Of a DNA stretch of 41,215 nucleotides, positions 1 to 41,215 are shown one piece after another. The notes under the pieces are model-generated. The model made no database searches. It was not told the origin of the DNA and saw nothing but the letters and a program-made list of their open reading frames with translations. The DNA lies in assembly GCA_026399415.1 (NCBI GenBank), contig JAPLQZ010000223.1, positions 1 to 41,215 on the forward strand, read 5' to 3'. Source of the DNA: Rhodocyclales bacterium (lineage in GTDB: Bacteria > Pseudomonadota > Gammaproteobacteria > Burkholderiales > Rhodocyclaceae). The position numbers and the translations under genes are program-made. The stretch's first letter is position 1. The number at the start of each line of letters is the position of its first letter.

Positions 1-204
1 GGCATCGTCGAGCACGATGTACTTGACCTTTTCACCACCGATTGTCTGTGGCAGCAGGGCAAAGGTCTGCTTCTCCGGTATCCCCAGCGACGCCGCCGGA
101 CCGGTGGCCGATACGCTGACACCGATGGTGACGTCGGCCCAGACCGATCCGGCCGCCAGACCCAGTGCAAGCGCTTGTGCCAATACAAGTTGTTTTACTT
201 TCAT
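1..204 (-). CDS. ABC transporter periplasmic substrate-binding protein, 5' part only
   Basis: Reading leftward from the ATG at 204, the first 68 codons are visible and the frame runs off the left edge. The protein starts with a typical signal peptide (basic MKVKQ, hydrophobic core, cleavage after SVWA) followed by DVTIGVSVSATGPAASLG, the opening of type I periplasmic binding proteins of the LivK/HAAT family. A strong ribosome binding site, GGAGGA, sits just before the ATG. The likely role is capture of an amino acid or small organic acid for an ABC importer whose other genes would lie outside the window. The ligand cannot be told. It is separate from the complete liv operon at 10.7-15.4 kb. 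Positions 205-404 between this gene and the next hold no gene I can see, only the two divergent upstream regions. Confidence 0.85.
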   Translation of the reverse strand, partial: MKVKQLVLAQALALGLAAGSVWADVTIGVSVSATGPAASLGIPEKQTFALLPQTIGGEKVKYIVLDDA

Positions 205-404
205 GGTTCCTCCAGTATTTAATAATTGGTGTTCGCTCGCCATGTTATGGCAGGCCAGAAGCGACGGAAAGATTGTAGGCGTGGTTTGTTTGATGTCAAG
301 CAGTTTGACCAAGGCGCACTAGCACACTTGCCGACATCATCATCGCCTGCCGCGCACTGATACCGAGAGGTCGGCCGCAGTCGACGACTGGTAAACTGCA
401 AAGC

Positions 405-917
405 ATGAAAACAATTCTTGGTTTGATACTGTTCCTGCTGGCCGGCATAACCCCGCTTGCCCTGGCCAAGACTCCCGGCGAAGTGGAGGTCGGAGAAATG
501 CTGCGTGAGGCGCCGATGCAAGGGCTGTCCGGTCCGTCCAGATTACTGCTGGAATTCCGCGGCAAACCTTTGATCATCAATGTCTGGGCGAGTTGGTGCG
601 GTCCCTGCCGACAGGAAATGGGCTCACTGGAACGGCTCTCCAGACGCTACGGGCAAAAACATTTCACCGTGATCGGAATTTCCACCGATGACTATTCCGA
701 TGCCGCCAAGGCGTTCCTGCAAAAATCAGGAACCACCTTCAGCCACTTCATAGACACCCGACTGTTGCTGGAGAACATGCTGGGCGCTAACCGGATTCCC
801 TTGACCCTGCTGGTCGATGCACAGGGTCGGGTACTCGGCAAGTTCTATGGCGCCAAGGAATGGGACAGCCCGGAAGCCATAGAGGTGGTAAGGAAAACTT
901 TTCGCATTCAGCTGTAA
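405..917 (+). CDS. TlpA-family thioredoxin-like periplasmic protein
   Basis: A 170-residue protein with an N-terminal signal peptide (residues 1-21, ending LALA) and a thioredoxin fold carrying the redox motif WCGPC (Cys65 and Cys68). The sequence IINVWASWCGPC followed by a conserved cis-Pro region (NRIPLTLLVD) is typical of TlpA/ResA/DsbE-like reductases, which reduce disulfides in the periplasm, for example on cytochrome c apoproteins or copper chaperones. No cytochrome maturation genes lie nearby, so the partner is unknown. The gene stands alone, divergent from the substrate-binding gene and convergent with the LysE gene. The start at 405 is chosen because it gives the signal peptide; the ribosome binding site is weak. 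Confidence 0.88.
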   Translation: MKTILGLILFLLAGITPLALAKTPGEVEVGEMLREAPMQGLSGPSRLLLEFRGKPLIINVWASWCGPCRQEMGSLERLSRRYGQKHFTVIGISTDDYSDAAKAFLQKSGTTFSHFIDTRLLLENMLGANRIPLTLLVDAQGRVLGKFYGAKEWDSPEAIEVVRKTFRIQL

Positions 918-947
918 TTTGACGCCTGATCGAACAGGCCGCGGCGA

Positions 948-1580
948 CTATCGTGCCGCCGTGGCCAGATGCAGCGCGAGACCAAAGAAGATCGTCCCGG
1001 CGCATCGATCAAGCCAGACCGCCAGCTTGGGTTGCTGCTGCAGGCGCGCGCCAAGGCTGCCGGCAAACCAGCCGAGGCTGCCGAAAATCACCACCGTCTG
1101 CGCCGCGAACAACGCTCCCAGCAACAGCATCTGAGGCCACACCGCACCGCGCGACTGGTCGACAAATTGCGGCAGAAAGGCGATGAAAAACAGGGCTACC
1201 TTGGGGTTGATCACATTGGCGATGAAGCCGCGGCGCACATGGGCGCCGATCGGCTCCTCGCTACCCTGATCGAGTGCGACCAGCGCCATCTTTCCGGCAT
1301 GGCGCCAGGCATTGATGCCGATGTAGACGAGATAGGCCGCACCGGCCATTTTCAGCGTGGCAAAAGTAGCTTCTGAAGCCAGCACCACCGCACCGATGCC
1401 CAGCGTCGCCCACAGCGTATGCGTAAAGCAGCCCAGGGCGCAACCCAAACCAAAACCGATCCCGGCGGTACGGCCGCGACTGATGCCGACGGACAGCACC
1501 ATCAGGTTGTCCGGACCCGGTGCGATGGTTATCAGCGCCGAGGCGGCAAGGAAGGCCAGCAAAACTTCTGTTGAGATCAT
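948..1580 (-). CDS. LysE/RhtB-family amino acid exporter
   Basis: A 210-residue integral membrane protein with about six hydrophobic segments. The family signature PGPDN lies at residues 21-25, followed by a glycine-rich stretch (GISRGRTAGIGFGLG) typical of LysE/RhtB translocators. These export amino acids such as lysine, homoserine or threonine from the cytoplasm; the substrate here is unknown. The start codon at 1580 overlaps by four bases (ATGA) the stop codon of a truncated second copy of the MFS 3' end. This suggests the gene was once translationally coupled directly to an MFS gene, before the hydrolase gene at 1897-3126 came between them. Length is normal for the family. Confidence 0.88.
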   Translation of the reverse strand: MISTEVLLAFLAASALITIAPGPDNLMVLSVGISRGRTAGIGFGLGCALGCFTHTLWATLGIGAVVLASEATFATLKMAGAAYLVYIGINAWRHAGKMALVALDQGSEEPIGAHVRRGFIANVINPKVALFFIAFLPQFVDQSRGAVWPQMLLLGALFAAQTVVIFGSLGWFAGSLGARLQQQPKLAVWLDRCAGTIFFGLALHLATAAR

Positions 1581-1726
1581 GATGTCACCGATTGGCGCAG
1601 GCGCCCGGCTCGCAGCAACAGCCAGACGCAGAGGGCAGGCAGTATCGCAGATTCGCCGAGCAAGGTGGCGGGAGCCGTGGTTACCGCGGCAATGCTGCCG
1701 GCAATCGCGTCAAGCCCGAAACGGAT
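1577..1726 (-). pseudogene. Duplicated 3' fragment of the MFS transporter gene
   Basis: This stretch encodes, in frame, IRFGLDA-IAGSIAAV and so on to LLLRAGRLR, which is the C-terminal end of the MFS protein encoded at 3145-4362. Base by base, 1593-1726 matches 3161-3306 at roughly 90 % or better, with a 56-bp identical core (1651-1706) and one 12-bp deletion that removes four residues (VGGL). The last seven codons before the stop differ from the intact gene. Nothing of the MFS gene is present upstream of 1726, so it cannot give a working transporter. It is best read as a remnant left by a duplication or insertion event that brought in the hydrolase gene. Confidence 0.85.
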
Positions 1727-1834
1727 GCAAAGCCACCAGACCGCGAACAAACGCTCCCGAAATAGTGCTTTCATTCGCACGCGCGTCACCGGACTGGGGG
1801 CCCCGCCGGCCTGGCGCAGGCCGGCCTGCCTGCC

Positions 1835-1863
1835 TTGACCCTTGTTATAGTGCGGGATAGCAT
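1835..1863 (+). promoter_or_regulatory. Candidate sigma-70 promoter for the hydrolase gene
   Basis: TTGACC (1835-1840) and TAGCAT (1858-1863) are spaced by 17 bp, placing the transcript start near 1870, before a good Shine-Dalgarno (GGAGAGGA, 1881-1888). Just upstream is a perfect inverted repeat with 8-bp arms (1805-1812 and 1818-1825) and a 5-nt loop. It lacks a T-run, so it is not a standard terminator, but it may mark the edge of the inserted segment. Confidence 0.45.
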
Positions 1864-1896
1864 TCCGCGCTCGGGCCAATGGAGAGGACGCATCAT

Positions 1897-3126
1897 ATGA
1901 ACAAGTTGCTTGTTTCTGTCATCGCTGGCGTCCTGTTGTTCGGCGCAACGTTGGTCGCTGGTCAAACTCAGGTTTCGATTCCCTCCCTGGCAACCGAGAA
2001 ACCTGCGGTGTTGAATGCCTACATGTACACCCCCGAAGGCCCAGGTCCATTTCCTGCCGTCGTATTGGCTCATGGCTGTGATGGAACAAGCATCCGCGAT
2101 AAGAACTGGGCACAGTTTCTCCTCGCTCGCGGCTATGTGGCTCTGATTGTTGATAGCTTCACGACCCGCTCGATTTCCTCGATATGCACCGGCCAGCAGC
2201 GGCTTAGCCTTGCTGATCGTGCCGGGGACGCATTGGGCACACTCAAGTATCTCCAGTCGCTAGCCAATGTCGACAAGCATCGGATTGGCATCATGGGATT
2301 TTCCCACGGCGCGATGACGGTACTCAAGACAACCTCTGAAACCACAACTTTCCCTCTTGGGGTAGCCCCGCGCTTTGCTGCCGCGACGGCCTTGTATCCC
2401 GATTGTCTTACAAGCGAGGTCGATACAACAGTGCCGTTGTTGATACAAAGCGGTGAACGGGACGACTGGACGGCCGCCGCACCGTGCCAGTTGAAGACAG
2501 CCCTCAGAAAGAGCGAAGGCTACCCGGTCGACATCAAGGTATACGAGGGAGCCCTTCACGCGTTTGACAAACCGGACGTCCAGTATTATTACGGTGCTCA
2601 GTTCTTGAACAGTAACAAGCCGAAGTTCTGTTGTGGTGCGACGGTTGGCTATAGCCACGCCGCGCACCAAAAGGCGGAGCAAGCCACGGAGGAGTTTTTT
2701 TTCAGGCATCTTAAAGCTGCCAACCCAGCCAGCCAGCCAGTCTGGGCGTCGAAACCAGAGCCAACGCGCGATGAAGTCAGCAAGTTGGTGCTGGCTGCCA
2801 AAGCCTATGCCGCAGCCAATGGCAAAGAGAAATTGATCCAATTGATCGATAGTCAGGATGCGCAATTCCGAAAACGCCGTCTGTATCTCGTTTTGCTCGA
2901 TTCGGATGATATATGTATAGCGGATGGGTTGCTGCCGGTCGCTGGCAAGGGTTTGGATTATGCAAAATTTAAAGACACTCAGAATCGACCGTATATTGAT
3001 GCCATAAAGTCAGCACTTGAAAAGAGTCCCCCATGGGGGAGCCTGTATCGAGGGCTTACCGCAGGGGATATTTATGCGGAACGACTGGACAATGGCGACG
3101 TCATTGTGGGCACATTGATCAAGTAG
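1897..3126 (+). CDS. Secreted dienelactone-hydrolase-like alpha/beta hydrolase with C-terminal extension
   Basis: A 409-residue protein. The start at 1897 is preferred over an in-frame ATG at 1879 because a Shine-Dalgarno (GGAGAGGA) lies between them and it gives a clean signal peptide (MNKLLVSVIAGVLLFGATLVAG). Residues about 30-272 form an alpha/beta hydrolase of the dienelactone hydrolase type: oxyanion region LAHGCDG, nucleophile elbow GFSHG (Ser136), acid Asp189 or Asp190 in GERDD, and His221 in ALHAFD. Such enzymes cleave esters or lactones; the signal peptide puts this one in the periplasm or outside. Residues about 275-409 form a tail I do not recognise. The gene is on the opposite strand to its neighbours, visibly less GC-rich, and sits between two copies of an MFS 3' end, which suggests acquisition by insertion. 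Confidence 0.8.
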   Translation: MNKLLVSVIAGVLLFGATLVAGQTQVSIPSLATEKPAVLNAYMYTPEGPGPFPAVVLAHGCDGTSIRDKNWAQFLLARGYVALIVDSFTTRSISSICTGQQRLSLADRAGDALGTLKYLQSLANVDKHRIGIMGFSHGAMTVLKTTSETTTFPLGVAPRFAAATALYPDCLTSEVDTTVPLLIQSGERDDWTAAAPCQLKTALRKSEGYPVDIKVYEGALHAFDKPDVQYYYGAQFLNSNKPKFCCGATVGYSHAAHQKAEQATEEFFFRHLKAANPASQPVWASKPEPTRDEVSKLVLAAKAYAAANGKEKLIQLIDSQDAQFRKRRLYLVLLDSDDICIADGLLPVAGKGLDYAKFKDTQNRPYIDAIKSALEKSPPWGSLYRGLTAGDIYAERLDNGDVIVGTLIK

Positions 3127-3144
3127 TTTCGACGGCAGAAATCG

Positions 3145-4362
3145 TCAGATCGCAACAAAGTGACGCAGGCGCCCGGCTCGCAACAGCAGCCAGACACAGA
3201 GGGCAAGCAGTATCGCAGATTCGCCGAGCAAGGTGGCGGGAGCCGTGGTTACCGCGGCAATGCTGCCGGCAATCAGTCCGCCGACGGCATCGAGGCCGAA
3301 ACGAATACTTGAAAAGAATGAAACCACCCTGCCGCGCAAGCGATCCGGCGCCATGGTCTGCATTGCCGTATTGATGCCGACGTTGGCGCCTGAAATGCCG
3401 AAGCCCAGTGCTGCCAATGCCGGCAGGGCGATCGCCAGATTTGCCGTGAGCGGAAACACCGTGAGTGCGACCGTCGCCAATACTACGCAGAAGATCGCGA
3501 GATTCAGGCTGCCGCGCACCGATGTGCGCGTCGCCAGCACCAGCGTTGCGGCAAAGGCGCCGCAACCGGCGGCGCCCCACAACAGGCCCAGCGTGCGCGC
3601 ATCGCCCTGGAACACCTCCCTGGCGAATACCGGCAGCAGCACGGCATACGCCGACGCGGTGAAATTGAGCAGGGCCAGAACGATCAGCAGCGTGCGTATC
3701 GGCCAGGTGTCGAAGGCGTAGCGCACGCCTTCCTTGAAAATACGGCCGACGCTGCCGCCCGACTTCGCATTCGGCGCCAGGCGCATGAGGGCCACGCCCC
3801 ACAGTAGCGCCAGATAGGAAAAGGCATTGAGCAGGAAGCAGGCGGCCTCGGACATCAAGCTCAGCATCAGCCCGGCAATCGGCGGGCCGACGAAACGGCC
3901 GAAGTTGAACAGCATGGCATTCAGCGCCAGGGCATTCGGCAGGTCCTCGCGGCCGCCGACCATGACCGGAATCAGCGATTGGCGCAAGGGAGTGTCGAAG
4001 GCGTTGAGGATGCCCAGCGACAGCGACATGAGGATGATCAGCGTCGGCCCGATCAGATCAAACCATGTCAGTGCCGCCAGCACGCCGGCCTGGATGAAGA
4101 GCAGGACTTGCACCTGCATCAGCAGGCGGCGCCGGTCATGGCGGTCTATCCACGCGCCGGCCATGGGCCCGACCACCAGGATCGGCGCCAGCGCGGCGAA
4201 GGCGGAAAGCCCCAGCAGTGCCGCCGACCCGGTCAGGCGATACACCAGCCAGGCCAGTGCGACCTGCTGGATCCAGGAGCCGAGGATGGAAACCGCCTGG
4301 CCGAAAAAATACAGCCGGAACGGGCGATGGCCCAGCGCCCGCATCGCGGCGGGAAGTTTCAT
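3145..4362 (-). CDS. MFS transporter (MFS_3/EntS-like)
   Basis: A 405-residue membrane protein with about twelve hydrophobic segments. It opens with MRALGHRPFRLYFFGQAVSI, typical of the MFS_3 group that includes EntS-type exporters, and carries the loop-2/3 motif GAWIDRHDRRRLL. Members export siderophores, drugs or metabolites through the inner membrane by proton antiport; the substrate here is unknown. The gene lies 19 bp downstream of the gabD-like gene on the same strand, so the two are probably cotranscribed. Its 3' end is duplicated at 1577-1726. The intact gene ends with LRHFVAI, a C-terminus different from the one preserved in the remnant. Confidence 0.88.
   Translation of the reverse strand: MKLPAAMRALGHRPFRLYFFGQAVSILGSWIQQVALAWLVYRLTGSAALLGLSAFAALAPILVVGPMAGAWIDRHDRRRLLMQVQVLLFIQAGVLAALTWFDLIGPTLIILMSLSLGILNAFDTPLRQSLIPVMVGGREDLPNALALNAMLFNFGRFVGPPIAGLMLSLMSEAACFLLNAFSYLALLWGVALMRLAPNAKSGGSVGRIFKEGVRYAFDTWPIRTLLIVLALLNFTASAYAVLLPVFAREVFQGDARTLGLLWGAAGCGAFAATLVLATRTSVRGSLNLAIFCVVLATVALTVFPLTANLAIALPALAALGFGISGANVGINTAMQTMAPDRLRGRVVSFFSSIRFGLDAVGGLIAGSIAAVTTAPATLLGESAILLALCVWLLLRAGRLRHFVAI
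3161..3306. repeat. Right copy of the duplicated MFS 3' segment
   Basis: This is the intact-gene counterpart of the segment at 1593-1726, in the same orientation. The two copies bracket the hydrolase gene. Relative to the left copy it has 12 extra bases at 3275-3286. It forms the working 3' end of the MFS gene that stops at 3145. Confidence 0.85.
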
Positions 4363-4381
4363 GACTCAGAAAAACGCGCGG

Positions 4382-5824
4382 TCACAAGCCGGCCATGGCC
4401 AGGTACTTGATCTCCAGATATTCCTCGATGCCGTGTTTCGAACCTTCGCGCCCCAGCCCCGACTGCTTGACCCCGCCAAATGGCGCCACCTCATTGGAGA
4501 TCATCCCGGAATTGATGCCGACCATGCCATAGTCGAGCGCCTCGCCGACGCGCCAGGCTCGGGCGATGTCGCGGCTGTAGAAATAGGCCGCCAGGCCGAA
4601 CTCCGTATCGTTCGCCATGCGCACCGCTTCGGCTTCATCCCTGAAGCAGAAAATCGGCGCCACCGGGCCGAAGATTTCCTCGCGCGCCAGGCGCATGGCC
4701 GGCGTTGCGCCGGCCAGCACGGTCGGCTCGAAGAAGGTGCCACCGCGGGCGTGGCGCTTGCCGCCGCACAACACGCGTGCGCCCTGACCCACCGCATCGG
4801 CCAGCAATTCCTCGACCTTGGCCAACCCCGCGTCATCGATCAGGGGCCCTTGCGTCACGCCCTCATCCAGCCCGTTGCCGACCTTGAGCCCGGCCACTGC
4901 GGCAGCCAGTTTCCGGGCGAAAACGTCATGCACGCCTTCCTGCACCAGAAAACGATTGGTGCAGACGCAGGTTTGTCCCGCGTTGCGATACTTCGAGGCC
5001 AGCGCCCCGGCCACGGCAGCATCGAGGTCGGCATCGTCGAAGACAATGAAAGGTGCATTGCCGCCGAGTTCCAGCGACATCTTCTTGATCGTCGGCGCAC
5101 ACTGGGCCATCAACAGCCGCCCGACTTCGGTGGAGCCGGTGAAGGACAGCTTCAGTACTTTCGGATTCGACGTCAACTCACCGCCGATGGCAACCGGTTC
5201 GCCGGTCACCACGTTGAGCACGCCCGGCGGCACGCCTGCCTGCTGCGCCAGATACGCCAGCGCCAGGGCTGACAGCGGGGTCTGCTCGGCCGGCTTGACC
5301 ACCATGGTGCAGCCGGCGGCCAGCGCCGGCGCTGCCTTGCGCGTGATCATCGCCGCCGGAAAATTCCACGGCGTGATCGCGGCGCAGACGCCAACCGGCT
5401 GCTTCAGCACAATCAGGCGGCGGTCGGCCAGCGGTGAGGGAATGACTTCGCCATAGACGCGCCGCGCCTCCTCGGCAAACCACTCGATGAAGGATGCGGC
5501 GTAAGCAATCTCGCCGCGCGCTTCGGCCAACGGCTTGCCCTGCTCCAGCGTCATCAGCCGCGCCAGGTCTTCCTGGTTCTCCATCATCAGTTCGAACCAG
5601 CGCCGCAGGATTTTCGCCCGCTCGGCCGCCGTCTTCGCCCGCCAGGGATGAAACGCCGCGTCTGCGGCATCGATTGCGCGACGGGTTTCGGCCGCGCCGA
5701 AACTGGGGACGGAGCCGACCAGGTCGCCGTTAGCCGGATTGTGGACGTCAATGCTGGCGCCGGTGGCAGCCAGCCATTCGCCGTTGATCAGACAGGTATT
5801 GCGCAGGAGTTCGGAGTTCTTCAT
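4382..5824 (-). CDS. gabD: NAD(P)-dependent succinate-semialdehyde dehydrogenase-like protein
   Basis: A 480-residue aldehyde dehydrogenase, full length for the GabD group. Visible features are the WNFP motif (153-156), the general base Glu252 in LELGGNAPF, the catalytic Cys286 in GQTCVCTNR, and the C-terminal GGVKQSGLGREGS region. The ending YLEIKYLAMAGL is typical of GabD. It would oxidise succinate semialdehyde (or a similar semialdehyde such as glutarate semialdehyde) to the acid in the cytoplasm. CVCTNR rather than CxxANR is common in this subgroup. No gabT lies nearby, so the physiological substrate is not shown by context. The MFS gene follows on the same strand. Confidence 0.88.
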   Translation of the reverse strand: MKNSELLRNTCLINGEWLAATGASIDVHNPANGDLVGSVPSFGAAETRRAIDAADAAFHPWRAKTAAERAKILRRWFELMMENQEDLARLMTLEQGKPLAEARGEIAYAASFIEWFAEEARRVYGEVIPSPLADRRLIVLKQPVGVCAAITPWNFPAAMITRKAAPALAAGCTMVVKPAEQTPLSALALAYLAQQAGVPPGVLNVVTGEPVAIGGELTSNPKVLKLSFTGSTEVGRLLMAQCAPTIKKMSLELGGNAPFIVFDDADLDAAVAGALASKYRNAGQTCVCTNRFLVQEGVHDVFARKLAAAVAGLKVGNGLDEGVTQGPLIDDAGLAKVEELLADAVGQGARVLCGGKRHARGGTFFEPTVLAGATPAMRLAREEIFGPVAPIFCFRDEAEAVRMANDTEFGLAAYFYSRDIARAWRVGEALDYGMVGINSGMISNEVAPFGGVKQSGLGREGSKHGIEEYLEIKYLAMAGL

Positions 5825-5914
5825 GGATCGCTTTCAATGTTTCGGGACAGAGCCGGATTCTGCCGCATTGCGGCGAAAAATGGGCGCCCGGCTGGTCAGG
5901 CGATCCACGACCTA

Positions 5915-5946
5915 TTGCATATACGCAATATATTGCTATGATGCAA
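5915..5946 (+). promoter_or_regulatory. tumE promoter overlapped by two 14-bp palindromic operators
   Basis: Two sites with the same arms, TTGC-N6-GCAA, lie at 5915-5928 and 5933-5946, with centres 18 bp apart. The -35-like hexamer TTGCAT (5915-5920) and -10-like hexamer TATGAT (5937-5942) are 16 bp apart, and each lies within one palindrome. Binding of the downstream winged-helix antitoxin here would block the promoter, the usual autoregulation of toxin-antitoxin operons. A transcript from this -10 would start near 5949, almost at the preferred ATG (5950), so the toxin message may be leaderless. Confidence 0.6.
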
Positions 5947-5949
5947 TAC

Positions 5950-6237
5950 ATGAAAGCGACCATGATCGCCCATGCCAAGGAAGTGCGCGACGATGGATCG
6001 ATTGTCGAGATCGTGGTCTGGGAACTGGCCAAGCCCTTGCCGCCTTGCGCGCACCGCTACAAGTATCGGCTGTTCTTTGGCACATCCGGCGAGTGTTTCG
6101 TGCGCTACGACAATGCAACAGGCAAAGGCGAGCATCGGCACGCCGGCAGCGTCGAGAAGCTTTACAACTTCAAGGATCTCGATTCGCTGCTGGCCGACTT
6201 CGAACGCGACGTGACGAACTGGAGGATAGATAGATGA
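5950..6237 (+). CDS. tumE: TumE-family (DUF6516) toxin component
   Basis: A 95-residue protein beginning MKATMIAHAKEVRDDGSIVE and containing HRYKYRLFFG and VRYDN, the hallmark blocks of the TumE/DUF6516 family. Family members are predicted or shown toxins of a two-gene module with a winged-helix antitoxin; the mechanism is not evident from sequence. Three in-frame ATGs are possible (5938, 5941, 5950). I prefer 5950 because the family normally starts close to MKA and the upstream ones lie inside the -10 box. The stop codon overlaps the start of the next gene by four bases (ATGA), as expected for a coupled pair. It is known to me by motif recall, not by a search. Confidence 0.72.
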   Translation: MKATMIAHAKEVRDDGSIVEIVVWELAKPLPPCAHRYKYRLFFGTSGECFVRYDNATGKGEHRHAGSVEKLYNFKDLDSLLADFERDVTNWRIDR

Positions 6238-6587
6238 AAGCCATTGTTGAAGTAGGCGGCAAGGGAGCCGTATTCAAGGCCGTGCGGGAACAAGTCGCGC
6301 GAAAGGAGCGCGGGAGGGCGCCGGACTACCGCCTTTCCTTCGAGTCGGCGCGCATGCTGTTTGCCGAGCTGACGCCGGCTCGGCTGGATTTGCTCAACAC
6401 GCTGCGCGGACTGGGACCGGTGAGCATCTATGCTTTGGCGAAGACGGCCGGACGCAATTATTCAAATGTCCATGCCGATGTCGCCCGCCTCGTTGAGTTG
6501 GGACTGATCGAACGCACCGATGAAGACACGGTGACCGTTCCCTTCGATGCCGTCGAGATTCGCATGGCATTGGCGCAGGCGGCATGA
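6234..6587 (+). CDS. tumA: HVO_A0114-type winged-helix antitoxin/regulator (TumA-like)
   Basis: A 117-residue protein. The C-terminal half reads as a MarR-like winged helix: the helices LTPARLDLLNTLRGLGPVS and IYALAKTAGRNYSNVHADVA, then the wing LGLIERTDEDTVTVPF. This matches the HVO_A0114 family of putative DNA-binding proteins that pair with TumE-type proteins. The likely job is to neutralise the upstream protein and to repress the operon by binding the twin palindromes at 5915-5946. It overlaps tumE by four bases. The DNA-binding family call is firm; the antitoxin role rests on the gene pairing. Confidence 0.72.
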   Translation: MKAIVEVGGKGAVFKAVREQVARKERGRAPDYRLSFESARMLFAELTPARLDLLNTLRGLGPVSIYALAKTAGRNYSNVHADVARLVELGLIERTDEDTVTVPFDAVEIRMALAQAA

Positions 6588-6630
6588 TTAAGAATATCTG
6601 AGCCTGGCCCATTTAGTTTCGTATTCGTTC

Positions 6631-6670
6631 CGCTCGCCGTACCGCCAGCGCCGACTCTTGCGGTCGAGCG
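6631..6670. repeat. Dispersed 25-bp repeat within a hairpin, copy 1
   Basis: The core at 6636-6660 (starting GCCGTACCGCC, ending GACTCTTG) matches 24 of 25 bases of a segment inside rne (37841-37865) and about 21 of 25 between dsbB and livM (10722-10746). Here it forms a hairpin: 6631-6636 pairs with 6665-6670 and 6641-6645 with 6660-6664, leaving a 14-nt loop and a 4-nt bulge. It lies between the convergent tumA and GGDEF genes. Confidence 0.55.
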
Positions 6671-6692
6671 CCACGACCTGGCCCGCACTGGA

Positions 6693-7754
6693 TCAGGCCG
6701 TGGCGCTTGCCACATCCACCACGTCGGCCCGTACCACGCAGTTGCGACCGGCGGCCTTGGCCCGATACAGCGCCGCGTCGGCAGTCTTGGTCCACGCCTC
6801 GACCGATTGCCCGGCCTGGTACTGACCGACGCCAATACTGATCGTCACACTACGGCCGGGAAGAATCTCGGCCGCCTCGACGGCACGCCGGATATCCTCG
6901 GCGACCACCACCGCGCCATCGGCATCGGTGTGCTCCAGCAATAGCAGAAATTCCTCGCCGCCCCAGCGAAACAGTCGTTCGCCGCGGCGCAGGCGCTCAC
7001 CGACGGCTTGCACGATGCCTTGCAGGACCAGATCGCCTCGATCATGTCCGTAAGCGTCGTTGATCGGCTTGAAAAGGTCAACGTCGATCATCAGCACCGT
7101 GGCCATGATCGGATGCCGTTCTGCGCGGGCCACCAGCACCTCGAGGTTCTGCTCCATGAAGCGGCGGTTGAAACAACCCGTCAGCGGATCGGTCAGCGCC
7201 TGTTTGGCCAGCGTCTGGTGCAGGTCGGAGATCACGTTCAACACGATGTTGATCATGATGATGGTGAGCAGCAAGGTGCCGAATACCCGTAGCGCCAGCG
7301 CTGAGTCTATGTAGTGAACGGTCAGCCAGGACAGATAGCAGAGCATCGCCAGGCTGCATGCGATGGCGACGCGGCGGCTGAGCACGAAGTAGCTGTACAC
7401 AATCACTGGATAGCTCCACAGTACGCCAGGAACGCCCTGGATCATCACCGCCGCGGTAATCCCCGCAAGGAAGGGAACCAGCAGCAGCGCAAACGGTACC
7501 GGCACGGGACGCCCGCACCGTACGGCGTAGACATTGGCGAACGTGAGCGCCTGGATGAACAGGAGAATCAGCGCGACCAGGTAGCGTTGCTGCAGGAAAT
7601 TGTTGATCGTGAACGGCGTCAGCAGCAGTACCGTGACACCGCCCATCGAATGCATGACGCGGTCCCGATACGGCGCCAGCGAATCGCTCTCCGCCGTCGC
7701 CACATCGCGTATCCACTGGATCAACGCACTGGTTTCCTGTTTTCCCATCGCCAT
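6693..7754 (-). CDS. Membrane-bound diguanylate cyclase (GGDEF)
   Basis: A 353-residue protein. Residues about 35-178 hold five or six hydrophobic segments forming an uncharacterised membrane sensor region. From about residue 188 (LTDPLTGCFNRRFM) runs a GGDEF domain with the active-site motif GGEEF at 265-269, a sequence compatible with c-di-GMP synthesis. The product-inhibition I-site (RxxD) appears as RRGE (256-259), with Glu for Asp, so feedback inhibition may be weakened. It ends with ISIGV and the DAALYRAKAAGRN block typical of intact cyclases. It lies 11 bp after the HpaI-like gene on the same strand. Which stimulus it senses is unknown. Confidence 0.9.
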   Translation of the reverse strand: MAMGKQETSALIQWIRDVATAESDSLAPYRDRVMHSMGGVTVLLLTPFTINNFLQQRYLVALILLFIQALTFANVYAVRCGRPVPVPFALLLVPFLAGITAAVMIQGVPGVLWSYPVIVYSYFVLSRRVAIACSLAMLCYLSWLTVHYIDSALALRVFGTLLLTIIMINIVLNVISDLHQTLAKQALTDPLTGCFNRRFMEQNLEVLVARAERHPIMATVLMIDVDLFKPINDAYGHDRGDLVLQGIVQAVGERLRRGERLFRWGGEEFLLLLEHTDADGAVVVAEDIRRAVEAAEILPGRSVTISIGVGQYQAGQSVEAWTKTADAALYRAKAAGRNCVVRADVVDVASATA

Positions 7755-7765
7755 GCCGCCATGAG

Positions 7766-8536
7766 CTAACGTTCCCGGAACGATGATGCCAGTTTTAGCG
7801 CCGCATTGCGCAGCAGCGAGGTGTCGCCGCCGACCGCGATGAAACTTGCGCCGCAGTTGCGGTAATGCCGCGCAAGCAAAGGGTCGGTGACAAATACGCC
7901 GGCAGCCTTGCCTGTGGCCGCAATGCGCGTCAACGCGGCTTCAGTGGCGACTATTACTTCCGCATGCCCGGATTCGCCGAGGTAGCCCATCGACGCCGCG
8001 AGGTCGGCCGGGCCGATGAATGCGGCATCGACGCCTTCGACGGTCATGATCGCGTCGAGATTCGCCAGTCCCTGCCGCGACTCAATCTGCACGATCAGGC
8101 AGATTTCCTCATTGGCGCGCCGGGCGTAATCCTTGATGCCACCCCAATGCGCGGCGCGCACCACCGACGCGGCGACACCTCGAATGCCTTGCGGCGGGTA
8201 GCGCACGGCGCGTACCAGCGCCGTGGCCTCGGCGGCCGTTTCGACCATCGGCACCAGCAGCGTCTGGGCGCCGATGTCGAGATACTGTTTGATCAGGGCC
8301 GCGTCGTGATTCACCGGCCGCACCGCCAACTGGACCGGATAAGCCGCGGCGGCCTGCAGTTGCGATAGCACGGTCGCCGGATTGTTGGGCGCATGCTCGC
8401 CGTCGATCAGCAGCCAGTCGAATCCCGCCGTGGCGAGAATCTCCATGCTGTAGGCATTGGCCAGACCGACGAAGAGCCCGATCTGCAGCCGCTGCTGCTG
8501 GAGCAACTGCTTGAAAACATTCCTTGGCATATCCAT
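7766..8536 (-). CDS. HpcH/HpaI-family class II aldolase
   Basis: A 256-residue TIM-barrel aldolase close in length to HpaI and GarL. Conserved features are the IDGEHAPNN block with its catalytic His48, Arg73, and the metal ligands Glu152 (IESRQG) and Asp178 (IGPADLAASMG). These enzymes split 2-keto-4-hydroxy acids into pyruvate (or oxaloacetate) and an aldehyde, with a divalent metal. No 4-hydroxyphenylacetate or galactarate genes are nearby, so the true substrate is open and no symbol is given. The start at 8536 has GGAG about 10 bases upstream, inside the end of the LysR gene. It lies 6 bp downstream of that LysR gene, which may control it. Confidence 0.87.
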   Translation of the reverse strand: MDMPRNVFKQLLQQQRLQIGLFVGLANAYSMEILATAGFDWLLIDGEHAPNNPATVLSQLQAAAAYPVQLAVRPVNHDAALIKQYLDIGAQTLLVPMVETAAEATALVRAVRYPPQGIRGVAASVVRAAHWGGIKDYARRANEEICLIVQIESRQGLANLDAIMTVEGVDAAFIGPADLAASMGYLGESGHAEVIVATEAALTRIAATGKAAGVFVTDPLLARHYRNCGASFIAVGGDTSLLRNAALKLASSFRER

Positions 8537-8542
8537 GGCAAG

Positions 8543-9457
8543 CTACTCCAACTCCAGACCACGATCCCAATAAGGCTCAGGTCCGAGCCTCGCCGCAAGA
8601 AAATCAACAAATGCCCGCACGCGCTGCGGCACGAAGCGGTTGCCGGGAAACACGGCGAACATGTCGAGTATCGGCGTCGGAAAACTCTTCAGGATCGGCA
8701 CCAGCTTGCCCTCGCGGATCGCCTCGGCGGCGATGAATGTGGGCTCATAGACAATCCCCATGCCCTGCAGGGCGGCCTCCTGCAAGGCATTGCCGTTGTT
8801 GGCGGTGATCGGCCCGCTGATATCGACCCAGTGCTGCGCGCCGTCGATGATGAAGGGCCAATTCGAGCGCGAGGTCAGCGAATAGGCGAGACAGGCATGT
8901 TGCGTCAACTCGTCCGGATGCTTTGGCTCGCCATGTCGCCGCAGATAGTCGGGCGAAGCCGCGACCACCGAGCGGCAGGTCGTCAGGCGCCGCGCCACAG
9001 TGGTTTCAGGCAATCGATCGGTAATGCGCAAGGCGAAATCCATCCCTTCTTCGATCAGGTTCACCCGCCGGTCATTGAAGTCGAGATCGATGCGAATGTC
9101 CGGATGATCCTTGGAAAACTCCAGGATCAGCGGCGTCAGATGCAGCAGGCCGAAGGTCATCGGCACACTGGTGCGGATCTCGCCGCGCAGCGTTTGCCCC
9201 TCGCCGGCGAGATTTCCTTCGGCCTCATCGATACGGTCGAGGATGTCCCGGCATTGCTCCAGATAGGCGGAGCCGGCCGAGGTGAGCGACAGCCGACGGG
9301 TGCTGCGGGCGATCAGCTTGACCCCGAGATGGGCTTCCAGCGCAGCAATCTGCCGCGTAACCGCCGAGCGCGCGACATTCATTTGATCCGCCACCGCCGT
9401 AAAGCTGCCCGCCTCGGCCACCCGCACAAAAGTCTGCATTGCCGTCAATCGGTCCAT
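8543..9457 (-). CDS. LysR-family transcriptional regulator
   Basis: A 304-residue protein with the standard LysR layout. The N-terminal winged helix-turn-helix (MDRLTAMQTFVRVAEAGSFT through VARSAVTRQIAALEAHLGVKL) is followed by a linker and a periplasmic-binding-like effector domain from about residue 90. The start MDRLTAMQTFVRV is typical of the CrgA/AaeR-like branch common in Betaproteobacteria. It is followed on the same strand by the aldolase and the diguanylate cyclase, and is divergent from dsbA, with a spaced palindrome between them at 9496-9522 that it could bind. The effector is unknown. Confidence 0.9.
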   Translation of the reverse strand: MDRLTAMQTFVRVAEAGSFTAVADQMNVARSAVTRQIAALEAHLGVKLIARSTRRLSLTSAGSAYLEQCRDILDRIDEAEGNLAGEGQTLRGEIRTSVPMTFGLLHLTPLILEFSKDHPDIRIDLDFNDRRVNLIEEGMDFALRITDRLPETTVARRLTTCRSVVAASPDYLRRHGEPKHPDELTQHACLAYSLTSRSNWPFIIDGAQHWVDISGPITANNGNALQEAALQGMGIVYEPTFIAAEAIREGKLVPILKSFPTPILDMFAVFPGNRFVPQRVRAFVDFLAARLGPEPYWDRGLELE

Positions 9458-9495
9458 GGCCGCCCTGCCCGTTCAGAAATTTTTAGTTTGCGGTC

Positions 9496-9522
9496 ATTGT
9501 ATGGGGAACGCTGTCATACAAT
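9496..9522. promoter_or_regulatory. Spaced palindrome with back-to-back -10 boxes between lysR-type gene and dsbA
   Basis: ATTGTATG (9496-9503) and CATACAAT (9515-9522) are perfect 8-bp inverted arms separated by 11 bp. Each arm contains TACAAT reading outward: 9517-9522 toward dsbA, and 9501-9496 on the minus strand toward the LysR gene. The arms can therefore act as the -10 boxes of divergent promoters, while the whole is a candidate binding site for the LysR protein. The matching -35 hexamers are poor, which would fit an activator-dependent promoter. Confidence 0.5.
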
Positions 9523-9554
9523 TCCACTCAAACCCGCTTTTCACGGAGATTTTT

Positions 9555-10199
9555 ATGAAGAAACTGATTGCATTGCTGTTCGTTACCCTCATTTCATCGT
9601 TCGCCCTTTCAGGCGCAGGCCTTGCTGCCGAGCCACAGGCCGGCCGTGACTTCACGCCGATCAATCCTCCGCTGGCGACGCCCCCCGGGAAAATAGAGGT
9701 CGTCGAGTTTTTCTCTTACGGCTGCTCGCATTGCAGCGAGTTCCACCCCATGATCAGTCAATGGGCGGCCAAGCTGCCGAAAGACGTGAGCTTCCGCCGC
9801 GTACCGGTCAGCTTCAATCGCCCTGAGTGGGCGCGTCTGTCACGGATTTACTACGCGCTGGAAGCTACCGGTGATCTGGCGAAACTCGATGCCGCGGTTT
9901 TTGTTGCGATTCATGAGCAACGCGTCGCCTTCAAGACCGACCAAGCAGTGGTTTCCTGGGTGACGAGCAAGGGCGCCGACGGCAAAAAATTCGGCGATGC
10001 GATAGCCTCATTTTCCATGCAGAGCAAGGTGCAGCGCGCCGACCAGGAAGCGACTGCCGCCCGAATTTCCGGCGTACCTTCACTGGCTGTCGACGGCCGG
10101 TTTCTGCTCAACAACGAAGCGGCGAGCAACTACGAAGAACTGCTGAAGCTCACTGACAGCGTCATCGCCAAAGCCCGTCAGGAACGCAAAGGCAAATAA
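9555..10199 (+). CDS. dsbA: Thiol:disulfide interchange protein DsbA
   Basis: A 214-residue periplasmic oxidoreductase. The start at 9555 is chosen over an upstream ATG because it gives a clear signal peptide (MKKLIALLFVTL to about residue 25) and has GGAG just before it. The active site is CSHC (Cys57-Cys60) in the context FFSYGCSHCSEFHP, and the cis-Pro loop is SGVPSLAVDGRF. DsbA-type thioredoxins insert disulfide bonds into exported proteins. The next gene encodes its likely re-oxidant DsbB and starts on the base right after this stop codon, so the pair forms a compact oxidative folding operon. Confidence 0.92.
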   Translation: MKKLIALLFVTLISSFALSGAGLAAEPQAGRDFTPINPPLATPPGKIEVVEFFSYGCSHCSEFHPMISQWAAKLPKDVSFRRVPVSFNRPEWARLSRIYYALEATGDLAKLDAAVFVAIHEQRVAFKTDQAVVSWVTSKGADGKKFGDAIASFSMQSKVQRADQEATAARISGVPSLAVDGRFLLNNEAASNYEELLKLTDSVIAKARQERKGK

Positions 10200-10715
10200 G
10201 TGCACCCGTTGCTGCGCCTGCTATTCACGCCACGCGGCCTGTTCGCCGCCACGGGTCTTGTAGCCGTTGGGCTGGTTGCCGGCGGTATGTTTCTTCAACA
10301 GACCTTGAACCTGGCCGCCTGTCCGCTGTGCATTCTGCAGCGGATGCTCTACCTGCTACTGGCGCTTGAAGCCATTGCGGCGTGGATGCTGGCCGGCTCA
10401 TCGCACCCAAAAGCGTTGCCACGGAGTGCGGCGGCGCTGGTCATGGCCGCCACAACGATTACCGGCGCCGGCATTGCGGCGTATCAGACTTGGCTGCAGC
10501 GATGGGCCAAGGGAGTGAGTTGCACGGCCGACCAGCCCTGGTGGGAGAGCTTCGTGAATTGGGCCGGCAGCCAGTGGCCGCTGATGTTCGAAGCCTCCGG
10601 CCTGTGCTCCGAGGCGGGCTGGAAGTTTCTCGGCCTGTCGATTGCGGAATGGTCGCTGATCGCATTCACGTCCATGACGATCGCGATGTTGATAGCGCTA
10701 CTGCGCAAGGCTTAG
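10200..10715 (+). CDS. dsbB: Disulfide bond formation protein DsbB
   Basis: A 171-residue inner-membrane protein with four hydrophobic segments. The first periplasmic pair is CPLC (Cys41 and Cys44); the second loop holds Cys108 (GVSCTAD) and Cys136 (SGLCSEAG). This is the arrangement by which DsbB passes electrons from DsbA to quinone. The start is a GTG at 10200 that directly abuts the dsbA stop codon, with AAGG upstream, indicating translational coupling. The dispersed repeat at 10722-10746 follows in the short gap to livM. Confidence 0.9.
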   Translation: MHPLLRLLFTPRGLFAATGLVAVGLVAGGMFLQQTLNLAACPLCILQRMLYLLLALEAIAAWMLAGSSHPKALPRSAAALVMAATTITGAGIAAYQTWLQRWAKGVSCTADQPWWESFVNWAGSQWPLMFEASGLCSEAGWKFLGLSIAEWSLIAFTSMTIAMLIALLRKA

Positions 10716-10721
10716 TTTTTC

Positions 10722-10746
10722 GCCGTCCCGCTGGCGCCGGCTCTTA
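10722..10746. repeat. Dispersed 25-bp repeat, copy 2
   Basis: This copy starts GCCGTCCCGCTGG and ends GGCTCTTA, with about 21 of 25 bases shared with the copies at 6636-6660 and 37841-37865. It fills the 28-bp gap between convergent dsbB and livM and supplies the livM stop codon (TAA on the minus strand, 10744-10746). Like copy 1 it is preceded by TTAGTTT. Confidence 0.5.
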
Positions 10747-11679
10747 GATTTTCTGGCCAATCATGCGCTTGTACAGCGCCAGCGATTCGCCGACGATGCC
10801 GCGGCGGAAGGCCAGAACGCAGATCACGAAAATCGCGCCCATGATCACCGTGACCAGGGAGCCGACCTTGTCTGCCAGTTCGTTCTGCAAAGTCACAATG
10901 ATGGTCGCCCCCACCAGCGGCCCGAACACCGTTCCCATGCCGCCCAGCAGGGTCATCAGCACCACCTCGCCGGAGGTGTGCCAGTGGGCGTCGGTCAGTG
11001 TGGCGAATTTGAACACCAGTGTCTTGGTCGCGCCGGCCAAACCTGCCAGCCCGGCCGAAAGGACAAAGGCCAGCAGCTTGTATTTCGCCACGTCGTAGCC
11101 CAGCGAAATCGCTCGCGGTTCATTCTCGCGGATGGCCTTGAGAATCTGCCCGAAGGGCGAATGAATGGTGCGCTGTATGAGCCAGAACGATGCGGCGAAG
11201 ATCGCCACCACCAGGTAGTAGAGATTGATGTCATTGGCCAGGTCGAGGCCGAACAGGGTGCCGCGCGGCACGCCCTGCAAGCCATCCTCGCCGCCGGTAA
11301 AGGGCGCTTGCAGAAAGAAGAAAAACACCATCTGCGCCAGTGCCAGGGTCACCATCGCGAAGTAAATGCCCTGACGGCGAATGGCCAGACTGCCGATCAC
11401 CCAGCCCAGTGCCGCCGCGGCGACGGTGCCTGCCAGCAAACCGACCAGCGTCGGCAGTTCCCACACCTTCAAGGCATGCCCCGTGACATAGCCCGCCGTA
11501 CCCAGAAAAACTGCATGACCGAAGGACAGCAGGCCCGTATAGCCCAGCAGCAGGTTGAAGGCACAGGCGAAGAGCGCGAAACACAGAACCTTCATCACCA
11601 ATATCGGATAGATCAAAGTCGGCGCGAGCAGCAACAGAACTAGACCGACGAGATAGGCGATGGTGACGCGCCTGCTCAT
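10744..11679 (-). CDS. livM: Branched-chain amino acid ABC transporter permease LivM
   Basis: A 311-residue permease with about eight to ten hydrophobic segments and the LivM signatures NLLLGYTGLLSFGHA and RENEPRAISLGYD (the coupling-helix region), then GGMGTVFGPLVGA. The start at 11679 overlaps the livH stop by four bases (ATGA), so the open frame further upstream is not used. It forms the inner-membrane channel with LivH. It is the last gene of the livGFKHM operon. Confidence 0.92.
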   Translation of the reverse strand: MSRRVTIAYLVGLVLLLLAPTLIYPILVMKVLCFALFACAFNLLLGYTGLLSFGHAVFLGTAGYVTGHALKVWELPTLVGLLAGTVAAAALGWVIGSLAIRRQGIYFAMVTLALAQMVFFFFLQAPFTGGEDGLQGVPRGTLFGLDLANDINLYYLVVAIFAASFWLIQRTIHSPFGQILKAIRENEPRAISLGYDVAKYKLLAFVLSAGLAGLAGATKTLVFKFATLTDAHWHTSGEVVLMTLLGGMGTVFGPLVGATIIVTLQNELADKVGSLVTVIMGAIFVICVLAFRRGIVGESLALYKRMIGQKI

Positions 11680-12563
11680 TTCTCTCTCCCAAAAAGCCCC
11701 GCCGGACGGAACATGAGCACCACCGCCATGATCATGAACACCACGGTGGCACTGGCCTCGGGCCAGAACACCTTGGTCATGCCCTCGATAATGCCGAGGC
11801 CGAGGCCGGTCACTACCGAGCCTAGAATCGATCCCATGCCGCCGATCACCACCACGGCAAAGACGACGATGATCAGGTTGGACCCCATCAGCGGACCAAC
11901 TTGGCTCGCCGGTGCGGCCAGCACTCCGGCGAACCCCGCCAGACCGACACCGAAGCCGTAGGTCAGCATCACCATCAGCGGCACGTTGATGCCGAAAGCC
12001 TGCGTCAACTGAGGGTTCTCGGTGGCCGCTCGGAGATAGGCGCCCAGCCTCGTCTTCTCGACCATGTACCAGGTCGCGAGGCACACCGACAAGGAGGCAA
12101 AGACGATCCAGGCGCGGTATTTGGGCAGGAACATGAAACCGAGGTTGAAGGCACCCGAAAACTCTTCTGGAATCGAATACGGCTGGCCCGCAACGCCATA
12201 CAGATCACGGAACAGGCCTTCGATCATCAGGGCCAGGCCGAAGGTCAGCAGCAGCCCGTAGAGATGGTCCAGCTTGTAAAGCCATTGCAGCATCAAGCGT
12301 TCGATGGCAATGCCGATCAGACCGACGCTGATGGGCGCCAGCACCAGCATCCACCAGTAGCCAATGCCAAGATATTCCATGCCCATCCAGGCCAGCATGG
12401 CACCGGCCATGTACAAGGCGCCGTGGGCGAAATTGATGATGTTCAACATGCCGAAGATCACGGCGAGACCGAGGCTCAGAACGGCATAGAAGGACCCGTT
12501 GACCAGCCCCAGCATCAACTGGCCGAACAGGGCCTGGATCGGTACGCCGAAAATCTCCGTCAT
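11676..12563 (-). CDS. livH: Branched-chain amino acid ABC transporter permease LivH
   Basis: A 295-residue permease with many hydrophobic helices and the LivH blocks NIINFAHGALYMAGA and ENPQLTQAFGINV (the coupling segment), then GGMGSILGSVVTGLGLG. It pairs with LivM to form the transmembrane pore, energised by LivF and LivG. It lies 32 bp after the binding-protein gene and overlaps livM by four bases. The length is typical. Confidence 0.92.
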   Translation of the reverse strand: MTEIFGVPIQALFGQLMLGLVNGSFYAVLSLGLAVIFGMLNIINFAHGALYMAGAMLAWMGMEYLGIGYWWMLVLAPISVGLIGIAIERLMLQWLYKLDHLYGLLLTFGLALMIEGLFRDLYGVAGQPYSIPEEFSGAFNLGFMFLPKYRAWIVFASLSVCLATWYMVEKTRLGAYLRAATENPQLTQAFGINVPLMVMLTYGFGVGLAGFAGVLAAPASQVGPLMGSNLIIVVFAVVVIGGMGSILGSVVTGLGLGIIEGMTKVFWPEASATVVFMIMAVVLMFRPAGLFGREK

Positions 12564-12595
12564 GCGAACATCACTCCCGTGCTGTCAGCCGCGAC

Positions 12596-13828
12596 TTACT
12601 TCTTTGCAACCGCGGGACAACGTGACAGGGCCATTGGCTGGAAGGCCTGCTCGGCGGGAATTACCTGCTTGATGTTGTAGTAGTCCCACGGCTCCTTCGA
12701 CTCCGAGGGCTTCTTGACTTCGACCAGGTACATGTCATGCACCATGCGGCCGTCCTCGCGAATCCTGCCGCCCTTGGCGAACGCGTCGTTGATTGGAGTC
12801 TCATGCATCTTCTTCATCACTGTTGCCGTGTCGTCCGTTCCGGTCGCCTGGACCGCCTTGAGATAGGTAGTCACCGCCGAGTAAGTGCCGGCATGCAGCA
12901 TTGAGGGCATTTTCTTCATCTTGTCGAAAAAACGGCGGCTAAATTCGCGGGTCTCCTTATTGAGGTCCCAGTAGAAGCCCTCGGTGAACATCATGCCCTG
13001 CGTGGTAGGCAGGCCGAGGGCATGAATGTCGATGATGGTCGTCAGCAGGCCTACGATAGTCTGGTTCTTTGTCAGGCCGAATTCGTTGGCCGCCTTGATC
13101 GAATTGATGGTGTCGCCACCCGCATTGGCGAGCCCGACCACCTTGGCCTTGGAGGCCTGCGCCTGAAGGAGGAAGGAGGAGAAGTCGGAGGCATTCAGCG
13201 GGTGCCTGACGGCACCCAAAACCTTGCCACCAGCCGCCTTTACCGCCTCGGTAGTGTCTTTCTCCAGCGAGGCGCCGAAGGCATAGTCGGCGGTGAGGAA
13301 GAACCAGGTGTCCTTGCCCTGCTTCGTCACTGCCGTGCCCGGGCCGTTGGCCAGCGCGTAGGTGTCATAGACGTAGTGCACCACATTGCTCGGTGCGCAA
13401 TCCTCGTTGGTCAGCCGCGTCGACGCGGCGCCGGCGTTGATCATGATTTTGTTCTTTTCGGTGGTGACCTTGGCCACGGCGATGGCCACCCCGGAATTCA
13501 GCACGTCGGTGACCATGTCCACGCCCTGCGTGTCATACCATTCGCGGACCTTGTTGGAACCGACGTCGGCCTTGTTCTGGTGATCGGCGGACACCAGTTC
13601 GACCTTGAACTTGGGCTTGAACTGCGCCTTGAAGTCCTCGATGGCCATTTCGGCCGCCACCACCGAGCCCTTGCCGCCCAGATCGGAATATACCCCGGAC
13701 ATATCCGTCAGCACGGCGATCTTGACCACGTCGCCGGAGATCTTGCCAGTGGTTTGAGCCAGGGCGGATCCCGTCGCCGGCAACAGCATTGCGGAAAGGG
13801 CCAGGGCCAGCAGTTTGCGTTTCATCAT
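12596..13828 (-). CDS. ABC transporter substrate-binding protein (LivK-like)
   Basis: A 410-residue periplasmic binding protein. The start at 13828 is set by a strong Shine-Dalgarno (AAGGAGGAA) and a signal peptide (MMKRKLLALALSAMLLPATGSALA). The mature protein starts with VVKIAVLTDMSGVYSDLGG, the type I fold of the HAAT/LivK family. It is longer than E. coli LivK and resembles binding proteins of Betaproteobacteria that take up aromatic acids, urea, amides or amino acids, so the ligand is open. It sits in the middle of the operon, between livF and livH, rather than at an end. Confidence 0.88.
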   Translation of the reverse strand: MMKRKLLALALSAMLLPATGSALAQTTGKISGDVVKIAVLTDMSGVYSDLGGKGSVVAAEMAIEDFKAQFKPKFKVELVSADHQNKADVGSNKVREWYDTQGVDMVTDVLNSGVAIAVAKVTTEKNKIMINAGAASTRLTNEDCAPSNVVHYVYDTYALANGPGTAVTKQGKDTWFFLTADYAFGASLEKDTTEAVKAAGGKVLGAVRHPLNASDFSSFLLQAQASKAKVVGLANAGGDTINSIKAANEFGLTKNQTIVGLLTTIIDIHALGLPTTQGMMFTEGFYWDLNKETREFSRRFFDKMKKMPSMLHAGTYSAVTTYLKAVQATGTDDTATVMKKMHETPINDAFAKGGRIREDGRMVHDMYLVEVKKPSESKEPWDYYNIKQVIPAEQAFQPMALSRCPAVAKK

Positions 13829-13868
13829 GATGTTTCCTCCTTGGTAAGAATGGACGGGATCCGAAGGC

Positions 13869-14576
13869 TCAGACCCCGAGGTACTCCTGCAGCAGATGCT
13901 GCTTTTCCTTGATTTCATTCTGCGCTATCTCCGCCATCACCTGTCCGTGCTCGACAATGAACATGCGGTCGGCCAGCGGCGCGGCGAAGCGGAAGTTCTG
14001 CTCCACCAGAATAATCGTGTAGTCGCGCTGCTTGAGCATCCTGATGACCTCGCCCAGCTTTTGCACGATCACCGGCGCCAACCCCTCGGAGACTTCATCG
14101 AGCAAAAGCAGTTTGGCCCCGGTGCGAAGGATACGCGCCATGGCCAGCATCTGCTGCTCGCCACCCGACAGCCGCGTGCCCTGGCTGCCACGGCGCTCCT
14201 TCAGATTGGGAAACATTTCGTAAAGTTCGTCCAGGCTCAGGCCGCCACTGCCCACCTGGGGCGGCAGCAGCAGGTTCTCCTCGCAGCTGAGGCTGGCGTA
14301 GATGCCCCGCTCTTCCGGGCAGTAGCCGACGCCCAGTTGGGCAATCTTGTGCGAAGGCAGCTTGATGACTTCGCGACCATTGAGCATGACGGACCCGGTG
14401 CGCCTGCCGGTCAGGCCGAGGATGGCGCGCAGCGTGGTGGTGCGCCCGGCCCCGTTGCGCCCCAGCAGGGAAATGCACTCGCCGCGCCGCACCGTGAAAT
14501 CCATCCCGTGCAGCACATGCGATTCGCCGTAGAAGGCGTGGAGATCGGAAACGCGCAGGAACTCGGTGGCGCTCAT
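13869..14576 (-). CDS. livF: ABC transporter ATP-binding protein LivF
   Basis: A 235-residue ATPase. The start at 14576 lies one base beyond the livG stop; an in-frame upstream start at 14606 would overlap livG and is less likely. The ABC signature LSGGEQQMLAMARIL and Walker B LLLLDEVSEGLAP are intact. Walker A reads GRNGAGRTT (39-47): the normally invariant lysine is Arg45. I recall this K-to-R form in some other betaproteobacterial LivF proteins, so it may be a natural subgroup variant rather than damage. It works with LivG to drive uptake through LivHM. Confidence 0.9.
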   Translation of the reverse strand: MSATEFLRVSDLHAFYGESHVLHGMDFTVRRGECISLLGRNGAGRTTTLRAILGLTGRRTGSVMLNGREVIKLPSHKIAQLGVGYCPEERGIYASLSCEENLLLPPQVGSGGLSLDELYEMFPNLKERRGSQGTRLSGGEQQMLAMARILRTGAKLLLLDEVSEGLAPVIVQKLGEVIRMLKQRDYTIILVEQNFRFAAPLADRMFIVEHGQVMAEIAQNEIKEKQHLLQEYLGV

Positions 14577-14577
14577 C

Positions 14578-15360
14578 TCAATGCCCTGCCGGCGAAGCCA
14601 GTTCATCGACCTCTGTACCCATATAGGCCTCTATGACCAGCGGGTTGGCGGCGACCTCGGCATAGGGACCTTCGGCCAACACCGAGCCGCGAGCGAGTAC
14701 GGTCAGGGTATCCGAGATTCCGGCCACCACTTTCATGTTGTGCTCGACCATGAGGATGGTGCGGTTGGCCGAGACCTTCTTGATCAGTTGCATGACCCGG
14801 TCGACGTCTTCATGTCCCATGCCCTGGGTGGGTTCATCGAGCAGCATGAGTTCGGGATCGAGGGCCAGCGTGGTGGCAATTTCCAGTGCGCGTTTGCGGC
14901 CGTAGGGCATCTCCACCGTCACCATGTCGGCGCAGTCCTGCAGATCGACCGATGTCAGCAACTCCATGGCGCGGTCGTTGAGCAGATCGAGGCTGCGGTC
15001 GGACTTCCAGAAGTGGAAGCTGGTTCCGAGCTTGCGTTGCAGGGCAATGCGGACATTTTCCAGCACGGTGAGATGGGGAAATACGGCGGAAATCTGAAAG
15101 GAACGGACAATGCCGCGGCGGGCAATCTTCTCGGGGGCTTCGCGGGTAATGTCGATGCCGTTGAAGCAGATATCGCCCCGCGTCGGCTCAAGAAACTTCG
15201 TCAGCAAATTGAAGCACGTCGTCTTGCCAGCCCCGTTGGGGCCAATCAGCGCATGAATGTGGCCGCGCCTGACTTTCAGGTCCACGCCATTGACCGCGAC
15301 GAAGCCACGGAATTCCTTGACGAGACCGGTGGTCTCGAGAATGCAATCTTCTGCCATCAA
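14578..15360 (-). CDS. livG: ABC transporter ATP-binding protein LivG
   Basis: A 260-residue ATPase with Walker A GPNGAGKTT (40-48), Walker B LMLLDEPTQGM and the LivG-type C-terminal block DTLTVLARGSVLAEG. The signature loop reads MPYGRKRALEIATTLA in place of LSGGQ; LivG proteins normally have LxYGxQRxLEIA here. It is the first gene of the operon, with a good promoter at 15407-15435. The start may be Met1 or Met2. It is the canonical ATPase half and may compensate for the altered Walker A of LivF. Confidence 0.92.
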   Translation of the reverse strand: MMAEDCILETTGLVKEFRGFVAVNGVDLKVRRGHIHALIGPNGAGKTTCFNLLTKFLEPTRGDICFNGIDITREAPEKIARRGIVRSFQISAVFPHLTVLENVRIALQRKLGTSFHFWKSDRSLDLLNDRAMELLTSVDLQDCADMVTVEMPYGRKRALEIATTLALDPELMLLDEPTQGMGHEDVDRVMQLIKKVSANRTILMVEHNMKVVAGISDTLTVLARGSVLAEGPYAEVAANPLVIEAYMGTEVDELASPAGH

Positions 15361-15406
15361 GCTCTTTTCATGTCATCAGGGAACACCCCTGTCTCTGTTG
15401 AAGACG

Positions 15407-15435
15407 ATTATGCGGTGGGCTTGCGGTTTGTGCAA
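15407..15435 (-). promoter_or_regulatory. Candidate sigma-70 promoter of the livGFKHM operon
   Basis: On the minus strand TTGCAC (15435-15430) and CATAAT (15412-15407) are separated by exactly 17 bp. The predicted transcript start is near 15400, about 40 bases before livG. It reads away from the small coiled-coil gene at 15534. Confidence 0.55.
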
Positions 15436-15533
15436 GCGACTGAGAAAACAAGTCTGCGGCAGACCACACTTGAACCCGTTCCGATACTCCGCCGTTGCGC
15501 TAAACTGGAACGCCACCTTAAGGAGGAATTGCC

Positions 15534-15812
15534 ATGATCCGACATGTCACCATCGCTCTGCTCGGCGCTGCTACCCTCACCCTTGCCGCCTCGCCGCTTT
15601 ACGCGGAAGGTCCGGGAGGCGACATGAAAGCCAAGAGGCAGGAAATGGAAGCAAAGCACGAACAGATGAAAAAGGAAATGCGTTCGATGGAGGACAAGCA
15701 GCGCCAGGAACAGCGCGACCTGGAAGACCGCATGCAAAAGGAGCGCAAGGCGCTGCATGAAAAACACGAGCAGGAACGCGATGCCCTGCGGCAAAAGATG
15801 GCACCCAAGTAA
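15534..15812 (+). CDS. Small exported coiled-coil protein, function unknown
   Basis: A 92-residue protein with a signal peptide (residues 1-24, ending PLYA) followed by a highly charged, Lys/Glu/Gln/Arg/Met-rich stretch that should form a single long alpha helix or coiled coil up to the C-terminus. A very strong Shine-Dalgarno (AAGGAGGAA) precedes the ATG, so it is probably well expressed. No cysteine or known domain is visible. Spy/CpxP-like periplasmic chaperones and metal-binding proteins are similarly helical, but the LTxxQ motifs of Spy/CpxP are absent. It is followed 18 bp later by another small exported protein and is divergent from livG. Confidence 0.75.
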   Translation: MIRHVTIALLGAATLTLAASPLYAEGPGGDMKAKRQEMEAKHEQMKKEMRSMEDKQRQEQRDLEDRMQKERKALHEKHEQERDALRQKMAPK

Positions 15813-15830
15813 GGATCGCAGGGTATCGCC

Positions 15831-16148
15831 ATGATGCCGGCCCGTGTGCTGTCCATCGTCTGCGTTGCGCTTGTGCTGGCCGGGGCGCGCACGACATTCG
15901 CCCAACCCGTCGTAGCGGGATCGACCGCGTTTTGCCTGTATGAGATTCCCGCGGAGGAAAGCGGCAAGCGACGCTGGATCAACCTCGGCATCGTCCAGTA
16001 TGTCGAAGCGGCCCGCACTGAGGTGAAAATCTCCTACGGCGGCGGGGCCTTTGGCAGTGGCTATGACGTCAGGATCCCGGTCACAAGCATGGATGAGGCC
16101 CTGACCACGCTGGAGAAAATGCGCAAGGCGGCCGCCGCCTGTCGCTGA
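15831..16148 (+). CDS. Small secreted protein with two cysteines, function unknown
   Basis: A 105-residue protein with a signal peptide (ending TTFAQ at about residue 25) and a compact mature part of about 80 residues. Cys35 near the mature N-terminus and Cys104 at the very C-terminus could form a disulfide closing the fold. I recognise no family. The middle (WINLGIVQYVEAARTEVKIS) looks like two beta strands, and the end (MDEALTTLEKMRKAAAACR) a helix. It probably shares a transcript with the coiled-coil gene upstream and converges with the UMF1-type MFS gene. Confidence 0.7.
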   Translation: MMPARVLSIVCVALVLAGARTTFAQPVVAGSTAFCLYEIPAEESGKRRWINLGIVQYVEAARTEVKISYGGGAFGSGYDVRIPVTSMDEALTTLEKMRKAAAACR

Positions 16149-16161
16149 CTGATCAAGCCGG

Positions 16162-17451
16162 TCAGTTTGTCACCGCAGCTTCGCGACCACGCTTTTCATC
16201 GATGCCTATCAGGAGAAACAGGCCGGCCACAAAATAAAGCCCGGTAACGGCCAGCGCCAGCCGGTGATTGCCGCCGGAAAGCCAGGTCGTCATGCCATAG
16301 GTCATGGGGCCGGCGATGGCGGCCAACTTCATGGCCAGGCCCCAGAGGCCGAAAAACTCGGCCCGCCGCTGCCGTGGCGCGAACAGGCCAACCAGGGCGC
16401 GCGAGGCCGACTGGCTGGAGCCGAGACACAATCCGGCGATATTGGCCGCCACCCAGAACTGCTCGCGACTGTCTGAACTCAGGGCGACAGCGGTCATCAA
16501 CAGCCAGCCCGCCAGGGTCAGTGCGATGGTTCGCACGTGGCCCAACCGGTCCTGCAGATAGCCGAAAGCGAACGCACCAACGGCAGCAGTGCCATTGACC
16601 ACGAAGAACAGCTTGATGTTGTCTTCCGCAGTGAAGCCGATGGCCTCCTGTGCATAGATGGCCGCCAGGGCGATGGCAGCGAAGACCCCGGATTGATAGA
16701 ACAGCAGGCAGACCATGAAGCGCGCCATGTCCGGAAAGCGCTTCGCCTCGCGGGCGGTGAGCAACAGCCGTTGCGCCAAGGCAGAAAACTCGGTGGCGAC
16801 CTCGGTCACTGGGCTCGCCTGCACACGCTCGCGCAGCAACATGAAAGTCGGCGCTGACGCCACGGCGAAAAAAGCGGCAGTAATCAGCATGGCGGCGGGA
16901 ACGAAGCTCTCGGCCTCTTCGCCGCGGCCCTTGGCGGCGACGATCCAGGCCAGGCAGAGGCCGAGGCAGGCCATGCCGCCCAGATAACCCCAGCTCCAGC
17001 CCCAGCCGGAAACCTTGCCGAGATCCTCTTCGCCCGCCAATTCGGGCAGGAAGGCCGCGATGATGTTTTCGCTGCTGCCGAAAAAGAAGCTGGCTATCAC
17101 CACCAGGGTCATGGCCAACAGGACGTCGCCGGGGCCGACCCAAAACAGAGCGGCAGTGCCCGCCACGCAGCCGGCCGTGGCCACGGCCAGCAACTTCTTC
17201 TTGGCGCCATGGCGGTCGGCGTAGGCCCCGACGCTGGCAGCTGTCAGCATGATGCCCAGACTCGCGAGGGCCTGCGTCGTGGTCCAGGCCAGCGTCGCCC
17301 AGGGTGCGCCGCCGGCCACCACGGCGACGAAATAGGCGTTGAAAATGGCCGTCACCACGGTTGTGGTGTAGGCCGAGTTGGCGAAGTCATACATCGCCCA
17401 GGCCCACACCTCACGCACCTTGACGCCGTCGGCGAGAATCTTCCGGCTCAT
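16162..17451 (-). CDS. UMF1/Atg22-like MFS transporter
   Basis: A 429-residue membrane protein. The start at 17451 overlaps the upstream stop by four bases (ATGA) and gives the family N-terminus with WAMYDFANSAYTTTVVTAIF, the hallmark of the UMF1 branch of the major facilitator superfamily. YADRHGAKKKLL is the loop-2/3 motif. Substrates of bacterial UMF1 proteins are mostly unknown; yeast Atg22 exports amino acids from the vacuole. As last gene of the lipid-processing cluster and coupled to the acyltransferase fusion gene, it may move a product of that pathway, but this is only inferred from position. Confidence 0.87.
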   Translation of the reverse strand: MSRKILADGVKVREVWAWAMYDFANSAYTTTVVTAIFNAYFVAVVAGGAPWATLAWTTTQALASLGIMLTAASVGAYADRHGAKKKLLAVATAGCVAGTAALFWVGPGDVLLAMTLVVIASFFFGSSENIIAAFLPELAGEEDLGKVSGWGWSWGYLGGMACLGLCLAWIVAAKGRGEEAESFVPAAMLITAAFFAVASAPTFMLLRERVQASPVTEVATEFSALAQRLLLTAREAKRFPDMARFMVCLLFYQSGVFAAIALAAIYAQEAIGFTAEDNIKLFFVVNGTAAVGAFAFGYLQDRLGHVRTIALTLAGWLLMTAVALSSDSREQFWVAANIAGLCLGSSQSASRALVGLFAPRQRRAEFFGLWGLAMKLAAIAGPMTYGMTTWLSGGNHRLALAVTGLYFVAGLFLLIGIDEKRGREAAVTN

Positions 17452-20339
17452 GGCGCGCGCCTTTCCAGATCGGGTTCGCCACAATGCTTCAGGATTTCCC
17501 GCCGCGTCGCATCGCGCATCTGCAGTGCCGCCTGCCAGCCATCGCCGGCCGCGACAATGGGCGCACAGACGGTGACGCGGACCACACCGCGCCTTGGCAG
17601 CCAGGATTCGTCGCGCAGGATGTCGCGGGTCCCGGCGAGGGCCACCGGCGTCACCGCCAGTCCATTCTGGATCGCGATCTGGAAAGCTCCCAGTCGGAAC
17701 GGCCGCAAGCCCGGCTGACGGGTGAAGGTGCCCTCGGCGAAGAAGAACAAGGGTTGCCGGCCGGCTACCTCCGCCAGGCGACGCACATCATCTACTCCCT
17801 GCCGCGCATCGAAACGCTCCACGAATATGGCGCCCAGGCGGCGCAGCAACGGACCGGCAAGCGGATGCGCGGCAAGTTCCTGCTTGGCGACGAAGGTGAC
17901 GGGCATCGGCAGCGCTGCCGCCAGCACAATCCCGTCGACATAGCTGGCGTGGTTGGCGACGAACACCCCGGACGTGATTGACATCCGCTCCAGCCCTTCA
18001 ACGCACAAGCGGATGCCGCACAAGCGCATGCAGCTTCGCGCTATTGCACCGGCAAAGCGCCAGCGCAGCGCTATGCCCGACAGCAGCAGGATGCCCGCCG
18101 CCGCAGGCAGTGCCAGCAGGCCATACACGCACCAGGCGTAAGTACCGTAAAGCAGTTCGCCAGCGCGGCGCAGGCCGGCATGCGCGCTCTGCCAGAAGCC
18201 GGCCACACCAAGCCGCGCCACTTGCAGCCAGAGCGAGCGGCCGCCCGTGCGAAATCCCTCACCAAGATAGATGTCTCGCGTCGCTGCACGTCGAATCTTG
18301 CCGCTGGAGGTCTTCAGCACCGCGTGAGGCGGCGCCAGCACCACGTCGTCGGGCGGCGTGCCGAGCAGGTCAACGGCCATGGCATTGATGCGGCGCATCA
18401 GTTCCTGCCGCACCGCGGCGTCCGTCTCGCGACTTTCCGCCACCACCACCAGCTTCTCGGTGCCCTGCCCCGCTACCGTCACGCCAAACACCGCGACGCA
18501 GCCGCGGCGTACGCCGAGAATCGCGCCGACAGCTTCCTCCAGTTCATAGGGATAGAGATTGCGTCCGCCGCGAATGATGGTGTCCTTGATGCGCCCGGTG
18601 ATGACGATGTCACCTTCGGCCAGATAGGCGAGATCGCCCGAGTCGAGCCAGTCGTCGCGGATCAACTTGCGGCTCGCTTCCTCATTGCGATAGTAGCCAC
18701 GCGTCGTCGACGGACCGCGGAACTCGAGCCGGCCGACGCGGCGCGACGGTAGTTCGACTCCGGCATCATCGACGATGCGCACCTCGTGGCCCGGCAGGGG
18801 CCGGCCGCAGGCCACCAGCGGCAACGCCTGGTCATCGTCGGCCACGACCGGCAGGGCGAAGCCCTCGGCCAGCGCCTCGCGCTGCACGTGGTCGATCCGC
18901 GGGCCACGCCCCGGTGGCGACACGGCCAGGCCGACCGAGCATTCAGCCAGACCATAGACCGGCGCGAGCGCTTCGACGCGAAAGCCGTAAGGTTTGAATG
19001 CAGCCGCAAAACGGGTCAGCGTCTCGGCGGCCACGGGCTCGGCGCCGTTGGCCGCATAGCGCCAGGAGCTCAGGTCGAGGCCTTGCAGCCGGACCGGATC
19101 GAGGTGCCGCAGGCAGAGTTCGAAAGCGAAATTGGGCGCCGCGGTGACCGTGCCGCGATGCTGATGGATGGCCCAGAGCCAGCGTTCGGGGCGCGCCAGA
19201 AAATCCAGCGGCGACATCAGTACCAGCGGGCAGGCATGGTAGAGACTGCCCAGCCAGGCGCCGATCAGGCCCATGTCGTGGTAAAGCGGTAGCCAACTGA
19301 CCACGACATCGGATGGTTTCAATCCGACGGCCTGACCCCAGGCGCGGATGTTGGCCAGCAGGTTGCCGTGGTCGAGCGTCACACCTTTGGGATTGCCGGT
19401 GGAACCGGAGGTGTATTGCAGCAGTGCGATGTCAGTAGCACGACCGCAATGATCATCCGCGAGCACTTGGGGCCTTCCCGACTCGCGCAGTTCATCTGGC
19501 GTCGTCACCTCGCGCAGGCTCGGCACCAGCCCGGAGAGAATTCGCGCCACCAGCCGCGCGGCGTCAAAGGTAATCAGCGCGGCGGCTTCGCAGTTCTGCA
19601 GGATGCCGGCCTGACGGCGCAGATGGTCCTCGATCTGGCCCGGCCGCGTCGGCGGATAGATCGGCACCGGCACCGCACCCGCCAGCAGGATGCCGTAAAA
19701 GCTGTGGAAGAACTCCAGCCCGGTCGGCAGCATCAGGGCGACGCACTGGCCGGGTGCGATGCCGCTGCGGCGCAAGCCGGCGGCGACCTCCCTCGCGGTC
19801 GCCAGCAGTTGCCCGTAGCTTAGCGTGTCGGTCTCGGTGGCACTGCGCTGGAACAGGACATGCGAACGATCGGGATGACACCGCCCATGCCATTGCAATA
19901 CCTCGACCAAAGTGGCGGCGCTGTCCGGATTGCCCTCCTCCACTTCGTCGGGAGCAAGCCATGACGCTTGATCGCTGGTGTCTTTAGCCGTAGCCGGCGC
20001 ACCGGCCGCCACGGCCTTGAGCAAGTCACGCGGCGTTTCGGCCGAGCCCAGCACCTCGTCGCTGATGCGGACGCCAAACGCCTGTTCGATGCGCACCAGC
20101 AGTTCCACCCGGGCCAGGCTGTCGAGCCCGAGGTCCTTGTCGAGCAGGCTGTTCATCGTCGCCTTCGCCGGCGAGCCGGGCCGCACTTCGGCGGCAAGTG
20201 CGTCGATGATTGCCAGCAGGCGCATCACCCGATCGGCGGGAACATCCTCCACTACTTCAATCGCCGTATCGCCAGCGCCGACTATTGCAGGACGCCTAAC
20301 AGCCCTTCCACTCCGGCTTGCGCTTCTGCATGAAGGCAT
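17448..20339 (-). CDS. ACP-adenylation-PlsC fusion (acyl-ACP synthetase/1-acyltransferase)
   Basis: Up to 963 residues with three enzyme modules. Residues about 38-110 are an acyl carrier domain with the phosphopantetheine serine Ser74 in DLGLDSL. Residues about 140-700 are an adenylate-forming enzyme with TSGSTGNPKG (310-319), GYYRNEEAS, DSGDLAYL and the late GKIRR block, close to the fatty acyl-AMP ligase type. Residues about 770-963 are a PlsC/LPLAT acyltransferase with NHASYVD (796-802) and EGT (869-871), after two hydrophobic segments near 730-765. The protein could activate a fatty acid, load it on its own carrier and pass it to a lysolipid. The start is uncertain: 20339 overlaps the preceding gene by 44 bp, while an ATG at 20225 would still keep the carrier domain. 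Confidence 0.87.
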   Translation of the reverse strand: MPSCRSASRSGRAVRRPAIVGAGDTAIEVVEDVPADRVMRLLAIIDALAAEVRPGSPAKATMNSLLDKDLGLDSLARVELLVRIEQAFGVRISDEVLGSAETPRDLLKAVAAGAPATAKDTSDQASWLAPDEVEEGNPDSAATLVEVLQWHGRCHPDRSHVLFQRSATETDTLSYGQLLATAREVAAGLRRSGIAPGQCVALMLPTGLEFFHSFYGILLAGAVPVPIYPPTRPGQIEDHLRRQAGILQNCEAAALITFDAARLVARILSGLVPSLREVTTPDELRESGRPQVLADDHCGRATDIALLQYTSGSTGNPKGVTLDHGNLLANIRAWGQAVGLKPSDVVVSWLPLYHDMGLIGAWLGSLYHACPLVLMSPLDFLARPERWLWAIHQHRGTVTAAPNFAFELCLRHLDPVRLQGLDLSSWRYAANGAEPVAAETLTRFAAAFKPYGFRVEALAPVYGLAECSVGLAVSPPGRGPRIDHVQREALAEGFALPVVADDDQALPLVACGRPLPGHEVRIVDDAGVELPSRRVGRLEFRGPSTTRGYYRNEEASRKLIRDDWLDSGDLAYLAEGDIVITGRIKDTIIRGGRNLYPYELEEAVGAILGVRRGCVAVFGVTVAGQGTEKLVVVAESRETDAAVRQELMRRINAMAVDLLGTPPDDVVLAPPHAVLKTSSGKIRRAATRDIYLGEGFRTGGRSLWLQVARLGVAGFWQSAHAGLRRAGELLYGTYAWCVYGLLALPAAAGILLLSGIALRWRFAGAIARSCMRLCGIRLCVEGLERMSITSGVFVANHASYVDGIVLAAALPMPVTFVAKQELAAHPLAGPLLRRLGAIFVERFDARQGVDDVRRLAEVAGRQPLFFFAEGTFTRQPGLRPFRLGAFQIAIQNGLAVTPVALAGTRDILRDESWLPRRGVVRVTVCAPIVAAGDGWQAALQMRDATRREILKHCGEPDLERRAP

Positions 20340-21093
20340 CGATGCCTTCCGCTGCGTCCTCGGCCATCATGTTGCAGGCCATGGTTTCCGACGCCAGCTG
20401 GTAGGCGCCGTCGAGGCCCATTTCGAGCTGCTTGTAGAACATCTGCTTGCCCATGGCCAGGGCCACCGGGGACTTGCCGCAGATCGAATCGGTAAGCTTC
20501 TTCACTTCGGCATCGAGTTGTTCCAGCGGCACCACGCGATTGACCAGACCGCGTCGCCGCGCTTCGGCGGCATCGATGAATTCGCCGGTCAGCAGCATTT
20601 CCATCGCCTGCTTGCGACCCATGGCGCGCCCCAGCGCCACCGAGGGCGTGGAGCAAAAAAGCCCAAGGTTGACGCCTGATACCGCAAACTTCGCGCCCTC
20701 CGCCGCCACCGCCAGGTCGCACATCGCGACCAGTTGGCAACCGGCTGCCGTGGCGATGCCGTGAATCCGGGCAATGACCGGCTGCGGCATTTCGACGAGG
20801 GTCATCATCACCTTGCCGCACTGCTTGAAGAGCTTCTGCTGGTAGGCCTTGCTCGGGTTGGCACGCATCTGCTTCAGGTCGTGGCCGGAGCAGAAAGCTT
20901 TGCCGGCGCCGGCGATGACCACGGCGCGAACCGCCTTGTCCGCCGCGATGGCATTCAGCGTCGTCTGCAGTTCGGTCAGTAGTTCCTCGGACAGCGAGTT
21001 GAACTGCGTCGGGCGGTTGAGCGTCAGCGTGGCGACGCCTTCCCTGTCCTCGCGCATCAGGATGGGCAATGTGGCTTGGTCGGGTGCGTTCAT
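20296..21093 (-). CDS. Enoyl-CoA hydratase/isomerase family protein
   Basis: A 265-residue crotonase-fold protein. The start at 21093 has a good Shine-Dalgarno (TAGGAGA). The oxyanion-hole blocks are AFCSGHDLKQM and the region AAGCQLVAMCDLAVAA. The segment VSGVNLGLFCSTPSVALGRAMG resembles the ECHDC3-like subgroup, in which the usual catalytic glutamates are replaced, so it may not be a classical beta-oxidation hydratase. It lies 29 bp downstream of the acylase gene and upstream of the acyltransferase fusion, with which it may overlap. Confidence 0.87.
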   Translation of the reverse strand: MNAPDQATLPILMREDREGVATLTLNRPTQFNSLSEELLTELQTTLNAIAADKAVRAVVIAGAGKAFCSGHDLKQMRANPSKAYQQKLFKQCGKVMMTLVEMPQPVIARIHGIATAAGCQLVAMCDLAVAAEGAKFAVSGVNLGLFCSTPSVALGRAMGRKQAMEMLLTGEFIDAAEARRRGLVNRVVPLEQLDAEVKKLTDSICGKSPVALAMGKQMFYKQLEMGLDGAYQLASETMACNMMAEDAAEGIDAFMQKRKPEWKGC

Positions 21094-21122
21094 GGTATGT
21101 CTCCTAACGGTGATCGATGGGC

Positions 21123-23540
21123 TCATTGTGCCGCAGCGCGGCCTTGCAGTACCAATATCCGGTTTCCCTTGCCCCACAACGGCAGGTCGCGCACGGCAGT
21201 CCATGGCTCGACGAAGCCGCGATACTCGGGTGCCAGTACCAGCCCGGACTGGCCGCTGGAATGCATCACGCTGGATCGGGTGGCGTCGCCCAGATCGTAG
21301 ATGGCGCGCAGGCTGGCAGCGTGTTCGTTGAGATAGGGTTCGTCGCCCTTGAGATGATAACGGGCGACGTTGACGGTGTAGTTGTCGCCGCCGGTCGCGG
21401 TGCGCAGTTCGAACCAGGGCGCCAGCGCCTTGACCCTGGAGAACGGCCGATGCTCGGAGCGTGCCTGATGCACCGCGCCCCATTGCCAGCGCGCGATGTC
21501 CGGGCCAAGCCGCTGCTGCAGCTCGTCGAGGGCACGGTCCAGCGAGCGGCTGACAAGTTGTTCGCAGGTTTCTGCCGCCGGCGTGGTCTTGTCGTCGCAC
21601 CACCAGGCGTCGTTTCTCTCCAGAACACCTTCCAGCGCGGCACGAAAATCACTGCGCCCCACCTGTCGCAGATACGCTTCATCGCCGCCCATTTCGTCGG
21701 CGAATATGGCTCTCGCAAGCTCTCTCGCCCAGGCAGCGAAAATCAGCGGCGCGGCATCGGCAACGCGCATTTCGCCATCGAAGGCCGCCAGCCGCTGCAG
21801 CGCCGCGCCGCCCAGTGCATGCGTCGGCTTGGCCTGCCGCAAGAAAGGCAACAGGCGCTGCGCCGCCAGCGACATCACATCCGTCTGGATCTGCCGCAGG
21901 CTCTCCTTGTCGTGCTTCGGCCGCGCCTTGAGCAGAACTTCGATGCGCTGCTGTCGATACGGCACCGCCCATTCGCTGGTAATGAAATATGGATAGTCGG
22001 CGCTGGCGATACGGTGATTTGCGGTGGCAATCCAGCCGCGCGGCGGGTTGATCTCGCGCGGCGTCTTGCCCGCATCGAGAAAGCCGGCCCAGTCGTAGCG
22101 CGCTTCCCAACCCGGCGCCGGTGCGAGGCCGTGCAGGTCGTTGTCGGCGCGACGCAGCGGCACGCGGCCGGCGGCGATGAAGCCGATGCCGCCGTCAACA
22201 TCGGCCACCACCATGTTCTGCATCGGCGCCTTGTACTTTTCCGCCGCCGTGATGAATTCCGCCACCGATCCGGCGCCACTGATCGCCAATCCGGCATCGA
22301 TACTGCCGGCGTCGGCGTCGAGCGCGGTCCAGCGCAGCGCCAGCGCGTAGGCTGGAGCCGCCGCATTTCCGGTGAGACCGGAAACAACCGCCGTGCCTGC
22401 ATCCGAAATCACTGGTCCGTGACGCGTGGCACGCACCGTCAGCTTGACGTCGTCCTGCCCCTTGACACGTATGGTTTCGCTGAAGGACTGGAACGCCGCC
22501 CAGCCGTCCGGCGTGCGATAACGCGACGCGTCGTCCGCCTTGATCTGTTCCAGATAGACGTCCTGCACATCGGGGTTGGTGTTGGTGAAGCCCCAGGCGA
22601 TGCGCTCGTTCTGCCCCAGCACGACCATCGGCAAGCCAGGCATGGTCGCTCCCGCCACCTTGAGGCCCGGCGCTTCTAGCCGGGCGAAATACCACAGCGC
22701 GGGCGCCGTCAGCTTGAGATGCGGATCGTTGGCCAGCAGCGGCTTGCCCGATACGGTATGCGAGCCGGCAACCACCCAGTTGTTCGAACCAACGCCCTCG
22801 ACGCCGGATTCGGGCGCATCGAGCAGCGCCTGTTTGCCAAGGTCGCCGCTGACCTTCAGCTCCCGATACAGCGCCGCGTAGTCTCGCGCCGGCAGCGGCT
22901 TCTCGCCCGGATAAGGCGGCAGCAACTGGTCGATGCGTGCCACTGGCATAGTCAGGGCCATGCGCATGCGCAACAGCTCGTTGGTCCAATTGCCGCCCAG
23001 GTCCCAGGCCATCATGATGGCCCAGGCCAGCGTGTCTTCCGGCGTCCAGGGTTCGGGATGGAGACCGAGGATGAGGAACTCGGGGGGCCGCGCCCGCATA
23101 TGGCCGGCGAAGGCATTGATGCCGGCGGTATAGGCCAGCACCGCGGCGCGTGCATCGGCACCCAGTTTCTCCCATTGCGCCGCAGCCGCACGGCGCACGC
23201 CGAGCGCACGCAGAAACTTGTCATTGTCCAGCGCACCGGGACCGAAGGCCTCGGACAGCCGCCCGGCGCCGATGCGGCGATGCGTTTCGAGCTGCCACAG
23301 TCGATCCTGCGCATGGACGAAACCCAGACCGAACAAAACCGCATCGCGATTCGCGCCGCGCACGGTCGGAATGCCAGCGTCGTCGCGTTCGATGCTGACC
23401 TCTCCGGCGAGGCCAGCCACTTCAATCCGCCCTTCGGTTACAGGCGCGACGACGCGCCACCAGATCACCATGACAATCACCGCCAGACCCAGCAGGGCCA
23501 GCACTACTCCGGCAATGCGCGGCAGCCAGGTTTTCATCAT
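21123..23540 (-). CDS. Penicillin/AHL acylase-family N-terminal nucleophile hydrolase
   Basis: An 805-residue precursor. The N-terminal hydrophobic helix (residues 9-28) acts as signal or anchor, placing the enzyme in the periplasm. The alpha part contains GIPTVRGANRDAVLFGLGFVHAQDR, highly conserved in this family. The self-cleavage site and nucleophile of the beta chain is Ser252 in GSNNWVVAG, followed by LLANDPHL. Members remove acyl chains from penicillins, N-acyl homoserine lactones or other N-acyl amides. The neighbours here point to a long-chain acyl substrate rather than an antibiotic, but substrate cannot be read from sequence. It lies 7 bp after an acyl-CoA synthetase gene that could use the freed fatty acid. 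Confidence 0.9.
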   Translation of the reverse strand: MMKTWLPRIAGVVLALLGLAVIVMVIWWRVVAPVTEGRIEVAGLAGEVSIERDDAGIPTVRGANRDAVLFGLGFVHAQDRLWQLETHRRIGAGRLSEAFGPGALDNDKFLRALGVRRAAAAQWEKLGADARAAVLAYTAGINAFAGHMRARPPEFLILGLHPEPWTPEDTLAWAIMMAWDLGGNWTNELLRMRMALTMPVARIDQLLPPYPGEKPLPARDYAALYRELKVSGDLGKQALLDAPESGVEGVGSNNWVVAGSHTVSGKPLLANDPHLKLTAPALWYFARLEAPGLKVAGATMPGLPMVVLGQNERIAWGFTNTNPDVQDVYLEQIKADDASRYRTPDGWAAFQSFSETIRVKGQDDVKLTVRATRHGPVISDAGTAVVSGLTGNAAAPAYALALRWTALDADAGSIDAGLAISGAGSVAEFITAAEKYKAPMQNMVVADVDGGIGFIAAGRVPLRRADNDLHGLAPAPGWEARYDWAGFLDAGKTPREINPPRGWIATANHRIASADYPYFITSEWAVPYRQQRIEVLLKARPKHDKESLRQIQTDVMSLAAQRLLPFLRQAKPTHALGGAALQRLAAFDGEMRVADAAPLIFAAWARELARAIFADEMGGDEAYLRQVGRSDFRAALEGVLERNDAWWCDDKTTPAAETCEQLVSRSLDRALDELQQRLGPDIARWQWGAVHQARSEHRPFSRVKALAPWFELRTATGGDNYTVNVARYHLKGDEPYLNEHAASLRAIYDLGDATRSSVMHSSGQSGLVLAPEYRGFVEPWTAVRDLPLWGKGNRILVLQGRAAAQ

Positions 23541-23547
23541 CTACCGC

Positions 23548-25185
23548 CTATTCAAACGACGTGGCCGACCTGGCCTTTTCGCGTAAGACGAATTTCTGAA
23601 TCTTGCCGGTAGAAGTTTTCGGCAAGGCTTCGAAAATAAAATATTTGGGCACCTTGAAGCGTGCCATGCGCTCACGGCAGAATTCGGTCAACTCTTCCGC
23701 CGTGACGCTGGCTCCTTCGCGCACTTCGATGAAGGCGCAGGGTACCTCGCCCCATTTCGCATCGGGCGTGGCAACCACCGCCGCGCCCATCACCGCCGGA
23801 TGGCGATACAGCGTGTCCTCGACCTCGATCGAGGAAATATTCTCGCCGCCGGAAATGATGACGTCCTTGCTGCGGTCCTTGATCTTGATGTAGCCGTCGG
23901 GCTGCATCACCGCCAGATCGCCGGTGTGATACCAGCCACCGTGAAACGCCTCGTCCGTCGCCTTCGGATTCTTCAGGTAGCCCTTCATCACGATATTGCC
24001 GCGGAACATGATCTCGCCCATGGTCTGGTCGTCCCAGGGCACCGGCTGCATGGTTTCGGGATCCATCACCGTGATGCCTTCCTGGCAGTGATAGCGCACT
24101 CCCTGGCGGCCGTTGAGGCGCACCTGCTCGTCCAGCGGCAGGGAAAGCCACTCCTCGTGCTTGGCGCAGACGGCGGCCGGGCCATAGGTTTCGGTCAGGC
24201 CATAGACGTGGGTGATGTCGAAGCCGATCTTGCCCATGCCTTCGATCACAGCCGCAGGCGGCGGCGCGGCGGCCACCAGTGCCGAGACTTTGTGGTTAAT
24301 GCCCTCGCGCCACGCCGCCGGCGCGTTGACCAGCATCGAATGCACGATCGGCGCGCCGCAGTAATGGCTTACCTTGTGCTCCCTGATGGCATCGAGAATC
24401 AGCTTCGGATCGACGCGGCGCAGGCAGACATTGGTGCCGGAATTGGCCGCCACGGTCCACGGAAAGCACCAGCCGTTGCAGTGGAACATCGGCAGCGTCC
24501 ACAGATACACCGATTGCGGCGGCATGCCCCAGGAGACAATGTTGGACAAGGCATTGAGGTAAGCGCCGCGGTGGTGATACACCACGCCCTTGGGATTGCC
24601 GGTGGTACCCGAGGTGTAGTTGAGGGATATCGCCTCCCATTCGTCGGCAGGCGTCTTCCAGGCATAGTCGGGATGACCGCCGGCGAGCAGGGATTCGTAG
24701 TCGATGTTGCCCACCCGCTCGCCGGGACCGGTGTATTCCGGATCATCGACATCGATGACGAAAATTTCGCGCCCCAGTTCCGCCAGGGCTTTCTTCACCA
24801 TGCCCGAATACTCGCGGTCGCTGATGAGCACCTTGGCCTCGCCGTGGTTGAGCATGAAGGCAATCGACTCGGCGTCGAGTCGCGTATTCAGCGTGTTCAG
24901 CACGGCGCCGCACATCGGCACGCCGAAATGGCACTCGAACATCTCCGGCGTGTTGTTGAGCATCACTGCCACCGTGTCGCCGGCGCCGACTCCTTGCATC
25001 GCCAGCGCCGAGGCCAGGCGCCGGCTGCGCGCGTAGGCCTGGCTCCAGGTATAGCGGCGCCGGCCGTGGATCGTCGCCACGCGCTCGGGATAGATGTAAG
25101 CCGAACGCTCGATGAAGGTCAGCGGTGTCAGCGGAACATAGTTGGCCGGATTCTTGTCCAGTCCGTTGGCATAGGGATTGCTCAT
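23548..25185 (-). CDS. Fatty acyl-CoA synthetase (AMP-binding, AlkK-like)
   Basis: A 545-residue adenylate-forming enzyme, full length. Motifs are YTSGTTGNPKGVVYHHRG (P-loop), HVYGLTETYGP, WYHTGDLAV, SGGENISS and KTSTGKIQKFVLR with the catalytic lysine near the C-terminus. The opening ANYVPLTPLTFIERSAYIYPER is typical of medium/long-chain acyl-CoA synthetases of the AlkK type in Proteobacteria. It would join CoA to free fatty acids in the cytoplasm using ATP. It follows the MCE transporter genes by 21 bp and precedes the acylase gene, consistent with activating acyl chains that enter the cell. Confidence 0.9.
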   Translation of the reverse strand: MSNPYANGLDKNPANYVPLTPLTFIERSAYIYPERVATIHGRRRYTWSQAYARSRRLASALAMQGVGAGDTVAVMLNNTPEMFECHFGVPMCGAVLNTLNTRLDAESIAFMLNHGEAKVLISDREYSGMVKKALAELGREIFVIDVDDPEYTGPGERVGNIDYESLLAGGHPDYAWKTPADEWEAISLNYTSGTTGNPKGVVYHHRGAYLNALSNIVSWGMPPQSVYLWTLPMFHCNGWCFPWTVAANSGTNVCLRRVDPKLILDAIREHKVSHYCGAPIVHSMLVNAPAAWREGINHKVSALVAAAPPPAAVIEGMGKIGFDITHVYGLTETYGPAAVCAKHEEWLSLPLDEQVRLNGRQGVRYHCQEGITVMDPETMQPVPWDDQTMGEIMFRGNIVMKGYLKNPKATDEAFHGGWYHTGDLAVMQPDGYIKIKDRSKDVIISGGENISSIEVEDTLYRHPAVMGAAVVATPDAKWGEVPCAFIEVREGASVTAEELTEFCRERMARFKVPKYFIFEALPKTSTGKIQKFVLREKARSATSFE

Positions 25186-25206
25186 GAAGTTCTCTCTCAG
25201 AGTGGA

Positions 25207-25815
25207 TTAGTGCGTGCGGCAACGCTCGGCGATAGCAGGCTTCTCGCGACCTGTTTCTTCCACCCATGCCCCGAGATCGTCAGCCAGAGCCTGGACCGCG
25301 TCGCGAGTCGCAGCTACGCCTCCGCTGGCAACCGGAACCACCGCCGGCTTGTGGATCACGAAAGCCCTCTTGGCGAGCATTTCCGAGCTTCGCAGGGGCG
25401 TCAGGACGGCCCGCACTTCCAGTACCACCTGGCTATTTTTCGGATCATCGAAGCGCTGTTCCAGTTCGACGATAACCAGTTGCAGACGGCAGCCCGTACC
25501 GCTGAAATCCGGCTGACCGAAGACGATCCGGCGTTTCAGGAAAGCCTCCAGCAACTCGGCGGGTGGTGCCGCCCAGCGACTTTCCGCATAGCTCTGGCGG
25601 CGCAAGGGCTCGGCATAGGCGAGACGGAAATACATGACCGGCCCGGAGAGCCAGGAGGACGCCTGCACCTCGACTGCCGTAAGCGGGATGCGTGACCCGG
25701 ACCAATTGCCGGTCAGATTTCCCAGGTCGTACTGCGCCATCTCGGCGGTCCGTACATTGCCGCCGCATGCCGCCAGCAGCACGCCCGCAAGAATTGCGGC
25801 TACCCGCTTCATCAT
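25207..25815 (-). CDS. ABC-type transport auxiliary lipoprotein (PqiC/DUF330-like)
   Basis: A 202-residue lipoprotein with the lipobox LLAAC (Cys17). The mature region has the ABC_trans_aux layout seen in PqiC and similar partners of MCE proteins: an early PLTAVEVQASSWLSGPVMYFRLAY segment and later ELEQRFDDPKNSQVVLEVRAVL. Such proteins sit in the outer membrane and help MCE-based lipid transport. Its start overlaps the end of the MCE gene by four bases, supporting that partnership. Confidence 0.85.
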   Translation of the reverse strand: MMKRVAAILAGVLLAACGGNVRTAEMAQYDLGNLTGNWSGSRIPLTAVEVQASSWLSGPVMYFRLAYAEPLRRQSYAESRWAAPPAELLEAFLKRRIVFGQPDFSGTGCRLQLVIVELEQRFDDPKNSQVVLEVRAVLTPLRSSEMLAKRAFVIHKPAVVPVASGGVAATRDAVQALADDLGAWVEETGREKPAIAERCRTH

Positions 25816-26759
25816 CGCTCTCCTCCCTGTTTGACCGGTGCCGCAAAGCCGGCCTCACCGGGGCCAGGTGCGGCCGCACCGCGGCCGAAAAACAGCATCT
25901 GCGGATTGCTTTCAAGACCGTCCAGAACACGCGACAACTGACGTGAATTGGTTGCCAACTCGTTCATCAGGGCATTGGCACGCGGCAGCGTCGCCGTCGT
26001 CAGTTCATCGCCGGCGCTGCCCGTAAGCCGGTCGAAGCGCCGCGACAGGACGTTCATCGATTTCACCAGTTCGCGCATTTCCGCCGTCAGCGGTGCGCTC
26101 TCTCCCGCCGTCTTTTCGACCTGCACCAGAATCTGCCGCAAGCTGCGCATGTTGCTTTCGGACAGCGCCTCGCGCATTGAGGCCATGATTTTCGGCATGT
26201 CGCGCAGACCATCGGAGGCATTCGCCAGATTGTCCAGCGTGCGCGAAAAATTCTGCACGTTCTTTTCGTCCAGCACCTTGCCCAGGCGCAAGGACGCCGT
26301 GCTGATCTGGTTCACGATATCGCCCGCCCTGTCATCCAGCGTGTCGAACACGGTGGGACGCAATGCAATGCGGATCGTCTCGCCGCCTTTTCCCGCCAAC
26401 GATTCGCTCGAAGAACCATCATCTTCGATCTGCACATAGGCCAGACCGGTCACGCCCTGATAGCCCAGCCGGGCTGTGCTCCCCCGTGTCAGCCTGAAGC
26501 GGTTGTCGATATTCACACGCACCAGGATCACTCGCGGATCGGCGTCATCCGGTGCGATGGCCACCACCTTGCCGGCACGAATGCCGCGATAGCGCACCTG
26601 CGCCTGGACGTTTAGCCCGGTCACGTTTCGTCGCGTTTCCAGGATATAGGTCGTCGTCGACTCGTCGCTCTGCCCCAGCCACCAGATGCCGACAGCGGCG
26701 GCAAGGCCGAGAAGAATGGTGAAGATGCCGGCTGCCAGTGCGTGAGATCGGTTTTCCAT
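25812..26759 (-). CDS. MCE-domain protein (MlaD-like) of a lipid ABC transporter
   Basis: A 315-residue protein with an N-terminal transmembrane helix (about 10-29) and one MCE domain (about 39-116, LETRRNVTGLNVQAQVRYRG through TGLAYVQIED). A long helical tail (about 140-290) resembles the tails of PqiB/YebT-like or larger MCE proteins rather than the short E. coli MlaD. MCE proteins form hexameric rings that carry phospholipids or other hydrophobic molecules across the periplasm. It lies 12 bp after the ATPase gene and is coupled to the lipoprotein gene. Confidence 0.9.
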   Translation of the reverse strand: MENRSHALAAGIFTILLGLAAAVGIWWLGQSDESTTTYILETRRNVTGLNVQAQVRYRGIRAGKVVAIAPDDADPRVILVRVNIDNRFRLTRGSTARLGYQGVTGLAYVQIEDDGSSSESLAGKGGETIRIALRPTVFDTLDDRAGDIVNQISTASLRLGKVLDEKNVQNFSRTLDNLANASDGLRDMPKIMASMREALSESNMRSLRQILVQVEKTAGESAPLTAEMRELVKSMNVLSRRFDRLTGSAGDELTTATLPRANALMNELATNSRQLSRVLDGLESNPQMLFFGRGAAAPGPGEAGFAAPVKQGGER

Positions 26760-26771
26760 GGTTCGGCGCTT

Positions 26772-27572
26772 TCAGTGCGGCACGGCGGCGAACCCGGATT
26801 TCTGCAGGGCTCGCACGCTACGGTCGGAAAGGAAGAAGTTGCGAATGAAAGGATGGTCAACCTGCATGATTTCCTCAGTCGTGCCATAGGCCAGTATGCG
26901 CTGCTCGGCGAGTACCGCCACACGCGTGGAGAGTGCCGCCAGTGTATCCAGATCGTGCGTGACCAGCATGACGGTGAGGCCCAGTTCTTCGCCCAGCATG
27001 CGAATCAGGCGCACAAAACTGTCGGAGCGATCCGGATCAAGTCCTGCGGTCGGCTCGTCCAGCAGAAGCAGTTCCGGCTCGAGTGCCAGCGCGCGCGCCA
27101 GTGCGACCCGCTTGATCATGCCGCCGGAAAGTTCGGCCGGCATCAGCTTGCCATGACGCGGCAGCAGTTCGACCATGGATAGCTTGAGCATCACCAGATC
27201 GTGAATGGCGTCCTCATCGTAGCGCTTCAGCTCGCGCAAGGGGAAAGCGATATTGTCGAAAACGTTGAATGCCGAAAACAGCGCTCCCTGCTGGAACAGC
27301 ACGCCGAAGCGCTGCCGCAAGTCGCGTTCGCGCGCAACGCCACCGCCAAACAGGGGCTCGCCGAAAATTTCTATGCTGCCGCTGTCAGGCAGCAGCAAGC
27401 CGACAACCATGCGCAGCAACGTGGTCTTGCCGCTGCCGGAACCGCCCACCAGCGAAACCAGCTCACCGCGCTGAATTTCGAGGTCGAGTTCCTTGTGAAT
27501 CCACACGTCGCCAAAGCGCGTGGACAGATCACGAATGCGGATGACCGGGGGCGATGCATCCATGGAATTCAT
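26772..27572 (-). CDS. MlaF-like ABC transporter ATP-binding protein
   Basis: A 266-residue ATPase with Walker A GGSGSGKTT, the signature LSGGMIKRVALARAL (the LSGGM form characteristic of MlaF/MCE transporters) and Walker B LLLLDEPTAGLDP, all intact. It powers lipid movement through the MlaE-like permease. It overlaps the permease gene by four bases and is followed by the MCE gene. Confidence 0.92.
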   Translation of the reverse strand: MNSMDASPPVIRIRDLSTRFGDVWIHKELDLEIQRGELVSLVGGSGSGKTTLLRMVVGLLLPDSGSIEIFGEPLFGGGVARERDLRQRFGVLFQQGALFSAFNVFDNIAFPLRELKRYDEDAIHDLVMLKLSMVELLPRHGKLMPAELSGGMIKRVALARALALEPELLLLDEPTAGLDPDRSDSFVRLIRMLGEELGLTVMLVTHDLDTLAALSTRVAVLAEQRILAYGTTEEIMQVDHPFIRNFFLSDRSVRALQKSGFAAVPH

Positions 27573-28687
27573 ATTGGCAAGCCGATGTGGCGCGTGGCTA
27601 TTGCAAACACCGCATCGATCACGATTACGACCGTAATTGCAGAGACGACCGATGCCGTGGTGTTGGCGGACAGGCTTTCCGTGTTGGGTCTCACTCTGAG
27701 GCCGAAGTGGCAGGCGATCAACGCAACGAACATGCCGAATACCGTTCCCTTGACCAGTCCAATCAACAGATTGGACGCCGGTACCACACGCGGCAGGGTC
27801 TGGAAGAAAAACCCATAGGAGATGTCAAGCTGCAACTGTGCCGAAAGCATGCCGCCGATCAGCGCTATCGCCGTGCTCCACAATACCAGCAAGGGCATGG
27901 CGATGGTCAGCGCCACCACTTTGGGGAATACCAGCCGCAACCCGCGCGGAACACCCATCGTCGCCAGCGCATCGATTTCCTCGGTAACGCGCATCACGCC
28001 CAGTTGCGCCGTCATTGCCGAGCCGGAACGCCCGGCAACCAGAATCGCCACCAGAACCGGCCCGAGTTCGCGCACGAGACCGAGGCCGATGATATTTACA
28101 ATAAAAATATCCGCCCCGAATTGCTTGAGCTGCAAGGCCGACAGGTAGGAAAGCACGACGCCGATGAGAAAGCCGACCAGCGCGGTAACCGGCATCGCGC
28201 GCACGCCGCTCTTGTACAGGTTGGCCGAAATTTCCCGCCGCGGCAGGTCGGCGGGATAACGCAGGACATGCGCCAGATTCAGTCCGAATTGACCGACGAG
28301 GGCAACAAAATCGATGAGATGGCGACCAATGCCAATCACTGTCGTGCCGATGATCATCGCGCCATGCAAGGGTGAAATCGGCACAACTGCCGCCCGCGGC
28401 TCGTGATCGGCGGTATCGATGCGTTCAAAGACCCGCCAATGTTCCGGTTTGATCGACAGTTGGAGCGGCAAGGCACGACCCCAGGCGCGCCACAGCAATA
28501 TCGCGCCGGCGCTGTCGATCGCCTCAAGCTCGAGGCAGTCCCAACTACTGGCCGGATCGGCGACGCGGCCCAGTTCATCCGCCAATCCGGCAGCACGCTG
28601 CGACGTGGTCGCCAGTGTCCAGCGCCCGGAAAGCCTGATAATGCGTCCGCCTTCGCGAACGATCACTTCAATGCGCGCGACGGACAT
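27569..28687 (-). CDS. MlaE-like permease with N-terminal STAS-like region
   Basis: A 372-residue protein. Residues about 1-105 are soluble and look like a STAS/MlaB-type domain (GRWTLATTSQRAAGL, WDCLELEAIDSAGAILLWRA). From about 115 on it is a membrane permease of the MlaE family, with PVTALVGFLIGVVLSYLSA, the conserved VRELGPVLVAILVAGRSGSA and MRVTEEIDALATMG. The fusion explains why no separate mlaB gene is present. This is the first gene of the long lipid-processing cluster. A -10-like TATAAT lies 33 bp upstream. Confidence 0.9.
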   Translation of the reverse strand: MSVARIEVIVREGGRIIRLSGRWTLATTSQRAAGLADELGRVADPASSWDCLELEAIDSAGAILLWRAWGRALPLQLSIKPEHWRVFERIDTADHEPRAAVVPISPLHGAMIIGTTVIGIGRHLIDFVALVGQFGLNLAHVLRYPADLPRREISANLYKSGVRAMPVTALVGFLIGVVLSYLSALQLKQFGADIFIVNIIGLGLVRELGPVLVAILVAGRSGSAMTAQLGVMRVTEEIDALATMGVPRGLRLVFPKVVALTIAMPLLVLWSTAIALIGGMLSAQLQLDISYGFFFQTLPRVVPASNLLIGLVKGTVFGMFVALIACHFGLRVRPNTESLSANTTASVVSAITVVIVIDAVFAIATRHIGLPI

Positions 28688-28719
28688 CGGGCAAGCGTTG
28701 GCAGGTTGAGAGGACTTTG

Positions 28720-28725
28720 ATTATA
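28720..28725 (-). promoter_or_regulatory. Perfect -10 hexamer upstream of the mlaE-like gene
   Basis: The minus strand reads TATAAT here, in the 48-bp gap between ppx and the mlaE-like permease gene. No good -35 hexamer is visible 16-18 bp upstream, so the site may need an activator or be fortuitous. If used, transcription would start near 28713. Confidence 0.35.
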
Positions 28726-28735
28726 GCCATGCAGT

Positions 28736-30220
28736 TCAGGCATCGCGATGAATCCGCAGTTCGCTGCCGATGCCGGCCCATTGCTGCACTTCATCCTCCA
28801 GCGTCGCGGCGGTGAGCGGCAGTGCCTCCAATCCGCAGTCACCCAGTCTCAGCTGAAATCCGTGGCGGGTGAGTCCGGCGGAAATCGGCGGCAAGGGCTG
28901 GTCGTCGCGCGCTCGATGCAGCACCACGGCGGTCCGCAGGCAAAGAATCAAGGTCCATTCCGGAGCTTCCCCACGCAAGGGCTGGGCTCGCTCCAGCTTG
29001 CCGCGATGCGCCAGCACCAGCCGCGACAAACGCGCCTGATCGCGCCGGGAAAACCCCGGCATGTCGGCATTGGCAATGATGTAGGCACTGTGTTTGTGAT
29101 AGCTCGAGTGCGCTACGGAAATCCCGACCTCATGCAAACGAGCGGCCCAGACCAGGAATTGCGCATCCGGATGTCCCGCCTCCAGGCTCGCCGGAACTAT
29201 CTGGTTGAACAGGCCGAGTGCGGTATGAGCGACGCGCGACGCCTGCCGCCGGTCCACTTCATAGCGCTGCATGAAGCTATTCACCGTCGCTTCGCGCAAA
29301 TCATCATGATGATAACGGCCGAGCTGGTCATACAGCACACCGAGCCGCAGGGCGCCTTCTGAAAAAGCCATCCGTTCCAGGCCGAATTCCTTGAACACGG
29401 CAGACATGATCGCCAGTCCGCCGGGCAGCACCGGAATGCGGTCGGCGCGCAGGCCCTGCAGTCGCATGCGCGAGGCCTCGCCCGCATGCAGGAGTTCGTC
29501 GCGCAACTTGTCCAGTCCGTCGCGGGTCAGGCCGTTATCGGAAAAGCCGTTCAACTCAAGCAGATCTACGATGGCCTTGGCCGTGCCGGACGAGCCGATG
29601 GCCTCGTCCCAGCCGGTCTCGCGGTAGGCGTGAACTATGGTCTGCAACTCGCGCCGCGCCGCCAGCTCCGCTTCCTTGAATGCGCGCTTGTCGACGCGGC
29701 CGTCCGGGAAGAAGCGCAGGCTGTAGCTGACGCAGCCCATGTAGAGCGATTCCAGCCGGATCGGATCGATGTTCTGGCCGATGATGAATTCGGTGGAGCC
29801 GCCGCCAATATCGACCACCAACTGCCGCGTTTGCGGATTGGCAAGGGTGTGGGCAACGCCGAGATAGATCAAACGCGCCTCTTCACGCCCTGCAATCACT
29901 TCGATGGGGAAACCCAGGGCAGCCTCTGCCTTTTCGAGGAACTCCCCGGCGTTCTTCGCCACCCGCAAGGTATTGGTCGCCACCGCACGCACGGCCCCCG
30001 GATCAAAGTCCCGCAGGCGTTCGCCAAAGCGCGACAAAGCCTCCAAACCACGCTGCTGAGCCGCCGCATCGAGCCGCTTGTCGGGGGTCAGGCCCGCCGC
30101 CAGTCTTACCGACTCCTTGAGCCCATCCAGAGGATAGATCTGGTTGGCTACAATTCGCCCCACCTGGAGGCGAAAGCTGTTGGAGCCGAGATCGACCGCG
30201 GCGATCAGTTCGTAGGTCAT
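28736..30220 (-). CDS. ppx: Exopolyphosphatase (Ppx/GppA family)
   Basis: A 494-residue protein of the Ppx/GppA phosphatase family, within the family's usual length. The actin-like ATPase fold shows AAVDLGSNSFRLQVG at the N-terminus, AVATNTLRVAKN and the phosphate-binding VDIGGGSTEFIIG; the C-terminal HD-like domain contains LHEVGISVAHSSYHKHSAYI. It removes terminal phosphates from polyphosphate, and related enzymes also cleave pppGpp. It is divergent from ppk, so synthesis and breakdown of polyphosphate are encoded back to back. The lipid-transport genes follow it on the same strand after 48 bp. Confidence 0.92.
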   Translation of the reverse strand: MTYELIAAVDLGSNSFRLQVGRIVANQIYPLDGLKESVRLAAGLTPDKRLDAAAQQRGLEALSRFGERLRDFDPGAVRAVATNTLRVAKNAGEFLEKAEAALGFPIEVIAGREEARLIYLGVAHTLANPQTRQLVVDIGGGSTEFIIGQNIDPIRLESLYMGCVSYSLRFFPDGRVDKRAFKEAELAARRELQTIVHAYRETGWDEAIGSSGTAKAIVDLLELNGFSDNGLTRDGLDKLRDELLHAGEASRMRLQGLRADRIPVLPGGLAIMSAVFKEFGLERMAFSEGALRLGVLYDQLGRYHHDDLREATVNSFMQRYEVDRRQASRVAHTALGLFNQIVPASLEAGHPDAQFLVWAARLHEVGISVAHSSYHKHSAYIIANADMPGFSRRDQARLSRLVLAHRGKLERAQPLRGEAPEWTLILCLRTAVVLHRARDDQPLPPISAGLTRHGFQLRLGDCGLEALPLTAATLEDEVQQWAGIGSELRIHRDA

Positions 30221-30316
30221 GAATGATTCTACCTGCTGCCCCGGGTTTGATTCGTGTCATGATGCGGCAATGAAATTGAAACATAATTATCCAATTCGAA
30301 TCGACTGAAAACCCTC

Positions 30317-32401
30317 ATGTCAACCGCGCGCCGATTTCCCAACGAGCACTTCCTCAATCGCGAACTATCCCTGCTCGCCTTCAACCGGCGCGTTCTGGCA
30401 CAGGCCGCCGACAGTCGCGTACCGTTGCTGGAGCGGCTGCGTTTTCTGTGCATCGTCTCCTCCAACCTAGACGAGTTCTTCGAAATCCGCGTCGCCGGCC
30501 TCAAGGAACAAATCAAGCTGGGCAGCCATGCCGCCGCTGCCGACGGCATGCCGCCACTGGACGTCTTCCGTCGAGTCGGGGATCAGGCGCACCAACTGAT
30601 TGCCGAACAATACGCACTGCTGAACGAAGCGATACTCCCGGCACTGGAAAAAGAAGGCATCGCCTTCTTCCGCCGCAGCCTGTGGAGTGATGCTCAGCGG
30701 GCCTGGATACGCGAGTTCTTCTTCAGGGAAGTGATGCCGGTGCTGACCCCGATCGGACTCGATCCCTCGCATCCCTTCCCGCGCGTGCTGAACAAGAGTC
30801 TCAACTTTGCCATTGAACTGGAAGGCACCGACGCCTTCGGCCGCAGTTCGGGCGCCGCCATCGTTCAGGCGCCGCGCGCCCTGCCGCGAGTGATCCAGCT
30901 GCCCAGGGAACTTTGCGGGCTTGATTATGGTTTTGTCTTCCTGTCATCGGTGGTCCACGAATACGTCGGCGAACTGTTCGCCGGCATGAACGTTCTCGGC
31001 TGCTACCAGTTCCGCGTCACGCGCAATTCCGATCTGTTTGTCGATGATGAAGAAGTCAAGAACCTGCGCATCGCGTTGCAGGGTGAACTTCCGCAACGCC
31101 ATTTTGGTGATGCCGTGCGCCTGGAAGTGGCCGACAATTGTTCGGAGGTCATGACCGACTTTCTGCTGCTGCAGTTCGGCTTGGAGCGCGGCGACCTGTA
31201 TCGCGTGCCGGGCATCGTCAATCTGGTGCGCCTGATGTCGGTACCCGACCAGGTGGATCGCCCTGATCTGATGTATGCACCATTCCAGCCCGGCTTGCCC
31301 AAGGTACTGACCAAGCGCTACGACATCTTCGCCAGCATCCGCAAGCATGACATCCTGATGCATCACCCGTTTCAGTCCTTCACTCCCGTGATCCAGCTGT
31401 TGCAGCAGGCGGCGGACGACCCGCAGGTGGTCGCGATCAAGATGACCGTGTATCGCACCGGTACCGACTCGGTGCTGATGGAACATCTGCTGCGCGCCGC
31501 GGAGAAAGGCAAGGAAGTCACGGTCGTGGTGGAACTCATGGCACGCTTCGAGGAGGAGGCCAACCTTTCCATCGCGGCGCGGCTGGAAGAGGTCGGCGCC
31601 CACGTGGTCTATGGCGTGGTCGGCTACAAGACCCACGCCAAGATGCTGATGGTCTTGCGCCGCGAGGACCAGGGCTATCGCCGCTACATCCATCTCGGCA
31701 CCGGTAACTATCATCCACGCACCACGCGTTCCTACACCGACTTCGGCCTGCTGACGTCCAACCCGGAGATCGGTGACGACGTCAACGAGGTATTCAAGCA
31801 GCTAACCGGTCTGGGCAAGGCCAGCGCACTCAAGCACCTGTGGCAGGCACCCTTCTCGCTCCACTCGAAAATGCTGGGCGCGATCCGCGCCGAGACCGAG
31901 GCCGCCAGCGCCGGCAAGCCGGCACGCATTATCGCCAAAATGAACTCCCTGCTTGAACCGGAGATCATTGCGGCTTTGTACGAGGCCAGCGCTGCCGGCG
32001 TCACCGTCGACCTTATCGTCCGCGGCGTTTGCTCGCTGCGCCCGGGAGTCAAAGGCCTTTCAGAAAACATCCACGTGCGTTCGGTGATCGGACGTTTCCT
32101 CGAGCATCACCGCATTTTTTATTTCCACGCCAACGGCAAGCAGAACATCTATCTTTCCAGCGCCGACTGGATGGAACGCAATTTCTTCCGCCGCATCGAA
32201 ATCAGTTTCCCGGTGCTGGAGCCCAAGCTCAAGCGGCGGGTGCTCAAGGAAGGGCTCAAACCCTATCTCGCCGACAACAGCCAGGCCTGGGAAATGAACG
32301 GTAGCGGCGAATACCGGGTGAAACCGACGAAGCGCGCCCGCATCTGCGCTCAGGAACTCCTGATGGCCGACATGGGCGTCGATGTCATCAACGTAGCGTA
32401 A
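30317..32401 (+). CDS. ppk: Polyphosphate kinase 1
   Basis: A 694-residue enzyme, full length for PPK1. The N-domain begins HFLNRELSLLAFNRRVL. The autophosphorylated histidine is His440 in GYKTHAKML, and the second conserved block is HLGTGNYHPRTTRSYTDFG; FLEHHRIFYFHANG near residue 595 holds another conserved histidine. It makes polyphosphate from ATP reversibly. The 96-bp gap to divergent ppx is AT-richer than its surroundings, but I find no clear Pho box or standard promoter there. Its last 14 bases overlap the convergent S49 peptidase gene. Confidence 0.94.
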   Translation: MSTARRFPNEHFLNRELSLLAFNRRVLAQAADSRVPLLERLRFLCIVSSNLDEFFEIRVAGLKEQIKLGSHAAAADGMPPLDVFRRVGDQAHQLIAEQYALLNEAILPALEKEGIAFFRRSLWSDAQRAWIREFFFREVMPVLTPIGLDPSHPFPRVLNKSLNFAIELEGTDAFGRSSGAAIVQAPRALPRVIQLPRELCGLDYGFVFLSSVVHEYVGELFAGMNVLGCYQFRVTRNSDLFVDDEEVKNLRIALQGELPQRHFGDAVRLEVADNCSEVMTDFLLLQFGLERGDLYRVPGIVNLVRLMSVPDQVDRPDLMYAPFQPGLPKVLTKRYDIFASIRKHDILMHHPFQSFTPVIQLLQQAADDPQVVAIKMTVYRTGTDSVLMEHLLRAAEKGKEVTVVVELMARFEEEANLSIAARLEEVGAHVVYGVVGYKTHAKMLMVLRREDQGYRRYIHLGTGNYHPRTTRSYTDFGLLTSNPEIGDDVNEVFKQLTGLGKASALKHLWQAPFSLHSKMLGAIRAETEAASAGKPARIIAKMNSLLEPEIIAALYEASAAGVTVDLIVRGVCSLRPGVKGLSENIHVRSVIGRFLEHHRIFYFHANGKQNIYLSSADWMERNFFRRIEISFPVLEPKLKRRVLKEGLKPYLADNSQAWEMNGSGEYRVKPTKRARICAQELLMADMGVDVINVA

Positions 32402-33332
32402 AGCGCGTCATGACATCCGCCATGCTCTCGGCCATGTCCGCACCGAACTGCTTGGCAAACTTCTCGGCAAAGTTCTGCTTGACGCTGAAATCGCGCACAT
32501 CACTGGCCTTGAAAACATCTCGGGCGACGCTGTCGACGGTGCCGTAGCCATCGGCCAGACCCAGTTCGATGCTCCTGGCGCCGCTCCACATCAGGCCGGA
32601 AAACATCTCCGGCGTTTCCTTGAGCCGCTTGCCGCGGCCTTTTCTCACCACGTCGATGAATTGCCCGTGAACTTCGCTGAGCATTTGCTTCGCATGATCC
32701 TTGTGCTGTTCATTTTGCGGCGAAAAAGGATCGAGAAAACCCTTGCTCTCGCCTGCAGTCAACAGTCGCCGCTCGACGCCAAGCTTTTCCATGGTGCCGG
32801 TAAAACCAAAGCCATCCATCAACACGCCGATAGAGCCGACGATACTGGCCTTGTCCACGAAGATCTTGTCCGCCGCCGCCGCAACGTAGTAGCCGCCAGA
32901 AGCGCAGACATCCTCGACGACGACGTGAAGCGGAATCTCCGGATGCGCGGCACGCAAGCGCCGCATTTCGTCGTTGATGATTCCCGACTGCACCGGGCTG
33001 CCGCCCGGACTGTTGATGCGCAGGATCACTCCTGCCGTATGCTTGTCTTCGAAGGCCGCCTGCAACCCGCTGATGACATGCTCGGCATTGGCGTCGCCCT
33101 TGGCCTTGATGACGCCATTCAGGTTCACCAGGGCCGTGAATTTGGCTCCGTCGGCGAGTTTGTCGGTCTGGCCCCAGTCGACCACCAAACCAAGAATCAC
33201 CGCCAGGTAGCCGAACCCGAGCAACTTGAAAAAGATTCCCCAGCGGCGACCGCGCCGCTGCTCGGCAAGCGCTTCAAGCGCGAGCTTTTCAAGAACCTTG
33301 CGTTCCCACTGCACATCATTGCTATCCGACAC
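32388..33332 (-). CDS. S49-family signal peptide peptidase (SppA-like)
   Basis: A membrane-anchored serine protease of about 314 residues. I place the start at GTG 33332 (VSDSNDVQWERKVLE, with AGGGAA just upstream); a TTG at 33350 would extend it by six residues and deepen the overlap with the Rieske gene. One transmembrane helix follows the basic stretch QRRGRRWGIFFKLLG. The catalytic serine lies in CASGGYYVA and the likely general-base lysine in GESKGFLDP, both in SppA order. Short SppA proteins form periplasmic rings that degrade leftover signal peptides. It is the last gene in a chain of four overlapping genes starting with rluC. Confidence 0.88.
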   Translation of the reverse strand: MSDSNDVQWERKVLEKLALEALAEQRRGRRWGIFFKLLGFGYLAVILGLVVDWGQTDKLADGAKFTALVNLNGVIKAKGDANAEHVISGLQAAFEDKHTAGVILRINSPGGSPVQSGIINDEMRRLRAAHPEIPLHVVVEDVCASGGYYVAAAADKIFVDKASIVGSIGVLMDGFGFTGTMEKLGVERRLLTAGESKGFLDPFSPQNEQHKDHAKQMLSEVHGQFIDVVRKGRGKRLKETPEMFSGLMWSGARSIELGLADGYGTVDSVARDVFKASDVRDFSVKQNFAEKFAKQFGADMAESMADVMTRFTLR

Positions 33333-33699
33333 GTTCCCTGCCTTCCTCAATCAACAAGATTTGCCCGTCATTTTCGATCACGGACAGTGCGGCGAGCCCT
33401 TTGCCATTGCAACGCCCGCCCAGACAACGCCCCGATTCCGGCGCATACAGCGCGCCGTGTGTCGCGCAAATCAAGTATAAGCCTGAATGATCGAAGAACT
33501 CGCCTTCTTGCCAGTCCATTTCGACCGGCACATGGGCGCAGCGGTTCAGATAGGCATGCACCCGCCCCTGAAAGCGCACGACAAAGGCCGGCTCGCTGAC
33601 GCCGTGACAATCCACCGTGAAGCGCACGCCGCGCCCGCCCTCGACCAGTTCGTTACCGGCGCAGATCAGGCGGTGATTCAAGACTGTGTCCGCAACCAT
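33322..33699 (-). CDS. Small Rieske [2Fe-2S] protein
   Basis: A 125-residue single-domain protein. The cluster ligands are Cys54 and His56 (NRCAHVPVE) and Cys78 and His81 (ICATHGALY), the pattern C-x-H...C-x2-H of ferredoxin-type Rieske proteins. The later CLGGRCNGK resembles sequences of soluble Rieske proteins found next to SppA and HAD genes in Betaproteobacteria. It may pass electrons to an unidentified oxygenase or reductase. It overlaps the HAD gene by about 22 bp and the peptidase gene by about 11 bp. Confidence 0.85.
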   Translation of the reverse strand: MVADTVLNHRLICAGNELVEGGRGVRFTVDCHGVSEPAFVVRFQGRVHAYLNRCAHVPVEMDWQEGEFFDHSGLYLICATHGALYAPESGRCLGGRCNGKGLAALSVIENDGQILLIEEGRERVG

Positions 33700-34334
33700 G
33701 CCGCCAGTTCCGCGACATTGCCCGCACAGTACAAAGGGGCTTCCGCCTCCAGCGTTTCACGCGGATGGGCGCCATAAGCCACACCCAGCGCCGCCACGCC
33801 CGCGTTGCGGGCCATCTGCAGATCGTGAGTGGTGTCGCCAATCATCAACGTTGCTTGCGGTTCCACGCCAAACTCGTCCATCAATTCCTCGAGCATTTGC
33901 GGATCGGGCTTGGAATGACATTCGTCGGCGCAGCGTGAGGCCTGGAAGCGCGGCCCCAGCCCGCTAACGGCGAAGGCCCGATCCAGTCCCTTGCGTGTCT
34001 TGCCCGTCGCTACTGCAAGAATGTAGCCCGCCAGAGTCAGTTCCTCGATCAGTTCCGCTGCACCATCAAACAGCAGCAGATCATGGTCGCGCGACAGGTA
34101 GTGATGACGATAACGCTCCGCGACGTCGAGGTAGCGCTCCTTCGGCAGGTCAGGCAAAGCGTGGCGCAAAGCATCGATCAAGCCGAGACCGATGATGTGG
34201 TTTGCCCGCTCGTCAGAGGGCGGTTCAATGCCGAGGTCGGTCGCCGCCGCCTGGATGCTGGCGACGATGGCGCCCGTCGAATCCATCAGAGTGCCGTCCC
34301 AGTCGAAGACGATCAGTTCAAAACGCCTGGCCAT
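33678..34334 (-). CDS. HAD-family hydrolase (phosphoglycolate-phosphatase-like)
   Basis: A 218-residue haloacid-dehalogenase-fold phosphatase. The start at 34334 has AAGGGA upstream; the open frame further up lies inside rluC and is not used. The motifs are nucleophile Asp11 and Asp13 in FDWDGTLMDST, motif II VATGK, a lysine near SKPDPQM, and motif IV MIGDTTHDLQMARNAG. These are all intact, with a Gph-like cap. It dephosphorylates a small phosphate ester; phosphoglycolate is one possibility. It overlaps rluC by 17 bp. This chain of four overlapping genes suggests one transcript. Confidence 0.88.
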   Translation of the reverse strand: MARRFELIVFDWDGTLMDSTGAIVASIQAAATDLGIEPPSDERANHIIGLGLIDALRHALPDLPKERYLDVAERYRHHYLSRDHDLLLFDGAAELIEELTLAGYILAVATGKTRKGLDRAFAVSGLGPRFQASRCADECHSKPDPQMLEELMDEFGVEPQATLMIGDTTHDLQMARNAGVAALGVAYGAHPRETLEAEAPLYCAGNVAELAAWLRTQS

Positions 34335-35280
34335 AATCCCTTGTTTCGTTTCTATCGAGCTTTTCAGTAAAGCTGCGCAATTCCACCGGCAGCGGCGATT
34401 CGAGTTCCAGCGGCGCCCCGGAGAGCGGATGCGGCAGCGCAAGCTTCGCCGCATGCAGGAACATGCGGCCGAGCCCGGTCTTCTGCAAGGCCTTGTTCAG
34501 GGGAAAATCACCATACTTGTCGTCGCCGGCGATCGGGAATCCCAGATGGGCAAGATGGACGCGAATCTGGTGGGTCCGCCCGGTCTTGAGTTCCACCTCG
34601 ACCAGGCTGAAATTCTCCCAGCGCGCCACCAGCCGCACGATGGAATGCGACGGCTTGCCCTCGGGATCGACACTGACCCGGCGTTCGCCCTCCGCTGTCA
34701 GATACTTGTGCAAAGGCAGGCGGACGTGCTGCAACTCATTGCGCCAGCGGCCCTTGACCAGTGCCAGATAGCGCTTGCTGATGCCGCCGTCGCGGAACTG
34801 GTCATGCAGCCTGGTCAGCGCCATGCGCTTCTTGGCCACCAGCAGCAGGCCCGAGGTATCGCGATCCAGCCGGTGCGCCAGTTCAAGAAACTTCGCCAGC
34901 GGCCGCGCGCGGCGCAATTGTTCGATAACCCCGAAGGAAACCCCGCTGCCGCCGTGCACCGCGACGCCGGCCGGCTTGTCGATCACGATGAGCGCCTCGT
35001 CTTCCAAAGCGATCACGAAATCCCTTGCCGGAACAGCAGCTTGCGACGGCCTTTCGGCAGTTCTTATGGGCGGTACGCGCACCCGGTCGCCAATCTGGAG
35101 CCGATACTCGGCCTGCACCCGGCCCTTGTTCACCCGCACCTCGCCGCTGCGCACGATGCGATAGATGTGACTCTTCGGCACACCCTTGGCGATACGCAGC
35201 AGAAAGTTGTCGAGGCGCTGACCTTCGGCGTCCTCGTCAACTTCAAGCCATGTAACCGAATCTTTGCTTAAGTCCTTCAT
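34318..35280 (-). CDS. rluC: 23S rRNA pseudouridine synthase RluC
   Basis: A 320-residue protein with an N-terminal S4 RNA-binding domain (QRLDNFLLRIAKGVPKSHIYRIVRSGEVRVN) and a catalytic domain with HRLDRDTSGLLLVAK, where Asp139 is the nucleophile. It converts three uridines of 23S rRNA helix regions (955, 2504, 2580 in E. coli numbering) to pseudouridine. The start is taken at ATG 35280 rather than a TTG six bases upstream. It is divergent from rne, the standard arrangement in many Proteobacteria. Confidence 0.9.
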   Translation of the reverse strand: MKDLSKDSVTWLEVDEDAEGQRLDNFLLRIAKGVPKSHIYRIVRSGEVRVNKGRVQAEYRLQIGDRVRVPPIRTAERPSQAAVPARDFVIALEDEALIVIDKPAGVAVHGGSGVSFGVIEQLRRARPLAKFLELAHRLDRDTSGLLLVAKKRMALTRLHDQFRDGGISKRYLALVKGRWRNELQHVRLPLHKYLTAEGERRVSVDPEGKPSHSIVRLVARWENFSLVEVELKTGRTHQIRVHLAHLGFPIAGDDKYGDFPLNKALQKTGLGRMFLHAAKLALPHPLSGAPLELESPLPVELRSFTEKLDRNETRDYGQAF

Positions 35281-35755
35281 TTCCAATATACTGCTTGCTT
35301 GGTTAGCCGTCCCGTGACGGTGTGCCCGGCGGCCCGAAGTGGCGTCGGTGGCACGGTTCCCGGGGTGTCGTTGCCTCCCATGCAGTATCGCTTGTCAGTG
35401 ATCAGATGCAGAGGGGCGACAAGGGCGCGCAAGCAACGGAAAACAGCCGACGGACTTAACAAACCGACCGGTAACGCGACCAGCCGACCACAGGGTATTT
35501 CGCTCGCCCGAAAGAGCGATACTACTTGATTGCGCACAATACACGCACAGATTTGGGCACAGATTGCCGGACGTTGATCATGAGTCAGCGACCGCCTAAC
35601 CGAAGACAAGTCATCAACCCCGTTTGCCACGATAAACCTTAGGCGCCATGAACCTGCCGAACCAACCGCAAACCCGAGGCACACCGCCCGCGTCCTGACG
35701 CCCGCAGTGTGCGACTTGTCGTGCCCTCCTGCAGTGAATGCGCGAGGGAGCACAC
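35281..35755. other. Intergenic region between rluC and rne; likely long rne leader
   Basis: This 475-bp stretch has no protein gene I can support. It contains small hairpins at 35307-35320 (5-bp stem, 4-nt loop) and 35500-35519 (TCGCTC/GAGCGA stem, 8-nt loop), and a Shine-Dalgarno GAGGGAG (35744-35750) before rne. In Enterobacteria the rne transcript has a long structured 5' leader through which RNase E controls its own level. A similar role here is plausible but not shown. No convincing -35/-10 pair was found. Confidence 0.5.
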
Positions 35756-38524
35756 ATGAAACGCATGCTTTTCAATGCGACGCAGGCTGAGGAACTCCGC
35801 GTCGCGATCGTTGATGGTCAGAAACTGATTGACCTCGACATCGAATCAGCCAACAAGGAACAGCGCAAGAGCAACATCTACAAGGCGATCATCACCCGCA
35901 TCGAGCCCTTTGTCGACTATGGCGCGGAGCGCCACGGTTTTCTGCCGTTCAAGGAAATTTCACGCACTTATTTCAAGCCCGGCGTCGACGCCGGCAAAGC
36001 GCGTATTCAGGACGTCCTCAGCAACGGCCAGGAAATCATCGTCCAGGTCGAAAAGGACGAACGCGGCAACAAGGGCGCGGCACTGACCACCTACGTCTCG
36101 CTGGCCGGACGCTACCTCGTGCTGATGCCCAACAACCCGCGTGGCGGCGGCGTTTCGCGCCGCGTCGAGGGTGATGACCGGCAGGAACTGCGCGAGATCA
36201 TGGACCAACTGATCGTTCCCGCCGGCACCAGCCTGATCGCCCGCACCGCAGGCATCGGCCGCGGGCTGGAAGAACTGCAGTGGGATCTTAACTACCTGCT
36301 GCAACTCTGGGGCGCCATCGATGGTGCATCCAAGGCACAGAGCGGAGCCTTTCTGATCTATCAGGAATCGAGCCTGGTCATCCGTGCCATCCGCGACTAT
36401 TTTCATTCGGAAATCGGCGAAATCCTGATCGATACCGATGACATTTTCGAACAGGCGCAGCAGTTCATGGCGCATGTGATGCCCGGCACCGTCAATCGCG
36501 TCAAGCGTTATCACGACGACGTGCCGCTGTTCTCGCGCTTCCAGATCGAGCACCAGATCGAATCGGCTTACTCGCGCCAGGTCACGCTGCCTTCCGGCGG
36601 CGCCATCGTTATCGACCATACCGAAGCGCTGGTCTCGGTCGACGTCAACTCGGGTCGCGCCACCAAGGGCAGCGACATCGAGGAAACGGCGTTGCGTACC
36701 AACTGCGAAGCCGCTGACGAAATCGCCCGCCAGCTGCGCCTGCGCGACCTCGGCGGGCTGATCGTGATCGACTTCATCGACATGGAATCGGCCAAGAACC
36801 AGCGCGAAGTCGAAAATCGCCTGCGCGACGCCCTGCATTTCGACCGCGCCAGGGTCCAGACCGGCAAGATCAGCCGTTTCGGCCTGCTCGAACTGTCGCG
36901 CCAGCGCCTGCGCCCGGCACTCGCCGAAACCAGCTACATCACCTGCCCGCGCTGCACCGGCACCGGCCACATCCGCAGCACCGAATCGGCCGCACTGCAC
37001 ATCCTGCGCATCCTCGAAGAAGAAGCCATGAAGGAAAATACCGGCGCCCTGCATTGCCAGGTGCCGGTGGATGTCGCCACCTTCCTGCTCAACGAAAAAC
37101 GCGTCGACATCTCGCGCATCGAGATGCGCCACCGAGTGAATCTGGTGATCGTGCCCAACCGCCACCTGGAAACGCCGGCACATGAAATCGTTCGCCTCCG
37201 TCACGACCAGCTGAATGCCGAGGGTATCGTCCTCGCCAGCTACCAGATGGCGGAAAAGCCGATTGAAGAGGCCTACCAGCCGCCGTCCGCGCAGTCAGAA
37301 GCCAAGCCCGTCAAGATCGAGGCGGCGGTGAAGGGGATCACCCCGGATCAGCCGGCGCCGATCGTCGAACCCAAAGCAGCAGCGCCAGTCGCTCCGCCTC
37401 CGGCGGCCGACCAAGGCGGGTTCTTCGGCAAGATCATTTCCTTCTTCATGGGCGACAAGAAGACGGAAGCACCTGTCGTCAAAGAAGAAAAGGCCGATAA
37501 GCCGCCGCGCCGCGACAGCGGACGCGACCGCAACCGGGATGGCAATCGCGAAGGTGGCCGCGGTGGCCGCGACCGCAATGCTCGCCGCGACGGACGCGAC
37601 ACCCGCGAAGGCGGCGAACGCAAGGACAGAAGCGAACAGACGCCGCGCCCGCAGGGAAAGCGCGACGAGACGCAGCAGGCCGAAGGCGGCAACCGTCGCC
37701 CGCGCGACGGTCGCAACGAACCGCGTGAACCGAAGGAAGCCCGCGAGCCACGGGAGGCCCGCGAACCCCGTCCGCCGCGCGAGCCCAAGGAGCCCAGGGA
37801 ACCGCGTCAGCCGCGCAGCGAATCGAATGCGGCGTTAGCCGCCGTCCCGCCAGCGCCGACTCTTGCCGGCGACGGCAGTCAATCCACCAGCCAGGACGGC
37901 GAAGCCCGCAGCGGACGCAGAACCCGCGGTCGCGGGCGCGGCCGCGGTCGCAGTGAGGAAGGCAGCACACCGGAAATCGTCGCCGCCGGACTCGTCGCCG
38001 ATCAAGCCAGCGAGTTCGCTCCTGTCGCGACGGAAGCGGCAGCTCCGCAGCCGACCCCTGCGCCGGGGGTCGAGCCAATGGCAGCAGCCCCCATCGTCGA
38101 GGCCGTTGTCGAGGCCGTTGCGGCCCCGGTGGAGCCGACTCCGGCGCCCATCGTTGCCGAACCGGCACCCGTCGTCGCCGAACCGGTCGCCCCAACCGCC
38201 GTAGTGGTCGCAGTGCCGACTCCGCTGCCCGTCGTCGTTCCCACACCGGCCCCCGCCGCCGAGCCTGCCCCGCAATTCGTCGCGGCACCGCCTCAGCCGG
38301 CGACTCCCGTTGCCGATCCGATCATTGTTCCACCGGCACCGAAACCCGCTCCAGTGGATATTTCGGGATCATTGCAACAGGCCGGTCTGGTCATGATCGA
38401 AACCAGCCATGTGGCACCGGCCGCTGACAGCTTTGCACCGGCACAGCCTCTCGGCCGCAAGCCGAAGCCGGCGCCGGTGATCGTCAACGAGCCGCTGCAG
38501 ATGGTGGAAACCAAGAACGACTGA
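35756..38524 (+). CDS. rne: Ribonuclease E
   Basis: A 922-residue endoribonuclease. The start at 35756 follows GAGGGAG. Catalytic half, residues 1-520: S1 domain with VDYGAERHGFLPF, the DNase I-like core with metal ligands Asp296 (SVDVNSGRATKG) and Asp339 (LIVIDFIDME), and the zinc-link CPRC (Cys397, Cys400). Spacings match the E. coli enzyme. The C-terminal half is disordered: an MTS-like amphipathic stretch (GFFGKIISFFMG, about 557-568), then Arg/Glu/Asp/Gly-rich RNA-binding tracts and a long Pro/Ala/Val-rich tail, the usual scaffold for degradosome partners. A dispersed 25-bp repeat is embedded in frame near residue 696. It governs mRNA decay and rRNA/tRNA maturation. Confidence 0.94.
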   Translation: MKRMLFNATQAEELRVAIVDGQKLIDLDIESANKEQRKSNIYKAIITRIEPFVDYGAERHGFLPFKEISRTYFKPGVDAGKARIQDVLSNGQEIIVQVEKDERGNKGAALTTYVSLAGRYLVLMPNNPRGGGVSRRVEGDDRQELREIMDQLIVPAGTSLIARTAGIGRGLEELQWDLNYLLQLWGAIDGASKAQSGAFLIYQESSLVIRAIRDYFHSEIGEILIDTDDIFEQAQQFMAHVMPGTVNRVKRYHDDVPLFSRFQIEHQIESAYSRQVTLPSGGAIVIDHTEALVSVDVNSGRATKGSDIEETALRTNCEAADEIARQLRLRDLGGLIVIDFIDMESAKNQREVENRLRDALHFDRARVQTGKISRFGLLELSRQRLRPALAETSYITCPRCTGTGHIRSTESAALHILRILEEEAMKENTGALHCQVPVDVATFLLNEKRVDISRIEMRHRVNLVIVPNRHLETPAHEIVRLRHDQLNAEGIVLASYQMAEKPIEEAYQPPSAQSEAKPVKIEAAVKGITPDQPAPIVEPKAAAPVAPPPAADQGGFFGKIISFFMGDKKTEAPVVKEEKADKPPRRDSGRDRNRDGNREGGRGGRDRNARRDGRDTREGGERKDRSEQTPRPQGKRDETQQAEGGNRRPRDGRNEPREPKEAREPREAREPRPPREPKEPREPRQPRSESNAALAAVPPAPTLAGDGSQSTSQDGEARSGRRTRGRGRGRGRSEEGSTPEIVAAGLVADQASEFAPVATEAAAPQPTPAPGVEPMAAAPIVEAVVEAVAAPVEPTPAPIVAEPAPVVAEPVAPTAVVVAVPTPLPVVVPTPAPAAEPAPQFVAAPPQPATPVADPIIVPPAPKPAPVDISGSLQQAGLVMIETSHVAPAADSFAPAQPLGRKPKPAPVIVNEPLQMVETKND
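37841..37865. repeat. Dispersed 25-bp repeat, copy 3, inside rne
   Basis: This segment is 24/25 identical to 6636-6660 and is read in frame as part of the disordered tail (AVPPAPTLAG). The flanks GCCGTC (37841-37846) and GACGGC downstream form a short imperfect hairpin. Conservation of a DNA repeat across intergenic and coding sites suggests a mobile or spreading element rather than a protein motif. Confidence 0.5.
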
Positions 38525-38545
38525 CGCTCGCTTCAGGAAAAGCAG

Positions 38546-38573
38546 CGGGCGCCATACGAAGGTATGGCGCCCG
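38546..38573. terminator. Bidirectional intrinsic terminator between rne and the phosphatase gene
   Basis: A perfect 12-bp stem (38546-38557 with 38562-38573) closes a GAAG loop and can extend by about four weaker pairs. On the plus strand it is followed by TTGTT, and on the minus strand by a short T-run (GCTTTTCC). It lies in the 53-bp gap between two convergent genes and can end both transcripts. Confidence 0.85.
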
Positions 38574-38577
38574 TTGT

Positions 38578-39051
38578 TCATGGGGCGCTGAGTTTCAAGA
38601 TCAGTCCGGTCGCCGCGTCCTCGATCAAATCGAGCACGTGTTCAAAGCCCTGCGCGCCACCATAGTAGGGATCAGGCACTTCGTCCTCCCCGAAACGCTC
38701 GCCGAATTCGAGGAACAATCCAAGTTTTTTCTGATGGGACCGCGGACAGGCACGCTGCAGCAATTCCAGATGCTCGCGATCCATCGCCAGCACGTAATCG
38801 AAGCGGATGAAATCAAACTCCGTCACCCGTCGCGCGCGCAAGGGCGCCAAATCATAGCCTCGTCGCAAGGCTGCGGCGACCGTTCTAGGATCGGGCGGAT
38901 CGCCGACATGGTAGCCATGGGTGGCAGCCGAATCGAACTCGAACAGATGGTCCACGCGATGCTTCGCCGCCAGTCCGCGCGCCACCCCTTCCGCCGTGGG
39001 CGACCGACAAATATTTCCGGTGCAGACAAACAGGATTCTGTGCAGCTTCAC
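38578..39051 (-). CDS. Low-molecular-weight protein-tyrosine phosphatase
   Basis: A 157-residue phosphatase, typical length. The P-loop CTGNICRS (Cys10 to Ser17) holds the nucleophilic cysteine and arginine, and DPYYGG near residue 120 carries the general acid aspartate. Such enzymes act on phosphotyrosine proteins, for example Wzc-type kinases, or on small phosphate esters. The start is a GTG whose GTGA overlaps the uvrB stop by four bases, so expression was probably coupled to uvrB. With uvrB broken upstream, coupling may be reduced. It ends just before the bidirectional terminator. Confidence 0.9.
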
Positions 39052-41098
39052 GCCGCGTTTCCTGGCGCGTCGTGCGCTTCGCCGCCAAAAGCGAGGCGCT
39101 GGATGCGGAACAGTTCATCGCGGGCCGCAGCAGCCTCTTCGAACTCCAGATTCTTCGCGTGCTCCTGCATGGCCTTCTCCAGCCGCCTGATTTCGCGCGA
39201 CAGATCCTTCTCGCTCATCACTTCGTAACGCGCCGCCTCCTGCGCGGCCTTAAGTTCCCGCACCGCCGTTTCCGAATCGTAGATGCCGTCGATCATGTCC
39301 TTGATGCGTTTCTTGACGCCGATCGGCGTGATGCCCATCGCCTCGTTGTGCGCCAGTTGCTTTGCCCGGCGGCGGCCGGTTTCGGCCATGGCACGCTGCA
39401 TCGAATCCGTGATTCGATCGGCATAGAGCATCGCCTTGCCGTTCAAATGTCTGGCGGCGCGTCCCATGGTCTGGATCAGCGAACGCGTCGAGCGCAGGAA
39501 ACCTTCCTTGTCGGCATCGAGAATCGCCACCAGCGAAACCTCCGGAATATCCAGTCCTTCGCGCAACAGGTTGATGCCGACCAGCACATCGAACTCGCCC
39601 AGTCGAAGATCGCGAATGATCTCGACCCGTTCCACGGTATCGATGTCGGAATGCAGGTAGCGCACCTTGATGCCATTGTCGTTGAGGTACTCGGTCAGCT
39701 GCTCCGACAGCCGCTTGGTCAGCGTCGTCACCAGTACCCGCTCACCCAGCGCGATACGCTTCTTGCACTCCGAAAGCAGATCATCCACCTGGGTGCTGGC
39801 GGGCCGCACCTCGACCACCGGGTCGACCAACCCGGTCGGCCGCACCAGTTGCTCCACCACCTGGCCCTGATGCGCTTCCTCGTAGGTCGAGGGCGTTGCA
39901 GAAACGAACACCGTCTGCGGCATCAGCTTCTCGAACTCCTCGAACTTCAATGGCCGGTTGTCCAGTGCCGAGGGCAGTTTTCCTTGCGCGAGCGGTCGCC
40001 CTTGTACATGCCGCCGACCTGCGGAATCGTCACATGCGATTCGTCGACAAACATGATCGCATCGGGCGGCAGGTAATCGTAGAGTGTCGGCGGCGGCTCG
40101 CCCGGCTGGCGGCCCGAGAGATGCCGCGAGTAGTTCTCGATACCCTTGCAAAAACCCAGCTGGTCGAGCATTTCCAGATCAAAGCGGGTGCGCTGTTCGA
40201 TGCGCTGGCACTCGACCAGTTTCTGATTCGCCTGAAAGAACTCGATGCGCTCGCGCAGTTCTTCCTTGATCGCCTCGATGGCCTTGAGCACTGTGGCGCG
40301 CGGCGTGACGTAATGGCTCGACGGAAACACCGTGAAGCGGCCGAGCTTCTGCCTCGTATGCCCGGTGAGCGGATCAAAAACCGTCAGGCCCTCGATCTCG
40401 TCATCGAACAGCGTGATGCGCACCGCACTCTCGGCGTTCTCCGCCGGGAAGACATCGATCACGTCGCCGCGCACGCGATACACGCCGCGCTTGAAATCGA
40501 TTTCGTTGCGCTCGTACTGCATTTCCGTCAGGCGGCGGATGATCTCGCGCTGGCCGATCCTCTCGCCCGTGCGCAGGTGCAGGATCATGCTGTGGTAATC
40601 GACCGGATCGCCGATGCCGTAGATCGCCGACACCGTGCACACGATCACCACGTCGCGCCGTTCCAGCAGACTCTTGGTCGCCGACAGGCGCAACTGCTCG
40701 ATGTGCTCGTTGATCGACGAATCCTTCTCGATGAACAGATCGCGCGACGGAACGTAGGCCTCGGGTTGGTAGTAGTCGTAGTAGGAGACGAAATATTCGA
40801 CCGCGTTCTCCGGAAAGAACTCGCGGAACTCCGAATACAGTTGCGCCGCCAGCGTCTTGTTGGGCGCCAGCACCAGCGCTGGACGGCCGAGTCTGGCAAT
40901 CACGTTGGCCATGGTAAAGGTCTTGCCCGAGCCGGTCACGCCGAGCAAGGTCTGGAATGAAAGTCCGTCGTTGAACCCTTCGGTCAGCAGGCGAATCGCC
41001 TCGGGCTGATCCCCTGCCGGCAGAAACGGCTGATGCAGGCGCCAGGGACTGCCCGCGAACTCGATCACCCGCCCCTTCAACTCGTGAATCTCGGCCAT
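39048..41098 (-). pseudogene. uvrB: uvrB, frameshifted by an apparent 22-nt deletion
   Basis: Excinuclease ABC subunit B, the DNA damage-verifying helicase-like protein of nucleotide excision repair. Translation from 41098 gives the normal N-terminus, Walker A GVTGSGKT (53-60), the beta-hairpin [24 protein letters not shown] and [13 protein letters not shown], then leaves frame at about 39977 and stops at 39947 after about 383 residues. The rest continues intact in another frame: [20 protein letters not shown], the GRAAR motif VI and the C-terminal UVR domain to 39048. The expected seven residues between, LVEYGFR, are missing. Adding 22 bases gives an exact 691-codon reading frame (690 residues), normal for UvrB. 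The lesion may be real or an assembly error. Confidence 0.9.
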
Positions 41099-41204
41099 TA
41101 CCTGTCTATCCACGTATGGAAACCGGAGCAAAACCTGATCAAAGCCACCCAGGCAATGCGGTATTATTGCTCGTTTTACGGCTTTCCGTCCTCGCCTTCC
41201 TCTC

Positions 41205-41209
41205 AGGAG
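41205..41209 (+). promoter_or_regulatory. Shine-Dalgarno of a plus-strand gene starting at or beyond the right edge
   Basis: AGGAG is followed by TTTTCA at the last base, well placed for an ATG that would begin at 41215 or just outside. Upstream at 41162-41167 is a TATTAT hexamer without a convincing -35. In many Betaproteobacteria uvrB is divergent from an aminotransferase gene, which would fit, but nothing of the coding region is visible. Confidence 0.4.
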
Positions 41210-41215
41210 TTTTCA

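Follow-up and report, generated by a model that had tools for sequence, protein, structure and literature searches.

Does the broken uvrB at the edge of this contig record a population that has just lost nucleotide excision repair, or a maintained gene that is broken only in the assembly? The window, by which we mean the whole stretch of 41,215 nucleotides analyzed here, is the entire contig C160 of a fragmented draft genome (G000; 315 contigs, 3.10 Mb, 85.77% complete, 1.9% contamination). On its minus strand, uvrB is expected to span 41098 to 39048, with its start 117 bases from the contig end. The features that bear on the question are as follows.

39947-41098, minus strand: 5' portion of uvrB, comprising the UvrB interaction domain and the N-terminal helicase part that contains the DESH motif; it stops at an out-of-frame TGA; TIGR00631 model positions 2-357
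39976-39977, minus strand: junction at which 22 bases of all aligned relatives are missing (32 of 32 relatives; also G012, G010, and G002)
39048-39974, minus strand: 3' portion of uvrB, read in a different frame and carrying the helicase C and UvrB domains and the UVR motif; TIGR00631 model positions 364-657, E 3.1e-130
38578-39051, minus strand: open gene 3' of uvrB, resembling a low-molecular-weight phosphotyrosine phosphatase; PF01451, E 1.9e-39

The break in uvrB

The uvrB frame is intact up to ...DRSRKEN (13 protein letters not shown), after which it runs through CPRHWTTGH into a stop codon (TGA, 39949-39947). The remaining UvrB sequence is encoded in a different frame of the minus strand, down to 39048, so the frame shift described in an earlier note on this DNA is indeed present. 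The model for UvrB, excinuclease ABC subunit B (TIGR00631), matches the two halves as consecutive parts, the first at 39977-41044 (E 2.3e-173) and the second at 39102-39980. The two pieces score 577.4 and 435.1 bits, each in its own frame; the cut-off, which a single open frame of a functional uvrB should exceed, is 750.1. Pfam recovers all of the UvrB domains (interaction, helicase C, UvrB, and UVR; PF17757, PF12344, and PF02151 among the family's models), jointly kept and divided between the two frames. Unlike the UvrB model, the gene is frame-broken and lacks 22 bases between the helicase C domain and the region of the 5' part that carries what we take to be the DESH motif. Apart from the break, neither half contains a further stop. 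The span from 41098 to 39048 is 2,051 bases, and adding 22 gives 2,073, or 691 codons including the stop, which bears out the length arithmetic of the earlier note. The overlap it reported as GTGA is likewise there, the GTG start of the phosphatase gene overlapping the uvrB TGA.

To size the gap, we aligned 35 sequences, comprising the uvrB regions of congeners, a few others, and four named loci out of 80. The best hits that carry names (Cognatazoarcus, Azonexaceae, Accumulibacter, and Sterolibacterium) suggest that the genome is from a Rhodocyclaceae-like betaproteobacterium. Of these, 32 span the site (25 congeners and 7 others); the other three stop short of it or miss it. Alignment with blastn places a single gap at 39976/39977, with one base of ambiguity, and its size is 22 nucleotides against every one of the 32 spanning relatives. 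The length of the loss reported earlier therefore holds, as does the remark that it is no homopolymer error. The seven residues said to be lost are present in all 32 relatives and vary little; the spelling given for them, LVEYGFR, occurs in only one of the 32, and LVDYGFR is found in 23 of the 25 congeners. An inherited lesion was rejected, since the gap is absent from all 32. The nearest relative, G012, is 91.2% identical over 2,089 columns, and a genome of the same species was not found. Five of the 30 congeners (G008, G013, G020, G025, and G026) had no uvrB match over the site in the assembled sequence searched. For G025, which is 100% complete, loss of uvrB was considered and rejected: both contigs matching the neighborhood end before uvrB, the first within the large gene (presumably rne) that occupies 35738-38524 of the window and the second just before that gene, and there is accordingly no evidence of a loss in that genome.

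At the junction itself, alignment with relatives leaves one base of homology. A four-base direct repeat flanks the site in the nearest relative at a spacing of 21, so a repeat-mediated loss would predict a deletion of 21 nucleotides, in frame, costing exactly seven residues. The loss in the window is 22 and its homology is shorter than the repeat; the event therefore does not have the appearance of simple replication slippage. A repeat at the junction is usual for spontaneous deletions.

We also considered whether the gene might still be used, either because ribosomes shift by -1 at the junction or because the two halves are translated separately, to give a working UvrB minus seven residues. 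A -1 shift at that point would put KEN in frame with LPSALDNRP. Against this, the junction offers no slippery heptamer of the form X XXY YYZ, the usual criterion for such sites, and no run of A longer than four; the seven residues are conserved in every spanning relative, and the helicase domains would lie on two chains. We regard continued use as improbable.

Selection on the two halves

If the break were old, the sequence on either side should have begun to decay. Compared with G012, the 5' part, which in this comparison takes in ~10 codons before the ATG, has a dS of 0.360 and a dN/dS of 0.022, and the 3' part has a dS of 0.353 and a dN/dS of 0.064, within or near the range of 0.026-0.090 for three other relatives compared with G012. 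In 500-base bins, identity to G012 is 91-95% upstream of the junction and 89-92% downstream. By a hand estimate, neutral change over the gene's own branch (dS ~0.18) would have produced near 280 nonsynonymous changes; the number observed between this uvrB and that of G012 is ~22, counting both branches together. These values indicate that purifying selection acted on uvrB as a whole gene until very recently. Equal divergence and strong purifying selection in both halves mean that the break is either very young or not in the cells, which agrees with the earlier view of the event as very recent or artefactual. It is unlikely that sequences of two species were joined here, the halves being equally diverged from G012. 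An old pseudogene, for which the frame break itself is the only argument, is scarcely credible, given dN/dS values like those of the intact comparisons and the lack of additional disabling changes.

Breaks elsewhere in the genome, genus, and order

Whether the assembly is faulty in general can be judged from other genes. The window aligns to G012, G010, and G002 over 17.7, 37.3, and 34.5 kb, and in a list of 187 non-triplet gaps judged by eye, we found no other uncompensated in-gene frame change relative to these three. In a control with relatives' open reading frames (789 given), 13 of 228 with a match at ≥65% identity were flagged. Five of the 13, 2 in sense and 3 in antisense orientation, fall on the uvrB junction. 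Among the other eight, one, at 35460-35845, has both pieces ≥85% identical; it is antisense to, and before the likely start of, the large gene and was taken as non-coding. The remaining seven are weaker. In three further stretches of the genome (60 kb, 41.2 kb of it covered by relatives), we found no frame breaks. There, 18 of 458 open frames with a match at ≥70% were flagged, one of them with both pieces ≥85% identical and lying within a dispersed repeat; weaker flagged frames were taken for shadow frames or gene borders. The lesion is thus isolated, and a single real mutation and a single local fault fit that pattern equally. As a separate observation, a ~148-base stretch of contig C308 (~12526-12674) recurs, among the matches listed, at ten places in G028 and at two in G010 with 91-96% identity; it is apparently a member of a repeat family dispersed through the genus.

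The search for another uvrB that the earlier note proposed returned no second copy: in this assembly, which may lack ~14% of the genome, TIGR00631 matched the two halves and six weaker sequences, the best at 49.7 bits. Two complete copies occurred in none of the 101 genomes of the first profile-search set, and among plasmids, uvrB-like sequences were found in 7 records, at 70-76% identity. Of the rest of the pathway, uvrA on contig C290 (1466 bits) and uvrC on C308 (547.8 bits) are full length and open. Two further sequences were seen alongside these genes. A shorter UvrC-like open frame within C163:6500-8113 (315 amino acids, model positions 5-171) is possibly a Cho-like or other GIY-YIG nuclease. 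A uvrA fragment on the minus strand of C290 (21839-22090; model positions 2-83 of 924, in a 121-amino-acid open frame) lies ~4.8 kb from the full gene, with 270 bases 88% identical, and seems to be an additional copy that has been shortened and has diverged.

Across 308 different genomes (G000-G307), examined in two profile-search sets (the 101 genomes, then a sample of the order), at least four carry a uvrB break within one contig: G000, G004, G030, and G110. For the order sample, this holds among the matches listed, and the genomes re-queried, 13 in number, included every one below the cut-off except G000. The congener G004 (99% complete; 231-kb contig C121) lacks 76 nucleotides, which breaks the frame at ~2722/2723 of locus C121:85500-92000, leaves model pieces 2-154 and 175-657, and shows no homology at the junction. 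In the congener G030 (79% complete), the uvrB match at 144-2108 of contig C96 has an in-frame TAA at codon 491 of 655 matched, and an additional 5' uvrB fragment lies on C73. Also on C96, ~7.6 kb unlike the window (~2163-9807) separates the uvrB end from a phosphatase-like match at 9808-10130, and this stretch is likely an insertion. G110, from another family, has uvrB in two frames on contig C102. In G021, G119, G233, and G304, uvrB is spread over two contigs, and some other drafts give only a truncated match. Leaving out the window genome, one-contig breaks occur in 2 of 30 congeners and 0 of 70 others (about 0.09 by hand). With the order sample, the comparison becomes 2 of 30 against at least 1 of 277 (about 0.03 by hand), a figure biased towards an excess because stops within full-length matches go unseen among the matches listed. 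Any genus-wide excess is therefore weak. That uvrB has been repeatedly and recently lost in the genus by independent lesions (the 22 nucleotides here, the 76 in G004, the stop in G030), so that some natural populations lack nucleotide excision repair and perhaps mutate faster, we consider unlikely.

Assembly fault or recent null

The gap is present in the assembled sequence and in no aligned relative, and the two halves look selected as one gene. The reading we prefer, with a probability of about 0.49, is that the species maintains uvrB and that the gap is not fixed in it. The gene would then be an ordinary nucleotide-excision-repair gene, intact in most cells, and the 22-nucleotide gap would come from a fault confined to this place in the draft assembly, or from a consensus that took in a rare variant or a chimeric read path. 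Such a case would resemble the single breaks in conserved genes familiar from fragmented draft and metagenome-type genomes, and the one-contig breaks in the drafts G004, G030, and G110 count in its favor. The likeness is imperfect, as a dropout of 22 bases is larger than the typical indel error and uncommon as a short-read error. The absence of further gene breaks in the window or in 41 kb elsewhere also counts against it, showing that the assembly is not generally faulty, as do the equal divergence of the halves, the fact that the pattern of selection would be no different after a real mutation of very recent date, and the breaks in 2 of 30 congeners, possibly a sign that the gene is truly being lost in the genus.

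The main rival, to which we give a little short of even odds, is that the sampled population truly carries a loss-of-function deletion of very recent origin. UvrB would be cut after the DESH motif, UvrABC excision would be absent, and the cells would have to repair their DNA by other routes. With translation of uvrB ending ~900 bases too soon, the phosphatase gene that overlaps it may be expressed less as well. The occurrence of one clean lesion in a contig that is well assembled otherwise, the lack of a second uvrB in the assembly, and the different breaks in G004 and G030 all speak for it. Against it stand a lesion common to no relative, the weakness of the genus excess, and the improbability of a new null as the population consensus unless it had swept. 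The open uvrA and uvrC also tell against a loss, though a young event predicts them likewise. An assembly or consensus fault and a real new null are thus about equally likely, and we put the fault slightly ahead because the draft is fragmented, the gene is undecayed, and the junction is without the repeat usual for spontaneous deletions.

Under either reading, the kind of event is ordinary. The earlier note raised two possible consequences, faster mutation and a disturbed phosphatase gene, both of which we only infer. If the gap is not real, it illustrates how little one broken frame in a draft tells about the cell, and a gene-content study would err in scoring uvrB as missing from this genome. 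If it is real, it would represent an excision-repair null of natural origin, observed shortly after it arose, and a possible environmental mutator.
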